Below, in pieces: positions 1-46,376 of a DNA stretch of 46,376 nucleotides. The position numbers and the translations under genes are program-made. Each line of letters begins with the position of its first letter. Within the stretch, counting starts at the first letter, position 1. A model generated the notes under the pieces. The model made no database searches. It was not told the DNA's origin and was given only the letters and a program-made list of their open reading frames with translations. The stretch lies in assembly GCA_016793095.1 (NCBI GenBank), contig JAEUJQ010000014.1:1-46376 (forward strand). Reading direction: 5' to 3'. The DNA comes from Myxococcaceae bacterium (lineage in GTDB: Bacteria > Myxococcota > Myxococcia > Myxococcales > Myxococcaceae).

Positions 1-240
1 GGTTCGACGGCCGGTGGCTCGACGGCGGGCGGTTCGACGGCCGGCGGCTCGACGGCGGGCGGCTCCACCGCAGGCGGCTCGACGGCAGGTGGCTCGACGG
101 CAGGCGGCTCGACGGCAGGCGGCTCCACGGCAGGTGGCTCCACGGCAGGTGGCTCCACGGCAGGTGGGTCGGCTGCTGGCGGTTCGGCTGGCGGGTCGAC
201 GGCTGGCGGCTCGGCTGGCGGCTCGACGGCGGGCGGCTCA
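1..240 (+). repeat. GGSTA-type coding repeat
   Basis: Tandem 15-nt units encode Gly-Gly-Ser-Thr-Ala, with Gly-Gly-Ser-Ala variants towards the 3' side. Third positions vary (ggc/ggt/ggg, tcg/tcc, acg/acc), so this array is older or more diverged than the one at 27413-27652. The unit length is a multiple of three, so copy-number change alters linker length without shifting the frame. Confidence 0.9.
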
Positions 241-1293
241 GCGGGAGCGCCGAACTTCATGGTGCTTCGTGTCGGCTTCGATGGCGGCACGGCGAGCCCG
301 AGCGGAGTGGGAACGCCCGGCTACCTCGACGAGCATGCATCTGACACAGGGGCGTGGGTTCGGTCGATTGTGCTCTCCAACCCGCCCGTGGCTGGGAGCC
401 CGCTCGTCTTCTCCGGCAGTGCGACCAGCGACGGCGTCGTGAACCGGTCGGTCGACGGTCAGTATGTGACGGTTACCGGCTACCTCTCGGCCATCAACAC
501 GTCCGCTGTCGTGACGGCCCCGAACGTCACGCGATGCGTGGCACGAGTGAACGCCGCGGGAGCGGTGGACTTCTCCACGCTCGTCAATGACGCCTACCAG
601 TGGAACAACATCCGCTCGGCGGCGACCAACAACGGCGCGGTCTACTGGTTGGGCGGTACTTCCACGAATAACACGCCGGCAAATCAGGACGCTGGCGTTC
701 GCCTTGTCGTGCACGGCTCAGCTGGGCCGACGACGTCGATCTACAACATCGTCACCAACATTCGAGCGACCTTCCTGACGAGCAACGCACTCTATGCCAG
801 CACCGGGTCCGGCACGGCTCCAGATGGTGGCACGGAGTTCTCACGGGTCTTCTCGCTTGGTCCCACGCCCATGGCCCAGACGTCGACTCAGATCTACCTG
901 GGTGGAATCAACCTCAACAACCCGCAGGGGATCGCCGTGCTCGACCTCAGCGCGACAGTCGCGGGCGACGACACCATCTACGTGTCCGACACGAACAGCG
1001 CAGGCGGTGTACGCAAGTTCACCTTCAACGGCATGGTGTGGACCGAGACCGCGCAGTTCATCCTGGGCGTCACGGACGGCGGTGTGGGCGTCAACACCTC
1101 GTGCCTGCAGGTCGCTGCGAAGCAGGTGGGCCCTGACATCGTCGTTCTCTGCACGACGAGCGAGACCCACACCAACCGCGTGGTTCGCTTCGTCGATGTT
1201 GGTGGCGCCTCCACTGGTCAACCTGTTGGAGCGACCATCGTCACAGCGCCTGCGTTCCAGGCCTTCCGCGGCGTCGCGTTCTCGCCGCAGTGA
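1..1293 (+). CDS. Surface beta-propeller-like protein with GGSTA linker, 5'-truncated
   Basis: The reading frame is open from the first base, so the N-terminus (presumably a signal peptide or lipobox) lies outside the window. The first 80 or so residues are a Gly-Gly-Ser-Thr-Ala linker. The remaining about 345 residues form an extracellular domain rich in Thr, Asn and Val with recurring short strands. They end in FRGVAFSP, a closing motif I associate with a family of secreted beta-propeller-like bacterial proteins that often start with a phrase such as LDEH...G..V.SI, also visible here. No catalytic motif is seen and no Cys-based anchor remains. The gene ends at a TGA followed by a hairpin terminator. 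It is probably exported and tethered by the flexible linker. The family placement is recognition by eye, and the function is unknown. Confidence 0.8.
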   Translation, partial: GSTAGGSTAGGSTAGGSTAGGSTAGGSTAGGSTAGGSTAGGSTAGGSTAGGSTAGGSAAGGSAGGSTAGGSAGGSTAGGSAGAPNFMVLRVGFDGGTASPSGVGTPGYLDEHASDTGAWVRSIVLSNPPVAGSPLVFSGSATSDGVVNRSVDGQYVTVTGYLSAINTSAVVTAPNVTRCVARVNAAGAVDFSTLVNDAYQWNNIRSAATNNGAVYWLGGTSTNNTPANQDAGVRLVVHGSAGPTTSIYNIVTNIRATFLTSNALYASTGSGTAPDGGTEFSRVFSLGPTPMAQTSTQIYLGGINLNNPQGIAVLDLSATVAGDDTIYVSDTNSAGGVRKFTFNGMVWTETAQFILGVTDGGVGVNTSCLQVAAKQVGPDIVVLCTTSETHTNRVVRFVDVGGASTGQPVGATIVTAPAFQAFRGVAFSPQ

Positions 1294-1320
1294 GCTGACA
1301 CCACACGCTCGCGGTCCAAT

Positions 1321-1348
1321 GGCCGGAGTCTCGCGAGGGGCTCCGGCC
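1321..1348 (+). terminator. Hairpin terminator after the first gene
   Basis: A perfect 8-bp inverted repeat, GGCCGGAG at 1321-1328 and CTCCGGCC at 1341-1348, encloses a 12-nt loop. It starts 27 nt after the stop codon of the upstream gene. The following bases (ttcgtctgtc) are pyrimidine-rich but not a clean T tract, as is common in high-GC genomes. Confidence 0.5.
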
Positions 1349-1359
1349 TTCGTCTGTCG

Positions 1360-1386
1360 GGGACTCAGTGAGATAGTCCCGGCCCC
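1360..1386 (+). promoter_or_regulatory. Leader hairpin and possible -10 element before the PLP-enzyme gene
   Basis: GGGACT (1360-1365) and AGTCCC (1375-1380) form a perfect 6-bp stem directly before the ATG at 1387. The hexamer GATAGT at 1372-1377 lies 9 nt before the start codon and no Shine-Dalgarno sequence is present. This may be a -10 box of a leaderless transcript, or the stem may control initiation. Both are inferences from a very short sequence. Confidence 0.25.
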
Positions 1387-2967
1387 ATGGGGCTCGCTGA
1401 CATTCCCGCGGTCGGCTGGGTGCGCGCGCCGGCGCCCATCACGCGGCTCGAGGGCCTCGCGCGACACCTCGGCCTCGACGCGCTCGACGTGAAGCGGGAC
1501 GACCTGCTCGACGCGCTCCACGGCGGCAACAAGGCGCGCAAGCTCGACGTGCTGCTCGCCACGCCGCCCTTCCGGGACGCGCCGCGGTTTGCGTCGGTCG
1601 GGGCCATCGGCAGCGGCCACCTCGCCGCCTGCACCGCTGCTGCGTCGGCGCTCGGGAAGACGCTCGACGCGCACCTCTTCTGCGAGCCGCTCTCGGCCGG
1701 CGTGCTCGAGAACCTGGCCTTCGTCGCGTCGGGACCCACGACGCTCTTCGCCTACGCCAATCGGCTCAGGCTCGCGCTCTCACGGCCGGCGGTCCTCCTG
1801 GCTCCTGCCATCGACGGAGTGCCCGTCATTCCCCCGGGCGGCACGCTGCCTCCCGCGGTCGCGGGCATCGCGCGCGCCGGGCTCGAGCTGGCGGCGCAGG
1901 TGCAGGCCGGCGCCCTCGCGTCCCCCGACGTCGTGTACTGCGCGCTCGGCACCGGCGGCACCGTGGCGGGCCTCGCGCTGGGCCTCGGCCTCGCAGGCGT
2001 GAAGACGGAGCTTCGCGCGGTGGCCACCGTCGAGCGGCTCTTCACCTCGCGCCGCGCGCTGCGGAAGCTCATCGCCCAGACAGCGGCGTGGCTGCGCGCC
2101 CAGGGCGTCGACGCAGACGAGCGTAAGGCGGTGCCGATCCGCCTCGTGCGCAACCAGCTCGGCGCCGGCTACGGCATCGCGAGCGCGCAGTCCCTCGCCG
2201 CCGTCGAGGTGCTGCGGGCCGAGGGCGTGCCCATCGAGCCCATCTACACGGGCAAGGCGTTCGCGGCGCTGCTGGCCGACGCGGCCGCGGGGCGGGCTCC
2301 GAAGCGGGTGCTGTTCTGGAGCACCGTGCGCCGCGGGCCGCTCCCCTGCGACCCTCACTGGCGCGCGCGGCTGCCTCCGCTGCTGGCCCGCGCCATCGAC
2401 CGCTCCACCACGCGCCCCTCGCGCCGGCTCGTCCTCGCCGGTGGCCTGGCCGTCGGCGGGGCCGCCACCATCGCGCGCCTCACGGGCTACGCGCCGGTGT
2501 CGTGGTCGGGGCAGGTGCTGTCGGCGCCCGAGGCGCTGGTGCTCGCGAGCGCGGCGCCGGTGCTCACGGGTGTTCAGGGCCTCGACGGCCTGAGCGTCGC
2601 CGCCGCGGTGGACCGCTTCCTGGTGCCGCTGCCCCCCTCGATGAAGCTGGAGATCCACGGGCTGCTCGCGCTCGTCGAGCACGGCACGGGGCTGGGGCTG
2701 CAGGTGCGCCGCTTCACCACGCTCGCGCCCGACGCGCAGGAGGCCTTCCTGCTCTCGCTCAACGCGCGCGGTGGCCTGCTGGCTCAGGCCTTCCGCGGCC
2801 TGCGCGACCTCGTGCTGATGGGCACCTACCAGCAGGACCGCAGCTGGTCGGGCATCGGCTACGCGGGCCCGTTCCCTCCGATGATGACGCCAGAGCTGGT
2901 GAACCTGCCGTACGACTCGTTCCGCGCGGCGCCTGGCGCGGTGCCGTCGAGGAAAGCCGCGCGATGA
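1387..2967 (+). CDS. Fusion of a fold-type II PLP enzyme with a gluconate 2-dehydrogenase subunit 3-like domain
   Basis: Residues 1 to about 325 resemble D-cysteine desulfhydrase/ACC deaminase-type PLP enzymes. The GGNKARKL motif carries the likely Schiff-base lysine (K49), and a glycine-rich phosphate loop ALGTGGTVAG lies at 186-195. The family motif usually reading QSNH is GSGH here (75-78), so a conserved cofactor-contacting Asn is missing. Residues about 340-526 look like the small gamma subunit of membrane-bound gluconate 2-dehydrogenase: a twin-arginine segment SRRLVLAGG, then Leu-rich helices and a closing WSGIGYAGP motif. That subunit normally is a separate Tat-exported protein partnering a GMC flavoprotein, which is exactly the next gene. 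No stop or ATG separates the halves; an in-frame GTG at 2326 with GGAG at 2318-2321 could allow internal initiation. The stop overlaps the next ATG (ATGA at 2964-2967). Confidence 0.75.
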   Translation: MGLADIPAVGWVRAPAPITRLEGLARHLGLDALDVKRDDLLDALHGGNKARKLDVLLATPPFRDAPRFASVGAIGSGHLAACTAAASALGKTLDAHLFCEPLSAGVLENLAFVASGPTTLFAYANRLRLALSRPAVLLAPAIDGVPVIPPGGTLPPAVAGIARAGLELAAQVQAGALASPDVVYCALGTGGTVAGLALGLGLAGVKTELRAVATVERLFTSRRALRKLIAQTAAWLRAQGVDADERKAVPIRLVRNQLGAGYGIASAQSLAAVEVLRAEGVPIEPIYTGKAFAALLADAAAGRAPKRVLFWSTVRRGPLPCDPHWRARLPPLLARAIDRSTTRPSRRLVLAGGLAVGGAATIARLTGYAPVSWSGQVLSAPEALVLASAAPVLTGVQGLDGLSVAAAVDRFLVPLPPSMKLEIHGLLALVEHGTGLGLQVRRFTTLAPDAQEAFLLSLNARGGLLAQAFRGLRDLVLMGTYQQDRSWSGIGYAGPFPPMMTPELVNLPYDSFRAAPGAVPSRKAAR

Positions 2968-3020
2968 TCTTCGAGGCGAGCACCTTCCAGAGCGCGGTGA
3001 CGAGGACGGCCGCCCGATGA
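2964..3020 (+). other. Micro-ORF 1 of the duplicated start (18 aa)
   Basis: It begins with the oxidoreductase-like start MIFEASTFQSAV and runs directly into T-R-T-A-A-R-stop. It overlaps the upstream stop and the next start by ATGA on both sides. It is probably not a functional peptide, but it keeps translation coupled. Confidence 0.4.
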
Positions 3021-3277
3021 TCTTCGACGCGAGTCGCTCGGCCTCGTGGTGGTGGGCTCGCGCGCGGTGCCGACGAGGAGGGCCGCCCGATCGTCTTCGA
3101 GGCGAGGACCTTCAAGCGCGCGGTGACGCTCGGACTCGTGGTGGTGGGCTCGCGCGCGGTGCCGACGAGGAGGGCCGCCCGCTCGTCTTCGAGGCGAGCA
3201 CCTTCAAGAGCGCGGTGACGCTCGGACTCGTGGTGGTGGGCTCGCGCACGGTGCCGACGAGGAGGGCCGCCCGATGA
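3017..3277 (+). other. Micro-ORF 2 of the duplicated start (86 aa, merged units)
   Basis: It starts as MIFDAS, loses the oxidoreductase frame through a deletion in this unit, reads across two units whose ATG has become ATC or CTC, and regains the original frame at V-F-E-A-S-T-F-K. It ends in V-P-T-R-R-A-A-R-stop with an ATGA overlap at 3274-3277. Frame restoration across three units keeps the coupling chain intact. Confidence 0.4.
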
Positions 3278-3369
3278 TCTTCGACGCGAGCACCTTCAAG
3301 AGCGCGGTGACGCTCGGACTCGTGGTGGTGGGCTCGCGCGCGGTACCGACGAGAAGGGCCGCGCGATGA
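3274..3369 (+). other. Micro-ORF 3 of the duplicated start (31 aa)
   Basis: It encodes the oxidoreductase N-terminus up to VVVGS followed by the copied tail of the upstream gene, and ends with ATGA at 3366-3369. A GAGGAGG-type ribosome binding site precedes it. It lacks the two residues' worth of sequence (E-T/D-L region) present in the intact gene. Confidence 0.4.
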
Positions 3370-3464
3370 TCTTCGACGCGAGCACCTTCAAGAGCGCCGT
3401 GACGCTCGAGACCGACCTCGTGGTGGTGGGCTCGGGCGCGGTGACGAGGAGGACCGCCCGATGA
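3366..3464 (+). other. Micro-ORF 4 of the duplicated start (32 aa)
   Basis: This is the copy closest in sequence to the intact gene, including ETDLVVVGSGA of the FAD-binding loop. It then joins into V-T-R-R-T-A-R-stop and overlaps the real start by ATGA at 3461-3464. It is likely the most recent duplication. Confidence 0.4.
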
Positions 3465-4975
3465 TCTTCGACGCGAGCACCTTCAAGAGCGCCGTGACCC
3501 TCGAGACCGACCTCGTGGTGGTGGGCTCGGGCGCGGGCGGCATGGCGGCGGCGATGGCGGCAGCGGAGCGCGGCGTCGAGACCCTCGTCCTCGAGGGGGG
3601 GGAGTACCTGACGCCGGCGGACATGAGCCAGCGCGAGGAGCAGATGTTCCCCCGGCTGCTGCAGGAGTCCGGCAGCCGCACCACCGTCGACCGCGCGGTG
3701 AAGCTGTACCAGGGCCGCGGCGTCGGCGGCTCGACGCTGCACAACCTGAACCTGTGCAAGCGCATCCCCCTGGGGCTGCGCGAGGGCTGGCGCCGCGAGC
3801 ACGGCCTGTCGAAGCTGCCGGCCGAGCGGTGGGACGCGCTGTACGCCGAGGTGGAGCAGCTACTGTCGGTCTCTGCCGTGCCGCGCGAGCAGTGGAGCCG
3901 TCACAACCAGCTGCTCGCCGAGGGCGTGGCGAAGCTGGGCTGGAAGGGCGGGGGCCTGTCGCACAACCGCACCGGCTGCATCGGCTCGGGCTTCTGCGAG
4001 GTGGGCTGCCGGTACAACGCGAAGAACAACGCGCTCAAGGTGCTGCTGCCGCGCGCGCTCGCGGCCGGGGCGCAGGTGGTGTGCAACTGCGTGGCCGTGC
4101 GGGTGGTGCACGAGGGCGGGGCGGCCCGTGGCGTCGAGGCCGTCGCCATCGACCCGGTGACCCGCGCGCCGCTCGGGGCCGTCACTATCAAGGCGAAGCG
4201 CGTGTGCCTCTCGGCGTCGGCCACCGGCACGGCCGCGCTGCTCCTGCGCTCGAGCGTGCCCGACGCGAGCGGTGTCACCGGCACCACCCTGCGCGTGCAC
4301 CCTGCGGTAGTGGCGGCCGGCGACTTCGACGAAGAGGTGAAGGCCTGGCAGGGCATTCCGCAGACGTACGAGTGCACCGAGCTCCTCGACCTCGAGGACC
4401 CGTCCGGGCACCGCGCGTGGATTCTGCCGGCCTTCGCGCACCCCATCGGCACCGCCACCATGGTGCCGGGGCACGGCGCCGCCCACCGCGCGCTGATGGA
4501 GCGCTACCCGCACCTCGGCGTCTTCACCGCGATGATCCACGACCTCGCGCCCGGGCGGGTGCGGCCGCGCGGCGACTTCGGCGTGGCCATCGAGTCGTGG
4601 CCGGACGAGGCCGATCGCGCCGAGCTCATGCTGGGGCTGTGGGCCTGCGCGAAGCTGCTCTTCGCTGCCGGGGCGAGGCGCGTGCTGGTGCCCTCTCGCG
4701 TCCCGCGGGTGCTGGAGCCGGGCGACGACCTGGACTTCCTCAAGACGATGCCGCTCGAGAAGGGCGAGCTCGACGTCGTCGCGGTGCACCCGATGTCCAG
4801 CGTGCCCATGGGCGACGACCCGAAGCGCGCGCCGGTGGGCAGCGACGGCAAGCACCACTCGTGCGAGAACCTGTGGGTCGCCGACGGCTCGCTGTTCCCC
4901 AGCAGCATCGGCGTGCCGCCGCAGCTGTCCATCTACGCGATGGGCCTGCACGTGGGCCGCGCGCTCGCCGGCTGA
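3461..4975 (+). CDS. GMC-family FAD-dependent oxidoreductase
   Basis: The 504-residue protein begins with the Rossmann FAD-binding strand and loop VVVGSGAGG (19-27) and an acidic end of the second strand (LEGGEY). RGVGGSTLHN (86-95) is the GMC signature region. The C-terminus has the expected catalytic His segment VHPMSS (H443) and the closing GVPPQLSIYAMG block, where the second catalytic His/Asn position of the family reads as Pro. A Cys cluster (C173, C179, C183) occurs in the substrate domain, as in alcohol-oxidase and gluconate/sorbitol dehydrogenase-like members. There is no signal peptide. Together with the subunit 3-like domain encoded just upstream it suggests a membrane-associated sugar or alcohol dehydrogenase. 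ATG at 3461 is chosen because GAGGAGG lies just upstream and the protein aligns from here; the same start is copied six times upstream. Confidence 0.88.
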   Translation: MIFDASTFKSAVTLETDLVVVGSGAGGMAAAMAAAERGVETLVLEGGEYLTPADMSQREEQMFPRLLQESGSRTTVDRAVKLYQGRGVGGSTLHNLNLCKRIPLGLREGWRREHGLSKLPAERWDALYAEVEQLLSVSAVPREQWSRHNQLLAEGVAKLGWKGGGLSHNRTGCIGSGFCEVGCRYNAKNNALKVLLPRALAAGAQVVCNCVAVRVVHEGGAARGVEAVAIDPVTRAPLGAVTIKAKRVCLSASATGTAALLLRSSVPDASGVTGTTLRVHPAVVAAGDFDEEVKAWQGIPQTYECTELLDLEDPSGHRAWILPAFAHPIGTATMVPGHGAAHRALMERYPHLGVFTAMIHDLAPGRVRPRGDFGVAIESWPDEADRAELMLGLWACAKLLFAAGARRVLVPSRVPRVLEPGDDLDFLKTMPLEKGELDVVAVHPMSSVPMGDDPKRAPVGSDGKHHSCENLWVADGSLFPSSIGVPPQLSIYAMGLHVGRALAG

Positions 4976-5078
4976 GTCCTGGCGCGCTCGCCCTGGCCCG
5001 ACGGGCATGAGGCCGCCCGCGAGCCGCTTCGCCAGCGCTGAGCCCACACGGTTGACGCCGCCCGGGGAACGAGGCGCA

Positions 5079-5303
5079 ATGGCGGACGTGCCGAACGTCA
5101 CCTCCAGGACCGCGCAGCCGCCGTCGTCGTCAGCCGACGTCGACCTCGACCTGCTCGACTACCTGCAGTCACTCACGCCAGCCGAGCGCATGGCGCGTCA
5201 CCAGGGTGCGCTCGAGCTCGTCCGGGCGCTCCGAAAGGCCGGAACGGAGTTCTATGGCTTCGACCCTCGAGCTGTTGCGACGGCTGACGGCGGCGAACGT
5301 TGA
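5079..5303 (+). CDS. Small partner protein of a nucleotidyltransferase module
   Basis: The 74-residue protein has an acidic, helical core (LDYLQSLTPAERMARHQGAL) followed by LVRALRKAG and a short YGFDPR tail. I recall this type of small protein directly upstream of AbiEii-like nucleotidyltransferases in many high-GC bacteria. The start at 5079 is preferred over an upstream in-frame ATG at 5007 because GGGAACGAGG precedes it and the extra residues look non-conserved. It overlaps the next gene by 50 nt in another frame, indicating co-translation. It could be an antitoxin-like partner, but that is inference only. Confidence 0.6.
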   Translation: MADVPNVTSRTAQPPSSSADVDLDLLDYLQSLTPAERMARHQGALELVRALRKAGTEFYGFDPRAVATADGGER

Positions 5304-5586
5304 CTACGTCCTCGTGGGAGGCATGGCCGCGATCGCTCACGGCGGCAGCACGGTGACGGAAGACGCGGACGTCTGCATTCGCTTCGACGAGGCGACGCTG
5401 CAGGGCATCTTCAGAGCGCTCCAGGGCACCCAGCCGCGCGAGCGCATGAGCAACCACCGGCCACCGCTCGGCGACGATCCCCTGCGCGTCGTCGGCTATC
5501 GAAACCTGTGCGTCGTGACGACGGAAGGCGTCATCGACTTCCTCGTTCAGGAACTCGAGGCGGTGCGCGCACGGCTCAGGCGGTGA
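5254..5586 (+). CDS. Nucleotidyltransferase-like protein, probably C-terminally truncated
   Basis: The N-terminal half matches the minimal nucleotidyltransferase fold: a helix with LLRRLTAANVDYVLVGG, then AAIAHGGS (GG and GS phosphate-binding residues) and TEDADVCI (the Asp pair that binds metal). Homologues I know run to about 150-170 residues, with a second block after a ..GVIDFL-like strand and a K..GR.KD motif. Here the protein stops about 20 residues after GVIDFL, at 110 aa, and lacks that block. Its 3' end overlaps the convergent radical SAM gene by 11 nt. The start at 5254 (ATG after a CGGAGT sequence) fits the family better than the upstream 5206. It is either a degraded member or a shortened active one. 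Confidence 0.6.
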   Translation: MASTLELLRRLTAANVDYVLVGGMAAIAHGGSTVTEDADVCIRFDEATLQGIFRALQGTQPRERMSNHRPPLGDDPLRVVGYRNLCVVTTEGVIDFLVQELEAVRARLRR

Positions 5587-7114
5587 GCCGCGGCCCGACC
5601 GTCGGCCACACGCTCGCGGTGCGACGCCCATCGACGGTGCGCCGGGCCTCGAAGGGCACGCAGCCGGTCGCCTCGAACGCGCGCCTCCACGCCGCGAAGG
5701 AGCCGCCGTTGCGATGCGCCTCGTACGCCGCGAGGCCGCCCTCGGGGCCGCACTGCGCGAGCATGTACTCGACCCACGCCCACCGCGCGCTCGTCGGCCG
5801 CAGCTCGGCCCGGCCCTTGAGGCCCTTGCGGAGCCGCTGGAGCCGGTCCTCCACCACGTCGATGCCGGCGAAGGGCGCGCCGTCGAGGGGCGTGTTGCGC
5901 TTGGCGGCGAAGGGCGCGACGCCGAGCGCCACCGGGAGGATGCGGGACAGCTCGAGCGTGAAGCGCACCAGCTCGTCGATGTCCTCCGGTGTCTCGGTGG
6001 GCAGGCCCACCACGTTGTAGACCTTGAGGCGCGCGAGGCCGGCGGCCTTCGCGAGCTGCGCGGCGTTCACCAGCTGCGCCTCGGAGTGCTTGCGGTCGAC
6101 GAGGTCTCTCAGCCGCTGGCTTGGCCCGTCGGAGGCGACGGTGAGCACCTTCGCGCCGCCCGCCCTCAGCGCCTGTACGAGCGGCAGCGTCAGCCGATCG
6201 GCCCGCAGTGAGGACACGCCAACCTCGCGGCCCGAGCGGACGATGGTCTCGAGCAGCTCGACGATGCGTGGGTGGTCAGTGACGGCCGCGCCCACGAGGC
6301 CCACGCGCTTCGCGGTGGGAGGGATGAGCTCGAGCACCCGCTCGGGCGACACCGTGCGCATGCCGCCGTTCGTGGTGCGGCGCATCACGCAGTAGTGGCA
6401 GCCGCGCGAGCAGCCGCGCTCGGGCTCGATGAGGAACATGTCCCTCAGCTCGGTGTGCGGCGTGACGATGCTCGAGCGCGCGGGCAGTCGCTCGTCGGCC
6501 GTCTTCGCGACGAGGTACCGCGTGGCCTCGGGCGAGCGCCCCGGCACCCGCACGCCCGGCCTCAGCGCCAGCCTCGCGAGCAGCGCGTCGCGGTCCGTCG
6601 CGCCCTGCACCTCGTGCAGCACCTGGTGAATGGTGTCTTCGGCTTCGCCCTGCACGAGGACATCCACGAAGGGCTCGAGCGGGTCCGGGTTCGAGAAGGT
6701 CAGCGGCCCGCCGGCGATGACGAGCGGGTGGTCGGGGCCACGCTCCTCGCGGCGCACGGGCAGGCCCGCGAGCTCGAGCAGCGTGAAGAGGCCCGTCACC
6801 TCGAGCTCGTAGGCCACCGAGAACGCGATGACGTCGAAGTCCTTCAGGGGCCGGCGGCTCTCCTCCGACACTGGTGGCAGGCCTGCCTTGCGCCAGGCGT
6901 CGACGTCGTCGGGCAGGAAGACGCGCTCCATCATCGCGCCCTCGTGCAGGTGCACCTCACGGGCGATGGCCTGGAAGCCGAGGCTCGACATGCCGACGTG
7001 GTACGGGCTCGGGTAGGTGAGGGCGACCTTCAGCGGCGCCGACTTGCGCAGCGCACCCACCTCGTCGGCGGATCTTCGCGTGAGCTGCTCGAGCAGGGCG
7101 TGACGGGACGACAC
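5576..7114 (-). CDS. Radical SAM protein with B12-binding-like N-terminal domain
   Basis: The 512-residue protein has an N-terminal Rossmann-like region typical of cobalamin-binding radical SAM proteins (ALTYPSPYHVGMSSLG, about 28-45; a conserved GGP segment at 135-137; EAED near 157). It is followed by the radical SAM domain with CSRGCHYC (C235, C239, C242) binding the 4Fe-4S cluster. Downstream are AAVTDHPR and SLRADRL strands and NVVGLPTETPEDI, typical of the TIM-barrel. It is related to the uncharacterised family that also includes YgiQ-like and TIGR03960-like proteins; the substrate is unknown. The start is a GTG preceded by AAGGGG. It is transcribed divergently from the next lipoprotein gene and convergently with the nucleotidyltransferase. 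Confidence 0.87.
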   Translation of the reverse strand: MSSRHALLEQLTRRSADEVGALRKSAPLKVALTYPSPYHVGMSSLGFQAIAREVHLHEGAMMERVFLPDDVDAWRKAGLPPVSEESRRPLKDFDVIAFSVAYELEVTGLFTLLELAGLPVRREERGPDHPLVIAGGPLTFSNPDPLEPFVDVLVQGEAEDTIHQVLHEVQGATDRDALLARLALRPGVRVPGRSPEATRYLVAKTADERLPARSSIVTPHTELRDMFLIEPERGCSRGCHYCVMRRTTNGGMRTVSPERVLELIPPTAKRVGLVGAAVTDHPRIVELLETIVRSGREVGVSSLRADRLTLPLVQALRAGGAKVLTVASDGPSQRLRDLVDRKHSEAQLVNAAQLAKAAGLARLKVYNVVGLPTETPEDIDELVRFTLELSRILPVALGVAPFAAKRNTPLDGAPFAGIDVVEDRLQRLRKGLKGRAELRPTSARWAWVEYMLAQCGPEGGLAAYEAHRNGGSFAAWRRAFEATGCVPFEARRTVDGRRTASVWPTVGPRLTA

Positions 7115-7144
7115 GAGCGGCCCCTTACCCCACCTGGCCCGGCG

Positions 7145-7165
7145 TCACAGGGCCCGTCACTGTGA
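7145..7165. promoter_or_regulatory. Inverted repeat in a divergent intergenic region
   Basis: TCACAG (7145-7150) and CTGTGA (7160-7165) form a perfect 6-bp inverted repeat with 9 nt between, lying between the GTG of the radical SAM gene and the ATG of the next gene. It could be an operator acting on both genes. The half-sites are in the reverse order of a CRP box. Confidence 0.2.
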
Positions 7166-7231
7166 GCCGTCGTTCATCCACCGACGGCAGGGGACGGCCG
7201 ACGAGTGGACACCGCGCCGTCGAAGAGACGC

Positions 7232-7237
7232 TACAAT
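7232..7237 (+). promoter_or_regulatory. -10-like hexamer TACAAT, possible leaderless start
   Basis: TACAAT lies 8 nt before the ATG at 7246, close to the ideal TATAAT. No Shine-Dalgarno sequence is present. A TGGACA at 7206-7211 is too far (20-nt spacer) to be a good -35 box. Confidence 0.35.
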
Positions 7238-7245
7238 CACGCACG

Positions 7246-10200
7246 ATGCATCGCGCTCCGTGGCTCCTGCTCTTCTTCGCAGCCTGCCCTCCGCCCCCGC
7301 CAGTTCAGCCGACGGTGACTCAGGTGCAGACGGTGGACGTCGCTGGCCTCGTGGTGCTGGTGGGCGGACTGCCAGGCCCCACCAGCTTCGGCTTCCGCGT
7401 GTTCAACCCGCGCACCGGGAAGGCCTCGGCGGCCCGCGAGGTGGTGGCCGATGGCGCTGATGTCGTCGCCGCGGGGAGCCCAGACGGCCGCTCGATGGCG
7501 TGGATCGACGGCGCCCGACGACTCCACGTGGCCCGACTGGCGCTCGACGGCGAGGGCACGCCGGTGCTCACCGAGCTCGCTGCGCCGCGCGTCACCGACG
7601 CGACCCGGCTCGACTTCACGAGTCACCCGGATCGCCTCGTCACAGGTGGGGACTTCGTCGTCGTCCCCGACGCAGGCGTCACCTCGTGCGCCGGTGTGTC
7701 GGTGAGCCCCGACGGCGTGACGTGGGTGGGCCGCTGCAACGACCTCACGACCTTGATGAGGGACCGCGCGGTCGTGATGCCGCTCGCCAGCGGAGCGAGC
7801 TTCTCGGCTGACGGGCAGTTCCTCGTCGAGGGCGACCCGCTGCACGTCTTCGACCGCACCGTGCTCGCCGACCCGACGAGGGCCGATCCCCGAGGCGACG
7901 GCCCCTTCAGCATCCCCGACGGCGTGCCGCAGCGAGACGACGCCCTCGAGCTCAACCTCGTGGGCATCAACGGCAAGTACGTCGACGAGGAGCCCCTCAT
8001 CGAGGCGTTTCGTCGCAGCGTGAAGGAGTCCACCCGGGTGCCGGAGCCGGGGCGGCGCTGGCGGCTTCACGCCGTCTTCTCGTCGCGCGACGTCAACGCC
8101 TTCGAGCCGACGCCCTCGACGAGCCTCGACGGCCTGCCCGCGAGCGACGGCCGGGGGTGGCTGCCGCTCGGCACGCTCGCGGACGGCTCAGCCGACGTGT
8201 GGTCGATGATTGGCTGGAACATCTCGTTCGAAGACGGCGTTCGCCAGGTGGGCGCGTGGAGCCTGCTGCACGTCCGCGCGCGCGGTGACGGTTCGGTCCG
8301 TCGGCATGAGGGGAGGAAGCTCCTCGGGGCCTGTCGCGCGGCGCCCCCGCTCTCTGGCCGCTATGGCCGCGCGCCCAGGGGCCTCGTCCTGTTCCGCGAA
8401 GACACCTGGGGCTGCGAGGCGGCGGTGCGGCAGGGCGACAAGGACTCCAACGCGTTCGACACGTCATCCGTCGTGGGGTGGCGCGGGGAGCAGCGAGGCC
8501 AGGCCGTCGAGTGGGGCGACGTTGGCAGCCTGATGACGCCTGACGGGCGTGCCTTCGTGCGCAGCGGCACCGCCGATGGGGCGGGCAAGGGCCTGTGCTT
8601 CACGCGCGTCGAAGAGCGCTCGACGGCGTGCATCGACGACGCCTCGCTCGAGGGTTTCCAGCCCCGGCTCGTCATCGGCCACGCGGTCGCGCCGCCTCCT
8701 GGTGCCGCGGCCGTGGTGACGTGGCTCTCGCATCAAGGCGCGGTGGCGGGCGACGAGGTGCGCGTCTTTGGCGCGCGCTTCGGTTCGAGCGGCACGCTGC
8801 GCCTCGGAGGCCTGACGGTGCCGGCGAGCCACCTCGTGTCGTGGACCGACGACGTCATCGTCTTTCGCGTGCCGGACGACGCGCCTCGCTTCGCACGCGT
8901 GCTGGTGGACGCAGGGCAGGGCAGCGACACCGACGCACGGCCCTTCTTCTTCTCGCGGACGGAGCGCTGGGTGAGCCCGCTCGCCGACGTCAGGCCGAGC
9001 GTCGTCACGGTCTACCAGGGGTACACGCGCGTCCCCGATGCGAGGCCCGGCCAGCGCACCACGCTCGTCGCCGATGAGCGGCGCTTCGTCACCGAGCCCA
9101 CCACCGGGAACGTCAACGGTGAGTTCCTGCTGCGCTCCGAGCGGGCCTGCGCCCCACGCACGAGGCTGTGGCTTCGACAGGGCGCGTACGCGACCCACCT
9201 GCCCGTCAGTTGTCCGGGCACGCTCGACCCGTCCCTTCCGTGGACGCTGGTGCCGGGGCCTTCAGAGACGGCGGACACCACCCGTCAGCCGCGAACGCAC
9301 CACTTCTACGAGGAGGTCATCCTCACCGGCGCCGGCGCGACGGGGCGGCAAGACTGGCAGGCCCTCATGCGCGTCACGGCAGCGGGCGTCTGGGAGACGA
9401 CGCCCATCGTCGGACGCACCCCGCAGCGGGCCGATGCCGATCTCATCGCCATGCCGGCGCAGGGCTCCCTCGCGACGCTGCCCGACGGCTCGGTGCTGCG
9501 TCTGGGCCACCCCATCGAGGAGCCCGGCCTCATCTCGACGCAGGCGCTCGACCTCGTCGGCGGCAACTGGGTGCCGCGCAACCTCGCCACCGTCACCATT
9601 CCGCCGAACTTCACCTCCGTCGCTGCCTTGTCCGGGCGGGTCGTCATCGCTGGCGCGAACTTCCAGGACAACTTCCGACCCGTGCTGCGCACGTCGACGA
9701 ACGGCACGACGTTCCCGCTCGAGAACCTCGGGGCGTCGAACGCGGCCGGCAGCTTCGCGCCCATCTTCGCGGTGCCCTCGGGACGTCGCCGTGGCTTCAT
9801 CGGTGTCTTCCGCGAGGGGAACGTCGCGATGCCTCGCGCGACCGACGGCCCCCGAAGCCTCTACACGCTCGCGCTCGACGGGACGCTCACCGAGGCCGCG
9901 CTGCCGTTACCGCCGGGCATCGCGAACGACCCACAGCAGACCGACTGGGGCGTGCTGGGGCCGCGGCTGTTCGCCTGGAATCGGGAAGCCGGCACGCTGC
10001 ACGTCCTCGACACCGACGCCATGACGCCAGCCTGGGCCGCGCTGCCGTTCGGGGGCAGGCGGGTGACCTCCTTCGTCGTCGATGAGACCCGGCGGCGCGT
10101 GTACGTCGCAGCCCAGGGCTCGCTCTGGCGCTCGCAGGTGGACAGCCTCGTCTTCGAGGAGCGCGCGGTGACCCTGCCGACGTCGCTGGGCCCGATGACG

Positions 10201-10317
10201 TTCACCTGGTTCGCCGAGGACAAGGCCGGCTTCGCGCATGTGGGCGTGGCGGAGTGGTCGGGGGTGACGTCGACGCCTCCCGTGCGGGCGACGCTGGTCG
10301 GTCGCCCTGTGCCCTGA
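7246..10317 (+). CDS. Large lipoprotein with an IPT/TIG domain
   Basis: The 1023-residue protein starts with a lipoprotein signal (MHRAPWLLLFFAAC, lipid-bearing C14) followed by a proline-rich segment. An upstream in-frame GTG at 7162 is rejected because it would bury the signal sequence. The first 480 residues look like an irregular beta-propeller (repeated SPDGRSMAWIDG- and DGQFLVEGDP-type strands). About residues 483-560 form an IPT/TIG Ig-like domain (SHQGAVAGDEVRVFGARFG). The rest again consists of kelch- or propeller-like strands. No catalytic motif is recognised. It is probably a surface-exposed binding or structural protein. It stands alone between a divergent and a convergent neighbour. 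Confidence 0.75.
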   Translation: MHRAPWLLLFFAACPPPPPVQPTVTQVQTVDVAGLVVLVGGLPGPTSFGFRVFNPRTGKASAAREVVADGADVVAAGSPDGRSMAWIDGARRLHVARLALDGEGTPVLTELAAPRVTDATRLDFTSHPDRLVTGGDFVVVPDAGVTSCAGVSVSPDGVTWVGRCNDLTTLMRDRAVVMPLASGASFSADGQFLVEGDPLHVFDRTVLADPTRADPRGDGPFSIPDGVPQRDDALELNLVGINGKYVDEEPLIEAFRRSVKESTRVPEPGRRWRLHAVFSSRDVNAFEPTPSTSLDGLPASDGRGWLPLGTLADGSADVWSMIGWNISFEDGVRQVGAWSLLHVRARGDGSVRRHEGRKLLGACRAAPPLSGRYGRAPRGLVLFREDTWGCEAAVRQGDKDSNAFDTSSVVGWRGEQRGQAVEWGDVGSLMTPDGRAFVRSGTADGAGKGLCFTRVEERSTACIDDASLEGFQPRLVIGHAVAPPPGAAAVVTWLSHQGAVAGDEVRVFGARFGSSGTLRLGGLTVPASHLVSWTDDVIVFRVPDDAPRFARVLVDAGQGSDTDARPFFFSRTERWVSPLADVRPSVVTVYQGYTRVPDARPGQRTTLVADERRFVTEPTTGNVNGEFLLRSERACAPRTRLWLRQGAYATHLPVSCPGTLDPSLPWTLVPGPSETADTTRQPRTHHFYEEVILTGAGATGRQDWQALMRVTAAGVWETTPIVGRTPQRADADLIAMPAQGSLATLPDGSVLRLGHPIEEPGLISTQALDLVGGNWVPRNLATVTIPPNFTSVAALSGRVVIAGANFQDNFRPVLRTSTNGTTFPLENLGASNAAGSFAPIFAVPSGRRRGFIGVFREGNVAMPRATDGPRSLYTLALDGTLTEAALPLPPGIANDPQQTDWGVLGPRLFAWNREAGTLHVLDTDAMTPAWAALPFGGRRVTSFVVDETRRRVYVAAQGSLWRSQVDSLVFEERAVTLPTSLGPMTFTWFAEDKAGFAHVGVAEWSGVTSTPPVRATLVGRPVP

Positions 10318-10534
10318 TGTCTTCCATGCAGCGCCGAGCGCGTTCGTGTGCCGCACACCTCGAAGTCGGCAGGCCGGCGCCTCGAGAGCTGCTGTTGGCT
10401 CTTCTGGTTCTGGAACTCCGCCAGCCACCCTCGATTCGAGCTTCACGACTTCTGGGAGACGAAAGCGGAGAAGGGTCAACGACGCGAACCTGGTGGCGCA
10501 CCGGCTGGGCCCCGGCGCCACTTCGTATCCCTCG

Positions 10535-11809
10535 CTACGGGCAACCCTGGCGCATCAGCGCGAGCGCCTGGCGCATCACCGCGTCGCTCTGCCCGTGCCG
10601 CCAATACCAGAACGTCGTGCCCTGACTGCGCGCGGCGCAGAAGCGCGCGTGAAACTGCGTGGCCGTGAGCGGCGGGTTCGGGTTGTACTCGTTCACCAGG
10701 CAGGGCTTGCCCTGACACTGCGAAGGCGTCGCCGCCTGGTTCTGATGCAGCTCGACGAAGTCCACCGCCTGCATGGCCGCCGGGTCGTCGGCGTTGGTGC
10801 CGATGAGGTGCGGGGCGAGACCGAGGCGGCGCTCCTCGTCGCGCACCACGTCGCGCAGGCTCGTCGTCCACACGCTCGTGTACCCCTGGATGAGGCTCAC
10901 CTCGTTGCCGTCCTGGTACAGCACGTTGTCGAAGCCGCCCGTCTCCTGCACCACCTTGCGCACCCAGCGGTCGGCGACGGAGCCGGGCATGATGGGGCCG
11001 GTGCCGGCGCTCGCGCAGAGGTCGACGTCGCGCGTGTTCGAGGCGCGCTCCCACGCGGAGTAGCCGGGGATGTCGCCCCACCGGCAGTGCTTGATGGCCC
11101 AGCCGTCGATGACGTCCACCTCGACGTACTGGCCGCGCGCGCGGGCGAGCGTCAGGAGCTCGCGTACGCGGGCCCAGAAGCGCGGGTTGAACCGGTCGAC
11201 GTCGGCCTTCCCCGCGTCTTCGAGGTAGCCGCCGCCGAACGCCCGCAACTCGTCCTCGCCGTTCATCGACGTGGTGAGGAAGGGCCCGAGGCGCAGGTGC
11301 AGGAACGTCACGCCGTTCGCGGCCGTCAGCTCGAGCCACGCCTCGTCGAAGAGCGGCCACCCGTACCCGCCGCCGCAGCAGCTGATGGCGCCGCGGAGGT
11401 CGACCGGCCCGCCGTCCAGGTGCACGAGCGCCGCTCCGTGTGCCCGCAGCGCCATCGATGGGCCCCTGCCAGCGTCGAGGCCAGCATCGACACCCGCGTC
11501 GAAGGGCCTCCCTGCGTCGGGCGTCGCCGCGTCGGGTCCGCCACCGGCGTCGGCGGCCGGACTCCGGCAGTCGCTCACGTCGAAGCCGTCACAGGTCATC
11601 AGGCATCGCACCCGGCCCTGCTCGAGCGGGCCGCAGGTCGCGCCGCGAACGTCGTCGCCGTCGCACACCTCGGCGCCTTCGGCGCGCCCGTCACCGCAGC
11701 GCCCGCTCGACGTCGCCGCGTCTGTCACCGCGTTCCGAGGTGGGGGCGTGACCCCGCCGCCGCACGCCGCCACCAGGAAGCCCGTCATCACCACGCAGGT
11801 CCGTCGCAT
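10535..11809 (-). CDS. Clan GH-A-like glycoside hydrolase lipoprotein
   Basis: The 424-residue lipoprotein carries a lipobox (FLVAAC, C16) and then a Cys-rich myxobacterial repeat (CGDG...EVCD...C, about 38-81). A DAG-rich linker (about 86-115) follows, and then a TIM-barrel-like domain. In the barrel, QDGNEVS places a candidate acid/base Glu at 303 and LVNEYNP a candidate nucleophile at 374. The spacing and the preceding Asn-Glu are characteristic of clan A retaining glycosidases. The C-terminal FWYWRHG fits a barrel strand 8 aromatic platform. The overall fold is TIM barrel by inference, and family and substrate are unassigned. It is divergent from a beta-helix lipoprotein gene, suggesting co-regulated polysaccharide degradation outside the cell. 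Confidence 0.7.
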   Translation of the reverse strand: MRRTCVVMTGFLVAACGGGVTPPPRNAVTDAATSSGRCGDGRAEGAEVCDGDDVRGATCGPLEQGRVRCLMTCDGFDVSDCRSPAADAGGGPDAATPDAGRPFDAGVDAGLDAGRGPSMALRAHGAALVHLDGGPVDLRGAISCCGGGYGWPLFDEAWLELTAANGVTFLHLRLGPFLTTSMNGEDELRAFGGGYLEDAGKADVDRFNPRFWARVRELLTLARARGQYVEVDVIDGWAIKHCRWGDIPGYSAWERASNTRDVDLCASAGTGPIMPGSVADRWVRKVVQETGGFDNVLYQDGNEVSLIQGYTSVWTTSLRDVVRDEERRLGLAPHLIGTNADDPAAMQAVDFVELHQNQAATPSQCQGKPCLVNEYNPNPPLTATQFHARFCAARSQGTTFWYWRHGQSDAVMRQALALMRQGCP

Positions 11810-12020
11810 GCAGAGGCGTCATTCCACACGATGTGCCAGGGCCCGCGAGAGCCTCTCTTCGCGCACGTGGCCGCAGAGGTGTTGCACCGCCGACTACAGT
11901 GAGCCGACGCGTGGGCACTCCAGCGGCGTCAACCCCGCGAGCAGCAGCGACGAGACCCATGTCGATCTGCGCGTCTCGCCGGCGACGCGACGAGGTACGC
12001 GGCCTGCAGTGTGTCGAGGC

Positions 12021-13607
12021 ATGCGCCTCCTTCATGCCTCCGTCCTCGTCCTCCCGGTCACCTTCGCTTGTGGCCTCTCTTCCGCCGACCTTCGTGACTC
12101 TGCCGAGGAGGGCGCCACGCAGGGCTCGTTGTCCGCGCTCGATGCGGTGATCGTCGATTCCCGGTTCCCGGCCACGCTCGAGCCGGGCGAGCGCGCAGCC
12201 GTCTCCGTCACCGTCCGGAACACCGGCTCGACGACCTGGACGGCGGGAGCGGACTTCAAGCTCGGCGCCGTGGGTGACGAGGACCCGCTCTACCGCTCCG
12301 ACGTGCGCGTGTTCCTCTCCGAGGGCGTGCGGGTCGCGAAGGGCGCCACGGTGCGCTTCGAGTTCGAGCTCGACGCTCCAGCCGCGCCTGGCCGCTACGA
12401 CACCGACTGGCAGATGGTGCAGGAGCACGTGCGCTGGTTCGGCGCGGCGGTGAAGCGCACGGTGGAGGTGAAGTCTGGCGCTGGCCCCTCGCCCACGCCC
12501 CCGCCAACGCCGGGCGGAGAGGACCTCGTGGAGCTCTGCCGGGGAGTCACCGCCGATCGTTCCGGCCGCCAGCCCGCGACCGCTGCGCTCCAGGCGTGCG
12601 TCGACCGCACCCGGGCAGGCGGTACGCTCGAGCTGCCGCCCGGCACCTGGCGCATGAATGGCCAGCTCCAGCTCCGGCAGCCCATCACCGTGCGCACCGC
12701 TGGTGCACCGCCAGACGGCTCCTGCCTGGCCGGGGTCGCGTGCGCGCGGCTCCAGGCGGCCCCGGACCTCGAGGTCGAGAACGGCTTCGTCGTGCTGGCG
12801 GGCAGCGGCGTCGTGCTGGACCACCTCGTCATCGACGGCAACCGCGCGGCGCGGCTGGGCTCGACCTCGGCCCGGGTCTGCGCTGGTGGCCACAACCGCG
12901 CCGGCTTCAACGCCACCGCTCAGGAGTGCGTCGACTGCGGCTTTCTGCACTCGGCGTCCATCAACGCCCTGTGCGGCTCGGCGCTCGAGTGGCGCGGCGC
13001 GGGCGCGTCCATCATCGGCAGCACCTTCCGCGACAACGGGGACAACTCGCGGCACATGATGTGGGCCGACGGGCTGACCCTGTTGCAGAGCGACGGCGCG
13101 GTGGTGCGCAACAACGAGTTCATCGACAACTCCGACATCGGCTTCATCTCGGGCGGCGCGCGGTACGGGCACTTCGTGCACAACGTGGTGAAGCAGTCGC
13201 GGCAGCTCGCGTTCGGCGGGCTCATGCTCGACAACTTCAACGGCACCACCCACGGCGTCTTCACCGGCGCGGTGCTCGCAGAGAACTCCGTCGACTGCAC
13301 CAACCAGCAGTGCAACTACGGCATCGTCCTGGGGCCTCACGCCTGGTACCCGTCGGCCAACACGCGCGGCGGTGAGGTGCGCGGCAACGTCGTGCGCGGC
13401 GCGAAGCTCGGCATCGTCGCCTCGGGCGCGGGCACGCCAGACGCGCCGCTCGTGCTCTTCGGCAATGACGTGAGCGGCAGCCCGTCGAGCGCCCGCTTCA
13501 CCTGCGGGGTGCGGCAGAGCGCCAACCTCGTCATCAGCCCCGGCTCCGTCGTCGACACCCGCGGTGAGAGCGGCGCGGCGCGGTTCTCCGTCACCAACTG
13601 CCCGTGA
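12021..13607 (+). CDS. Lipoprotein with NBR1-like Ig domain and right-handed beta-helix
   Basis: The 528-residue protein begins with a lipoprotein signal (LVLPVTFAC, C17) and ATG at 12021 preceded by GAGG. Residues about 42-150 form an NBR1-like Ig domain (VTVRNTGSTTW, then DTDWQMV...WFG), a module also seen in bacterial cell-surface hydrolases. A Pro-rich linker (about 153-165) leads to a right-handed beta-helix from about 165 to the end. That region shows stacked short strands (TLELPPGTWRM, VLDHLVIDGN, ASIIGSTFRDNG, AVVRNNEFIDN) typical of pectate-lyase-like folds. Enzymatic identity is unknown. It lies 8 nt upstream of the next gene, which carries the same Ig module, so the two form an operon. 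Confidence 0.78.
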   Translation: MRLLHASVLVLPVTFACGLSSADLRDSAEEGATQGSLSALDAVIVDSRFPATLEPGERAAVSVTVRNTGSTTWTAGADFKLGAVGDEDPLYRSDVRVFLSEGVRVAKGATVRFEFELDAPAAPGRYDTDWQMVQEHVRWFGAAVKRTVEVKSGAGPSPTPPPTPGGEDLVELCRGVTADRSGRQPATAALQACVDRTRAGGTLELPPGTWRMNGQLQLRQPITVRTAGAPPDGSCLAGVACARLQAAPDLEVENGFVVLAGSGVVLDHLVIDGNRAARLGSTSARVCAGGHNRAGFNATAQECVDCGFLHSASINALCGSALEWRGAGASIIGSTFRDNGDNSRHMMWADGLTLLQSDGAVVRNNEFIDNSDIGFISGGARYGHFVHNVVKQSRQLAFGGLMLDNFNGTTHGVFTGAVLAENSVDCTNQQCNYGIVLGPHAWYPSANTRGGEVRGNVVRGAKLGIVASGAGTPDAPLVLFGNDVSGSPSSARFTCGVRQSANLVISPGSVVDTRGESGAARFSVTNCP

Positions 13608-13615
13608 GGACACCC

Positions 13616-14914
13616 ATGCGCACGACCCTCCTCTTCCTCCTCTTCGCCGCTTGTGGCGTCGGCACCGTGCAGCTCGATGAGTCCAGCATGCCGGCACCGC
13701 CGGCGGCCGCTGGAGGAGCCGGTGGCGCTGGCGGAGGCGCGGTGACGCCCGATGCGGGTGAGCCCGCCGCCTCGTGTCGGCTCGAGCTGTCGGCCGTCGG
13801 AGCCGTCGCCCTCTCGCTCATGCCAGGTCAGCAGGGGCAGGTGACGGTGCTGCTGCGAGACACCTGCACCGGCCCCGTGCGCGGGGTCTCCATCGGGTTC
13901 ACCTTCGCCGTGACGACGGACTCCCGCACCGACGTGATGGCGACCAGCACCGACAGGGCCGGGCTCGCGCGCGTGGTGGTGACCGCGGGCGGAACGGCGG
14001 GCGCCTTCGAGCTGCTCGCGCGCTTCGGTGCCCTCGAGCCGGTGCGCTTCCAGGTGGCCGTGACGGCGGCGCCGGTCGACCCGTGCCTCAACCACTGCTC
14101 GAACGGGGCGCAGGACTGTGGCGAGACCGGCCGCGACTGTGGCGGCTCGTGCGGGGCCTGTGCGCCGCCCATGACGATGACGGACGACGCGACCGTCACG
14201 GTGACCGCTCCCGCGTCGCTCGTGTGCATGGCCGCGGGCCAGGTGACGGTGCAGGTGCGGAACACCGGCACCACGACGTGGACGAGCGCGGCGGGCTATC
14301 GGCTCGGCTTCGTCGGCGGTGCGAGCGCGCCGCTGCTGCCGGCGGGGAGCGCGGCCCAGGTGGTGTTGCCGCAGAACGTGGCGCCCGGAGGCTCGGTGTC
14401 CCTCACCGTCACCATCGCCGCGCCAGCCGTGCCCGCCTCGTACGACGCCCGCTTCCAGATGCAGAAGGGCGGGGCGCCCTTCGGCGCCATCGGCTCGCGT
14501 GGCGTGTCGGTGACGCCCGGCTGCGCGGTGTCGGTGGGCTGCACCTTCCCGCAAGGTGTGCCCGACCCGGACTACACGGCGCACGCCACGACGAGCACCA
14601 CCGTCGGCACCACCGTGAACCAGGTGATGAGCCAGCTCTCGGGCTGCCCCATCGGCAGCGACTGCGTGCTCGCTCCGGCGTACCCGGATGCGCAGACCTG
14701 GTTCGCGGCCGTGACGGCTGCGCTCAGGGCTCGCGGGCTGTGTGCCGGTCAGCACGAGGTGGGGCACACCGACGAGATCGCCGTCAGCGCCACCGGCTGC
14801 ACAGGCCTCTGGTACGGCTACCACGCGTACAACTACGGCGGCGGGAAGGTGGTCTGGGCGCCAGGCGCGAACCGCGGCAGCTGGAGCATCGCACCACAGC
14901 ACTGCCCGCCCTGA
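13616..14914 (+). CDS. Lipoprotein with two Ig-like domains and an unassigned Cys-containing C-terminal domain
   Basis: The 432-residue lipoprotein has lipobox LLFAAC (C13); ATG at 13616 is preceded by GTGAGGA that overlaps the upstream stop. After a Gly/Ala-rich linker come an Ig-like domain (about 53-152), a Cys-rich stretch (C157, C161, C168, C175, C179, C182; EGF- or myxo-repeat-like) and a second domain (about 193-303) with VQVRNTGTTTWTSAAGYRLG. The second domain is NBR1-like, as in the upstream gene. The last 120 residues form a compact Cys-containing domain (GCTFPQG..PDY, CAGQHEVGHTDEIAV, YGYHAYNYGGGKVVWAPG) that I do not recognise. It is likely secreted and lipid-anchored together with its operon partner. 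The array of tandem repeats starts only 11 nt after the stop. Confidence 0.75.
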   Translation: MRTTLLFLLFAACGVGTVQLDESSMPAPPAAAGGAGGAGGGAVTPDAGEPAASCRLELSAVGAVALSLMPGQQGQVTVLLRDTCTGPVRGVSIGFTFAVTTDSRTDVMATSTDRAGLARVVVTAGGTAGAFELLARFGALEPVRFQVAVTAAPVDPCLNHCSNGAQDCGETGRDCGGSCGACAPPMTMTDDATVTVTAPASLVCMAAGQVTVQVRNTGTTTWTSAAGYRLGFVGGASAPLLPAGSAAQVVLPQNVAPGGSVSLTVTIAAPAVPASYDARFQMQKGGAPFGAIGSRGVSVTPGCAVSVGCTFPQGVPDPDYTAHATTSTTVGTTVNQVMSQLSGCPIGSDCVLAPAYPDAQTWFAAVTAALRARGLCAGQHEVGHTDEIAVSATGCTGLWYGYHAYNYGGGKVVWAPGANRGSWSIAPQHCPP

Positions 14915-14925
14915 AGTCCGGGCGC

Positions 14926-15210
14926 CGTGCCGCGACTTCATCGCGGCGGAGTGTGAACGGCGACGGGGAGCAGGGCGCGCGCTCGTGCCGTGACTTCATC
15001 GCGGCGGAGTGTGAACGGCGACCGGGACGGGGAGCAGGGCGCGCTCGTGCCGTGACTTCATCGCGGCGGAGTGTGAACGGCGACCCGGACGGGGAGCAGG
15101 GCGCGCGCTCGTGCCGTGACTTCATCGCGGCGGAGTGTGAACGGCGACGGGGAGCAGGGCGCGCGCTCGTGCCGTGACTTCATCGCGGTGGAGTGTGTAC
15201 CGGTGACGCG
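14926..15210 (+). repeat. Tandem array A, about 60-nt unit with a hairpin, about 4.7 copies
   Basis: Units begin at 14926, 14984, 15046, 15110 and 15168 (58, 62, 64, 58 nt, last one partial). Each contains CCGCGActtcaTCGCGG or CCGTGActtcaTCGCGG: a 6-bp stem with a 5-nt loop, retained through a G-T wobble in the later copies. It is followed by a constant GGAGTGTGAACGGCG segment. The array begins directly after the stop of the lipoprotein operon and is not part of a convincing gene in any frame. It could act as transcription-terminator-like or REP-like structure. Confidence 0.85.
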
Positions 15211-15240
15211 CCCCTCCGTCGTCAGCCGGCCCTCCAGCAG

Positions 15241-15861
15241 GCGCGAGTGCCGCCAGGAGCCTGCACCGACGCCGGCGTCTTCACCCAGCGCGACGCCTTC
15301 GGGTCGAACCCCCCCAGCTTCTGCAGCTCGCGGTCGCCGTGTCGGACGCGCAGCATCAGGCGCGAGGCGCGAGTGCCGCCATTCTTCCGCACCGACGCCG
15401 GCGTCTTCACCCAGCTCGACGTCTTCGGATCGACCCCCCAGCTTCTGCAGCTCGCGGTCGCCGTGTCGGACGCGGAGCATCAGGCGCGAGTGCCGCCAGG
15501 AGCCCGCACCGACGCCGGCGTCTTCACCCAGCTCGACGTCTTCGGGTCGAACCCCCCAGCTTCTGCAGCTCTCGCCGTGTCGCACGCGCGGCATCAGGCG
15601 CGAGTGCCGCCAGGAGCCTGCACCGACGCCGGCGTCTTCACCCAGCTCGACGCCTTCGGCCGAACCCCCCAGCTTCCTGTCGTGCGAGCCTGAGTGCAGC
15701 TCGCGGTCGCCGTGTCGCACGCGCGGCATCAGGCGCGAGGCGTGAGTGCCGCCAGGAGCCCGCACCGACGCCGGCGTCTTCACCCAGCTCGACGTCTTCG
15801 GGTCGAACCCCCCAGCTTCTGCAGCTCGCGGTCGCCGTGTCGGACGCGCAGCATCAGGCGC
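15241..15861. repeat. Tandem array B, about 114-142 nt unit, five copies
   Basis: Units begin at 15241, 15367, 15484, 15598 and 15740, and are unrelated to array A. Each holds the perfect 12-bp palindrome GACGCCGGCGTC (first copies at 15268-15279 and 15394-15405), a run of six or more C (GAACCCCCC) and a CAGCTTCTGCAGCTC block, partly deleted in unit 4. Frames are open on both strands but shift between units with the C-run length, so coding is unlikely. The two arrays fill almost all of the gene-free stretch 14915-15895. Confidence 0.85.
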
Positions 15862-15895
15862 GGTCACGCTGGAGGCCGGCCCGGCCAGGTGACCG

Positions 15896-16510
15896 TCAGA
15901 ACCGGGCCACTGGCACGCCCCGTCGCTCCGGCGCGTCGGGCGTGAGAGCGGTGATGAGGGGCACGGCGGCCCCGGCGGCGGCCGAGATGCCGAGCGCGAC
16001 ACCGCCGAAGGCGAGCGTCGCGGTGAGGGGGTTGGCGATCAGCGCGACGACGTACACCGCAGCGACCACGAGCAACGCCATGCCAGCCGCCGGAAGCAGG
16101 GCCTTCTTGAACGTCCGCAGGAACTCCGGCGCTCCGAGGGCGCTCACCACGGCCAGGCTCACCGTGAAGACCGCCGCGCCCACCGCGGCGAGCGCGACGC
16201 CGGTGAGGACCGAGACGGGGACGCCGATGAGCAGGCCCTCCGCGAGTCCCGAGGACGACCAGCGGACTCCTGACTGCGCGGCCCACGCCGCTTCGAGCGG
16301 CACCTTGACCAGGAGCCAGGCCGACCCGAGCGTCACCGCAGGCGCGAGCAGCCCGGCCCCCGTCATCCGCGCCACCGTCCCAGCAGGCTGTCGAACGAAG
16401 AGGGAAGGTCGCGACGACGCCACACCGTCGTCTGCGGCGGGCACCAGCCGGGCGCTGGGAACAGCTGACGGCGCGGCGCTCAGCGCGAGCGTGAGGGCAA
16501 CGAGGAGCAT
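15896..16510 (-). CDS. Small integral membrane protein
   Basis: The 204-residue protein has an N-terminal signal-like segment (LLVALTLALSAAPSA) followed by about four to five hydrophobic helices (ALAAVGAAVFTVSLAVVSAL, AAGMALLVVAAVYVVALIA, FGGVALGISAAAGAAVPLI). No motif is recognised. ATG at 16510 is preferred over the TTG at 16528, which would add six charged residues before the signal. It is divergently transcribed from the next gene, and its stop lies 34 nt from repeat array B. The function is unknown. Confidence 0.6.
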   Translation of the reverse strand: MLLVALTLALSAAPSAVPSARLVPAADDGVASSRPSLFVRQPAGTVARMTGAGLLAPAVTLGSAWLLVKVPLEAAWAAQSGVRWSSSGLAEGLLIGVPVSVLTGVALAAVGAAVFTVSLAVVSALGAPEFLRTFKKALLPAAGMALLVVAAVYVVALIANPLTATLAFGGVALGISAAAGAAVPLITALTPDAPERRGVPVARF

Positions 16511-16589
16511 GGCCGCGTCCCGTCGCAATCGACGTGCCCACGAGGCCCACGCGAAGAACCGCGGGCTTGCGCGGCGACGCTGACGCGAC

Positions 16590-17006
16590 GTGCAGCCGGT
16601 GGCGCCGCCCTCGACGCGGCCGGTGCCGCAGGCAGGGTCCCTCGCGCCGACGCCGCTTGGTGGCGAGAAGCCGGGCCAGGTGGCTCACGTCAACACCATT
16701 CAGGAGCCGCGCATCGCGCCGAGGTCGCAGTTCCGCGACGTGGTGAACCAGGCCATCGACGCGGTGCGCGCGCGGGGCCAGGGCATCGACCCGCAGGACC
16801 CGGACCGCATCACTGACTACGACACCTACCACTCGGCCGTCGTCTCCGAGCTGCGTGGTCGGGGCTACAACGCCGCCTATGACGGCGAGGAGCTCGCGGT
16901 GGGGCGCGCGAACGACTCGTTCAACGAGCAGTTCGACATCTCGACGTCCACCGGGCTCGTGCGGCGCTTCTACAAGTCGTGGATCAGCCCGCCCGTGTGG
17001 GCCTGA
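16590..17006 (+). CDS. Small soluble protein of unknown function
   Basis: The 138-residue protein starts with a GTG, with a proline-rich N-terminal part. A charged helix (FRDVVNQAIDAVRARGQGID) and a compact C-terminal block with YDGEELAVGRANDSF, FNEQFDI and GLVRRFYK follow. The mixed, well-balanced composition and coding-like third positions argue for a real gene. No signal peptide or family is recognised. No ribosome binding site is obvious. Confidence 0.55.
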   Translation: MQPVAPPSTRPVPQAGSLAPTPLGGEKPGQVAHVNTIQEPRIAPRSQFRDVVNQAIDAVRARGQGIDPQDPDRITDYDTYHSAVVSELRGRGYNAAYDGEELAVGRANDSFNEQFDISTSTGLVRRFYKSWISPPVWA

Positions 17007-17033
17007 GTTCGCCACTGGCGTCGTGACCTCGAA

Positions 17034-17039
17034 TAGAGT
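17034..17039 (+). promoter_or_regulatory. -10-like hexamer TAGAGT, possible leaderless start
   Basis: TAGAGT ends 6 nt before the GTG at 17046; no Shine-Dalgarno sequence is present. The identical hexamer stands 9 nt before the kinase start on the other strand (22487-22492). Confidence 0.3.
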
Positions 17040-17045
17040 CACGCC

Positions 17046-18389
17046 GTGGTCAGGCCCTCCGCCCCCGCCGCGTTCGTCGTCGCCGTCGTGAGCGGCGTCG
17101 CGTGCTCCCTCGTCGTCGACACGCGGGGCCGGTGTACGACCGCGGCCGACTGCCTCGCTGGCCAGCGGTGCGAGCAGGGAGCCTGCACCGGCGACGGCGC
17201 GGCGGGAGGCACCGGGCCGGGAGGTGGCGGCGTCGGAGGCGGCAACACTTCCGGCGGCGCTGGCGGGGCGGCGGGAGGCTCGTCTGGTGGCGCGTCGGGC
17301 GGCGGGCTCGCCGGCGGGTCGGCTGGAGGTGGTGCCTCGGGAGGTGGCGTCGCTGGCGGCGCCTCGGGCGGTTCGGGAGGCGGCTGCGCGCCCGAGTCGA
17401 ACATGGCCTTCTGTTCCCGCCTGGGCGTGCAGTGCGGCGAGGCGCTGGGCCTCGACTCGTGCGGCCTGTCCCGCCAGGCGCTCTGCGGCTCGTGCCTCGA
17501 CGCCGGCACCGCGTGCGACGGCGGCCTGTGCCTCTGCGTGCCCGAGTCCGACCCGGTCTTCTGCTCGCGGCTGGGGAAGACCTGCGGGCAGGTGTCGGGC
17601 ACGGACTCCTGCGGCGCGCCTCGAACCGTCACCTCCTGCGGGACCTGCACGAGCGGCACCTGCGGCGCGGTGATGCCCAACGTCTGCCCGACGTGCATGC
17701 CGGAGGACAACCCGACCTTCTGCACGCGCCTCGGGAAGAGCTGCGGCCAGGTGACGGCCAACGACAACTGCAGCGTCATGCGCACGGTCACGAGCTGCGG
17801 CACCTGCTCGCTGCCGCAGACGTGCACCGCCTCGAACACCTGCGCCTGCATGCCCGAGTCCGACGGGGCGTTCTGCTCGCGCCAGGGGCGGGCCTGCGGC
17901 TCGTTCACCGGAAACGACAACTGCACCGTCATGCGCACGGTGACGTCGTGTGGCACCTGCACCACACCGCCCAACCTCACCTGCAGCGGCAGCGGTCAAT
18001 GCACCTGCGTCGCCGAGAGCAACACCGACTTCTGCACGCGCCTCGGCAAGACCTGCGGCTCGCTCACCGCACCGGACAACTGCGGCGCGTCTCGCACGGT
18101 CTCGTGCGGCGGCGGGTGTCTTTGCGGACAGACCTGCTCGAACAACGTGTGCGTCGCTGACGTCTGCTCGCGCACCAACGGGCAGAGCTGCAACTGCAGC
18201 CCCGAGTGCTGCGGAAACGCGAGCTGCGTGGGTGGCTTCTGCTGCAAGAACAACCTCACCACGGCCGGCTGCGGCCCGAACCCCGCCGACACGCCCTGCG
18301 AGTGCTCGCAGTGCTGCAGCGGCTGCTCGCGGAACAACCAGTGCGTCAACAGCAGCCAATGCAATGGCGCCCCGATGTGCACGAACTGA
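17046..18389 (+). CDS. Cys-rich repeat lipoprotein with Gly-rich linker
   Basis: The 447-residue lipoprotein has lipobox VSGVAC (C20). A short Cys segment (CTTAADCLAGQRCEQGAC) and a Gly/Ser/Ala linker of about 70 residues precede five tandem Cys-rich repeats. Each repeat reads roughly C-x-P-E-S-x-x-x-F-C-x-R-L-G-x-x-C-G and closes with an S-C-G-T-C-type motif, and each holds an even or nearly even number of cysteines. The C-terminal 90 residues form a further Cys knot-like region (CNCSPECC, CECSQCC). The repeats resemble disulfide-stabilised extracellular modules common in Myxococcota. The start is GTG at 17046. The FHA-sigma-54 gene follows after 27 nt. The function is unknown; adhesion or surface display is plausible. 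Confidence 0.75.
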   Translation: MVRPSAPAAFVVAVVSGVACSLVVDTRGRCTTAADCLAGQRCEQGACTGDGAAGGTGPGGGGVGGGNTSGGAGGAAGGSSGGASGGGLAGGSAGGGASGGGVAGGASGGSGGGCAPESNMAFCSRLGVQCGEALGLDSCGLSRQALCGSCLDAGTACDGGLCLCVPESDPVFCSRLGKTCGQVSGTDSCGAPRTVTSCGTCTSGTCGAVMPNVCPTCMPEDNPTFCTRLGKSCGQVTANDNCSVMRTVTSCGTCSLPQTCTASNTCACMPESDGAFCSRQGRACGSFTGNDNCTVMRTVTSCGTCTTPPNLTCSGSGQCTCVAESNTDFCTRLGKTCGSLTAPDNCGASRTVSCGGGCLCGQTCSNNVCVADVCSRTNGQSCNCSPECCGNASCVGGFCCKNNLTTAGCGPNPADTPCECSQCCSGCSRNNQCVNSSQCNGAPMCTN

Positions 18390-18416
18390 GCGCCACTCTG
18401 GCAGGATGACGTCCGC

Positions 18417-19709
<1,293 letters not shown>

Positions 19710-19805
19710 CGCGCTCCCAGTTGGGGCCTCGCGTTCGTTCGGCCTGCGGCAAGGTGACGACGGGCTCGTCGGCTCCGCCCTCACTCCCGTTCGCCTCACG
19801 TCACC

Positions 19806-20624
19806 TCAGTTGGCGGACGACGGCGTCAAGAGCCAGGTCGCCAGCGCCGCGACCGCGAAGGCGCCAGCGGCAGCCCACGACACGTCGGCGAAGAGGGCGG
19901 ACTGGCGAACCGAGGCGACGCGCATGGCGTAGGACGGGTCGAGCACCGAGAGCTGGTTCGACTGACCGACCGCCGACACGCCGAGCGCGATGGCCACCCC
20001 GATGGACACCACGGCCGCGCCCCCGAGCCCGAGGGCCACGATGCGGCCGGTCGGCAGCGCAGGAGCAGCAGCGGCCGTCACGGCGGGCTCCAGCGGTGGC
20101 GGAGGAGGCGGCGGCTCGGCGCGCTTGACCGGCTGGTCGGTCGGCGCCGGGACGGTGGCAGCGGCGCGCGTCGCGACCGCCGGGAGCTTCGAGACGAGCT
20201 CGACGGCGAGCGCCGACAGCTCGGTCGAGAGCGCCTTCGCCTTGATGGTGCGGGTCACCACCGCGAGCGATTGGCCCGTGCGCCCGTCGATGACGCTGGC
20301 ATCGACCGCGAGGTCGCCGCCCAGCTTGACCAACTGGAGCGAGACGAGGCGTTCGAAGCCCGAGACCTTCGCGAGGCTCGCGACGCAGGCCGCGGCGCCG
20401 TTGCACACGGCCGTGTCAGGGAAGCCGGCCTTCGCGAGGCGCGCGTTGGCGCTGGCGGTGGGGAGCACGGCGCCGAGCGGACTGTCCGCCTGCTGCTCGA
20501 GCGCCGACGCGAGCTGTTGGGCGAGCTCCTGGGCGCGGGCCGCGTCGAGCCCGATGCGACGTGCGACCACCACCGAAGACTCGGGAGCAGCGGCGAGCAG
20601 CGCGAGGGTGACGGCGCCAAACAC
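19806..20624 (-). CDS. Secreted or membrane-anchored protein next to a Ser/Thr kinase
   Basis: The 272-residue protein starts with a signal-like segment (FGAVTLALLAAAPE). A folded domain follows (about 15-150) with C-N-G-A-A-A-C and strands FERLVSLQLVKLGGDLAVDASVID. A proline-rich linker follows, and then two hydrophobic C-terminal helices (VALGLGGAAVVSIGVAIALG and WAAAGAFAVAALATWLL). Such proteins are frequently encoded downstream of Hanks-type kinases in myxobacteria, as here, 125 nt after the kinase. The function is unknown. The start is GTG, with a TATGCT 8 nt before it and no ribosome binding site. It is convergent with the sigma-54 activator. Confidence 0.65.
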   Translation of the reverse strand: MFGAVTLALLAAAPESSVVVARRIGLDAARAQELAQQLASALEQQADSPLGAVLPTASANARLAKAGFPDTAVCNGAAACVASLAKVSGFERLVSLQLVKLGGDLAVDASVIDGRTGQSLAVVTRTIKAKALSTELSALAVELVSKLPAVATRAAATVPAPTDQPVKRAEPPPPPPPLEPAVTAAAAPALPTGRIVALGLGGAAVVSIGVAIALGVSAVGQSNQLSVLDPSYAMRVASVRQSALFADVSWAAAGAFAVAALATWLLTPSSAN

Positions 20625-20632
20625 GGAGCCGG

Positions 20633-20638
20633 AGCATA
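20633..20638 (-). promoter_or_regulatory. -10-like hexamer TATGCT, possible leaderless start
   Basis: On the minus strand TATGCT lies 8 nt before the GTG at 20624; no Shine-Dalgarno sequence is seen. This is one of several genes in the window with this arrangement. Confidence 0.3.
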
Positions 20639-20749
20639 CCGCTGAACGCCGGCGAGGGTCGTTCGCCTCGCGATGGAGGGAGCGAACGTCAGCTCGTCAG
20701 TGCGCCCGCGGAGCTGCCCGGGCACAGCGTGGGCTGCGTCCCTCCGGCC

Positions 20750-22477
20750 TCACGGTTCTCTGCCGTTCAGCGCGCTTTGCACGAAGCCGTCCAGCGTCTC
20801 GGCAGCCTCGGCGCGGGCTCCGCTCGCGAGCTGCTTGCCCGCTTCGTTCAACATCAGGTCGAACAGGCGCCGGTCTTCTGCGCTCCTCGAGGTGCGCGCC
20901 TTCGCCCAGGCCGTCTGCACGCGCTTGTGTCGGGCGGAGAGCGCGTCGATCTTCACCTGCTTCGGGCGCTCGGGCGCCGCGGTGACGGTGGGAGGCGTCT
21001 GCGGCTCCGGCGGAGGTGGCGCTGTCGGCGCTTCACCGACCGGGCCGGTGACCGGCGACGCGGGCGGCGTGGGCTCTGGCACCGGCTCGACTGCCACCTC
21101 GGCCGGGGGCAGCCGTGTCGGCGTCACTGGAACCGGGGCCGTCTCGGTCGGCTGCAGGAGCCACGTGAGGGTCACGACTCCCGCGACGAGGGCCACCCCG
21201 ATGGCTGCCAGGACTCCGAGGGGAAGCCCTGGAGGGCGGCGCTCGGTGACGACGCTCGACGAGGCAGGCCCGTCGAGGACCTGTGTGCTCGAGGTGGGCT
21301 GCGCACCGCTCGGCGGCAGGATTCGCGTCGCGGGGGTCCTGTCGGCGGGCTCGAGCGCCGCCCGGGTCTGCGACGGCTGCTCGCGCGTCTCATCCCCACG
21401 CACGTCCTCGGCCTCTCTCGTCTCGGCGCGCCGCGCGGCCTTCACGTCTGACGGGCTCTCGTCGCCGACGGGCTCGGGGACGAGCTGCGTCATCGACGTG
21501 GGCGCGATGATGAACTGGGTCGCGTTGAGGTTGAGCGCGCGCTTGAGGCGCTTGAGCTCCTCCCGCACCGCCTCGGCGCTGGCGGGCCGGTCTCTGGGGG
21601 CCTTCTCGAGCAGGCGCAGCACCAGGTCGTCGAGCTCGGGCGGGACGCCGGGCAGGCGCGACGAGGGCGGGCTCGGCGCCTTGTTGAGGTGCATGTTCAC
21701 CACCTCGTACGGCGTCTCTGCGTGGAAGAGGCGCTCGCCGGTCAGCAGCTCGAAGGCGATGACGCCGACGGCGTAGAGGTCGGTGCGGGGGCCGACTGCC
21801 TGGCCGCGGGCCTGCTCGGGCGCCATGAACTCGGGCGTGCCCATCACGCGCGACACCCGGGTCTGCGGCGTCTCGCCTCGCGCGACGGGCGCCTGCTTCG
21901 CGAGGCCGAAGTCGAGCACCTTCACGAAGGTCGAGCCGTCTGGCTGCTTGACGAGGAAGATGTTCGAGGGCTTCAGGTCGCGGTGGATGACGCCGGCTGC
22001 GTGGGCCGCGCCGAGCGCCGCGAGGATCTCGTCGAGGATCCGCAGCACGTCCTCGATCGGCAGCGCGCCGTGCTGCTTGAGGTGCGCCGAGAGCGAGCAG
22101 CCTGACAGGTACTCCATCACGAAGTACTGCCGGCCGTCGGGCAGCGCGCCGAACGAGAAGATGTCGATGATGCCGCGGTGGCCGATGGCGTTGACCGCGC
22201 GCGCCTCGGCGAGCAGGCGCTGCGCCTCGTCCTTGTCGGTCGCGAGCTCGCGGCGCAGCAGCTTGATGGCGACGCGTTTGCCGATGACGGGCTGCAGGCC
22301 CTCGTACACCTGGCCCATGCCGCCTTCGCCGATGAGGCCCTTCACGCGGTACTCGCCGATGAGCGTGCCGATGGTGCGGTCCGTGCCTTCGTCCGGGTCC
22401 TCGGCGGGGCTGCCGTCGCGCGGGCACACGGGCATTCCAGGCGGGACCGGCTGGTGGCAGACCGTGCACACGCGCAT
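20750..22477 (-). CDS. Hanks-type Ser/Thr protein kinase with N-terminal zinc ribbon
   Basis: The 575-residue protein opens with a zinc ribbon (CTVCHQPVPPGMPVCPRDG). The kinase domain spans about 40-300, with a Gly-rich loop LIGEGGMGQVYEG, ATP-binding K72, catalytic HRDLKPSN (D167) and metal-binding DFG (189-191). The activation segment ends in GTPEFMAPEQ. After a Thr/Glu-rich juxtamembrane stretch comes one transmembrane helix (418-441, PLGVLAAIGVALVAGVVTLTW). A periplasmic part follows, with a Pro-rich linker and a C-terminal helical stretch. It is probably an inner-membrane signalling kinase; phosphothreonine readers such as the FHA protein at 18417 are candidate partners. The ATG start has TAGAGT 9 nt before it and no Shine-Dalgarno sequence. 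Confidence 0.93.
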   Translation of the reverse strand: MRVCTVCHQPVPPGMPVCPRDGSPAEDPDEGTDRTIGTLIGEYRVKGLIGEGGMGQVYEGLQPVIGKRVAIKLLRRELATDKDEAQRLLAEARAVNAIGHRGIIDIFSFGALPDGRQYFVMEYLSGCSLSAHLKQHGALPIEDVLRILDEILAALGAAHAAGVIHRDLKPSNIFLVKQPDGSTFVKVLDFGLAKQAPVARGETPQTRVSRVMGTPEFMAPEQARGQAVGPRTDLYAVGVIAFELLTGERLFHAETPYEVVNMHLNKAPSPPSSRLPGVPPELDDLVLRLLEKAPRDRPASAEAVREELKRLKRALNLNATQFIIAPTSMTQLVPEPVGDESPSDVKAARRAETREAEDVRGDETREQPSQTRAALEPADRTPATRILPPSGAQPTSSTQVLDGPASSSVVTERRPPGLPLGVLAAIGVALVAGVVTLTWLLQPTETAPVPVTPTRLPPAEVAVEPVPEPTPPASPVTGPVGEAPTAPPPPEPQTPPTVTAAPERPKQVKIDALSARHKRVQTAWAKARTSRSAEDRRLFDLMLNEAGKQLASGARAEAAETLDGFVQSALNGREP

Positions 22478-22486
22478 CGGCGTGCG

Positions 22487-22492
22487 ACTCTA
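22487..22492 (-). promoter_or_regulatory. -10-like hexamer TAGAGT before the kinase gene
   Basis: On the minus strand TAGAGT lies 9 nt before the kinase ATG at 22477, with no Shine-Dalgarno sequence and no clear -35 box. A leaderless transcript is possible. Confidence 0.3.
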
Positions 22493-22675
22493 GCTCACCG
22501 CCAGTGAACGCCGTCGCCGTCTCGCATGAGCTCGGTGCTTCGAGGCGCTGGCGCTCGAGCGTGGACGAGCCGCCCGGTTCGGCAGCCTCCGATGGCCCGG
22601 CACCCGACGGGCTGGCATCACCGAAGCACCGGTCCTCCATCACGAGCGCGTTCGAGCCACGCGCAGCTCCGTTGC

Positions 22676-23707
22676 TCAGGGATCGAACGTCACGGTCGGT
22701 CGCGCCATGCCGAGCCGTGCCTCGAGCTCGGGAGCGATGGCGAGCGGTGCGCCCGTCTCGGCGGCGAGCCTCCGTCCGAGGACGAGGGCTGGCTCTGCTT
22801 CATCTTGCCGCCGCAGGATCTCGAGCTCGCGGTCCTTGCCGAAGGCCACGAGCGAGACCCACTCGTCGTCGTCGCTGTCGGTCTCGAGCCGTACGGCGAG
22901 GCCCTCGAGCGCGATGGTGACGACCGACGAGCGCAGCCCAGACGTGCGCAGGGTGAGCCGGCCAGGAGCCATCAAGAGCTCGCGCCTCCAGAGCAGCGCC
23001 GCCAGGCCGACCGCGAGCGCGAGGACGACCACCAGCGTCCAGAGCGCGGCTTCGACGGGAGCCTCGGCGCGAATCGCCTCGCGGGCTGGCAACGCGCTCA
23101 GCAGCCACGAGACGACTCCGCCCACGAGGGCTGGCGCTCTCGACGCCTCGAGCACGAGACGGCCAGTCGGGTCGCGCACCTCGCTCCAGCCGGCAGGCAC
23201 GGTGGCGACCACCCGATGACCGAGGTCCAGCGAGCGCCGGAGCTCGTCGCGGAGGGCGGTGCGCTCGTGTCGGGTGCCCAACGTGACGAGGGGAAGCGTG
23301 CGCGTCCGGGTCCGCGCCGCGAGCGTCCGGTCCCGGCCGATGAGCACCACGTCGTCGAGGTCGTCGCGGCCCAGGGCGACGTCTTCGCGGAACCTGCGCC
23401 TCACGGTCAGTCGCTCGCTCGACCACTCGAGCTCCTCGCGACCGAACACCTGCTGCAGCAGCGCGCCGATCGCTCCGACGCCTCCGACGGTCCACAGGAC
23501 CAACCAGAGGCCGAGGAGCACCGTGGGCGGGGCGCGCTGGTGTGGTGGGAGCAGGTTCAGCAGCGTGCCGATGGCAAACACCTCGCCCGCCGCCCAGCCA
23601 ACGAGCCAGAAGCTCAGGAACGCCACCACGACGAAGCGACTCCGCCCCCGAGGTCGGAGCACGACGTGCCGCGCGCCGCTGAGAAGCCCGGTCGTCAGGT
23701 CGTCCAT
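22676..23707 (-). CDS. Membrane protein with three hydrophobic helices, translationally coupled to the upstream lipoprotein
   Basis: The 343-residue protein has two N-terminal transmembrane helices (FVVVAFLSFWLVGWAAGEVF and TVLLGLWLVLWTVGGVGAIG). A cytoplasmic Arg-rich domain with strand patterns (LEWSSERLTVRRRF, DLDDVVLIGR) follows, then a third helix (WTLVVVLALAVGLAALLW) and a second beta-rich domain. The two strand-rich parts may be PH-like domains; that is uncertain. The start ATG at 23707 overlaps the upstream TGA (TGATG), so a GTG one codon earlier is rejected. Translational coupling with a large secreted lipoprotein is unusual and implies linked production. The function is unknown. Confidence 0.7.
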   Translation of the reverse strand: MDDLTTGLLSGARHVVLRPRGRSRFVVVAFLSFWLVGWAAGEVFAIGTLLNLLPPHQRAPPTVLLGLWLVLWTVGGVGAIGALLQQVFGREELEWSSERLTVRRRFREDVALGRDDLDDVVLIGRDRTLAARTRTRTLPLVTLGTRHERTALRDELRRSLDLGHRVVATVPAGWSEVRDPTGRLVLEASRAPALVGGVVSWLLSALPAREAIRAEAPVEAALWTLVVVLALAVGLAALLWRRELLMAPGRLTLRTSGLRSSVVTIALEGLAVRLETDSDDDEWVSLVAFGKDRELEILRRQDEAEPALVLGRRLAAETGAPLAIAPELEARLGMARPTVTFDP

Positions 23708-26700
23708 CACCGCTCGAGACAGCCTATGTCCGGCCCGGCCCCACCGTCTCGTGGACGGCCGTCGAGGTCGAGCAGCACGGGCGTACCGTCGGCGCGCAAC
23801 GGGGAGCTCCCCCGGTCGATGCAGGAGGACCCCGCGCGCAACCGGTACGACGGCCCCGCGTCAGCCACGCTGGGCTCGAAGCAGCTCACGTTCGGCGCGA
23901 GCATGTTCCCGTTGACGTCGAACGCGCCCGCGTCGGCCTGGACGATTCGCAGCGCGGCGTCCATCGCGGCGGGCGCCACGCCAGGGCGGTCGAACCAGAA
24001 GTACGAGCTGCCCCAGTCGGTGGTGCAGCCCCGGTCCTTGACCATCACGGGCGAAGGTGCGCGCCCTCCGCCGATGATGGAGGAGCGCACCACGAGGTTC
24101 CCCGAGGTCGTCCCACACAGGACGCCGGTCGAGGACGGGTACTGGAAGGGGTCGCCCTCGCCGTCGAGGGTGCTCGCACCGACGCGCGCGCTGCCTGCGA
24201 GGTTGAGCACCGCCGGCTCCGCCGCGGCGTTGCAGCTCACGGTGGCCGTGGCGCGCCCCACCGACGCGTGGCTCGCGAAGAGGCCCAGCGACGAGCTCGA
24301 GTCCACGCTGAGCGCGACCGGCCCGCCGCCCTCCGCTCCGCGAACCCGTGACCGCTCGACGATCGCTGCGCTGCTGACGAGCGACACGGCCACGGGATCG
24401 ACGCTGCACGACGCCGGACCCGTCGAGGCCACCTCGAGGCGGCTGTCGCGGATCTGCAGTCCGACTCCCGGCGCCACGGCCGAGGCCGTCACGGCGCTCA
24501 GCGGGCCGCTACCACCGACGAGGTCGACGTCGAGGCGCTCGAGCTCGAGGGGCCCCAGGGTCGCGTTGGCGAGGACCACGCCGCGCGCGCTCCCCGCCGT
24601 CGCGGCGCGTACCGTGAGGCGACGCACCCTGAGCCCTCGCGGGTCATCGATGGAGAGGCCTGTGAATGACGTGGTGCCGTTCGGGAGCCAGGCGACGACG
24701 TCTTCGACGACGCCGCTCACCCTCGTGAGGCTCACGCCCGTCGTCGTCGTGGCGCGCGGGCCCTGGCCGCTCGTCAGGTCGACGTCGCGCAGCTCGAGGG
24801 CGCAGTCCGCCACCGCCACGGCCATCGAGTAATCGACTGGGCTGTTGGGCCACGCCAGGGTGAGGCGCTCGAGGCGGACGCCTGCCACGCAGCCGCTGAC
24901 GCTGACGCCGACAGTTCGGTAGGCGTCCTCGACCTCGCCGAGGGTGACGTCTTCGACGGTGAGCGGGCCGCTCGAGCTCGTCGCGGTGATGCCAGTGAAG
25001 GTGACGCCGGGGACCGACGGCTGCGGGTCGACGACGAGGCGGGAGAGCGATCCCCAGACGTTCTGTACCTGGACGAACCCCCAACTCACCCGAGGGTGGC
25101 CCGAGGGAAGTAGGCGAAGGTCGCGGACGACGAGGTGGGGGCAGGTCGAGCACGCAAGGACGAAGCCCGGCCCTGAGCCGCCGACGCCCGGGTCGAGGAG
25201 CCGGCCTCGCACGGCCTCGACGGTGAAGTCGGTTGCGCCGAGCGCCGAGACGAGCGCGCTCTCGCCTGACGCCGCGTGCCGGCGCGCCTCGAGCGTCAAC
25301 GAGCGCACGGCTGTACCCGTCGTCCCGTTCGCCGTCACCACACCGTTCGTGAAGGAGAGGGTCGTGGTGAGCGTGTCGCCCCGCACCCAGCGCGTCGACG
25401 AGCAGGCCTTGAAGCCCCCCGCGAGGGTGCACTGCGTGGGCAGCGCGAGGTTCTGCGTGCGCGTCCACGTCTCGCCTTCACGGAGCGCGACGACGGCGCC
25501 GATTCCGGCGTCAGGGAGCGCCTCGAAGGGGTTGCCCGCCGGGCTGCCGGGCGCACGGCCGTCACCGCCTCCGTCGCGCGAGAAGTACAGCGTCGGCACC
25601 GGGTCGGGCAGGCAGCGGCCGCTGGAGCACCACTCGCCGAGCCGGCAGTCGCACGGGTCCGAGCAGCTGAAGGACGGCGGCAGGCTCGAGCCGGCGTCGA
25701 CGAGCGAGGTCGGGCGGGTGGTGCACGTGCCGAGCCGGCAGACGTCGGTCGCGGGGCAGTCGAGGTCGTCGTCGCAGGTGCCGTCGAAGACGCACTGGCC
25801 CCGCTGGCAGGTGGCGTGCGGGTTGGCGCAGTCGGCTGGCGCCCGGCACTCGGGCGCACAGAAGCCCGCTCGGCAGACCTGACCCAGACGGCAGCGGAAG
25901 GTGCCGTCGCAGGCAGCGAGGCACTGGCCGATGCCGCCGTCGACACCCGCGTCGGGGCTGGTGTCGCAGACCGCCGCCGCCCCGCAGCCCTGGGTGCACG
26001 GGCGCACGCAGACGCCGAGGCTGACGTCACAGAGCCGGCCACGCGAGCACGTGCCCGTCGAGCAGGGCGCCGCGCACGCTCCATCGTCACACCACTCGCC
26101 CGCCGCGCAGTCACCGTTGAGCACGCAGCGCGCCCCGGCATCGACGGTCCCCGCGTCCATCACTCCGCCGTCCATGCCCCCCGCGTCGGAGGTGCCCGCG
26201 TCGGACGTGCCCGCGTCGGAGGTGCCCGCGTCGGCCCCCCCATCACGGAAGACGGGCGGGCTCGAGCAGACGTTGTCGAGACAGACGAGGCCCGTGGGGC
26301 AGTCACGGGGCTCCACGCACTCGGGGGCGCACCAGCCCACGGGCGAACACCGCTGGCCCGGAGGACAGTCACTGTTGAGGGCGCACCGGCCACCCAGGCA
26401 CCTGCCCGCCACGCACGTCGCCCCGACCGGGCAGTCACGGGAGTTGACGCACTCGGCGATGCACACGCCCCGCGCGCAGAGCTCGCCCACCGGGCAGTCG
26501 GAGTTGCGCGTGCAGGTGAAGCCCGCGTCGATGGCCACCGGGAGCGTGCCGTTCACCAGCTCGACCGCGTCGGCGCACACGCCCTGCACGCAGGTCTGCT
26601 CGGGCAGGCAGGCGAGGGCCGAGGTGCATGGACTGCGGCAGATGCCATCGACGCCGCACGTCATCTCGTTGACGCAGTCGGTCTCGCGCGCGCAGCGGAC

Positions 26701-26934
26701 CTCGTCAGGCAACAGGCAGACGTTGAAGGGGCGGTCGGCAGGGCGGCAATGCAGACCGGCGGGGCAGTCGCGGCTCGTCTCGCAGGCCGAGTGGCAGCGG
26801 CGGAACGCGCAGACGAGCGGGCTCGCGCAGTCGGAGTTGAGCAGACAGCCCTCGGCGAGTTCGCTCGGCGGCGGCTCTTTCGTGACGCATGAGGCGAACA
26901 GCGACAGCGCGACCAATGACGTGGTGAGGCGCAT
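23707..26934 (-). CDS. Large Cys-rich and beta-helix lipoprotein
   Basis: The 1075-residue lipoprotein has lipobox SLFASC (C16); ATG at 26934 follows GGGGGAG. Residues to about 470 are tandem Cys-rich modules (repeated C-x-x-N-S-D-C-P-x-G-x-x-C-type and P-x-D-C-A-N-type blocks). A short T-S-D-A-G repeat spacer separates two sets of them. From about 480 the protein becomes a right-handed beta-helix (AVRSLTLEARR, DFTVEAVRGR, HLVVRDLRLL, LRVRRLTVRA), ending in the closing motif DLDGRPRDGGAGPDIGCLER. That type of C-terminus is typical of secreted parallel-beta-helix proteins with a choice-of-anchor region. No catalytic triad is visible. It is probably cell-surface; binding or matrix interaction is plausible. 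Confidence 0.8.
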   Translation of the reverse strand: MRLTTSLVALSLFASCVTKEPPPSELAEGCLLNSDCASPLVCAFRRCHSACETSRDCPAGLHCRPADRPFNVCLLPDEVRCARETDCVNEMTCGVDGICRSPCTSALACLPEQTCVQGVCADAVELVNGTLPVAIDAGFTCTRNSDCPVGELCARGVCIAECVNSRDCPVGATCVAGRCLGGRCALNSDCPPGQRCSPVGWCAPECVEPRDCPTGLVCLDNVCSSPPVFRDGGADAGTSDAGTSDAGTSDAGGMDGGVMDAGTVDAGARCVLNGDCAAGEWCDDGACAAPCSTGTCSRGRLCDVSLGVCVRPCTQGCGAAAVCDTSPDAGVDGGIGQCLAACDGTFRCRLGQVCRAGFCAPECRAPADCANPHATCQRGQCVFDGTCDDDLDCPATDVCRLGTCTTRPTSLVDAGSSLPPSFSCSDPCDCRLGEWCSSGRCLPDPVPTLYFSRDGGGDGRAPGSPAGNPFEALPDAGIGAVVALREGETWTRTQNLALPTQCTLAGGFKACSSTRWVRGDTLTTTLSFTNGVVTANGTTGTAVRSLTLEARRHAASGESALVSALGATDFTVEAVRGRLLDPGVGGSGPGFVLACSTCPHLVVRDLRLLPSGHPRVSWGFVQVQNVWGSLSRLVVDPQPSVPGVTFTGITATSSSGPLTVEDVTLGEVEDAYRTVGVSVSGCVAGVRLERLTLAWPNSPVDYSMAVAVADCALELRDVDLTSGQGPRATTTTGVSLTRVSGVVEDVVAWLPNGTTSFTGLSIDDPRGLRVRRLTVRAATAGSARGVVLANATLGPLELERLDVDLVGGSGPLSAVTASAVAPGVGLQIRDSRLEVASTGPASCSVDPVAVSLVSSAAIVERSRVRGAEGGGPVALSVDSSSSLGLFASHASVGRATATVSCNAAAEPAVLNLAGSARVGASTLDGEGDPFQYPSSTGVLCGTTSGNLVVRSSIIGGGRAPSPVMVKDRGCTTDWGSSYFWFDRPGVAPAAMDAALRIVQADAGAFDVNGNMLAPNVSCFEPSVADAGPSYRLRAGSSCIDRGSSPLRADGTPVLLDLDGRPRDGGAGPDIGCLER

Positions 26935-27256
26935 GACTCCCCCGAGCGGCCAGACACGCTGCCGTGTCACCAAAGCAGGAACAGCGGGATGGCCCAAGGT
27001 GTCCGCGTTGCGCGCTGCATTACTGACCTGGCTCGAACGAACGTCGAGCGCGGCGGTTCAGGTTCGCTCAGCCCGGCCATCGGCACAGACCTCAGGGAGC
27101 GCGCGCCTTGCGTGCGGGTTGGGAGCTCTTCGCAGAAGCGGTGGCACCTCCGTCGGGAGGACCTGAAGCGCGTGTCCATTTGTCGTGGTTCGCGCCCTTG
27201 CCACGCGGACCCCCGAGTGGCATCCCGCCGGTCCAGTGCACACGCGAGGAGACTCC
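26935..27256. other. Divergent intergenic region, 322 bp
   Basis: The region separates two divergent lipoprotein genes. I see ribosome binding sites at both ends (GGGGGAG on the minus side, GAGGAGA on the plus side). A weak TAATGC hexamer on the minus strand at 27022-27017 has no matching -35 box. No ORF, tRNA or strong hairpin is convincing. Confidence 0.5.
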
Positions 27257-30142
27257 ATGCTGAATCGACTCATCGTCATCGGGAGTAGTGCGGTGATCGC
27301 TGCATGCAGCGATGGACCACCGCGCTGCGATTCAGGATGCCCCACTGGAACGCGCTGCGATCCGACAACGAACCTCTGCGTTCGAAATGAAGGAGACGAT
27401 GGGGGCGTCGCGGGTGGTTCGGCCGCCGGTGGTTCAGCCGCGGGTGGCTCAACCGCTGGCGGTTCAACCGCTGGCGGTTCAACCGCTGGTGGCTCAACCG
27501 CTGGTGGTTCAACTGCTGGTGGTTCAACCGCTGGTGGTTCAACCGCTGGTGGTTCAACTGCTGGTGGTTCAACTGCTGGTGGTTCAACTGCTGGTGGTTC
27601 AACCGCTGGTGGTTCAACCGCTGGTGGTTCAACCGCTGGTGGTTCAGCGGGCGGGGGCGCTGTCATTCCTGCGCCAGTCTTCACGCTGGTGACGCCTGCC
27701 TCTGGAGTCGCCGTAGGCGGGGCCATGACGCAGCTCTCTGGTGGCCTGACGGTCAGCCCCGGCCGGGAGGTAACGATGGCTTCGCTCGACCTCGGGGGTG
27801 GGCAGAGCCTCCCGCTCTCCATCGCCGGCAACACCTGGTTCGTGACCATCCCCCTCCCTGCGGGCATCGAGAGCCAGCGGACTCTCACGATCACGGCGCT
27901 CGACGCGTCCGGTATGACCTCCATGTCGATGGTCGTGATCAGCATCGACACCCTCGGGCCGCGCCTCTCCCTCACTCAGCCTCAGTCGACGACGGCGGTG
28001 GGGACCACGGCCTTGCTGGCGGGTACGGCGATCGATCCTGCGACTCCTCTGGCCGTCTCGGTGGACGTCGGAGGCGACGCCGGAGTGCAAGCCGCAACCG
28101 TGGACGGAGGTGCCTGGCAACGCACGGTCGGCTTTCCGAGCGGCTTCGACCGTGTCATTCGAGCCGTGACGCTCTCGGCCGTCGACGCGCTGGGAAACAG
28201 CACCTCGACCACGGCGAATGTCCTGGTCGATACCCAGGGCCCAACCCTCACCCTCCTCAGCCCTGCGAGCGGCGTCGCAGTGACCTCGCCGGCGACGCTC
28301 TCGGGGACGGCGACCGATCCTTCGGGCCCAGTGACGGGACTCACCATCGACTTCGGAACGGGGCCAAGCAGCGTCGCCCTCACCGGCACGACCTGGACGT
28401 CCAACGCGACGTTTCCCCCGAACCTCAACCGGGTGTTGCGACCGGTCAGCCTGCAAGCCGCTGACGCCCTGGGCAACATGACCCAGACGACCGTACAGGT
28501 GATGGTGGATACCCAGGGGCCGGTGCTCAGCGCGACCTGGGCCCCGGCAGCACCACGGACCGTCTCCTTCGGTGGGGCTGACTTCAGAGACCCGACCGAG
28601 GTGGCGGGCGGCTCCGCGCTCTTCAGGCGTCATGACAACCTCGCGGTGACCGTGCAGTCGCCAAGTGCAGACCTTGCTCCAGCGACGGTCGAGGTCGTCG
28701 TCGGGGGGAGTCGGGTCTCTGCAAGCACGGGCAGCGCCTGCGGCTCTGACGGAGGCTTCTGCCGCACCGTGTCCGTGTCGTTGTCCACGCCGCCGCTTCC
28801 CGGCCTTCGCGGCTCGATGGCCGTTCAAGCACTCGGCGCGGACCTGCTCGGCAACCCGACGACACTGGACGCTGGCACAGTCACGGTGAGTCGATGGGGC
28901 TTTCAATACGACGGTGGCTCCCCGCTCAACGGCTTCTCGGTCTCGAGCGCGGGTGAGTTGATCATCCCGCACGCTGGCCACAGTCAGATCTACGTGCTCA
29001 GGGCGGACGGAACCCGGCTCATTTCGTGGGGAACGCGGTACCCGTCAGCAATCTATGTCGCCGTCGGGCAGGTCTCCGAACGAACGTTGGGGCGCTTCAT
29101 CTATGCGTTCGAGCGGGGCGCGGCGGACGCGACCTACGGCGAGGCGTTCCGGCTCGACTCCATGATCGCCAGTCCGGTCCAGTGGACGAACGATGCCACG
29201 CGCGCCTCGAGCTCCGCGCTCGGGCCCGTCCTTCGCGTCGATCCCACCAACGGAGAGGAAGAGGTCGCGATGCTGTACCGCGCCCCGAACGGCAAGCCCG
29301 CCGCAGTCTGGGCGGCGCTCGTCCGTGCGAGCGGGGCAGCCCAGTTCGGGACTCGGGTCGCGACGCCGTCGAGTCTGAACATCGGCGCGACGATCCAGAG
29401 CGTCGTGGCGACGGGAGGGGTCATCACCGCCACCGACGGGGCCTCGCTCTTCAGCTTCGGCGGGAGTCAACCGATCAACCTGCTGTTTCTGGAAGAGCGT
29501 GGGGTCCCGTTCCTGCAGACTCCGGGGTCCTTCATCGCAGTGCAGAACCTGATCGGTCTTCCCTCCAACGAGGTGATGGGCGTCGGCCGGGCCGCGTCGC
29601 TCGCGTACGGGTTCTTCAGCGCGACGTTCCCCTCGACGTTCACTCCCAGCTTCGCGCAGTTCAGCGAGCTGGTGAGCTCCCCACTGTCGAAGGGGGGAGT
29701 CGTCTACCTCGTGGCCACCGATACCTCGACCTACGTCGGCCGGCTGTGTCGGACCACCCTCCTGGCTTCGGTTCACACCTGCACTGTCGATCCTGGGGAG
29801 TCGATTCAGAACGCCATCGCGCTCGGCGAGGGCGACACGCTCTATGACATCGCGCTTCGTCCCCCATCGCAGCAGGCGCTGCTGCAGGTCCGCTCAGCGA
29901 GCACCCTGCAGCTTCGCTGGGAGAGCCCGCTCCCGGGCACGGTCGGGCAATGTCTGGGGTTGACGCCGACGTGCATCAACGGCGTGCCGGTCGTGGGCTG
30001 TGTGGACCTTCAGGGTCGAATCATCTTCCTTCAGACCGATGCACGAGGCATCGACACGACGGCCGAGTGGCCCATGCTCGGCCACGATCCGGGGACGACC
30101 TGGAACCAGACCACCCCGCTGACCCCGTTCGCGTGCCCCTGA
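27257..30142 (+). CDS. Ig-repeat lipoprotein with an expanded GGSTA linker
   Basis: The 961-residue lipoprotein has lipobox AVIAAC (C17); ATG at 27257 follows GAGGAGA. A short Cys segment (CDSGCPTGTRCDPTTNLC) precedes about 80 residues of GGSAA/GGSTA linker. Then come about three Ig-like domains with strikingly similar openings (VTPASGVAVGG; SLTQPQSTTAVG; LLSPASGVAV), each followed by a DALGN-type hinge and a D-T-Q/L-G-P joint. The C-terminal 500 residues look propeller-like (SVSSAGELIIPHAGHSQIYVL, with regularly spaced strand motifs). It is likely a surface protein; the function is unknown. It converges with a minus-strand gene that ends 13 nt away. Confidence 0.8.
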   Translation: MLNRLIVIGSSAVIAACSDGPPRCDSGCPTGTRCDPTTNLCVRNEGDDGGVAGGSAAGGSAAGGSTAGGSTAGGSTAGGSTAGGSTAGGSTAGGSTAGGSTAGGSTAGGSTAGGSTAGGSTAGGSTAGGSAGGGAVIPAPVFTLVTPASGVAVGGAMTQLSGGLTVSPGREVTMASLDLGGGQSLPLSIAGNTWFVTIPLPAGIESQRTLTITALDASGMTSMSMVVISIDTLGPRLSLTQPQSTTAVGTTALLAGTAIDPATPLAVSVDVGGDAGVQAATVDGGAWQRTVGFPSGFDRVIRAVTLSAVDALGNSTSTTANVLVDTQGPTLTLLSPASGVAVTSPATLSGTATDPSGPVTGLTIDFGTGPSSVALTGTTWTSNATFPPNLNRVLRPVSLQAADALGNMTQTTVQVMVDTQGPVLSATWAPAAPRTVSFGGADFRDPTEVAGGSALFRRHDNLAVTVQSPSADLAPATVEVVVGGSRVSASTGSACGSDGGFCRTVSVSLSTPPLPGLRGSMAVQALGADLLGNPTTLDAGTVTVSRWGFQYDGGSPLNGFSVSSAGELIIPHAGHSQIYVLRADGTRLISWGTRYPSAIYVAVGQVSERTLGRFIYAFERGAADATYGEAFRLDSMIASPVQWTNDATRASSSALGPVLRVDPTNGEEEVAMLYRAPNGKPAAVWAALVRASGAAQFGTRVATPSSLNIGATIQSVVATGGVITATDGASLFSFGGSQPINLLFLEERGVPFLQTPGSFIAVQNLIGLPSNEVMGVGRAASLAYGFFSATFPSTFTPSFAQFSELVSSPLSKGGVVYLVATDTSTYVGRLCRTTLLASVHTCTVDPGESIQNAIALGEGDTLYDIALRPPSQQALLQVRSASTLQLRWESPLPGTVGQCLGLTPTCINGVPVVGCVDLQGRIIFLQTDARGIDTTAEWPMLGHDPGTTWNQTTPLTPFACP
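27413..27652 (+). repeat. Near-identical 15-nt coding repeat (GGSTA)
   Basis: About 13 GGSTA units, flanked by two GGSAA and one GGSA unit, use almost one sequence, GGTGGTTCAACYGCT, where Y is C or T. Other GGS arrays here use G/C-ending codons (tcg, acg), while this one uses AT-leaning ggt, tca and gct. The C/T alternation is mosaic between units. Low divergence suggests recent slippage or gene-conversion expansion. Confidence 0.9.
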
Positions 30143-30155
30143 GCCGGCTGAACGC

Positions 30156-31019
30156 TCAGCGCCTCGGCAGACCCGGCTTCGTGACGTCCACCGTGGGGAC
30201 GCAAAAGCCGAGGCGCGCGTCGCACGACGGCTCGAAGTCGGGCGGAATGCCCGAGCCCAGCGCCCGCCCCGCGTCGAGGTCTGCGCTGGGGTCGCAGTCG
30301 GCATCACTCGCACAGGCGACCGCGGGGTAGAACGCGAGCACGTCGTAGCGCGCCACGCACGCGCCTTCGGTCTGCGTCAGCTTCGCGGTGAACGCGGTGC
30401 CCTGCACCTGCGGCGTGGTGACGACCTTCACGTCCGAGAACGCCATGCGCGCGGTCAGGGCGGGCAGGGCGAGGGTGCCGCCATCCGACAACCGCACCGC
30501 CTCCGCGCGGAACTCCTGCGCAGCCGTCGCTTCACCCGTCATCGCGCACACGCCGTCAGTCGGCTCCCGCGCGAAGGCGCCCACCGCGTTCACCCTCTCG
30601 CCGTCGATGTCGCCCGGGTCGACGCGCCTCACCGGCTCCTCGACGACGAGGCAGGGGTTGCCGCCGTCAGGAGCGCAGCTCGCGCAGTTCCGCCGCGCGA
30701 AGCAGTTGTTGCCCGCGTCGGTGTCTGCCGTGAAGACGACGCCGCTGGCGAGGTCGACGAGCCGCCCCGGTCGTAGCGCCAGCGTCGCCGCGCCCCCACC
30801 CGGCGGGACGAAGTCCTGCAGGCCCACCTTCATGGCCGCGAGCACCTGCGCGTCCGCGCACTGCGTCTTCGACGTCGACGTGAGCAGCGCGAGGTACGGC
30901 GGCTGGCCCTGCTGCGTCGTCACCACCCGGCAGGGCGGCGGCGGCTGGGTGAGGCAGCCGGAGGCGGCGAGGGCGGCGGCGAGCGCGGAGGCCAGGGCGA
31001 CGGTGATGAAGCGGTGCAT
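30156..31019 (-). CDS. Lipoprotein downstream of a TonB-dependent receptor
   Basis: The 287-residue lipoprotein has lipobox LAASGC (C22). After a Pro-rich start it contains Cys pairs (NNCFARRNCASC, CLVVEE, ACASDADCDP) and strands of an all-beta character. No family was recognised. It lies 12 nt after the TonB receptor stop, preceded by GAGAGGAGG, so it is the second gene of an operon read from the promoter at 33943-33970. A role as surface partner of the receptor for substrate capture is inferred from position only. It converges with the Ig lipoprotein gene, 13 nt apart. Confidence 0.7.
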   Translation of the reverse strand: MHRFITVALASALAAALAASGCLTQPPPPCRVVTTQQGQPPYLALLTSTSKTQCADAQVLAAMKVGLQDFVPPGGGAATLALRPGRLVDLASGVVFTADTDAGNNCFARRNCASCAPDGGNPCLVVEEPVRRVDPGDIDGERVNAVGAFAREPTDGVCAMTGEATAAQEFRAEAVRLSDGGTLALPALTARMAFSDVKVVTTPQVQGTAFTAKLTQTEGACVARYDVLAFYPAVACASDADCDPSADLDAGRALGSGIPPDFEPSCDARLGFCVPTVDVTKPGLPRR

Positions 31020-31031
31020 GCGTGCCTCCTC

Positions 31032-33905
31032 TCAGAACGACAGCTTCACGCCGAGCCGCACCGAGAGCGGCTGCTGGAACGCGAGCGGTTGCTTGAAGCC
31101 GCCGTTCAGGTCCGCCTGCTGCACCGGCGCCACGCCGCCCGACGTCAGCTTGCGCAGGACCGTCTGACAGGTGGGCGTGTTGCCCGCGAGGCAGGCCGCG
31201 GTCGCCGGGTCGCTGCCCGCCGCGACGTTCGCAGGGAGGACGTTCGCCGAGGAGAGCCGCTGCGACACCTCGGTGGCCTCCTGCAGGTTGAAGAGGTTGA
31301 AGACGTCGAGCGACACCTGCACCGCTTGCTCCTTCGTCACCTGCCACACCAGCGCGCCGCGCAGGTTCACCGTGTGCAGCCACGGGGTTCGACCCGCAGA
31401 GCCGCGCGCGAAGACGAACGCCTCGTCGGCGCCCAGCAGCCGGTCGGCGGCGAGGTAGCTGAGCGGCGTGCCCGAGAGCGTCTCCCACCCGAGCCCCGCG
31501 CGCACCGACAGCGCGCTCGACAGCTCGAAGTCCTTCGCGACGTACGCCTTGAACTGGTGCGTCCGGTCGCTCGGCAGGGGACCCCAGCGGTTGGCCAGAG
31601 AGGCGCGCGTGTCGAAGTCGCGCGACACGCCCGGCTCGAGCTCGCCCGTCTCGGGCCGGAACAACCCGGCGTAGTTCCCCACCAGGCTCGAGAGCGTGTA
31701 GCTGCCCTGCACCAGCCACCCGCTCGAGAAGGAGCGGCTGCCGTACAGCGTCGCGGCGAAGTACTTCCGCTCGGCCTTCGTGAAGCCCTTCGCGAGGCCC
31801 TCCCCCGGGTTGCCCAGGAACCACGTCGCGCCGTCGTCGTTCGACATGGTCTCCACTGCGTTGAGCAGCCAGTGGTGCGTGCCCACGAGCCCGATGCGCA
31901 GGTTGGCGAGCACCTCGTACTCCAGCCCCGCGGTGAGCTCGCCCCGGGCCATCGGCTTCAGCGCCGGGTCCACGGCCACGCGGCCAGCGGCCAGGCGCAC
32001 CGAGTCGGGCGACGGTGAGAGCGGGTCAGCGTTGATGGGCGCTGCGTTCGACGGGGCCGTACAGTCGCTGGTGGGGTGCGGGACGGTCGGGCAGCCTGTG
32101 TACAGGGTGCGGGTCGAGGCGGCGCCCGAGAGCGCGCGGTCGGCGAGGTGCAGCGGCAGGTGCTGCTGGTAGACGGCGTAGTTCGCGAACACGCGCGAGC
32201 GCCCCTCCCTCGTGAAGTCGTAGCTCAAGCCGACGCGCGGCGAGAGCATGCTGTTGAGCGCGAGCCCGAGCTGGCCGTTCGACGCGAAGAGCTGCTGCGA
32301 GTCGTAGCGCAGCCCTGCGTTGACAGTGACGACGTCGAGGAGGCGCCAGGTGTCCTGCAGGAAGGCGCCGGTCGAGAGCTGGGTCGGCGTCGTCCTGACG
32401 TTGAGCAGCGGAACACGCGCGTTCGGCCCCGCGACGAAGGCCTCGTCACGCACGCCGAGCAGGGCCCCGCCCGGGGTGTCGGCGAGCTGCACCGCGCCTG
32501 AGTACGCCCGGGTCTCGTCCACGCGCGTCCACTCGAGGTCCACGCCGGCGCGGGCCACGTGCGTGCCCAGCAGCTCGAAGCGGTACGAGGCGTTCGCGCG
32601 CGCCTGCAGCCGGTCGGCGGAGGACTCGGACAGGAGGCCGGGCCCTCCGAGGCTGTACGTCGCGCCGCCGCCCGTCACCGGGCAGGCCATCACGTGGCGC
32701 AGCGTGCCCTTGTACGAGACGAGGCGTGTGCTGGTGAAGCCAGCCGGCTCGCACAACGACGCGACCCCGGTCGGAAGCTCCTCGAAGTCGCGAAGCGAGA
32801 ACGGCGTGCTTCGGCCGTACGTCGTGCGCGGAATCCCCGCCGCCCCGCTCGTGTCACCAGGCCTCGAGCCATCGCTGGGCAGGGTGGCCTGCGCGGTGCG
32901 GCTCCAGCCAGCGGTCGCGTCGACGAGCAGCCGCCTGTCGAGGAAGGCGCCGGTGTAGCTCAGTGAGGTGAGCAGCGTCTCGGTGGTGAAGCGCGAGTCG
33001 GCGCCTGACGGCTCCAGCACTGGCGCGTGGCGCTCCTGCGGCGTGCCCGTCGCGGTCACCGCCAGGGTGTGGCCTTCGGTGATGCGCCAGGTCAGCTTGC
33101 CGAGCCAGGTGAAGGCGCGGCGGTCGTCGAAGCGGGAGCTCGACGCGATGGCCTCGGAGCGGATGGCGCCGTCGCCGTCGTAGAGGAAGTCACGGCCGTC
33201 GTCGGCGAGCAGGAAGCGGCGGACCGTGCGCGTGACGCGCTGCCGGTCGACCGACTGCGCGAGGCCCGCGTAGAAGAAGAGCCGGTCCTTCACGAGCGCG
33301 CCGCCGAGCTCGACGCCGAAGTCGCCGGTGTTGTGCCGCTTCGTCGTCGTCGAGAGGGCCGAGGCGGTGTTCGCCACAGGCAGCGGGTTCGCCGTCAACG
33401 CGCCGGGCCACCACGTGCCCCACACCGAGCCGCGCAGCTCGTTCGAGCCTGACTTCGTCACCACGTTCAGCACGCCGCCGCTCGCGCGCCCGTAGCCGGG
33501 GTCGAGGCCGCTCGTGAGGACCGTCACGGTCTCGAGGAACTCGAGCGGCACCTGCGCCCCGCCGACGCCACGAGACGTCTGAAGAGAGCCGAAGGTGGGG
33601 TCGTTCACCGCGACGCCGTCGCTGAGGTACAGGTTCTCGGGGCTCAGCGCGCCGTTGAAGCCGTAGCCGTAGCGGTCGGGCGTCACCTGTGGGGCTGCGC
33701 GCGCGAGGTCCTCGAAGTTGCGCTGGCCGGTCGCGTTCGGTCGCACGAGCGGCACGCGGTCGAGGAAGTCCTGTGTGAGGGTCACGCCCTGGGTGGGGGT
33801 GGTGGAGTCCACGGTGGCGGTGGCGGTGCCCCCGTCCTGGGCCATCGCGGCGGTCGCGCCGAGCGTGAAGATGATGGCGAGCGCGCTCGCTGCGTGGTGT
33901 CTCAT
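31032..33905 (-). CDS. TonB-dependent outer-membrane receptor
   Basis: The 957-residue protein has a Sec signal peptide (ALAIIFTLGATAAMAQ). The plug domain covers about 25-190 (QDFLDRVPLVRPN, LYLSDGVAVND, VTVLTSGLDPGYGRASGG, VVTKSGSN), after which a 22-strand-type beta-barrel with alternating aromatic strands runs to the C-terminal Phe (LGVKLSF). Plug motifs GGVLNVVTKSGSNEL are characteristic of Oar-like or TonB receptors. No carboxypeptidase-like repeat and no clear TonB box precede the plug. The start at 33905 is supported by GGAGG and by the promoter; an upstream frame from 33944 is rejected. The substrate is unknown. Confidence 0.93.
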   Translation of the reverse strand: MRHHAASALAIIFTLGATAAMAQDGGTATATVDSTTPTQGVTLTQDFLDRVPLVRPNATGQRNFEDLARAAPQVTPDRYGYGFNGALSPENLYLSDGVAVNDPTFGSLQTSRGVGGAQVPLEFLETVTVLTSGLDPGYGRASGGVLNVVTKSGSNELRGSVWGTWWPGALTANPLPVANTASALSTTTKRHNTGDFGVELGGALVKDRLFFYAGLAQSVDRQRVTRTVRRFLLADDGRDFLYDGDGAIRSEAIASSSRFDDRRAFTWLGKLTWRITEGHTLAVTATGTPQERHAPVLEPSGADSRFTTETLLTSLSYTGAFLDRRLLVDATAGWSRTAQATLPSDGSRPGDTSGAAGIPRTTYGRSTPFSLRDFEELPTGVASLCEPAGFTSTRLVSYKGTLRHVMACPVTGGGATYSLGGPGLLSESSADRLQARANASYRFELLGTHVARAGVDLEWTRVDETRAYSGAVQLADTPGGALLGVRDEAFVAGPNARVPLLNVRTTPTQLSTGAFLQDTWRLLDVVTVNAGLRYDSQQLFASNGQLGLALNSMLSPRVGLSYDFTREGRSRVFANYAVYQQHLPLHLADRALSGAASTRTLYTGCPTVPHPTSDCTAPSNAAPINADPLSPSPDSVRLAAGRVAVDPALKPMARGELTAGLEYEVLANLRIGLVGTHHWLLNAVETMSNDDGATWFLGNPGEGLAKGFTKAERKYFAATLYGSRSFSSGWLVQGSYTLSSLVGNYAGLFRPETGELEPGVSRDFDTRASLANRWGPLPSDRTHQFKAYVAKDFELSSALSVRAGLGWETLSGTPLSYLAADRLLGADEAFVFARGSAGRTPWLHTVNLRGALVWQVTKEQAVQVSLDVFNLFNLQEATEVSQRLSSANVLPANVAAGSDPATAACLAGNTPTCQTVLRKLTSGGVAPVQQADLNGGFKQPLAFQQPLSVRLGVKLSF

Positions 33906-33942
33906 GATCCCTCCGGCGCCGCTCCAACCGAGCAACGGAGGC

Positions 33943-33970
33943 ACCGTAGCGATCGACCTGCACCTGTCAA
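33943..33970 (-). promoter_or_regulatory. Sigma-70-type promoter of the TonB receptor operon
   Basis: On the minus strand a perfect TTGACA (33970-33965) is separated by 16 nt from TACGGT (33948-33943). The predicted start of transcription near 33936 leaves a leader of about 30 nt with a GGAGGG ribosome binding site before the ATG at 33905. Confidence 0.5.
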
Positions 33971-34097
33971 TGCGCGCGGACGACCCCGCGGGCTGGTTGA
34001 GCTGATGTTCTTTCCCGAGGCGTCGCCGGGTTGAGTTCGTGGCGCGCTCCGTCCGGGGGCGCGCCGACCTCGGCCTCTCGAGTGCGGGCGGTGGGGT

Positions 34098-37000
34098 TCA
34101 TGCCTGGCGCGCCATCTCAGCCCTGCGCCGTCGGCGAAGGAGAGCGAGCGAGAGGAGCGCGAACAGACCGTCACCACCCCCGCGGCAGCCGCAACCGCCT
34201 CCCTGACCTGGGGCGCCTCCGCCCACCGGCTCAGTCGCGGCGCCTCCCGCCGTCGCAGAACCGCCAGCCGTCACAGAACCGCCCGCCGTCGCGGAGCCAC
34301 CCGCCGTCGCGGAGCCACCGGCCGTCGCGGAGCCACCCGCCGTCGCAGAACCGCCCGCCGTCGCCGAGCCACCCGCCGTCGCGGAGCCACCCGCCGTCGC
34401 CGACCCGCCCGCCGTCGCCGAGCCACCCGCCGTCGCGGAGCCACCCGCCGTCGCAGAACCGCCCGCCGTCGCCGAGCCACCGGCCGTCGCCGAGCCACCC
34501 GCCGTCGCCGAACCGCCAGCCGTCGCAGAGCCGCCCGCCGTCGCCGAGCCACCTGCCGTCGCAGAACCGCCCGCCGTCGCGGAGCCACCGGCCGTCGCCG
34601 AGCCACCCGCCGTCGCGGAGCCACCCGCCGTCGCCGAGCCACCCGCCGTCGCCGAGCCACCCGCCGTCGCCGAGCCACCTGCCGTCGCAGAACCGCCCGC
34701 CGTCGCCGAGCCACCGGCCGTCGCGGAGCCACCGGCCGTCGCGGAGCCACCCGCCGTCGCAGACCCGCCCGCCGTCGCCGAGCCACCGGCCGTCGCCGAG
34801 CCACCCGCCGTCGCCGAACCGCCAGCCGTCGCCGAGCCGCCCGCCGTCGCGGAGCCGCCCGCTGCTGACCCGCCAGCCGTCGCGGAGCCACCCGCCGTCG
34901 CGGCGCCGCCCGCTGCTGACCCGCCAGCCGTCGCGGAGCCACCCGCCGTCGCCGAGCCACCCGCTGTCGCGGAGCCACCCGCTGTCGCGGAGCCACCGCC
35001 TGCAGAGCCACCTGCCGTCGCGGAGCCACCTGCCGTCGCCGAGCCGCCCGCCGTCGCGGAGCCACCCGCCGTCGCCGAGCCGCCCGCCGTCGCGGAACCA
35101 CCCGCCGTCGCGGAGCCGCCCGCCGTCGCCGAGCCGCCCGCCGTCGCCGAGCCGCCCGCCGTCGCCGAGCCGCCCGCCGCCCCGCCACCGCTCCCGCCAG
35201 CGAGCACCGTGATGGAGACCACCTCAGGCGCCGAATCCTGGGTCCCGTCGTTGGCCAGGTACCTGAACGAGTCGGCCCCGGTGAACCCCACCGCCGGGCG
35301 GTAGGTCACGTTGGGAGGCGTACCGGTCAGGGCGCCATTCATCGGCGGCGTGACGATCGCGAACGTGAGCGGGTCGTTCTCCGCGTCGTTGCCGCTGAGC
35401 TGGATCGCGACCGGCACGTTCTCGGTCGTGACGTAGTCGAGGCGATCGGCGACCGGCGGATCGTTGACCGGCGTGACCGTGATCGACACCGTCGCCGGCA
35501 ACGAGTTCACCGTGCCGTCGTTCACCCGGAACGTGAAGCTGTCGGGCCCGCTCGTGTCTGCGTCTGGCGTGTATGTCACGTTCGGCGGCGTCCCTGACAG
35601 CGAGCCGTTGGCGGGCTCTCCGACGATCTCGAACGTCAGCGGGTTTCCGTCCGGGTCCGACGCGGTGAGGACGATCGCGACCGGCGTGTCCTCGGCGGTC
35701 GTGACGCTCTGCGCGTTCGCCGTCGGGCGCCTGTTCGTCGTCGCCACGACGAGGGTGATCGTCGCTGGAGCCGAGTCCACCGTGCCGTCGTTCACCTTGA
35801 ACACGAGGCTGTCGACCCCGACGTAGCCCGCCGCCGGCGTGTAGAGCAGGGACGGGGCCGTGCCCGACAGCGCGCCGTGGCTCGGGCCCGAGACGACACT
35901 GTACGTGAGCGCGTCGCCATCGGCGTCCGACGCCGTCAGGCCCACCATCACCGGCGCGTTCACGCTCGTCTCGACCGTCGCGGCGTTCGCCACCGGCGCG
36001 TCGTTCACCGGCACCACCGTGAGCGAGATGGCCGCTGGCGCCGAGTAGGCCAGGTGATCGAATGCGCGGAACGTGAAGGTGTCGGACCCGTGGTAGTTGC
36101 CCGCCGGCACGTAGGTCAGGTTGGGCGGTGTCCCGGACAGGCTGCCGTGCGCAGGCGGAGTCACCACCTCGTAGATCAGCGTCGTGTCGTCCACGTCCGT
36201 CGCGCTGAGCGTCACCGCCACCGGCGTGTCCTCCGGCGTCGTCACCGTTTGCGGGGTCGCGACCGGCGGATCGTTCACCCGGCTCACCGCGAGCGAGATG
36301 GTGGCGACCGCCGAATCGACGAAGCCGTCGTTGACCTTGAAGGTGAACCAGTCGGCCCCGCCGAAGTCCGGGTCAGGCGTGTAGGTGAGGTTCGGTGGCG
36401 TCCCTGAGAGCGTCCCGTGGAAGGTGGGGGAGATGATCGTCCAGGTGAGCGGGTCGTTGTCTGCGTCGCTGGCGGTCAACGTCACCACCGCGGGAGTGTC
36501 TTCGGTCACCTGCACGATCGCTGACTGGGCAACCGGGGCCTCGGTGTCGAGGAAGCGCAGCGTCTCGACGCGGGTCGCGCGCAGCGTCGGCGCCGGGTCG
36601 AAGGCGCTCCGGGCCACCAGACAGCGCCGCGAGGGCACACAGGCCAGCGCGCCAGTGCCAATCGGCGACGGGTCATCGACCACCGTGAGCTGCACATCCA
36701 CCCGCGTGCCGTCTGGAGTCACCCGCACACCCATGAGATCGGTGTTCGCGTTGCGGTCGTCTTCCCAGATGGTCACGAAGTGGCGCCCGTTCCAGGCCGT
36801 CACGGGCGCGCGCCGGGCAGATCCGCCCGCGAAGCCGAGCGAGATGGGGCCCTGGACCAGCGTGCCTGCGGTGGACCAGCGCGCGCCCTGGATCGACTCG
36901 TTCCCCGCGTCGTCGCGCTGCCAGGCGAGGAAATACTGGGCGCCATCGGAGGCGAGCGAGGGCTGCGCGTGATTGCCGAGGCCCGGCGTGAGGTTGAACA

Positions 37001-39458
37001 CGGAACCAATCGGAGTCCCCGCCGCGCTCACGAGCAGGCCCTCGATGTCCTTCTGCGCCAACACCTGGCTGGTCCACGCCACGAGGTAGTTGGTGCCGCT
37101 CCAGGCAATGGTCGGTCCGCTGCGGCTGCCGCCCGTCGCGAGCGCAAGGCCCATCGGGTCGTCGACGTCGCCCCGCGCCTGCACCCCGCTGGCGTAGATG
37201 TCCACGTTGCTCCCGTTGCGCTGGTCCTCCCAGACGACGAAGAACGAGGAGCCACTGGAGGCCACGCGCGGCGCGCCCTGCCGACCGGCCGCGGTGGAGA
37301 TCGCGATGCCCGACGGGTCGAGCAGGGTGCCCGCGTTGTTCACCCGCGCGCCGTAGATGTCTGGTGAGGCACCACGACCGTCTTCCCAGACGATGAAGAA
37401 CAACGAGTTCGTCGAGGCGATGGCAGGCCGCCGCTGCCGCCCGGGCGCTGTGGAGATCGCGATGGCTGTCGGGTCCAGCACCACGCCGTCGTGGCTGACG
37501 CGCACGCCGTAGAGGTCGGCGACGTCTCCGCCGACCGACCCCCGGGAGTCTTCCCACGCGACGAAGTACTGGGTGCCGTTGAAGCCGACCGCGGGCGTCG
37601 TCTCCGAGTTCGCTGACCGCGAGACGAGGAACTCACCCGGGGCCACCACCGCGCCCGCTGCGCTCACCCGCGCCCCCTGCACGTCGTAGAGCGAGCCGAG
37701 CGGCGTCTCGAGCCGCTCCCAGACCGTCAGGTAGCCGGACCCCGTGAAGGTGACGTCGGGCAGGCGCGGGGTGCGGGGCGAGAGCGTGCCCAGGATGACG
37801 CCAGACGGATCCGACACGACGCCAGCGCTGGTGACGCGCGCTCCGTAGATGTTGGGGTTCGCCGAGCCGCCGCGCAGGTCGAGCCAGGCCACGAAGTAGC
37901 CAGCGCCGTCCGAGGCGACGGTGGGCTGTTGCTGCCAGTCCGGCGCCGCGGAGATCGCGATGCCAGACGGGTCGAGCACCACGCCCATCGACGAGACCCG
38001 CGCGCCGTAGACGTCGACGTCGCCGCTCCGCCGGTCGCTCCACGCAACGAAGAACGCCGCGCCGTTCGAGGTGACGGCGCTCGACGTCTGGGTGTCCGAT
38101 GCGGTGGTGATGGCGATGCCCGTCGCGTCGAGCACCACGCCCGCGGCGCTCACCCGGGTGCCGTAGATGTCGGCGAAGCCGTTGCGCGTGTCGTCCCAGG
38201 TGACGAGGTACGAGTTCGCGCCCCAGGCCACGTCGGGCAGGCTCTGGGCGGAGGGCAGGGTGCACAGGGGCACGCCCGTCGGGTCGAGCACGGCCACCGC
38301 CGGCGACACCCGCGCGGCGTAGACGTCATCGTTGCCGTTGCGCTGGTCCTTCCACACCACGAGGTGGTTGGCGCCGTCCCAGGCGACCGCCGGTTCGGTC
38401 TGGGCCGTGCCGACCTGCGCGGTGATGGGCACGCCGGAGGGATCGAGCACGACGCCCGCCGGGCTGACGCGCGCGCCGTAGATCTCCGTCTCGCCCGTTC
38501 GGGTCTCGGACCACACGAGGAGGTAGTTGGTGCCGTTCCACGTGAGCGCCGGTTGGCTGGGCGATCCGGTCGTCTGCACCAGGACGAGGCCGGCCGGGTC
38601 CAGCACCGCGCCCGTCGCGTCCACGCGAGCGCCCATGAGGGTCTGCTGGCCGCCGCGAACATCGCGCCAGACGACGAGCGCCGCGGTGCCAGACCAGGCC
38701 ACGGCGGCCTGCTCCTGGCTGCCCTCGGCGGCGGCGATGGCCGGCGCATCGACCGCCGCCTCGGGGCCGATGACCGGGTCGAGCACGGCCGGGTAGCGCG
38801 ACGCGCGCAGCACCTCGCGCTCCACCGTGAGCCACAGCGCTCCGTCCCGCCACGTCACCGGCACCGGGGTGCGCCGGCCGTCGGCGTCGATCCACGTGCC
38901 GTGGCCGAACCGCACGAGCGCGCCGTTCGCGTCGAAGTGCGCCCCGGAGTCGGTGACGTCGATGAACCGCGCGCCCTGCACGTCGAGCCGCACCGCGAGC
39001 GCCGCGTCGCCTGCCGGCGCACGCTCGAAGCGCCAGCGCACCTCGACGCCCTCGTCACGCACCGTCCATTCCTCGTCGAAGCCCGCTGCGTGCACGCGCA
39101 CTCCACCACCGGGCTCGAGTCGTGGAGCCGTGCGCTCGCTGGGTGCAGGCACGACGACGGCTGAGTTGAAGCGCATGGGGTTGCCACCGCGGGGCGTGAA
39201 GTCGATTCCCCTGCCACCGAGGCGCGCCGACCAGGTCGGTTGGTTCGTCCTGAACTGCGAGCTCCCATCACTCAGCCAGCTCAGCCGGACCTGTCGCACG
39301 ACGGCGTGGACGTCGAACGGGAGCGCTTCACTCGACCCGCCAGCCGACGGGGTCTCCGGCCAGGCACCTCGCCGTGAGTCCATGCTCCCGAGCTGGGGCT
39401 GGTCCTGACAGGCGCCGAGCACCCCCGCCAGTGCGACCAGCGTGATGAACCAGCGCAT
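34098..39458 (-). CDS. Giant repeat protein with lipobox and MYXO-CTERM-like tail
   Basis: The 1786-residue protein has four parts. (1) A lipoprotein signal, AGVLGAC (C17). (2) About 13 repeats of roughly 50-55 residues with a signature D-x-R-x-G-x-x-D-I-Y-G-A-R-V-x-x-x-G-V-V-L-D-P, likely a propeller of many blades. (3) Five tandem cadherin-like/tandem-95 repeats (each ending in TYxPxxxxxGxDSFxF-like strands with EDTPVAV starts). (4) About 50 GGSATA linker units and a tail with CGC, GGGDGLFALLSLALLRRRRR. That tail resembles the MYXO-CTERM sorting signal, a Cys-containing motif followed by a hydrophobic segment and an Arg cluster. A protein with both lipobox and such a tail would have two candidate anchors. 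ATG at 39458 is chosen because it directly opens the signal. Confidence 0.85.
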   Translation of the reverse strand: MRWFITLVALAGVLGACQDQPQLGSMDSRRGAWPETPSAGGSSEALPFDVHAVVRQVRLSWLSDGSSQFRTNQPTWSARLGGRGIDFTPRGGNPMRFNSAVVVPAPSERTAPRLEPGGGVRVHAAGFDEEWTVRDEGVEVRWRFERAPAGDAALAVRLDVQGARFIDVTDSGAHFDANGALVRFGHGTWIDADGRRTPVPVTWRDGALWLTVEREVLRASRYPAVLDPVIGPEAAVDAPAIAAAEGSQEQAAVAWSGTAALVVWRDVRGGQQTLMGARVDATGAVLDPAGLVLVQTTGSPSQPALTWNGTNYLLVWSETRTGETEIYGARVSPAGVVLDPSGVPITAQVGTAQTEPAVAWDGANHLVVWKDQRNGNDDVYAARVSPAVAVLDPTGVPLCTLPSAQSLPDVAWGANSYLVTWDDTRNGFADIYGTRVSAAGVVLDATGIAITTASDTQTSSAVTSNGAAFFVAWSDRRSGDVDVYGARVSSMGVVLDPSGIAISAAPDWQQQPTVASDGAGYFVAWLDLRGGSANPNIYGARVTSAGVVSDPSGVILGTLSPRTPRLPDVTFTGSGYLTVWERLETPLGSLYDVQGARVSAAGAVVAPGEFLVSRSANSETTPAVGFNGTQYFVAWEDSRGSVGGDVADLYGVRVSHDGVVLDPTAIAISTAPGRQRRPAIASTNSLFFIVWEDGRGASPDIYGARVNNAGTLLDPSGIAISTAAGRQGAPRVASSGSSFFVVWEDQRNGSNVDIYASGVQARGDVDDPMGLALATGGSRSGPTIAWSGTNYLVAWTSQVLAQKDIEGLLVSAAGTPIGSVFNLTPGLGNHAQPSLASDGAQYFLAWQRDDAGNESIQGARWSTAGTLVQGPISLGFAGGSARRAPVTAWNGRHFVTIWEDDRNANTDLMGVRVTPDGTRVDVQLTVVDDPSPIGTGALACVPSRRCLVARSAFDPAPTLRATRVETLRFLDTEAPVAQSAIVQVTEDTPAVVTLTASDADNDPLTWTIISPTFHGTLSGTPPNLTYTPDPDFGGADWFTFKVNDGFVDSAVATISLAVSRVNDPPVATPQTVTTPEDTPVAVTLSATDVDDTTLIYEVVTPPAHGSLSGTPPNLTYVPAGNYHGSDTFTFRAFDHLAYSAPAAISLTVVPVNDAPVANAATVETSVNAPVMVGLTASDADGDALTYSVVSGPSHGALSGTAPSLLYTPAAGYVGVDSLVFKVNDGTVDSAPATITLVVATTNRRPTANAQSVTTAEDTPVAIVLTASDPDGNPLTFEIVGEPANGSLSGTPPNVTYTPDADTSGPDSFTFRVNDGTVNSLPATVSITVTPVNDPPVADRLDYVTTENVPVAIQLSGNDAENDPLTFAIVTPPMNGALTGTPPNVTYRPAVGFTGADSFRYLANDGTQDSAPEVVSITVLAGGSGGGAAGGSATAGGSATAGGSATAGGSATAGGSATAGGSATAGGSATAGGSATAGGSATAGGSAGGGSATAGGSATAGGSATAGGSATAGGSAAGGAATAGGSATAGGSAAGGSATAGGSATAGGSATAGGSATAGGSATAGGSATAGGSATAGGSATAGGSATAGGSATAGGSATAGGSATAGGSATAGGSATAGGSATAGGSATAGGSATAGGSATAGGSATAGGSATAGGSATAGGSATAGGSATAGGSATAGGSATAGGSATAGGSATAGGSATAGGSATAGGSATAGGSATAGGSATAGGSVTAGGSATAGGAATEPVGGGAPGQGGGCGCRGGGDGLFALLSLALLRRRRRAEMARQA
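34228..35190 (-). repeat. Long 18-nt coding repeat (GGSATA), about 50 copies
   Basis: On the minus strand tandem 18-nt units encode Gly-Gly-Ser-Ala-Thr-Ala, with occasional GGSAGGG or GGSAAGG interruptions near the N-terminal side. The units differ by synonymous third positions (gcc/gcg, tcg/tcc). The repeat makes both strands look open; the plus-strand Pro-Ser-Arg-His frame is a shadow. Confidence 0.9.
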
Positions 39459-39535
39459 GACAGTCCGCTGGGCTGGTTGACGTCCTGGCTTCGACACGAC
39501 CGGCTGGTGTGTGGGCTTCATGGCGAGCCGGCAGT

Positions 39536-39551
39536 GTCGGCGTTGGCCGAC
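39536..39551. promoter_or_regulatory. Hairpin in the divergent region upstream of the permease
   Basis: GTCGGC (39536-39541) and GCCGAC (39546-39551) pair with a 4-nt loop. It lies between the divergent starts at 39458 and 39627, and could be an operator or RNA hairpin. No further support is seen. Confidence 0.15.
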
Positions 39552-39626
39552 CAGCCTCCCATCCCATCAGTATGGGGCGCGCGGGACGCGAGATCGTCAG
39601 GCCACCACCTGTTGGAGTACGAGGGC

Positions 39627-41048
39627 GTGGTGAGCCGCGGCGTCGAGACCGAGAAGGTTGGCGAGGACTACTTCGCGCAACGGCAGCTCAAGCAGGGCGC
39701 CGCGGGTTGGGTGCTGCTCGTCGGCCTGGGCGTCGCCTACGTCGTCTCGGGTGACTACGCCGGGTGGAACTTCGGCCTCGCGCAGGGCGGGTGGGGCGGA
39801 CTGCTGATCGCCACGGTGCTGATGGCGACCATGTACCTGTGCATGTGCTTCGCGTTGGCAGAGCTGGCCTCGATGATCCCCACCGCGGGCGGTGGCTATG
39901 GCTTCACGCGCACGGCCTTCGGCCCGTGGGCCGGGTTCCTCACCGGCACCGCCATTTTCATCGAGTACGCCATCGCGCCCGCCGCCATCGCGTGCTTCAT
40001 CGGCAGCTACTGTCAGTCGTTGTTCGGCGTGGGCGGCTGGCCGGTGTACCTGGCGTTCTACGTCGTCTTCGTCGGGCTCCACGTGCTGGGCGCCGGCGAG
40101 GCGCTCAAGATCATCTTCGGCATCACCGCGGTCGCGGCGGTCGCGCTGGTCGTCTTCATCGTCGCGATGGCGCCGCACTTCGACGCCGGTCGGCTCTTCG
40201 ACGTGCCGGTCAGCCAGGCGGCTGGCGCGAGCCCGTTCCTGCCCAACGGAGTCCTCGGCATCTGGGCGGCGATCCCCTATGGCATGTGGTTCTTCCTGGC
40301 CGTCGAGGGCGTTCCGCTCGCCGCCGAGGAGACGAAGGACCCGAAGCGCGACCTGCCGCGCGGGCTCATCGGCGCCATGCTGGTGCTCCTCGCGCTCGCC
40401 GCGCTCATGCTGATGGTGGGCCCGGGCGGCGCGGGAGCCAACTCGCTCAAGGCGTCGGGCAACCCGCTCGTGGACGCGCTCATCACCGCGTACGGCGGCC
40501 CGACGTGGATGAGCCGCTTCGTCAACGTGGTGGGCCTCGCGGGCCTCGTCGCCAGCTTCTTCTCCATCATCTTCGCGTACTCCCGGCAGGTCTTCGCCCT
40601 GTCTCGTGCGGGCTACCTGCCGCGCGCGTTGTCGGTGACGAGCTCGCGCAAGGCGCCGGTGCCCGCGCTCGTCGTCCCGGGCCTCATCGGCTTCCTGCTG
40701 TCGCTGTCTGGCCAGGGCGACCTGCTCATCCTCGTGGCCGTCTTCGGCGCCACCGTCTCGTACGTGTTGATGATGGCGGCGCACATCGCGCTGCGGCTCA
40801 AGCGCCCCGAGCTCCCTCGGCCCTTCGTAGCGCCTGGCGGCATCGTCACCTCGTCCATCGCCCTCGTGCTGGCGCTGGCCGCGTTGGTCGCGGGGTTCCT
40901 GGTGGACCCGCGCGTGCTCATCGGCGCGGTCGTCGTCTACGCGCTCTTCATCGCGTACTTCGCGCTCTACAGCCGCCACCACCTCGTCGCGGGCACGCCG
41001 GAGGAGGAGTTCGCCGCGGTCAAAGCCGCCCAGGACTCGCTCAAGTAG
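39627..41048 (+). CDS. APC-family permease, ethanolamine-type
   Basis: The 473-residue protein starts with a GTG at 39627 (or 39630), preceded by GGAG and GAGG sequences, and has about 12 transmembrane helices. The N-terminal motif YVVSGDYAGWNFGLAQGGWGG (split here into short segments when read) is the hallmark of the EutP/EAT subgroup of amine and amino-acid transporters. It also has GGGYGFTRTAFGPWAGFLTG, the EETKDPKRDLPRG loop and SYVLMMAAHIALR. A transport role for ethanolamine is inferred from family similarity; no ethanolamine ammonia-lyase gene is in the window. A 39-nt gap separates it from the FtsH-like gene, so co-transcription is plausible. Confidence 0.82.
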   Translation: MVSRGVETEKVGEDYFAQRQLKQGAAGWVLLVGLGVAYVVSGDYAGWNFGLAQGGWGGLLIATVLMATMYLCMCFALAELASMIPTAGGGYGFTRTAFGPWAGFLTGTAIFIEYAIAPAAIACFIGSYCQSLFGVGGWPVYLAFYVVFVGLHVLGAGEALKIIFGITAVAAVALVVFIVAMAPHFDAGRLFDVPVSQAAGASPFLPNGVLGIWAAIPYGMWFFLAVEGVPLAAEETKDPKRDLPRGLIGAMLVLLALAALMLMVGPGGAGANSLKASGNPLVDALITAYGGPTWMSRFVNVVGLAGLVASFFSIIFAYSRQVFALSRAGYLPRALSVTSSRKAPVPALVVPGLIGFLLSLSGQGDLLILVAVFGATVSYVLMMAAHIALRLKRPELPRPFVAPGGIVTSSIALVLALAALVAGFLVDPRVLIGAVVVYALFIAYFALYSRHHLVAGTPEEEFAAVKAAQDSLK

Positions 41049-41087
41049 CCCAGCGCCTCGCGCGTCGCGCTCGTCTATGACGCGTGC

Positions 41088-42572
41088 ATGAAGCTGAACG
41101 CGCGCACCATCGCCGTCTGGGTCGTCCTGCTCGCCCTGTTCCTCGGGGCCTTCGCGCTGTTCTCTTCTGACAAGCCCGAGGTGGCCGGTCGGCGGAGCCT
41201 CGCGGAAGTGAAGAGCGACTTCGAGCGCAGCCGCGTCAAGCAGCTCGAGGCCGACAGGGCAGGGGCGATGTACGTGGTGCTGATGTCTGGCGAGCGGTTC
41301 TCGATCGACGCGACGGCCGCCGAGGTCTTCGACTCGCTCGGTGAGCTCGCCGAGCGTGTGCCCTACTACGAGGCCCCCGAGAAGAAGTCGTTCTCGCTCG
41401 GAGGGTGGGGCCAGACGCTCCTGGTCGTCGTCGTCGTGCTCGCGGTGTTGGTGGTGTTCCTGCGGCGCATGGGTGGCCAGAGCTCGATTCTCACCATGCG
41501 CCGGTCTCCGGCGCGTGAGGTCGTCAAGGTGCCCAACGTCCGGTTCGCGGACGTCGGCGGCCACGAGAGCATTCGCGCGCGGCTCCAGGAGTGCGTCGAG
41601 CTGCTCAAGCACCCGGCGGTGGCCGAGAAGACCGGCGCCCGGGCGCCGCGTGGCGTGCTGCTCGAGGGGCCTCCCGGCAACGGCAAGACGCTCCTGGCGA
41701 AGGCCCTCGCGACCGAGGCCGGGCTGCCGTTCTTCGAGACGTCAGCGAGCGAGTTCGTCGAGCTCTTCGTCGGCGTCGGAGCCGCGCGCGTGCGCGACCT
41801 CTTCGAGCGTGCGCGGGCCAGGCAGCCCTGCGTCGTCTTCATCGACGAGCTGGACGCGGTAGGTCGGAAGCGGGGCGCCGCCAGCGCGACGCTGACCCAT
41901 CAGGAGCGCGAACAGGCGCTCGACCAACTGCTCGTGGCGCTCGACGGCTTCACCGAGCGGGGCCAGGTGCTGGTGCTGGCCGCGACCAACCGCGCCGACC
42001 TGCTCGACGTCGCGCTGCTGCGGCCGGGCCGGTTCGACCTCGTGCTGCAGGTGAACGCGCCGGACCTCGCCGGGCGGGCGGCCGTCCTGGCGGTGCACAC
42101 GCGCGGGAAGCCGCTGGAGCCTGGCCTCGACCTCGACGCAGTGGCGCGCGCCTCCGACGGCTTCAGCGGCGCCGAGCTCGCGCAGGTCTGCAACGAAGCG
42201 GCACTGGCGGCGACCCGTCGCGCGATGGCGGGAGGCGCCGCCACGTTGACCCTCGCCGACTTCCACGCAGCGATTGGCGGGCGGCGCACGGCGAGCGGGG
42301 CGGACACCCTGGACCTGCTCCTCAACGACGCGAGCGTCGGGCTCACGAAACCCTCGACGCCGCTGCACGTGCGGGTCGACCTGGTCTCGGGCAGCACGCT
42401 CGAGGGCCAGGTGCTGTGGATCGACCCGACCATCCTCAAGCTGCAGACGGTGACGGAGGGCGTCTCGTTGCAGCGCGTCTCCATCATGGCCATCCGCGCG
42501 GTGGACGCCTCGCCGGTGCCGCTCCAGGCGCTCGCCCAGGCAGGCGGAAGCGCGACGCCTGACGCGGGGTGA
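41088..42572 (+). CDS. FtsH-like AAA+ protein without protease domain, Sm-like C-terminal domain
   Basis: The 494-residue protein has the FtsH N-terminal plan: TM1 (9-25), an extracytoplasmic domain (about 30-98) and TM2 (109-125). The AAA+ module follows with Walker A GPPGNGKT (194-201), pore loop [15 protein letters not shown], Walker B VVFIDE (249-254) and the second region of homology ATNRADLLD, with arginine fingers R312 and R315. The family normally continues with the M41 zinc protease, H-E-x-x-H near residue 410. Here there is none. The last 90 residues read as a small beta-barrel of Sm/Hfq type ([19 protein letters not shown], then [21 protein letters not shown]). It is likely an ATP-driven membrane chaperone or translocase remnant rather than a protease. 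It follows the permease gene with 39 nt spacing. Confidence 0.8.
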
Positions 42573-42700
42573 AGCCGGCGGTGGGCCCTGAACGATGCCG
42601 CGCTTCCTCGTGATGAGGTGGGTGCTCGCCGAGGCGGCGCGAGGCTGACCGCCGTCAATCGCTGAGGTCAACGGTCGTGACAACCTCGGGCCACTCAGGG

Positions 42701-42715
42701 TGAGATGGAATCTCA
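42701..42715. promoter_or_regulatory. Perfect short palindrome upstream of the last lipoprotein gene
   Basis: TGAGATGGAATCTCA has a 6-bp perfect inverted repeat with a 3-nt centre, 75 nt before the ATG at 42791. It is a possible operator for the lipoprotein gene, but too short to be sure. Confidence 0.15.
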
Positions 42716-42790
42716 ACGGGCCGGAGCGACGCCGCTGTCCCAGCCGATGGCAGCAGTCTGACTCGACACAACGACGGATTGGGGAGCTCG

Positions 42791-45700
42791 ATGGGACAGG
42801 TCAAGTGGTGGGCATTCACGGCGGCGTGCATGCTCGCGGCGTGCTCGCAGGTGTCAGAGACTCACGAGGTCGCGACGCAGCGGCAGGGCCTCGCGCCAGT
42901 GAACGACCGCTGCAACGCGCCGAGCGTCGTCCAGGCGGGCGTCGTGACGGTCGGCACCACCGCCGAGGCGGCAGACGACAGCTGGTGCAGCTGGGGACCC
43001 GACGTCTACTTCACCTTCAACCCGGGCGCGTCGGGCACCTGGCGGGCCGTCGTCTCGGCGACGGGTGACGGCGGTACGAGCTGCCCCGATGGTGGCTGCT
43101 TTGGCGCCTTCTCGCCCGTCGTCTATCTCACCGCCGGGTGTGACGGCGGCTGCACGACGTACTCGCCGGGCAGCGCGGTCGCCTTCCGCTCCATCAGCAG
43201 CGTACCGGCGACGCTCGTCGTCGACTCCACTTCGTCCCAGGGCGGGCCGTTCGAGCTGCTGGTGGTCCCCTTCACCCCGCCGTCAAACGACACCTGCGCC
43301 ACCCCAGCCGTCCTCCCGCTCGCGACCCCGGTGACGGTGGACTTCACGCAGGCGCTCGACGACGCGTTCGGCGGCGGTGACGGGGGCTTCGGCTGCGGCT
43401 ACCCGGGGATCACGGACCTCGTGTACTCGTTCACCCCCGCCGTGTCGGGTCGGTATCGCTTCTCGCTGCCGGGCGGGGCCTTCACGGTGGGCTCGGGCAC
43501 CTGTGGCGCTTCGTGCACCGGCTTCGCGACGATGCTCGACCTCGACCTCGTCGCCGGCGCGACGTCATACGTCATCGCCGAGGGCCTGGGCGTGCTGACG
43601 CTGCGGGTTGACCCGGTGGTGGTGCCGCCCAACGACCGCTGCGTGAACGCGCAGACCGTCTCGCTCGGCGTGCCCTTCACGGGCACCACGATGGGAGCAG
43701 CGCCCGACGTGCTGTGCGGTCCCATCCGGTTCGTCAGCAGTGACGTCTTCTATCGGTTCACCCCGCCAACGACGGGCGCCTTCGCGGCCAGTGCGACGCC
43801 CTTCGGCGGCGACGGAGGCTCGTTCGTCGTCGGCGTCGGGCCAGCGTCCTGCCCTGGACCTGCTGATGGTGGCCTCGCTTCCTTCTGCGACCAGGCGAGC
43901 GCTCAGCGGGTCGCGTTCCGAGGCACGGCGAACACGCCGGTGACGGTCGTCGTGCAGTCGGCGTTCTCGCCTGAGCCCTTCGAGCTGCTCGTCAGCGCCA
44001 TCACCCCGCCCTCGAACGACACCTGCGCGTCGCCAGCGACCCTCCTGCCCGGCGTCCCCGCGGCCGTCGACCTCCGCGACGCCATCGATGACCTGCCAGG
44101 GGCGGGCCCCATCGACGCCGGAGTCCAGTGCGGTGAGCCCGCCACGCCCGACGTGGTGTTCGCCTTCACGCCCCCGGCGAGCGGGCGGTACCGGTTCCAG
44201 GGCCCGTTCCAGCTGTGGCTCGGCGCCGCGTGCGGCTCCTCGTGCCTCCCGGGCAGCTGGTCGACGCTGACCGCCGACCTCGTGGGTGGCGTCACCGTCT
44301 GGCTGACGGTGGAGTCGAGCTTCAACCTGTCGGGCTCCGTCCGGGTCGACGCGCTTCAGGTGCCGCCGAACGACCTCTGCCTGAACGCTCAGGTGCTGGC
44401 GCCCGGAGTTCCCGTCAGCGGCACCACCGTCGGTGCGCGCGCCGACGCCGTCTGCGACTTCGGCCTCGATGTCTTCTACCGGTTCACGCCGCCCACGACA
44501 GGCACGTGGCGCGCGACGGTGGCCTTCGCCGACGGCGGGTATGGCGAGCTCGGCGTCACGCGCGGCTGTGGGTCCGACGCTGGCCAGCCCGATGGGGGCT
44601 TCACGGGGGGCTCGTGTTCCCCGCGAGGCTTCCCGCGGGTCAACTTCGCCGGCGCGGCGGCGGACCCGCTCACCGTGGTGGTGACGACGTACTCCGAGGC
44701 CAGCTTCCAGCTGCGCGTCGACCCGTTCGTTCCTGCCCCCAATGACTCGTGCGCCTCGCCTTCGGCGCTGATGCCCGGGGTGCCGGTCATGGTGTCGTTC
44801 GCCGACGCGCTCGATGACCCGTTCCCCGAGCCTGACGCGGGCTCCGGGCCGTCTTTCGATGGTGGCTTCGGCTTCGACGGCGGCCCCGGACCGCAAGACG
44901 GCGGGCTGATGTCGTGCGGCACGCCGTACGATGCCGACCTGGTCTTCTCGTTCACTCCCGCGACCTCTGGCCGCTATCTCTTCGAGGCGCCCGCGAGCCT
45001 GAGGTTGGGCACCGGCACCTGCGGAGCGGCGTGCTTCCGCGCGGGCTACTCGACGCTCATCGAGAACCTGCAGGCCGGTACGACGTACTGGCTCATCGTC
45101 GAGGGCTGGTCGACGCTGTCGGGCGTCGTGCGGGTTGACCCGCTGCCGGCGCCGCCAAACGACCAGTGCAGCGCTGCGCAGGTGGTGACGGCCGGAGTGG
45201 CGGTCGCTGGCACCACCCGCGGCGCGAGCGACGACTTCACCTGCGAGTTCGGGGGCTACGGCCCAGACGTCGTCTACCAGTTCACGCCTGGCGCTTCGGG
45301 GGTCTACCGCGCGACGGTCAGCGCCAGCGACGGTGGGTGGACGACGGCCTCGTGGTGGAACAGCCCCTGTGGAACTCAGTGCCTGACGAGCACGCCAGTG
45401 GTGCGGGCCACCAGCGGCACGCCGTACTTCATCGTCGTCGACACCGCCTCGCCGGTCGGCGGCCCGTTCCAGTTGACGGTGAACCAGGTGCCGCCGGTGT
45501 CGAACGACACGTGCGCGACACCGCAGGCGCTGACCCTCGGCGTGCCGGCGACGGTCACGCTCGACTCGGCCATCGATGACTATCCGACGAGCGCAGACGG
45601 TGGCTCGAGCTGCGGCTGGCGCGGCTACCCCGACGTGGTGTTCTCGTTCACCGCGCCGTCCACGTCGACCTACGTCGTGACGACGAACGGTGTCGTCAGC

Positions 45701-46376
45701 GTGATGGCGACGTGCGGCGGAAGCTGCGCTGGCCTCGGCTACCCGCAGATGGTGAGCCTGACGGCCGGACAGTCCACGTTGCTGGTGGTCGATGGCTTCC
45801 AGTCTTCAGTGACGGTGACGGTCCAGCTCGCGTCGGCGTTCGACGGCGGCTTCTTCACTCCCGACTCAGGTGCCCCGCCGCTGCTCGATGGTGGCGCCGG
45901 AGGTGGTACTGCAGATGGGGGTGCAGCGGGCGGCGGCCGGGCTGGTGGCTCCGCGGCGGGTGGCTCTGCGGCGGGTGGCTCTGCGGCGGGTGGCTCGGCG
46001 GGTGGCTCCGCGGCGGGTGGGTCGGCTGGTGGCTCCACGGCGGGCGGCTCGGCTGGTGGCTCGGCTGGTGGCTCCGCGGCGGGCGGCTCGGCCGGTGGCT
46101 CGTCGGGCGGCTCCGCTGGTGGCTCCGCGGCGGGTGGGTCGGCTGGTGGCTCCGCGGCGGGCGGCTCGGCGGGTGGCTCGGCCGGTGGTTCCGCGGCGGG
46201 CGGCTCGGGCGGTGGTTCGGCGGCCGGTGGCTCGGCGGCCGGTGGCTCGGCGGCCGGTGGCTCGGCGGCCGGTGGCTCGGTTGGCGGCGGCTCGGCTGGC
46301 GGCGGCTCGGCTGGCGGCGGCTCGGCTGGCGGCGGCTCGGCTGGCGGCGGCTCGGCTGGCGGCGGCTCGGCTGGCG
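42791..46376 (+). CDS. Large lipoprotein of alternating tandem domains, 3'-truncated
   Basis: The gene starts at an ATG with GGGGAG before it, and the protein has lipobox MLAAC (C18). About 1195 codons are inside the window and the frame stays open to the last base. It consists of about eight beta-rich domains of 120-150 residues, each opened by P-P-N-D-x-C or P-S-N-D-T-C. They alternate between type A (with a G-T-T-x-G-A and D-V-F-Y-R-F-T-P strand) and type B (a D-A-I-D-D acidic loop with D-V-V-F-x-F-T-P). These resemble bacterial pre-peptidase C-terminal-like beta-sandwich modules. A DGG-rich stretch and then a long GGSA linker follow, cut by the window end. It is probably surface-displayed; the function is unknown. 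Confidence 0.82.
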   Translation, partial: MGQVKWWAFTAACMLAACSQVSETHEVATQRQGLAPVNDRCNAPSVVQAGVVTVGTTAEAADDSWCSWGPDVYFTFNPGASGTWRAVVSATGDGGTSCPDGGCFGAFSPVVYLTAGCDGGCTTYSPGSAVAFRSISSVPATLVVDSTSSQGGPFELLVVPFTPPSNDTCATPAVLPLATPVTVDFTQALDDAFGGGDGGFGCGYPGITDLVYSFTPAVSGRYRFSLPGGAFTVGSGTCGASCTGFATMLDLDLVAGATSYVIAEGLGVLTLRVDPVVVPPNDRCVNAQTVSLGVPFTGTTMGAAPDVLCGPIRFVSSDVFYRFTPPTTGAFAASATPFGGDGGSFVVGVGPASCPGPADGGLASFCDQASAQRVAFRGTANTPVTVVVQSAFSPEPFELLVSAITPPSNDTCASPATLLPGVPAAVDLRDAIDDLPGAGPIDAGVQCGEPATPDVVFAFTPPASGRYRFQGPFQLWLGAACGSSCLPGSWSTLTADLVGGVTVWLTVESSFNLSGSVRVDALQVPPNDLCLNAQVLAPGVPVSGTTVGARADAVCDFGLDVFYRFTPPTTGTWRATVAFADGGYGELGVTRGCGSDAGQPDGGFTGGSCSPRGFPRVNFAGAAADPLTVVVTTYSEASFQLRVDPFVPAPNDSCASPSALMPGVPVMVSFADALDDPFPEPDAGSGPSFDGGFGFDGGPGPQDGGLMSCGTPYDADLVFSFTPATSGRYLFEAPASLRLGTGTCGAACFRAGYSTLIENLQAGTTYWLIVEGWSTLSGVVRVDPLPAPPNDQCSAAQVVTAGVAVAGTTRGASDDFTCEFGGYGPDVVYQFTPGASGVYRATVSASDGGWTTASWWNSPCGTQCLTSTPVVRATSGTPYFIVVDTASPVGGPFQLTVNQVPPVSNDTCATPQALTLGVPATVTLDSAIDDYPTSADGGSSCGWRGYPDVVFSFTAPSTSTYVVTTNGVVSVMATCGGSCAGLGYPQMVSLTAGQSTLLVVDGFQSSVTVTVQLASAFDGGFFTPDSGAPPLLDGGAGGGTADGGAAGGGRAGGSAAGGSAAGGSAAGGSAGGSAAGGSAGGSTAGGSAGGSAGGSAAGGSAGGSSGGSAGGSAAGGSAGGSAAGGSAGGSAGGSAAGGSGGGSAAGGSAAGGSAAGGSAAGGSVGGGSAGGGSAGGGSAGGGSAGGGSAGGGSAG
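45893..46376 (+). repeat. Gly-Gly-Ser-Ala coding repeat at the window end
   Basis: Irregular GGSAA, GGSAGGS and, near the end, nearly identical GGGSA units (GGCGGCGGCTCGGCT-like, 15 nt) run to the last base. The last seven or so units are close to identical, which points to local recent expansion. The true length is unknown because the window stops here. Confidence 0.9.

Follow-up and report, generated by a model that had tools for sequence, protein, structure and literature searches.

The closest described parallel to the structure reported here is provided by the mycobacterial MIRUs between senX3 and regX3, where, as in our array, short tandem units occupy an operon gap and carry an ORF that overlaps its neighbour at -4 nt. 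Excerpts of the published work give unit lengths of 77 and 53 bp, and report that these MIRUs also drive senX3-independent expression of regX3 (PMC4213456). By our own arithmetic both lengths are 2 mod 3, the same condition as in the junction arrays described below. An earlier note on this DNA, made from the sequence alone, knew of no described multiplied coupling signal, a statement that the senX3-regX3 MIRUs contradict; these leads apart, there was no multiplied coupling junction among the literature matches listed, and we do not claim a wider absence. MIRUs, however, form a dispersed, presumably mobile family, whereas the junction arrays of the present genome each derive from their own two genes and are unrelated in sequence. 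A search of its own genome (40 of 239 first-look candidates scored) found no dispersed homologous units at unrelated junctions for our array.

Termination-reinitiation at NTGA overlaps, which according to an excerpt of PMC6728339 often needs an internal Shine-Dalgarno sequence, involves the same -4 nt overlap, but there each gene pair has one stop-start and here several stand in series. Short overlaps of this kind are enriched among partner subunits (excerpt of PMC10666635). The TAACTGA repeats of Beggiatoaceae are short direct repeats just before gene starts, with a suggested translational role (excerpt of PMC4679880), but these heptamers, unlike the junction arrays, contain neither start codons nor relay ORFs. 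Bacterial minisatellites (VNTRs) are, like the arrays here, diverged tandem arrays with units of tens to hundreds of bp and many occurrences per genome; the unit of our array differs from an ordinary minisatellite in holding a complete stop-Shine-Dalgarno-start signal. In GCN4-type systems the ribosome re-initiates past several short upstream ORFs to reach the main ORF, which is serial re-initiation as would apply here, but it involves a eukaryotic scanning subunit regulated by the supply of initiation factors, and the ORFs are not copies of a junction.

The window, i.e. the whole stretch of DNA analysed, is 46,376 nucleotides long. The features of the junction are the following.

1387..2967, + strand: upstream gene, an ORF with a PLP-dependent enzyme domain in residues 14-311 (Pfam PF00291, E 1.1e-24)
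2935..3536, + strand: whole tandem junction array, seven copies (repeat families, anchors, TRF)
2935..2941, + strand: GGCGCGG within the upstream gene's tail; putative founding duplication, first end
2964..3020, + strand: micro-ORF 1, 18 aa, copy 1, beginning in the ATGA that closes the upstream gene
3017..3277, + strand: micro-ORF 2, 86 aa, beginning in copy 2 and ending at the ATGA of copy 5
3090..3093, + strand: copy 3, start-stop lost (reads ATCG), Shine-Dalgarno kept, hybrid energy -11.8 kcal/mol
3123..3218, + strand: alternative ORF from GTGA to GTGA, 31 aa, within copies 3 and 4
3182..3185, + strand: copy 4, start-stop lost (reads CTCG), Shine-Dalgarno kept, hybrid energy -11.8 kcal/mol
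3274..3369, + strand: micro-ORF 3, 31 aa, copy 5
3366..3464, + strand: micro-ORF 4, 32 aa, copy 6
3461..4975, + strand: GMC-type FAD oxidoreductase, an ORF of 504 aa (PF00732, E 1.6e-30; PF05199, E 6.1e-18)
3530..3536, + strand: GGCGCGG where the GxGxxG of the oxidoreductase is encoded; putative founding duplication, second end

The TGA of the upstream gene sits within the first ATGA of the array (2964). The Pfam search gave no match for the C-terminal part of this gene, for which 'subunit 3' is the label of the earlier note only. Position 3461 is the true start of the oxidoreductase: it is conserved, and alignments with close relatives begin at residue 1 or 2.

The earlier note had proposed that the junction was tandemly duplicated about six times. 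TRF (3035-3536, period 92, 5.4 copies, score 735), repeat families and anchors agree on the multiplication, which makes the array a minisatellite in the usual sense of a tandem array of similar units, and the repeat families and anchors refine the count to seven copies in all. The ATG-equivalents of the copies lie at 2964, 3017, 3090, 3182, 3274, 3366 and 3461, and the steps between them, as placed by repeat families and anchors, are 53, 73, 92, 92, 92 and 95 nt. Relative to the full unit, copy 1 lacks about 42 nt and copy 2 lacks 19 nt; copy 6 retains 6 nt absent from the 92-nt units. ATGA is kept in five copies, at exactly the positions read in the note (2964, 3017, 3274, 3366, 3461). The chain of consecutive ORFs from 1387-2967 through the four micro-ORFs to 3461-4975 proved unbroken, each start overlapping the preceding stop by ATGA; the units are also diverged, as had been claimed, since the seven copies all differ and the longest exact repeat inside the array is 54 nt. 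The GTGA-to-GTGA ORF might provide a second restart path.

Every copy has a Shine-Dalgarno sequence, with hybrid energies of -4.9 to -11.8 kcal/mol, compared with a median of -2.8 at random positions (n=2,400). For the last copy the value is -11.3 kcal/mol, and the median of 212 -4 junctions is -6.6. The junction has two marks of a coupled pair, namely a 4-nt stop/start overlap and a Shine-Dalgarno sequence inside the upstream frame.

We regard the array at the PLP-enzyme/oxidoreductase junction as lineage-specific, because the junction is single (NTGA) and free of a junction array in 11/11 related loci examined (L013-L023; a twelfth, L024, only 30% identical, was left out). The earlier note had named single junctions in related genomes, together with a single unit in long reads of this strain, as what would refute its proposal, and for the relatives this is what we found. 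In 10 of these 11 loci the upstream stop falls within the NTGA at the aligned oxidoreductase start; in the eleventh, L019, it lies in frame 15 nt before it. Two of the loci contain short repeats of their own: a 30-bp, 2.1-copy one within the upstream gene's tail but clear of the start in L018, and a 24-bp one further up in L020.

In our view, to which we assign a probability of roughly 0.6, the array is a lineage-specific minisatellite at a translationally coupled junction, where coupling would be kept by arithmetic and no regulatory function needs to be invoked. It would have started with a 98-nt tandem duplication between in-phase GGCGCGG words. The words themselves are observed: they form a 7-nt in-phase match, 98 nt apart when the tail at copy 1 is joined to the head of the true gene, and the nearest relative, L013 (84% protein identity), has the same pair 98 nt apart in unduplicated form, which fits a founding event by microhomology (worked out for this array, one of the six discussed below). 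With a 4-nt NTGA overlap, all duplications between sites at the same codon position have lengths of 2 mod 3, so that, as the sequence dictates, the oxidoreductase frame of one copy becomes the upstream frame of the next and closes precisely at the next ATGA. Growth to seven copies came with the point mutations and small indels visible today, and a frameshift jumps copies and then rejoins the chain (visible at 3017-3277). Two things probably made the array tolerable: stop-restart would still carry a ribosome from the upstream gene to the oxidoreductase, and the last copy brings a strong Shine-Dalgarno sequence of its own.

Frame arithmetic also bears on the two lost ATGs. With 73 nt (1 mod 3) as the step from copy 2 to copy 3, the frame opened at 3017 (micro-ORF 2) runs out of register through copies 3 and 4, where an ATGA would act as neither stop nor start, and it closes at the TGA of copy 5, since 73+92+92 = 257 is 2 mod 3. 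The frame around the lost ATGs is indeed open, as the earlier note observed, but no selection is needed to have kept it so, because the 73-nt step shifts the frame past them. Off-frame stops are rare in the genes of this genome (0.7 and 2.2% of codons; G+C 71% in an 843-kb sample). Some points speak against our reading. Of the indels in the array, those measuring 3, 6 and about 42 nt preserve the frame, and the 19-nt one alone does not. In addition, starts are retained just where the chain makes use of them and lost at the two copies that it skips. This pattern also fits a constraint on the chain, although weakly, since it amounts to one or two events.

The same repeat-rich genome (G000) did likewise at five further junctions, found in 2,026,857 bp (2.03 Mb, 23%) of its sequence: MBL-ZnuA, ZnuA-ATPase, glycosyltransferase-LpxK, nitrate-reductase-delta-like-ferredoxin and one unnamed pair. 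Their repeat periods are 62, 107, 122, 110 and 68, every one 2 mod 3. It must be noted that the six arrays were collected after the pattern had been seen, using a gene finder of our own making; if six per 2.03 Mb holds, extrapolation gives about 26 junction arrays in the whole genome of 8.81 Mb. Chance does not account for the PLP-enzyme/oxidoreductase chain: chains made entirely of ATGA with at least two micro-ORFs occur in 4 of 1,071 codirectional gene pairs of the sampled 2.03 Mb, and the 402 pairs sampled from four relatives have none. Three of the four lie in tandem arrays, the PLP-enzyme/oxidoreductase chain being the longest, and the fourth (two micro-ORFs, C4 891-967) is without a TRF array. 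Under loose rules that admit GTGA, TTGA, 1-nt overlaps and lone micro-ORFs as well, chance alone often yields unbroken chains (66/442 array-free gaps of 41-600 nt). Their excess in gaps of this size with arrays (9/18, Fisher p 0.0007), another point against our reading, is largely due to the units themselves carrying NTGA.

The phase of the repeats brings in the strongest rival of this minisatellite reading, a selection filter that we consider unlikely but worth weighing. It holds that duplications of any length arise and mainly those of 2 mod 3 survive, other lengths uncoupling the downstream gene or sending an out-of-frame ribosome over its start; the relay would be maintained without being adaptive. 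The six junction arrays, all 2 mod 3, would have a chance of 0.0014 under equal phases, and the phases 0/1/2 of arrays are 15/1/10 in codirectional against 6/4/6 in convergent gaps. ZnuA and its ABC ATPase, encoded at one of the affected junctions, are partners in one transporter. In addition, native coupling in E. coli was almost gone at a gap of +38 nt according to an excerpt of PMC10666635, so an insert of 92 nt ought to impair coupling if it is not read itself. But at 212 array-free -4 junctions word matches between tail and head are already 2 mod 3 in 60, 66, 71, 72 and 76% of cases for 6, 7, 8, 9 and 10 nt, so that in-phase microhomology alone (66-76%) raises the chance of six out of six to 0.08-0.19 (7- and 10-nt shares), or 0.05 with the 6-nt share. 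Copy by copy the phase is looser, with 15 of 20 start-to-start steps in the six arrays 2 mod 3, three 0 and two 1. Since in-phase microhomology itself favours 2 mod 3, selection is not shown; an argument for it from phase alone was left unproven after this control, and six cases are too few to tell the two apart. What emerges is a simple rule: duplications over a -4 overlap preserve coupling when they are 2 mod 3 in length, and such lengths are exactly the ones favoured by codon-phase microhomology. The 77- and 53-bp MIRUs would conform to this rule as well.

The earlier note offered two options, a neutral, slippage-prone junction, which the evidence favours, and an adjustment of stoichiometry, which found no support. 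In the latter, a doubtful proposition, unit number would set or vary the ratio of oxidoreductase to upstream protein through successive re-initiation, possibly with slippage as a switch. The unbroken all-ATGA chain of four micro-ORFs and the Shine-Dalgarno sequence in every copy are what such a device would have, and two or three senX3-regX3 MIRU copies occur in BCG strains (excerpt of PMC9392950). The array is, however, conserved in none of the relatives examined. As for phase variation, frame arithmetic predicts that a whole 92-nt unit gained or lost would still leave an NTGA chain, so that an on/off switch would not be expected. The micro-ORF peptides look unconstrained in a small sample: in four of the six arrays (seven comparisons; the C89 62-bp and C65 arrays left out) the 17 changes in micro-ORF heads fall 9/3/5 by codon position, with 3 synonymous and 12 non-synonymous codons. 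The head of the real oxidoreductase, by comparison, gives 2/3/12 against L013 (9 synonymous, 4 non-synonymous), 7/6/13 against L016 (9 and 7) and 2/3/9 against L017 (9 and 4). In view of the missing third-position excess we rule against the micro-ORFs as small proteins, on these few changes. RNA structure at the five starts is ordinary (z -1.1 to +0.7 against mononucleotide shuffles), and the named affected genes lack an obvious common theme.

Gene ends without a start (C65 14421, 84 bp; C79 177363) and convergent intergenic DNA are multiplied too, which also speaks against a regulatory device. Arrays per 10 kb of gap number 2.6 in codirectional, 4.9 in convergent and 1.9 in divergent gaps, so that arrays do not single out coupled genes. 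In a broader proposal, coupled junctions would be self-preserving duplication targets, in-phase microhomology and a 4-nt overlap together yielding duplications that restore their own stop-restart chain; this lineage would then have about two dozen serial relays, with partner-protein ratios set by the number of units and changed through slippage. This is about as doubtful as the regulatory reading of the single locus, perhaps marginally less so. The array offers natural constructs with serial stop-restart signals, four micro-ORFs with spacers of 18 to 86 codons, which would directly test the loss per re-initiation and the distance dependence of coupling; on the latter, published results conflict (PMC10666635, PMC12548453).

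An assembly artefact, or a repeat collapsed or expanded, is very improbable: the window is a whole contig with repeats at both its ends, but the longest exact repeat of 54 nt is resolvable by k-mers of at least 55, and the seven copies differ. In other arrays (C9, C89 107-bp) exact repeats reach 91 and 100 nt, and there the unit number could be off. Still harder to credit is the insertion of a dispersed, mobile MIRU-type unit at start codons, for in spite of the like anatomy (tandem units with each ORF coupled at -4 nt) the array units are copies of the junction's own tail and head, a genome search with 154 nt of the array returned eight matches of which six lie within the array itself and the others are 61 nt at 77% (C79) and 27 nt at another GMC gene start (C30), no array unit was found in another array (whole-genome search, 40/239 first-look candidates scored), and the six arrays share only 18-24-nt matches (inter-array blastn, 26 rows).

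Several candidates were not counted among the six: C43 57942, which is a dispersed repeat; C76 156938, where a start is preceded by two identical copies of 44 bp; C89 180920 and C14 4160, where the genes do not overlap and the gene start is multiplied in units of about 75 bp; and the multiplied gene ends C65 14421 and C79 177363. No junction relay array was seen in the controls G005, G006, G016 and G028 (752,882 bp), where 2.2 were expected at the G000 rate (chance of none 0.11). Array density is similar in G006 and G000 (59 vs 57 per Mb), and uniqueness of G000 is not claimed; out-of-phase arrays number 26/116 in G000 against 1/27 in the controls (Fisher p 0.03). The LpxK junction array is found in G000 only: of 24 relatives' loci, the 22 that are readable, including four within the genus, lack a second copy of the junction, with several starts outside the genus being estimates; L176 (too near a contig end) and L175 (no start where expected) were left out. 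Away from the junction, a 144-bp repeat of 1.8 copies lies 442-706 nt upstream of the start in L172.

The junction between the genes of a PLP-dependent enzyme and a GMC oxidoreductase is present in seven tandem copies (2935-3536), separated by steps of 53, 73, 92, 92, 92 and 95 nt:

1387-2967, + strand, PLP-dependent enzyme gene, upstream (PF00291)
3461-4975, + strand, GMC oxidoreductase gene, downstream (PF00732/PF05199)

The repeated unit is made up of some 29 nt from the end of the upstream gene, with the Shine-Dalgarno sequence in it, the ATGA, and an oxidoreductase head segment of at most about 69 nt. ATGA is retained at 2964, 3017, 3274, 3366 and 3461; the copies at 3090 and 3182 have ATCG and CTCG. 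By ORF reading, the relay of stops (2967, 3020, 3277, 3369, 3464, 4975) is unbroken, and a second possible path leads through GTGA at 3123 and 3215. All-ATGA chains of two or more micro-ORFs are rare: there were four among 1,071 codirectional pairs sampled in this genome (8.81 Mb in 93 contigs, of which C48 equals the window), three of them in arrays, and none among 402 sampled in four relatives. In the named collection the close matches of the oxidoreductase are from metagenome genomes labelled Myxococcales, Myxococcaceae, Myxococcota or Deltaproteobacteria. Directly 3' of the oxidoreductase stop lies a dispersed repeat of about 65-77 bp (4970-5046), with 56 matches listed in the genome, frequently as short tandem runs (e.g. 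on contigs C69, C86, C63, C89 at 40709 and C76 at 186184).

The array was absent from all 11 related loci compared (L013-L023), each of which has one NTGA at the oxidoreductase start holding the upstream stop; L019 is exceptional in its placing, the stop lying 15 nt ahead of the aligned start. This comparison leaves out a twelfth locus (L024, 30% identical), and L009, L010, L011 and L025 are, judged partly by coordinates, repeat copies of four of the eleven. The upstream tail and the oxidoreductase head have GGCGCGG in common, 98 nt apart and in the same codon position, and the same pair stands unduplicated, also 98 nt apart, in the nearest relative (L013). In the alignment, a 98-nt unit minus 6 nt of head gives 92 nt, and minus 3 nt of tail 95 nt. 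L018 has a small repeat (30 bp, 2.1 copies, about 4929-4990) in the upstream-gene tail, right before its single junction.

With a 4-nt overlap and a step of 2 mod 3, the downstream frame of one copy becomes the upstream frame of the next, and then terminates at the following copy's ATGA. The steps of 53, 92 and 95 nt have such a length; a loss of 19 nt makes the 73-nt step the exception. The chain is intact past this step because the frame from 3017 traverses copies 3 and 4 out of register, so that an ATGA there would neither end translation nor begin it, and terminates at copy 5. The skipped copies are exactly the two without ATGA, which could reflect constraint on the copies in use; given the variants common to both, the two losses may have been a single event.

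Five further arrays with the junction inside the unit and a chain reaching the next gene were found by stop-restart tracing:

C89, 62 bp, metallo-beta-lactamase-fold gene to ZnuA (within C89:163491-164959; L057 3491-4959)
C89, 107 bp, ZnuA to its ABC ATPase (same interval)
C9, 122 bp, glycosyltransferase to LpxK (C9:4662-5104; L143); four copies in 122-bp steps, three 41-codon all-ATGA micro-ORFs
C76, 110 bp, nitrate-reductase-delta-like gene to 4Fe-4S protein; GTGA, GTGA, TTGA
C65, 68 bp, gene pair without Pfam names

The zinc-uptake operon on C89 has two junctions multiplied, with differing units. The six arrays share at most 18-24 nt pairwise. No second copy of the LpxK junction was seen in the 22 readable relatives' loci (24 examined). 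At C76 the proteins of three of three relatives align from the residue at which the last copy starts, which supports this copy as the true start. The survey covered a convenience sample of 2,026,857 bp from a single assembly, including the window (23% of the genome), with 1,697 genes and 225 pairs overlapping by 4 nt; gene starts rest on a self-trained gene finder written for this analysis. TRF (period at least 24, score at least 90) detected 116 arrays.

Arrays by phase (0/1/2) in the sample, TRF
Inside genes: 54/0/0
Codirectional gaps: 15/1/10
Convergent gaps: 6/4/6
Divergent gaps: 9/0/2
Contig edges: 6/2/1

What seems worth passing on is the phase rule, and the wider result that six junctions are multiplied within about a quarter of one genome; the four control genomes total 752,882 bp, too small to call this genome exceptional.

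All six junction arrays have periods of 2 mod 3, as do 15 of the 20 steps between copies (three are 0, two are 1). The phase is no proof of selection, because codon-phase microhomology alone makes 2 mod 3 common. At 212 array-free junctions with the 4-nt overlap, tail-head word matches at 40-130 nt were 2 mod 3 in 60% (6 nt), 66% (7), 71% (8), 72% (9) and 76% (10) of cases, and within genes 70-94% of word matches were 0 mod 3. With the 7- and 10-nt shares, the chance of six out of six is 0.08 to 0.19, for arrays collected after the pattern had been seen. The phase can be explained by such microhomology, whose founding words were worked out for the window array; selection is not demonstrated but may have played a part.

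That the arrays are a purpose-built device is harder to maintain: codirectional gaps, although denser in arrays than divergent ones (1.9 per 10 kb), are less dense than convergent ones (2.6 vs. 4.9), gene ends are also multiplied on their own (C65 14421, C79 177363), and the 17 changes in the micro-ORF heads of four arrays fall 9/3/5 by codon position (3 synonymous, 12 non-synonymous codons). For the real gene head against L013 the figures are 2/3/12, with 9 synonymous and 4 non-synonymous codons.

In E. coli, according to a study available in part (PMC10666635), native coupling is almost gone once the gap measures +38 nt, and it needs no more of the upstream gene than the last 15 nt; the available part of a review (PMC12548453) cites studies with weaker distance effects. 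If the strong effect holds, the oxidoreductase would lose its coupling across an untranslated gap of 493 nt; the relay would then reopen a route to it, though some ribosomes would be lost with every hop. The predicted Shine-Dalgarno energy is -11.3 kcal/mol at the last copy and -5.9 at copy 1 (six relatives, -6.8 to -10.8). Given this strong site of its own, the last copy could equally possibly be initiated independently or be fed by the relay.

The earlier note was aware of no published case of a coupling signal multiplied in tandem, but the MIRUs are one, as far as the partial texts of three sources go (PMC12548453, PMC4213456, PMC9392950). According to the review, MIRU insertion at start codons leaves a MIRU ORF coupled with a spacing of -4 nt; between senX3 and regX3 lie three MIRUs of 77 bp, or two of 77 bp and one of 53 bp (PMC4213456), and BCG strains have two or three there (PMC9392950). 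Judged from its sequence, the window array would work as a MIRU array does, but it is not one, its units deriving from its own junction. A multiplied coupling signal is already known from MIRUs; new here are units built from the junction itself.

Repeats also occur outside coupled junctions. C65:14421-14587 and C79:177363-177807 are tandem repeats of gene ends, with units of about 68-84 bp and 51 bp respectively that do not include the next gene's start. At C14:4160-4447 (L148), where the two genes do not overlap, units of about 75 bp repeat a gene start with its Shine-Dalgarno sequence. Two diverged arrays of the window share one convergent gap, 14922-15197 (58 bp) and 15238-15870 (about 114 bp; TRF end 15676, extending further by eye), and no coding role was seen for either. 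Both contig ends (1-239 and 45940-46371) consist of similar short G+C-rich repeats, the left one encoding Gly-Ser-Thr-Ala repeats, and these may have caused the contig to break. Two tandem arrays have periods that are multiples of three, at 27409-27646 (15 bp, 15.9 copies) and 34234-35179 (18 bp, 53.1 copies).
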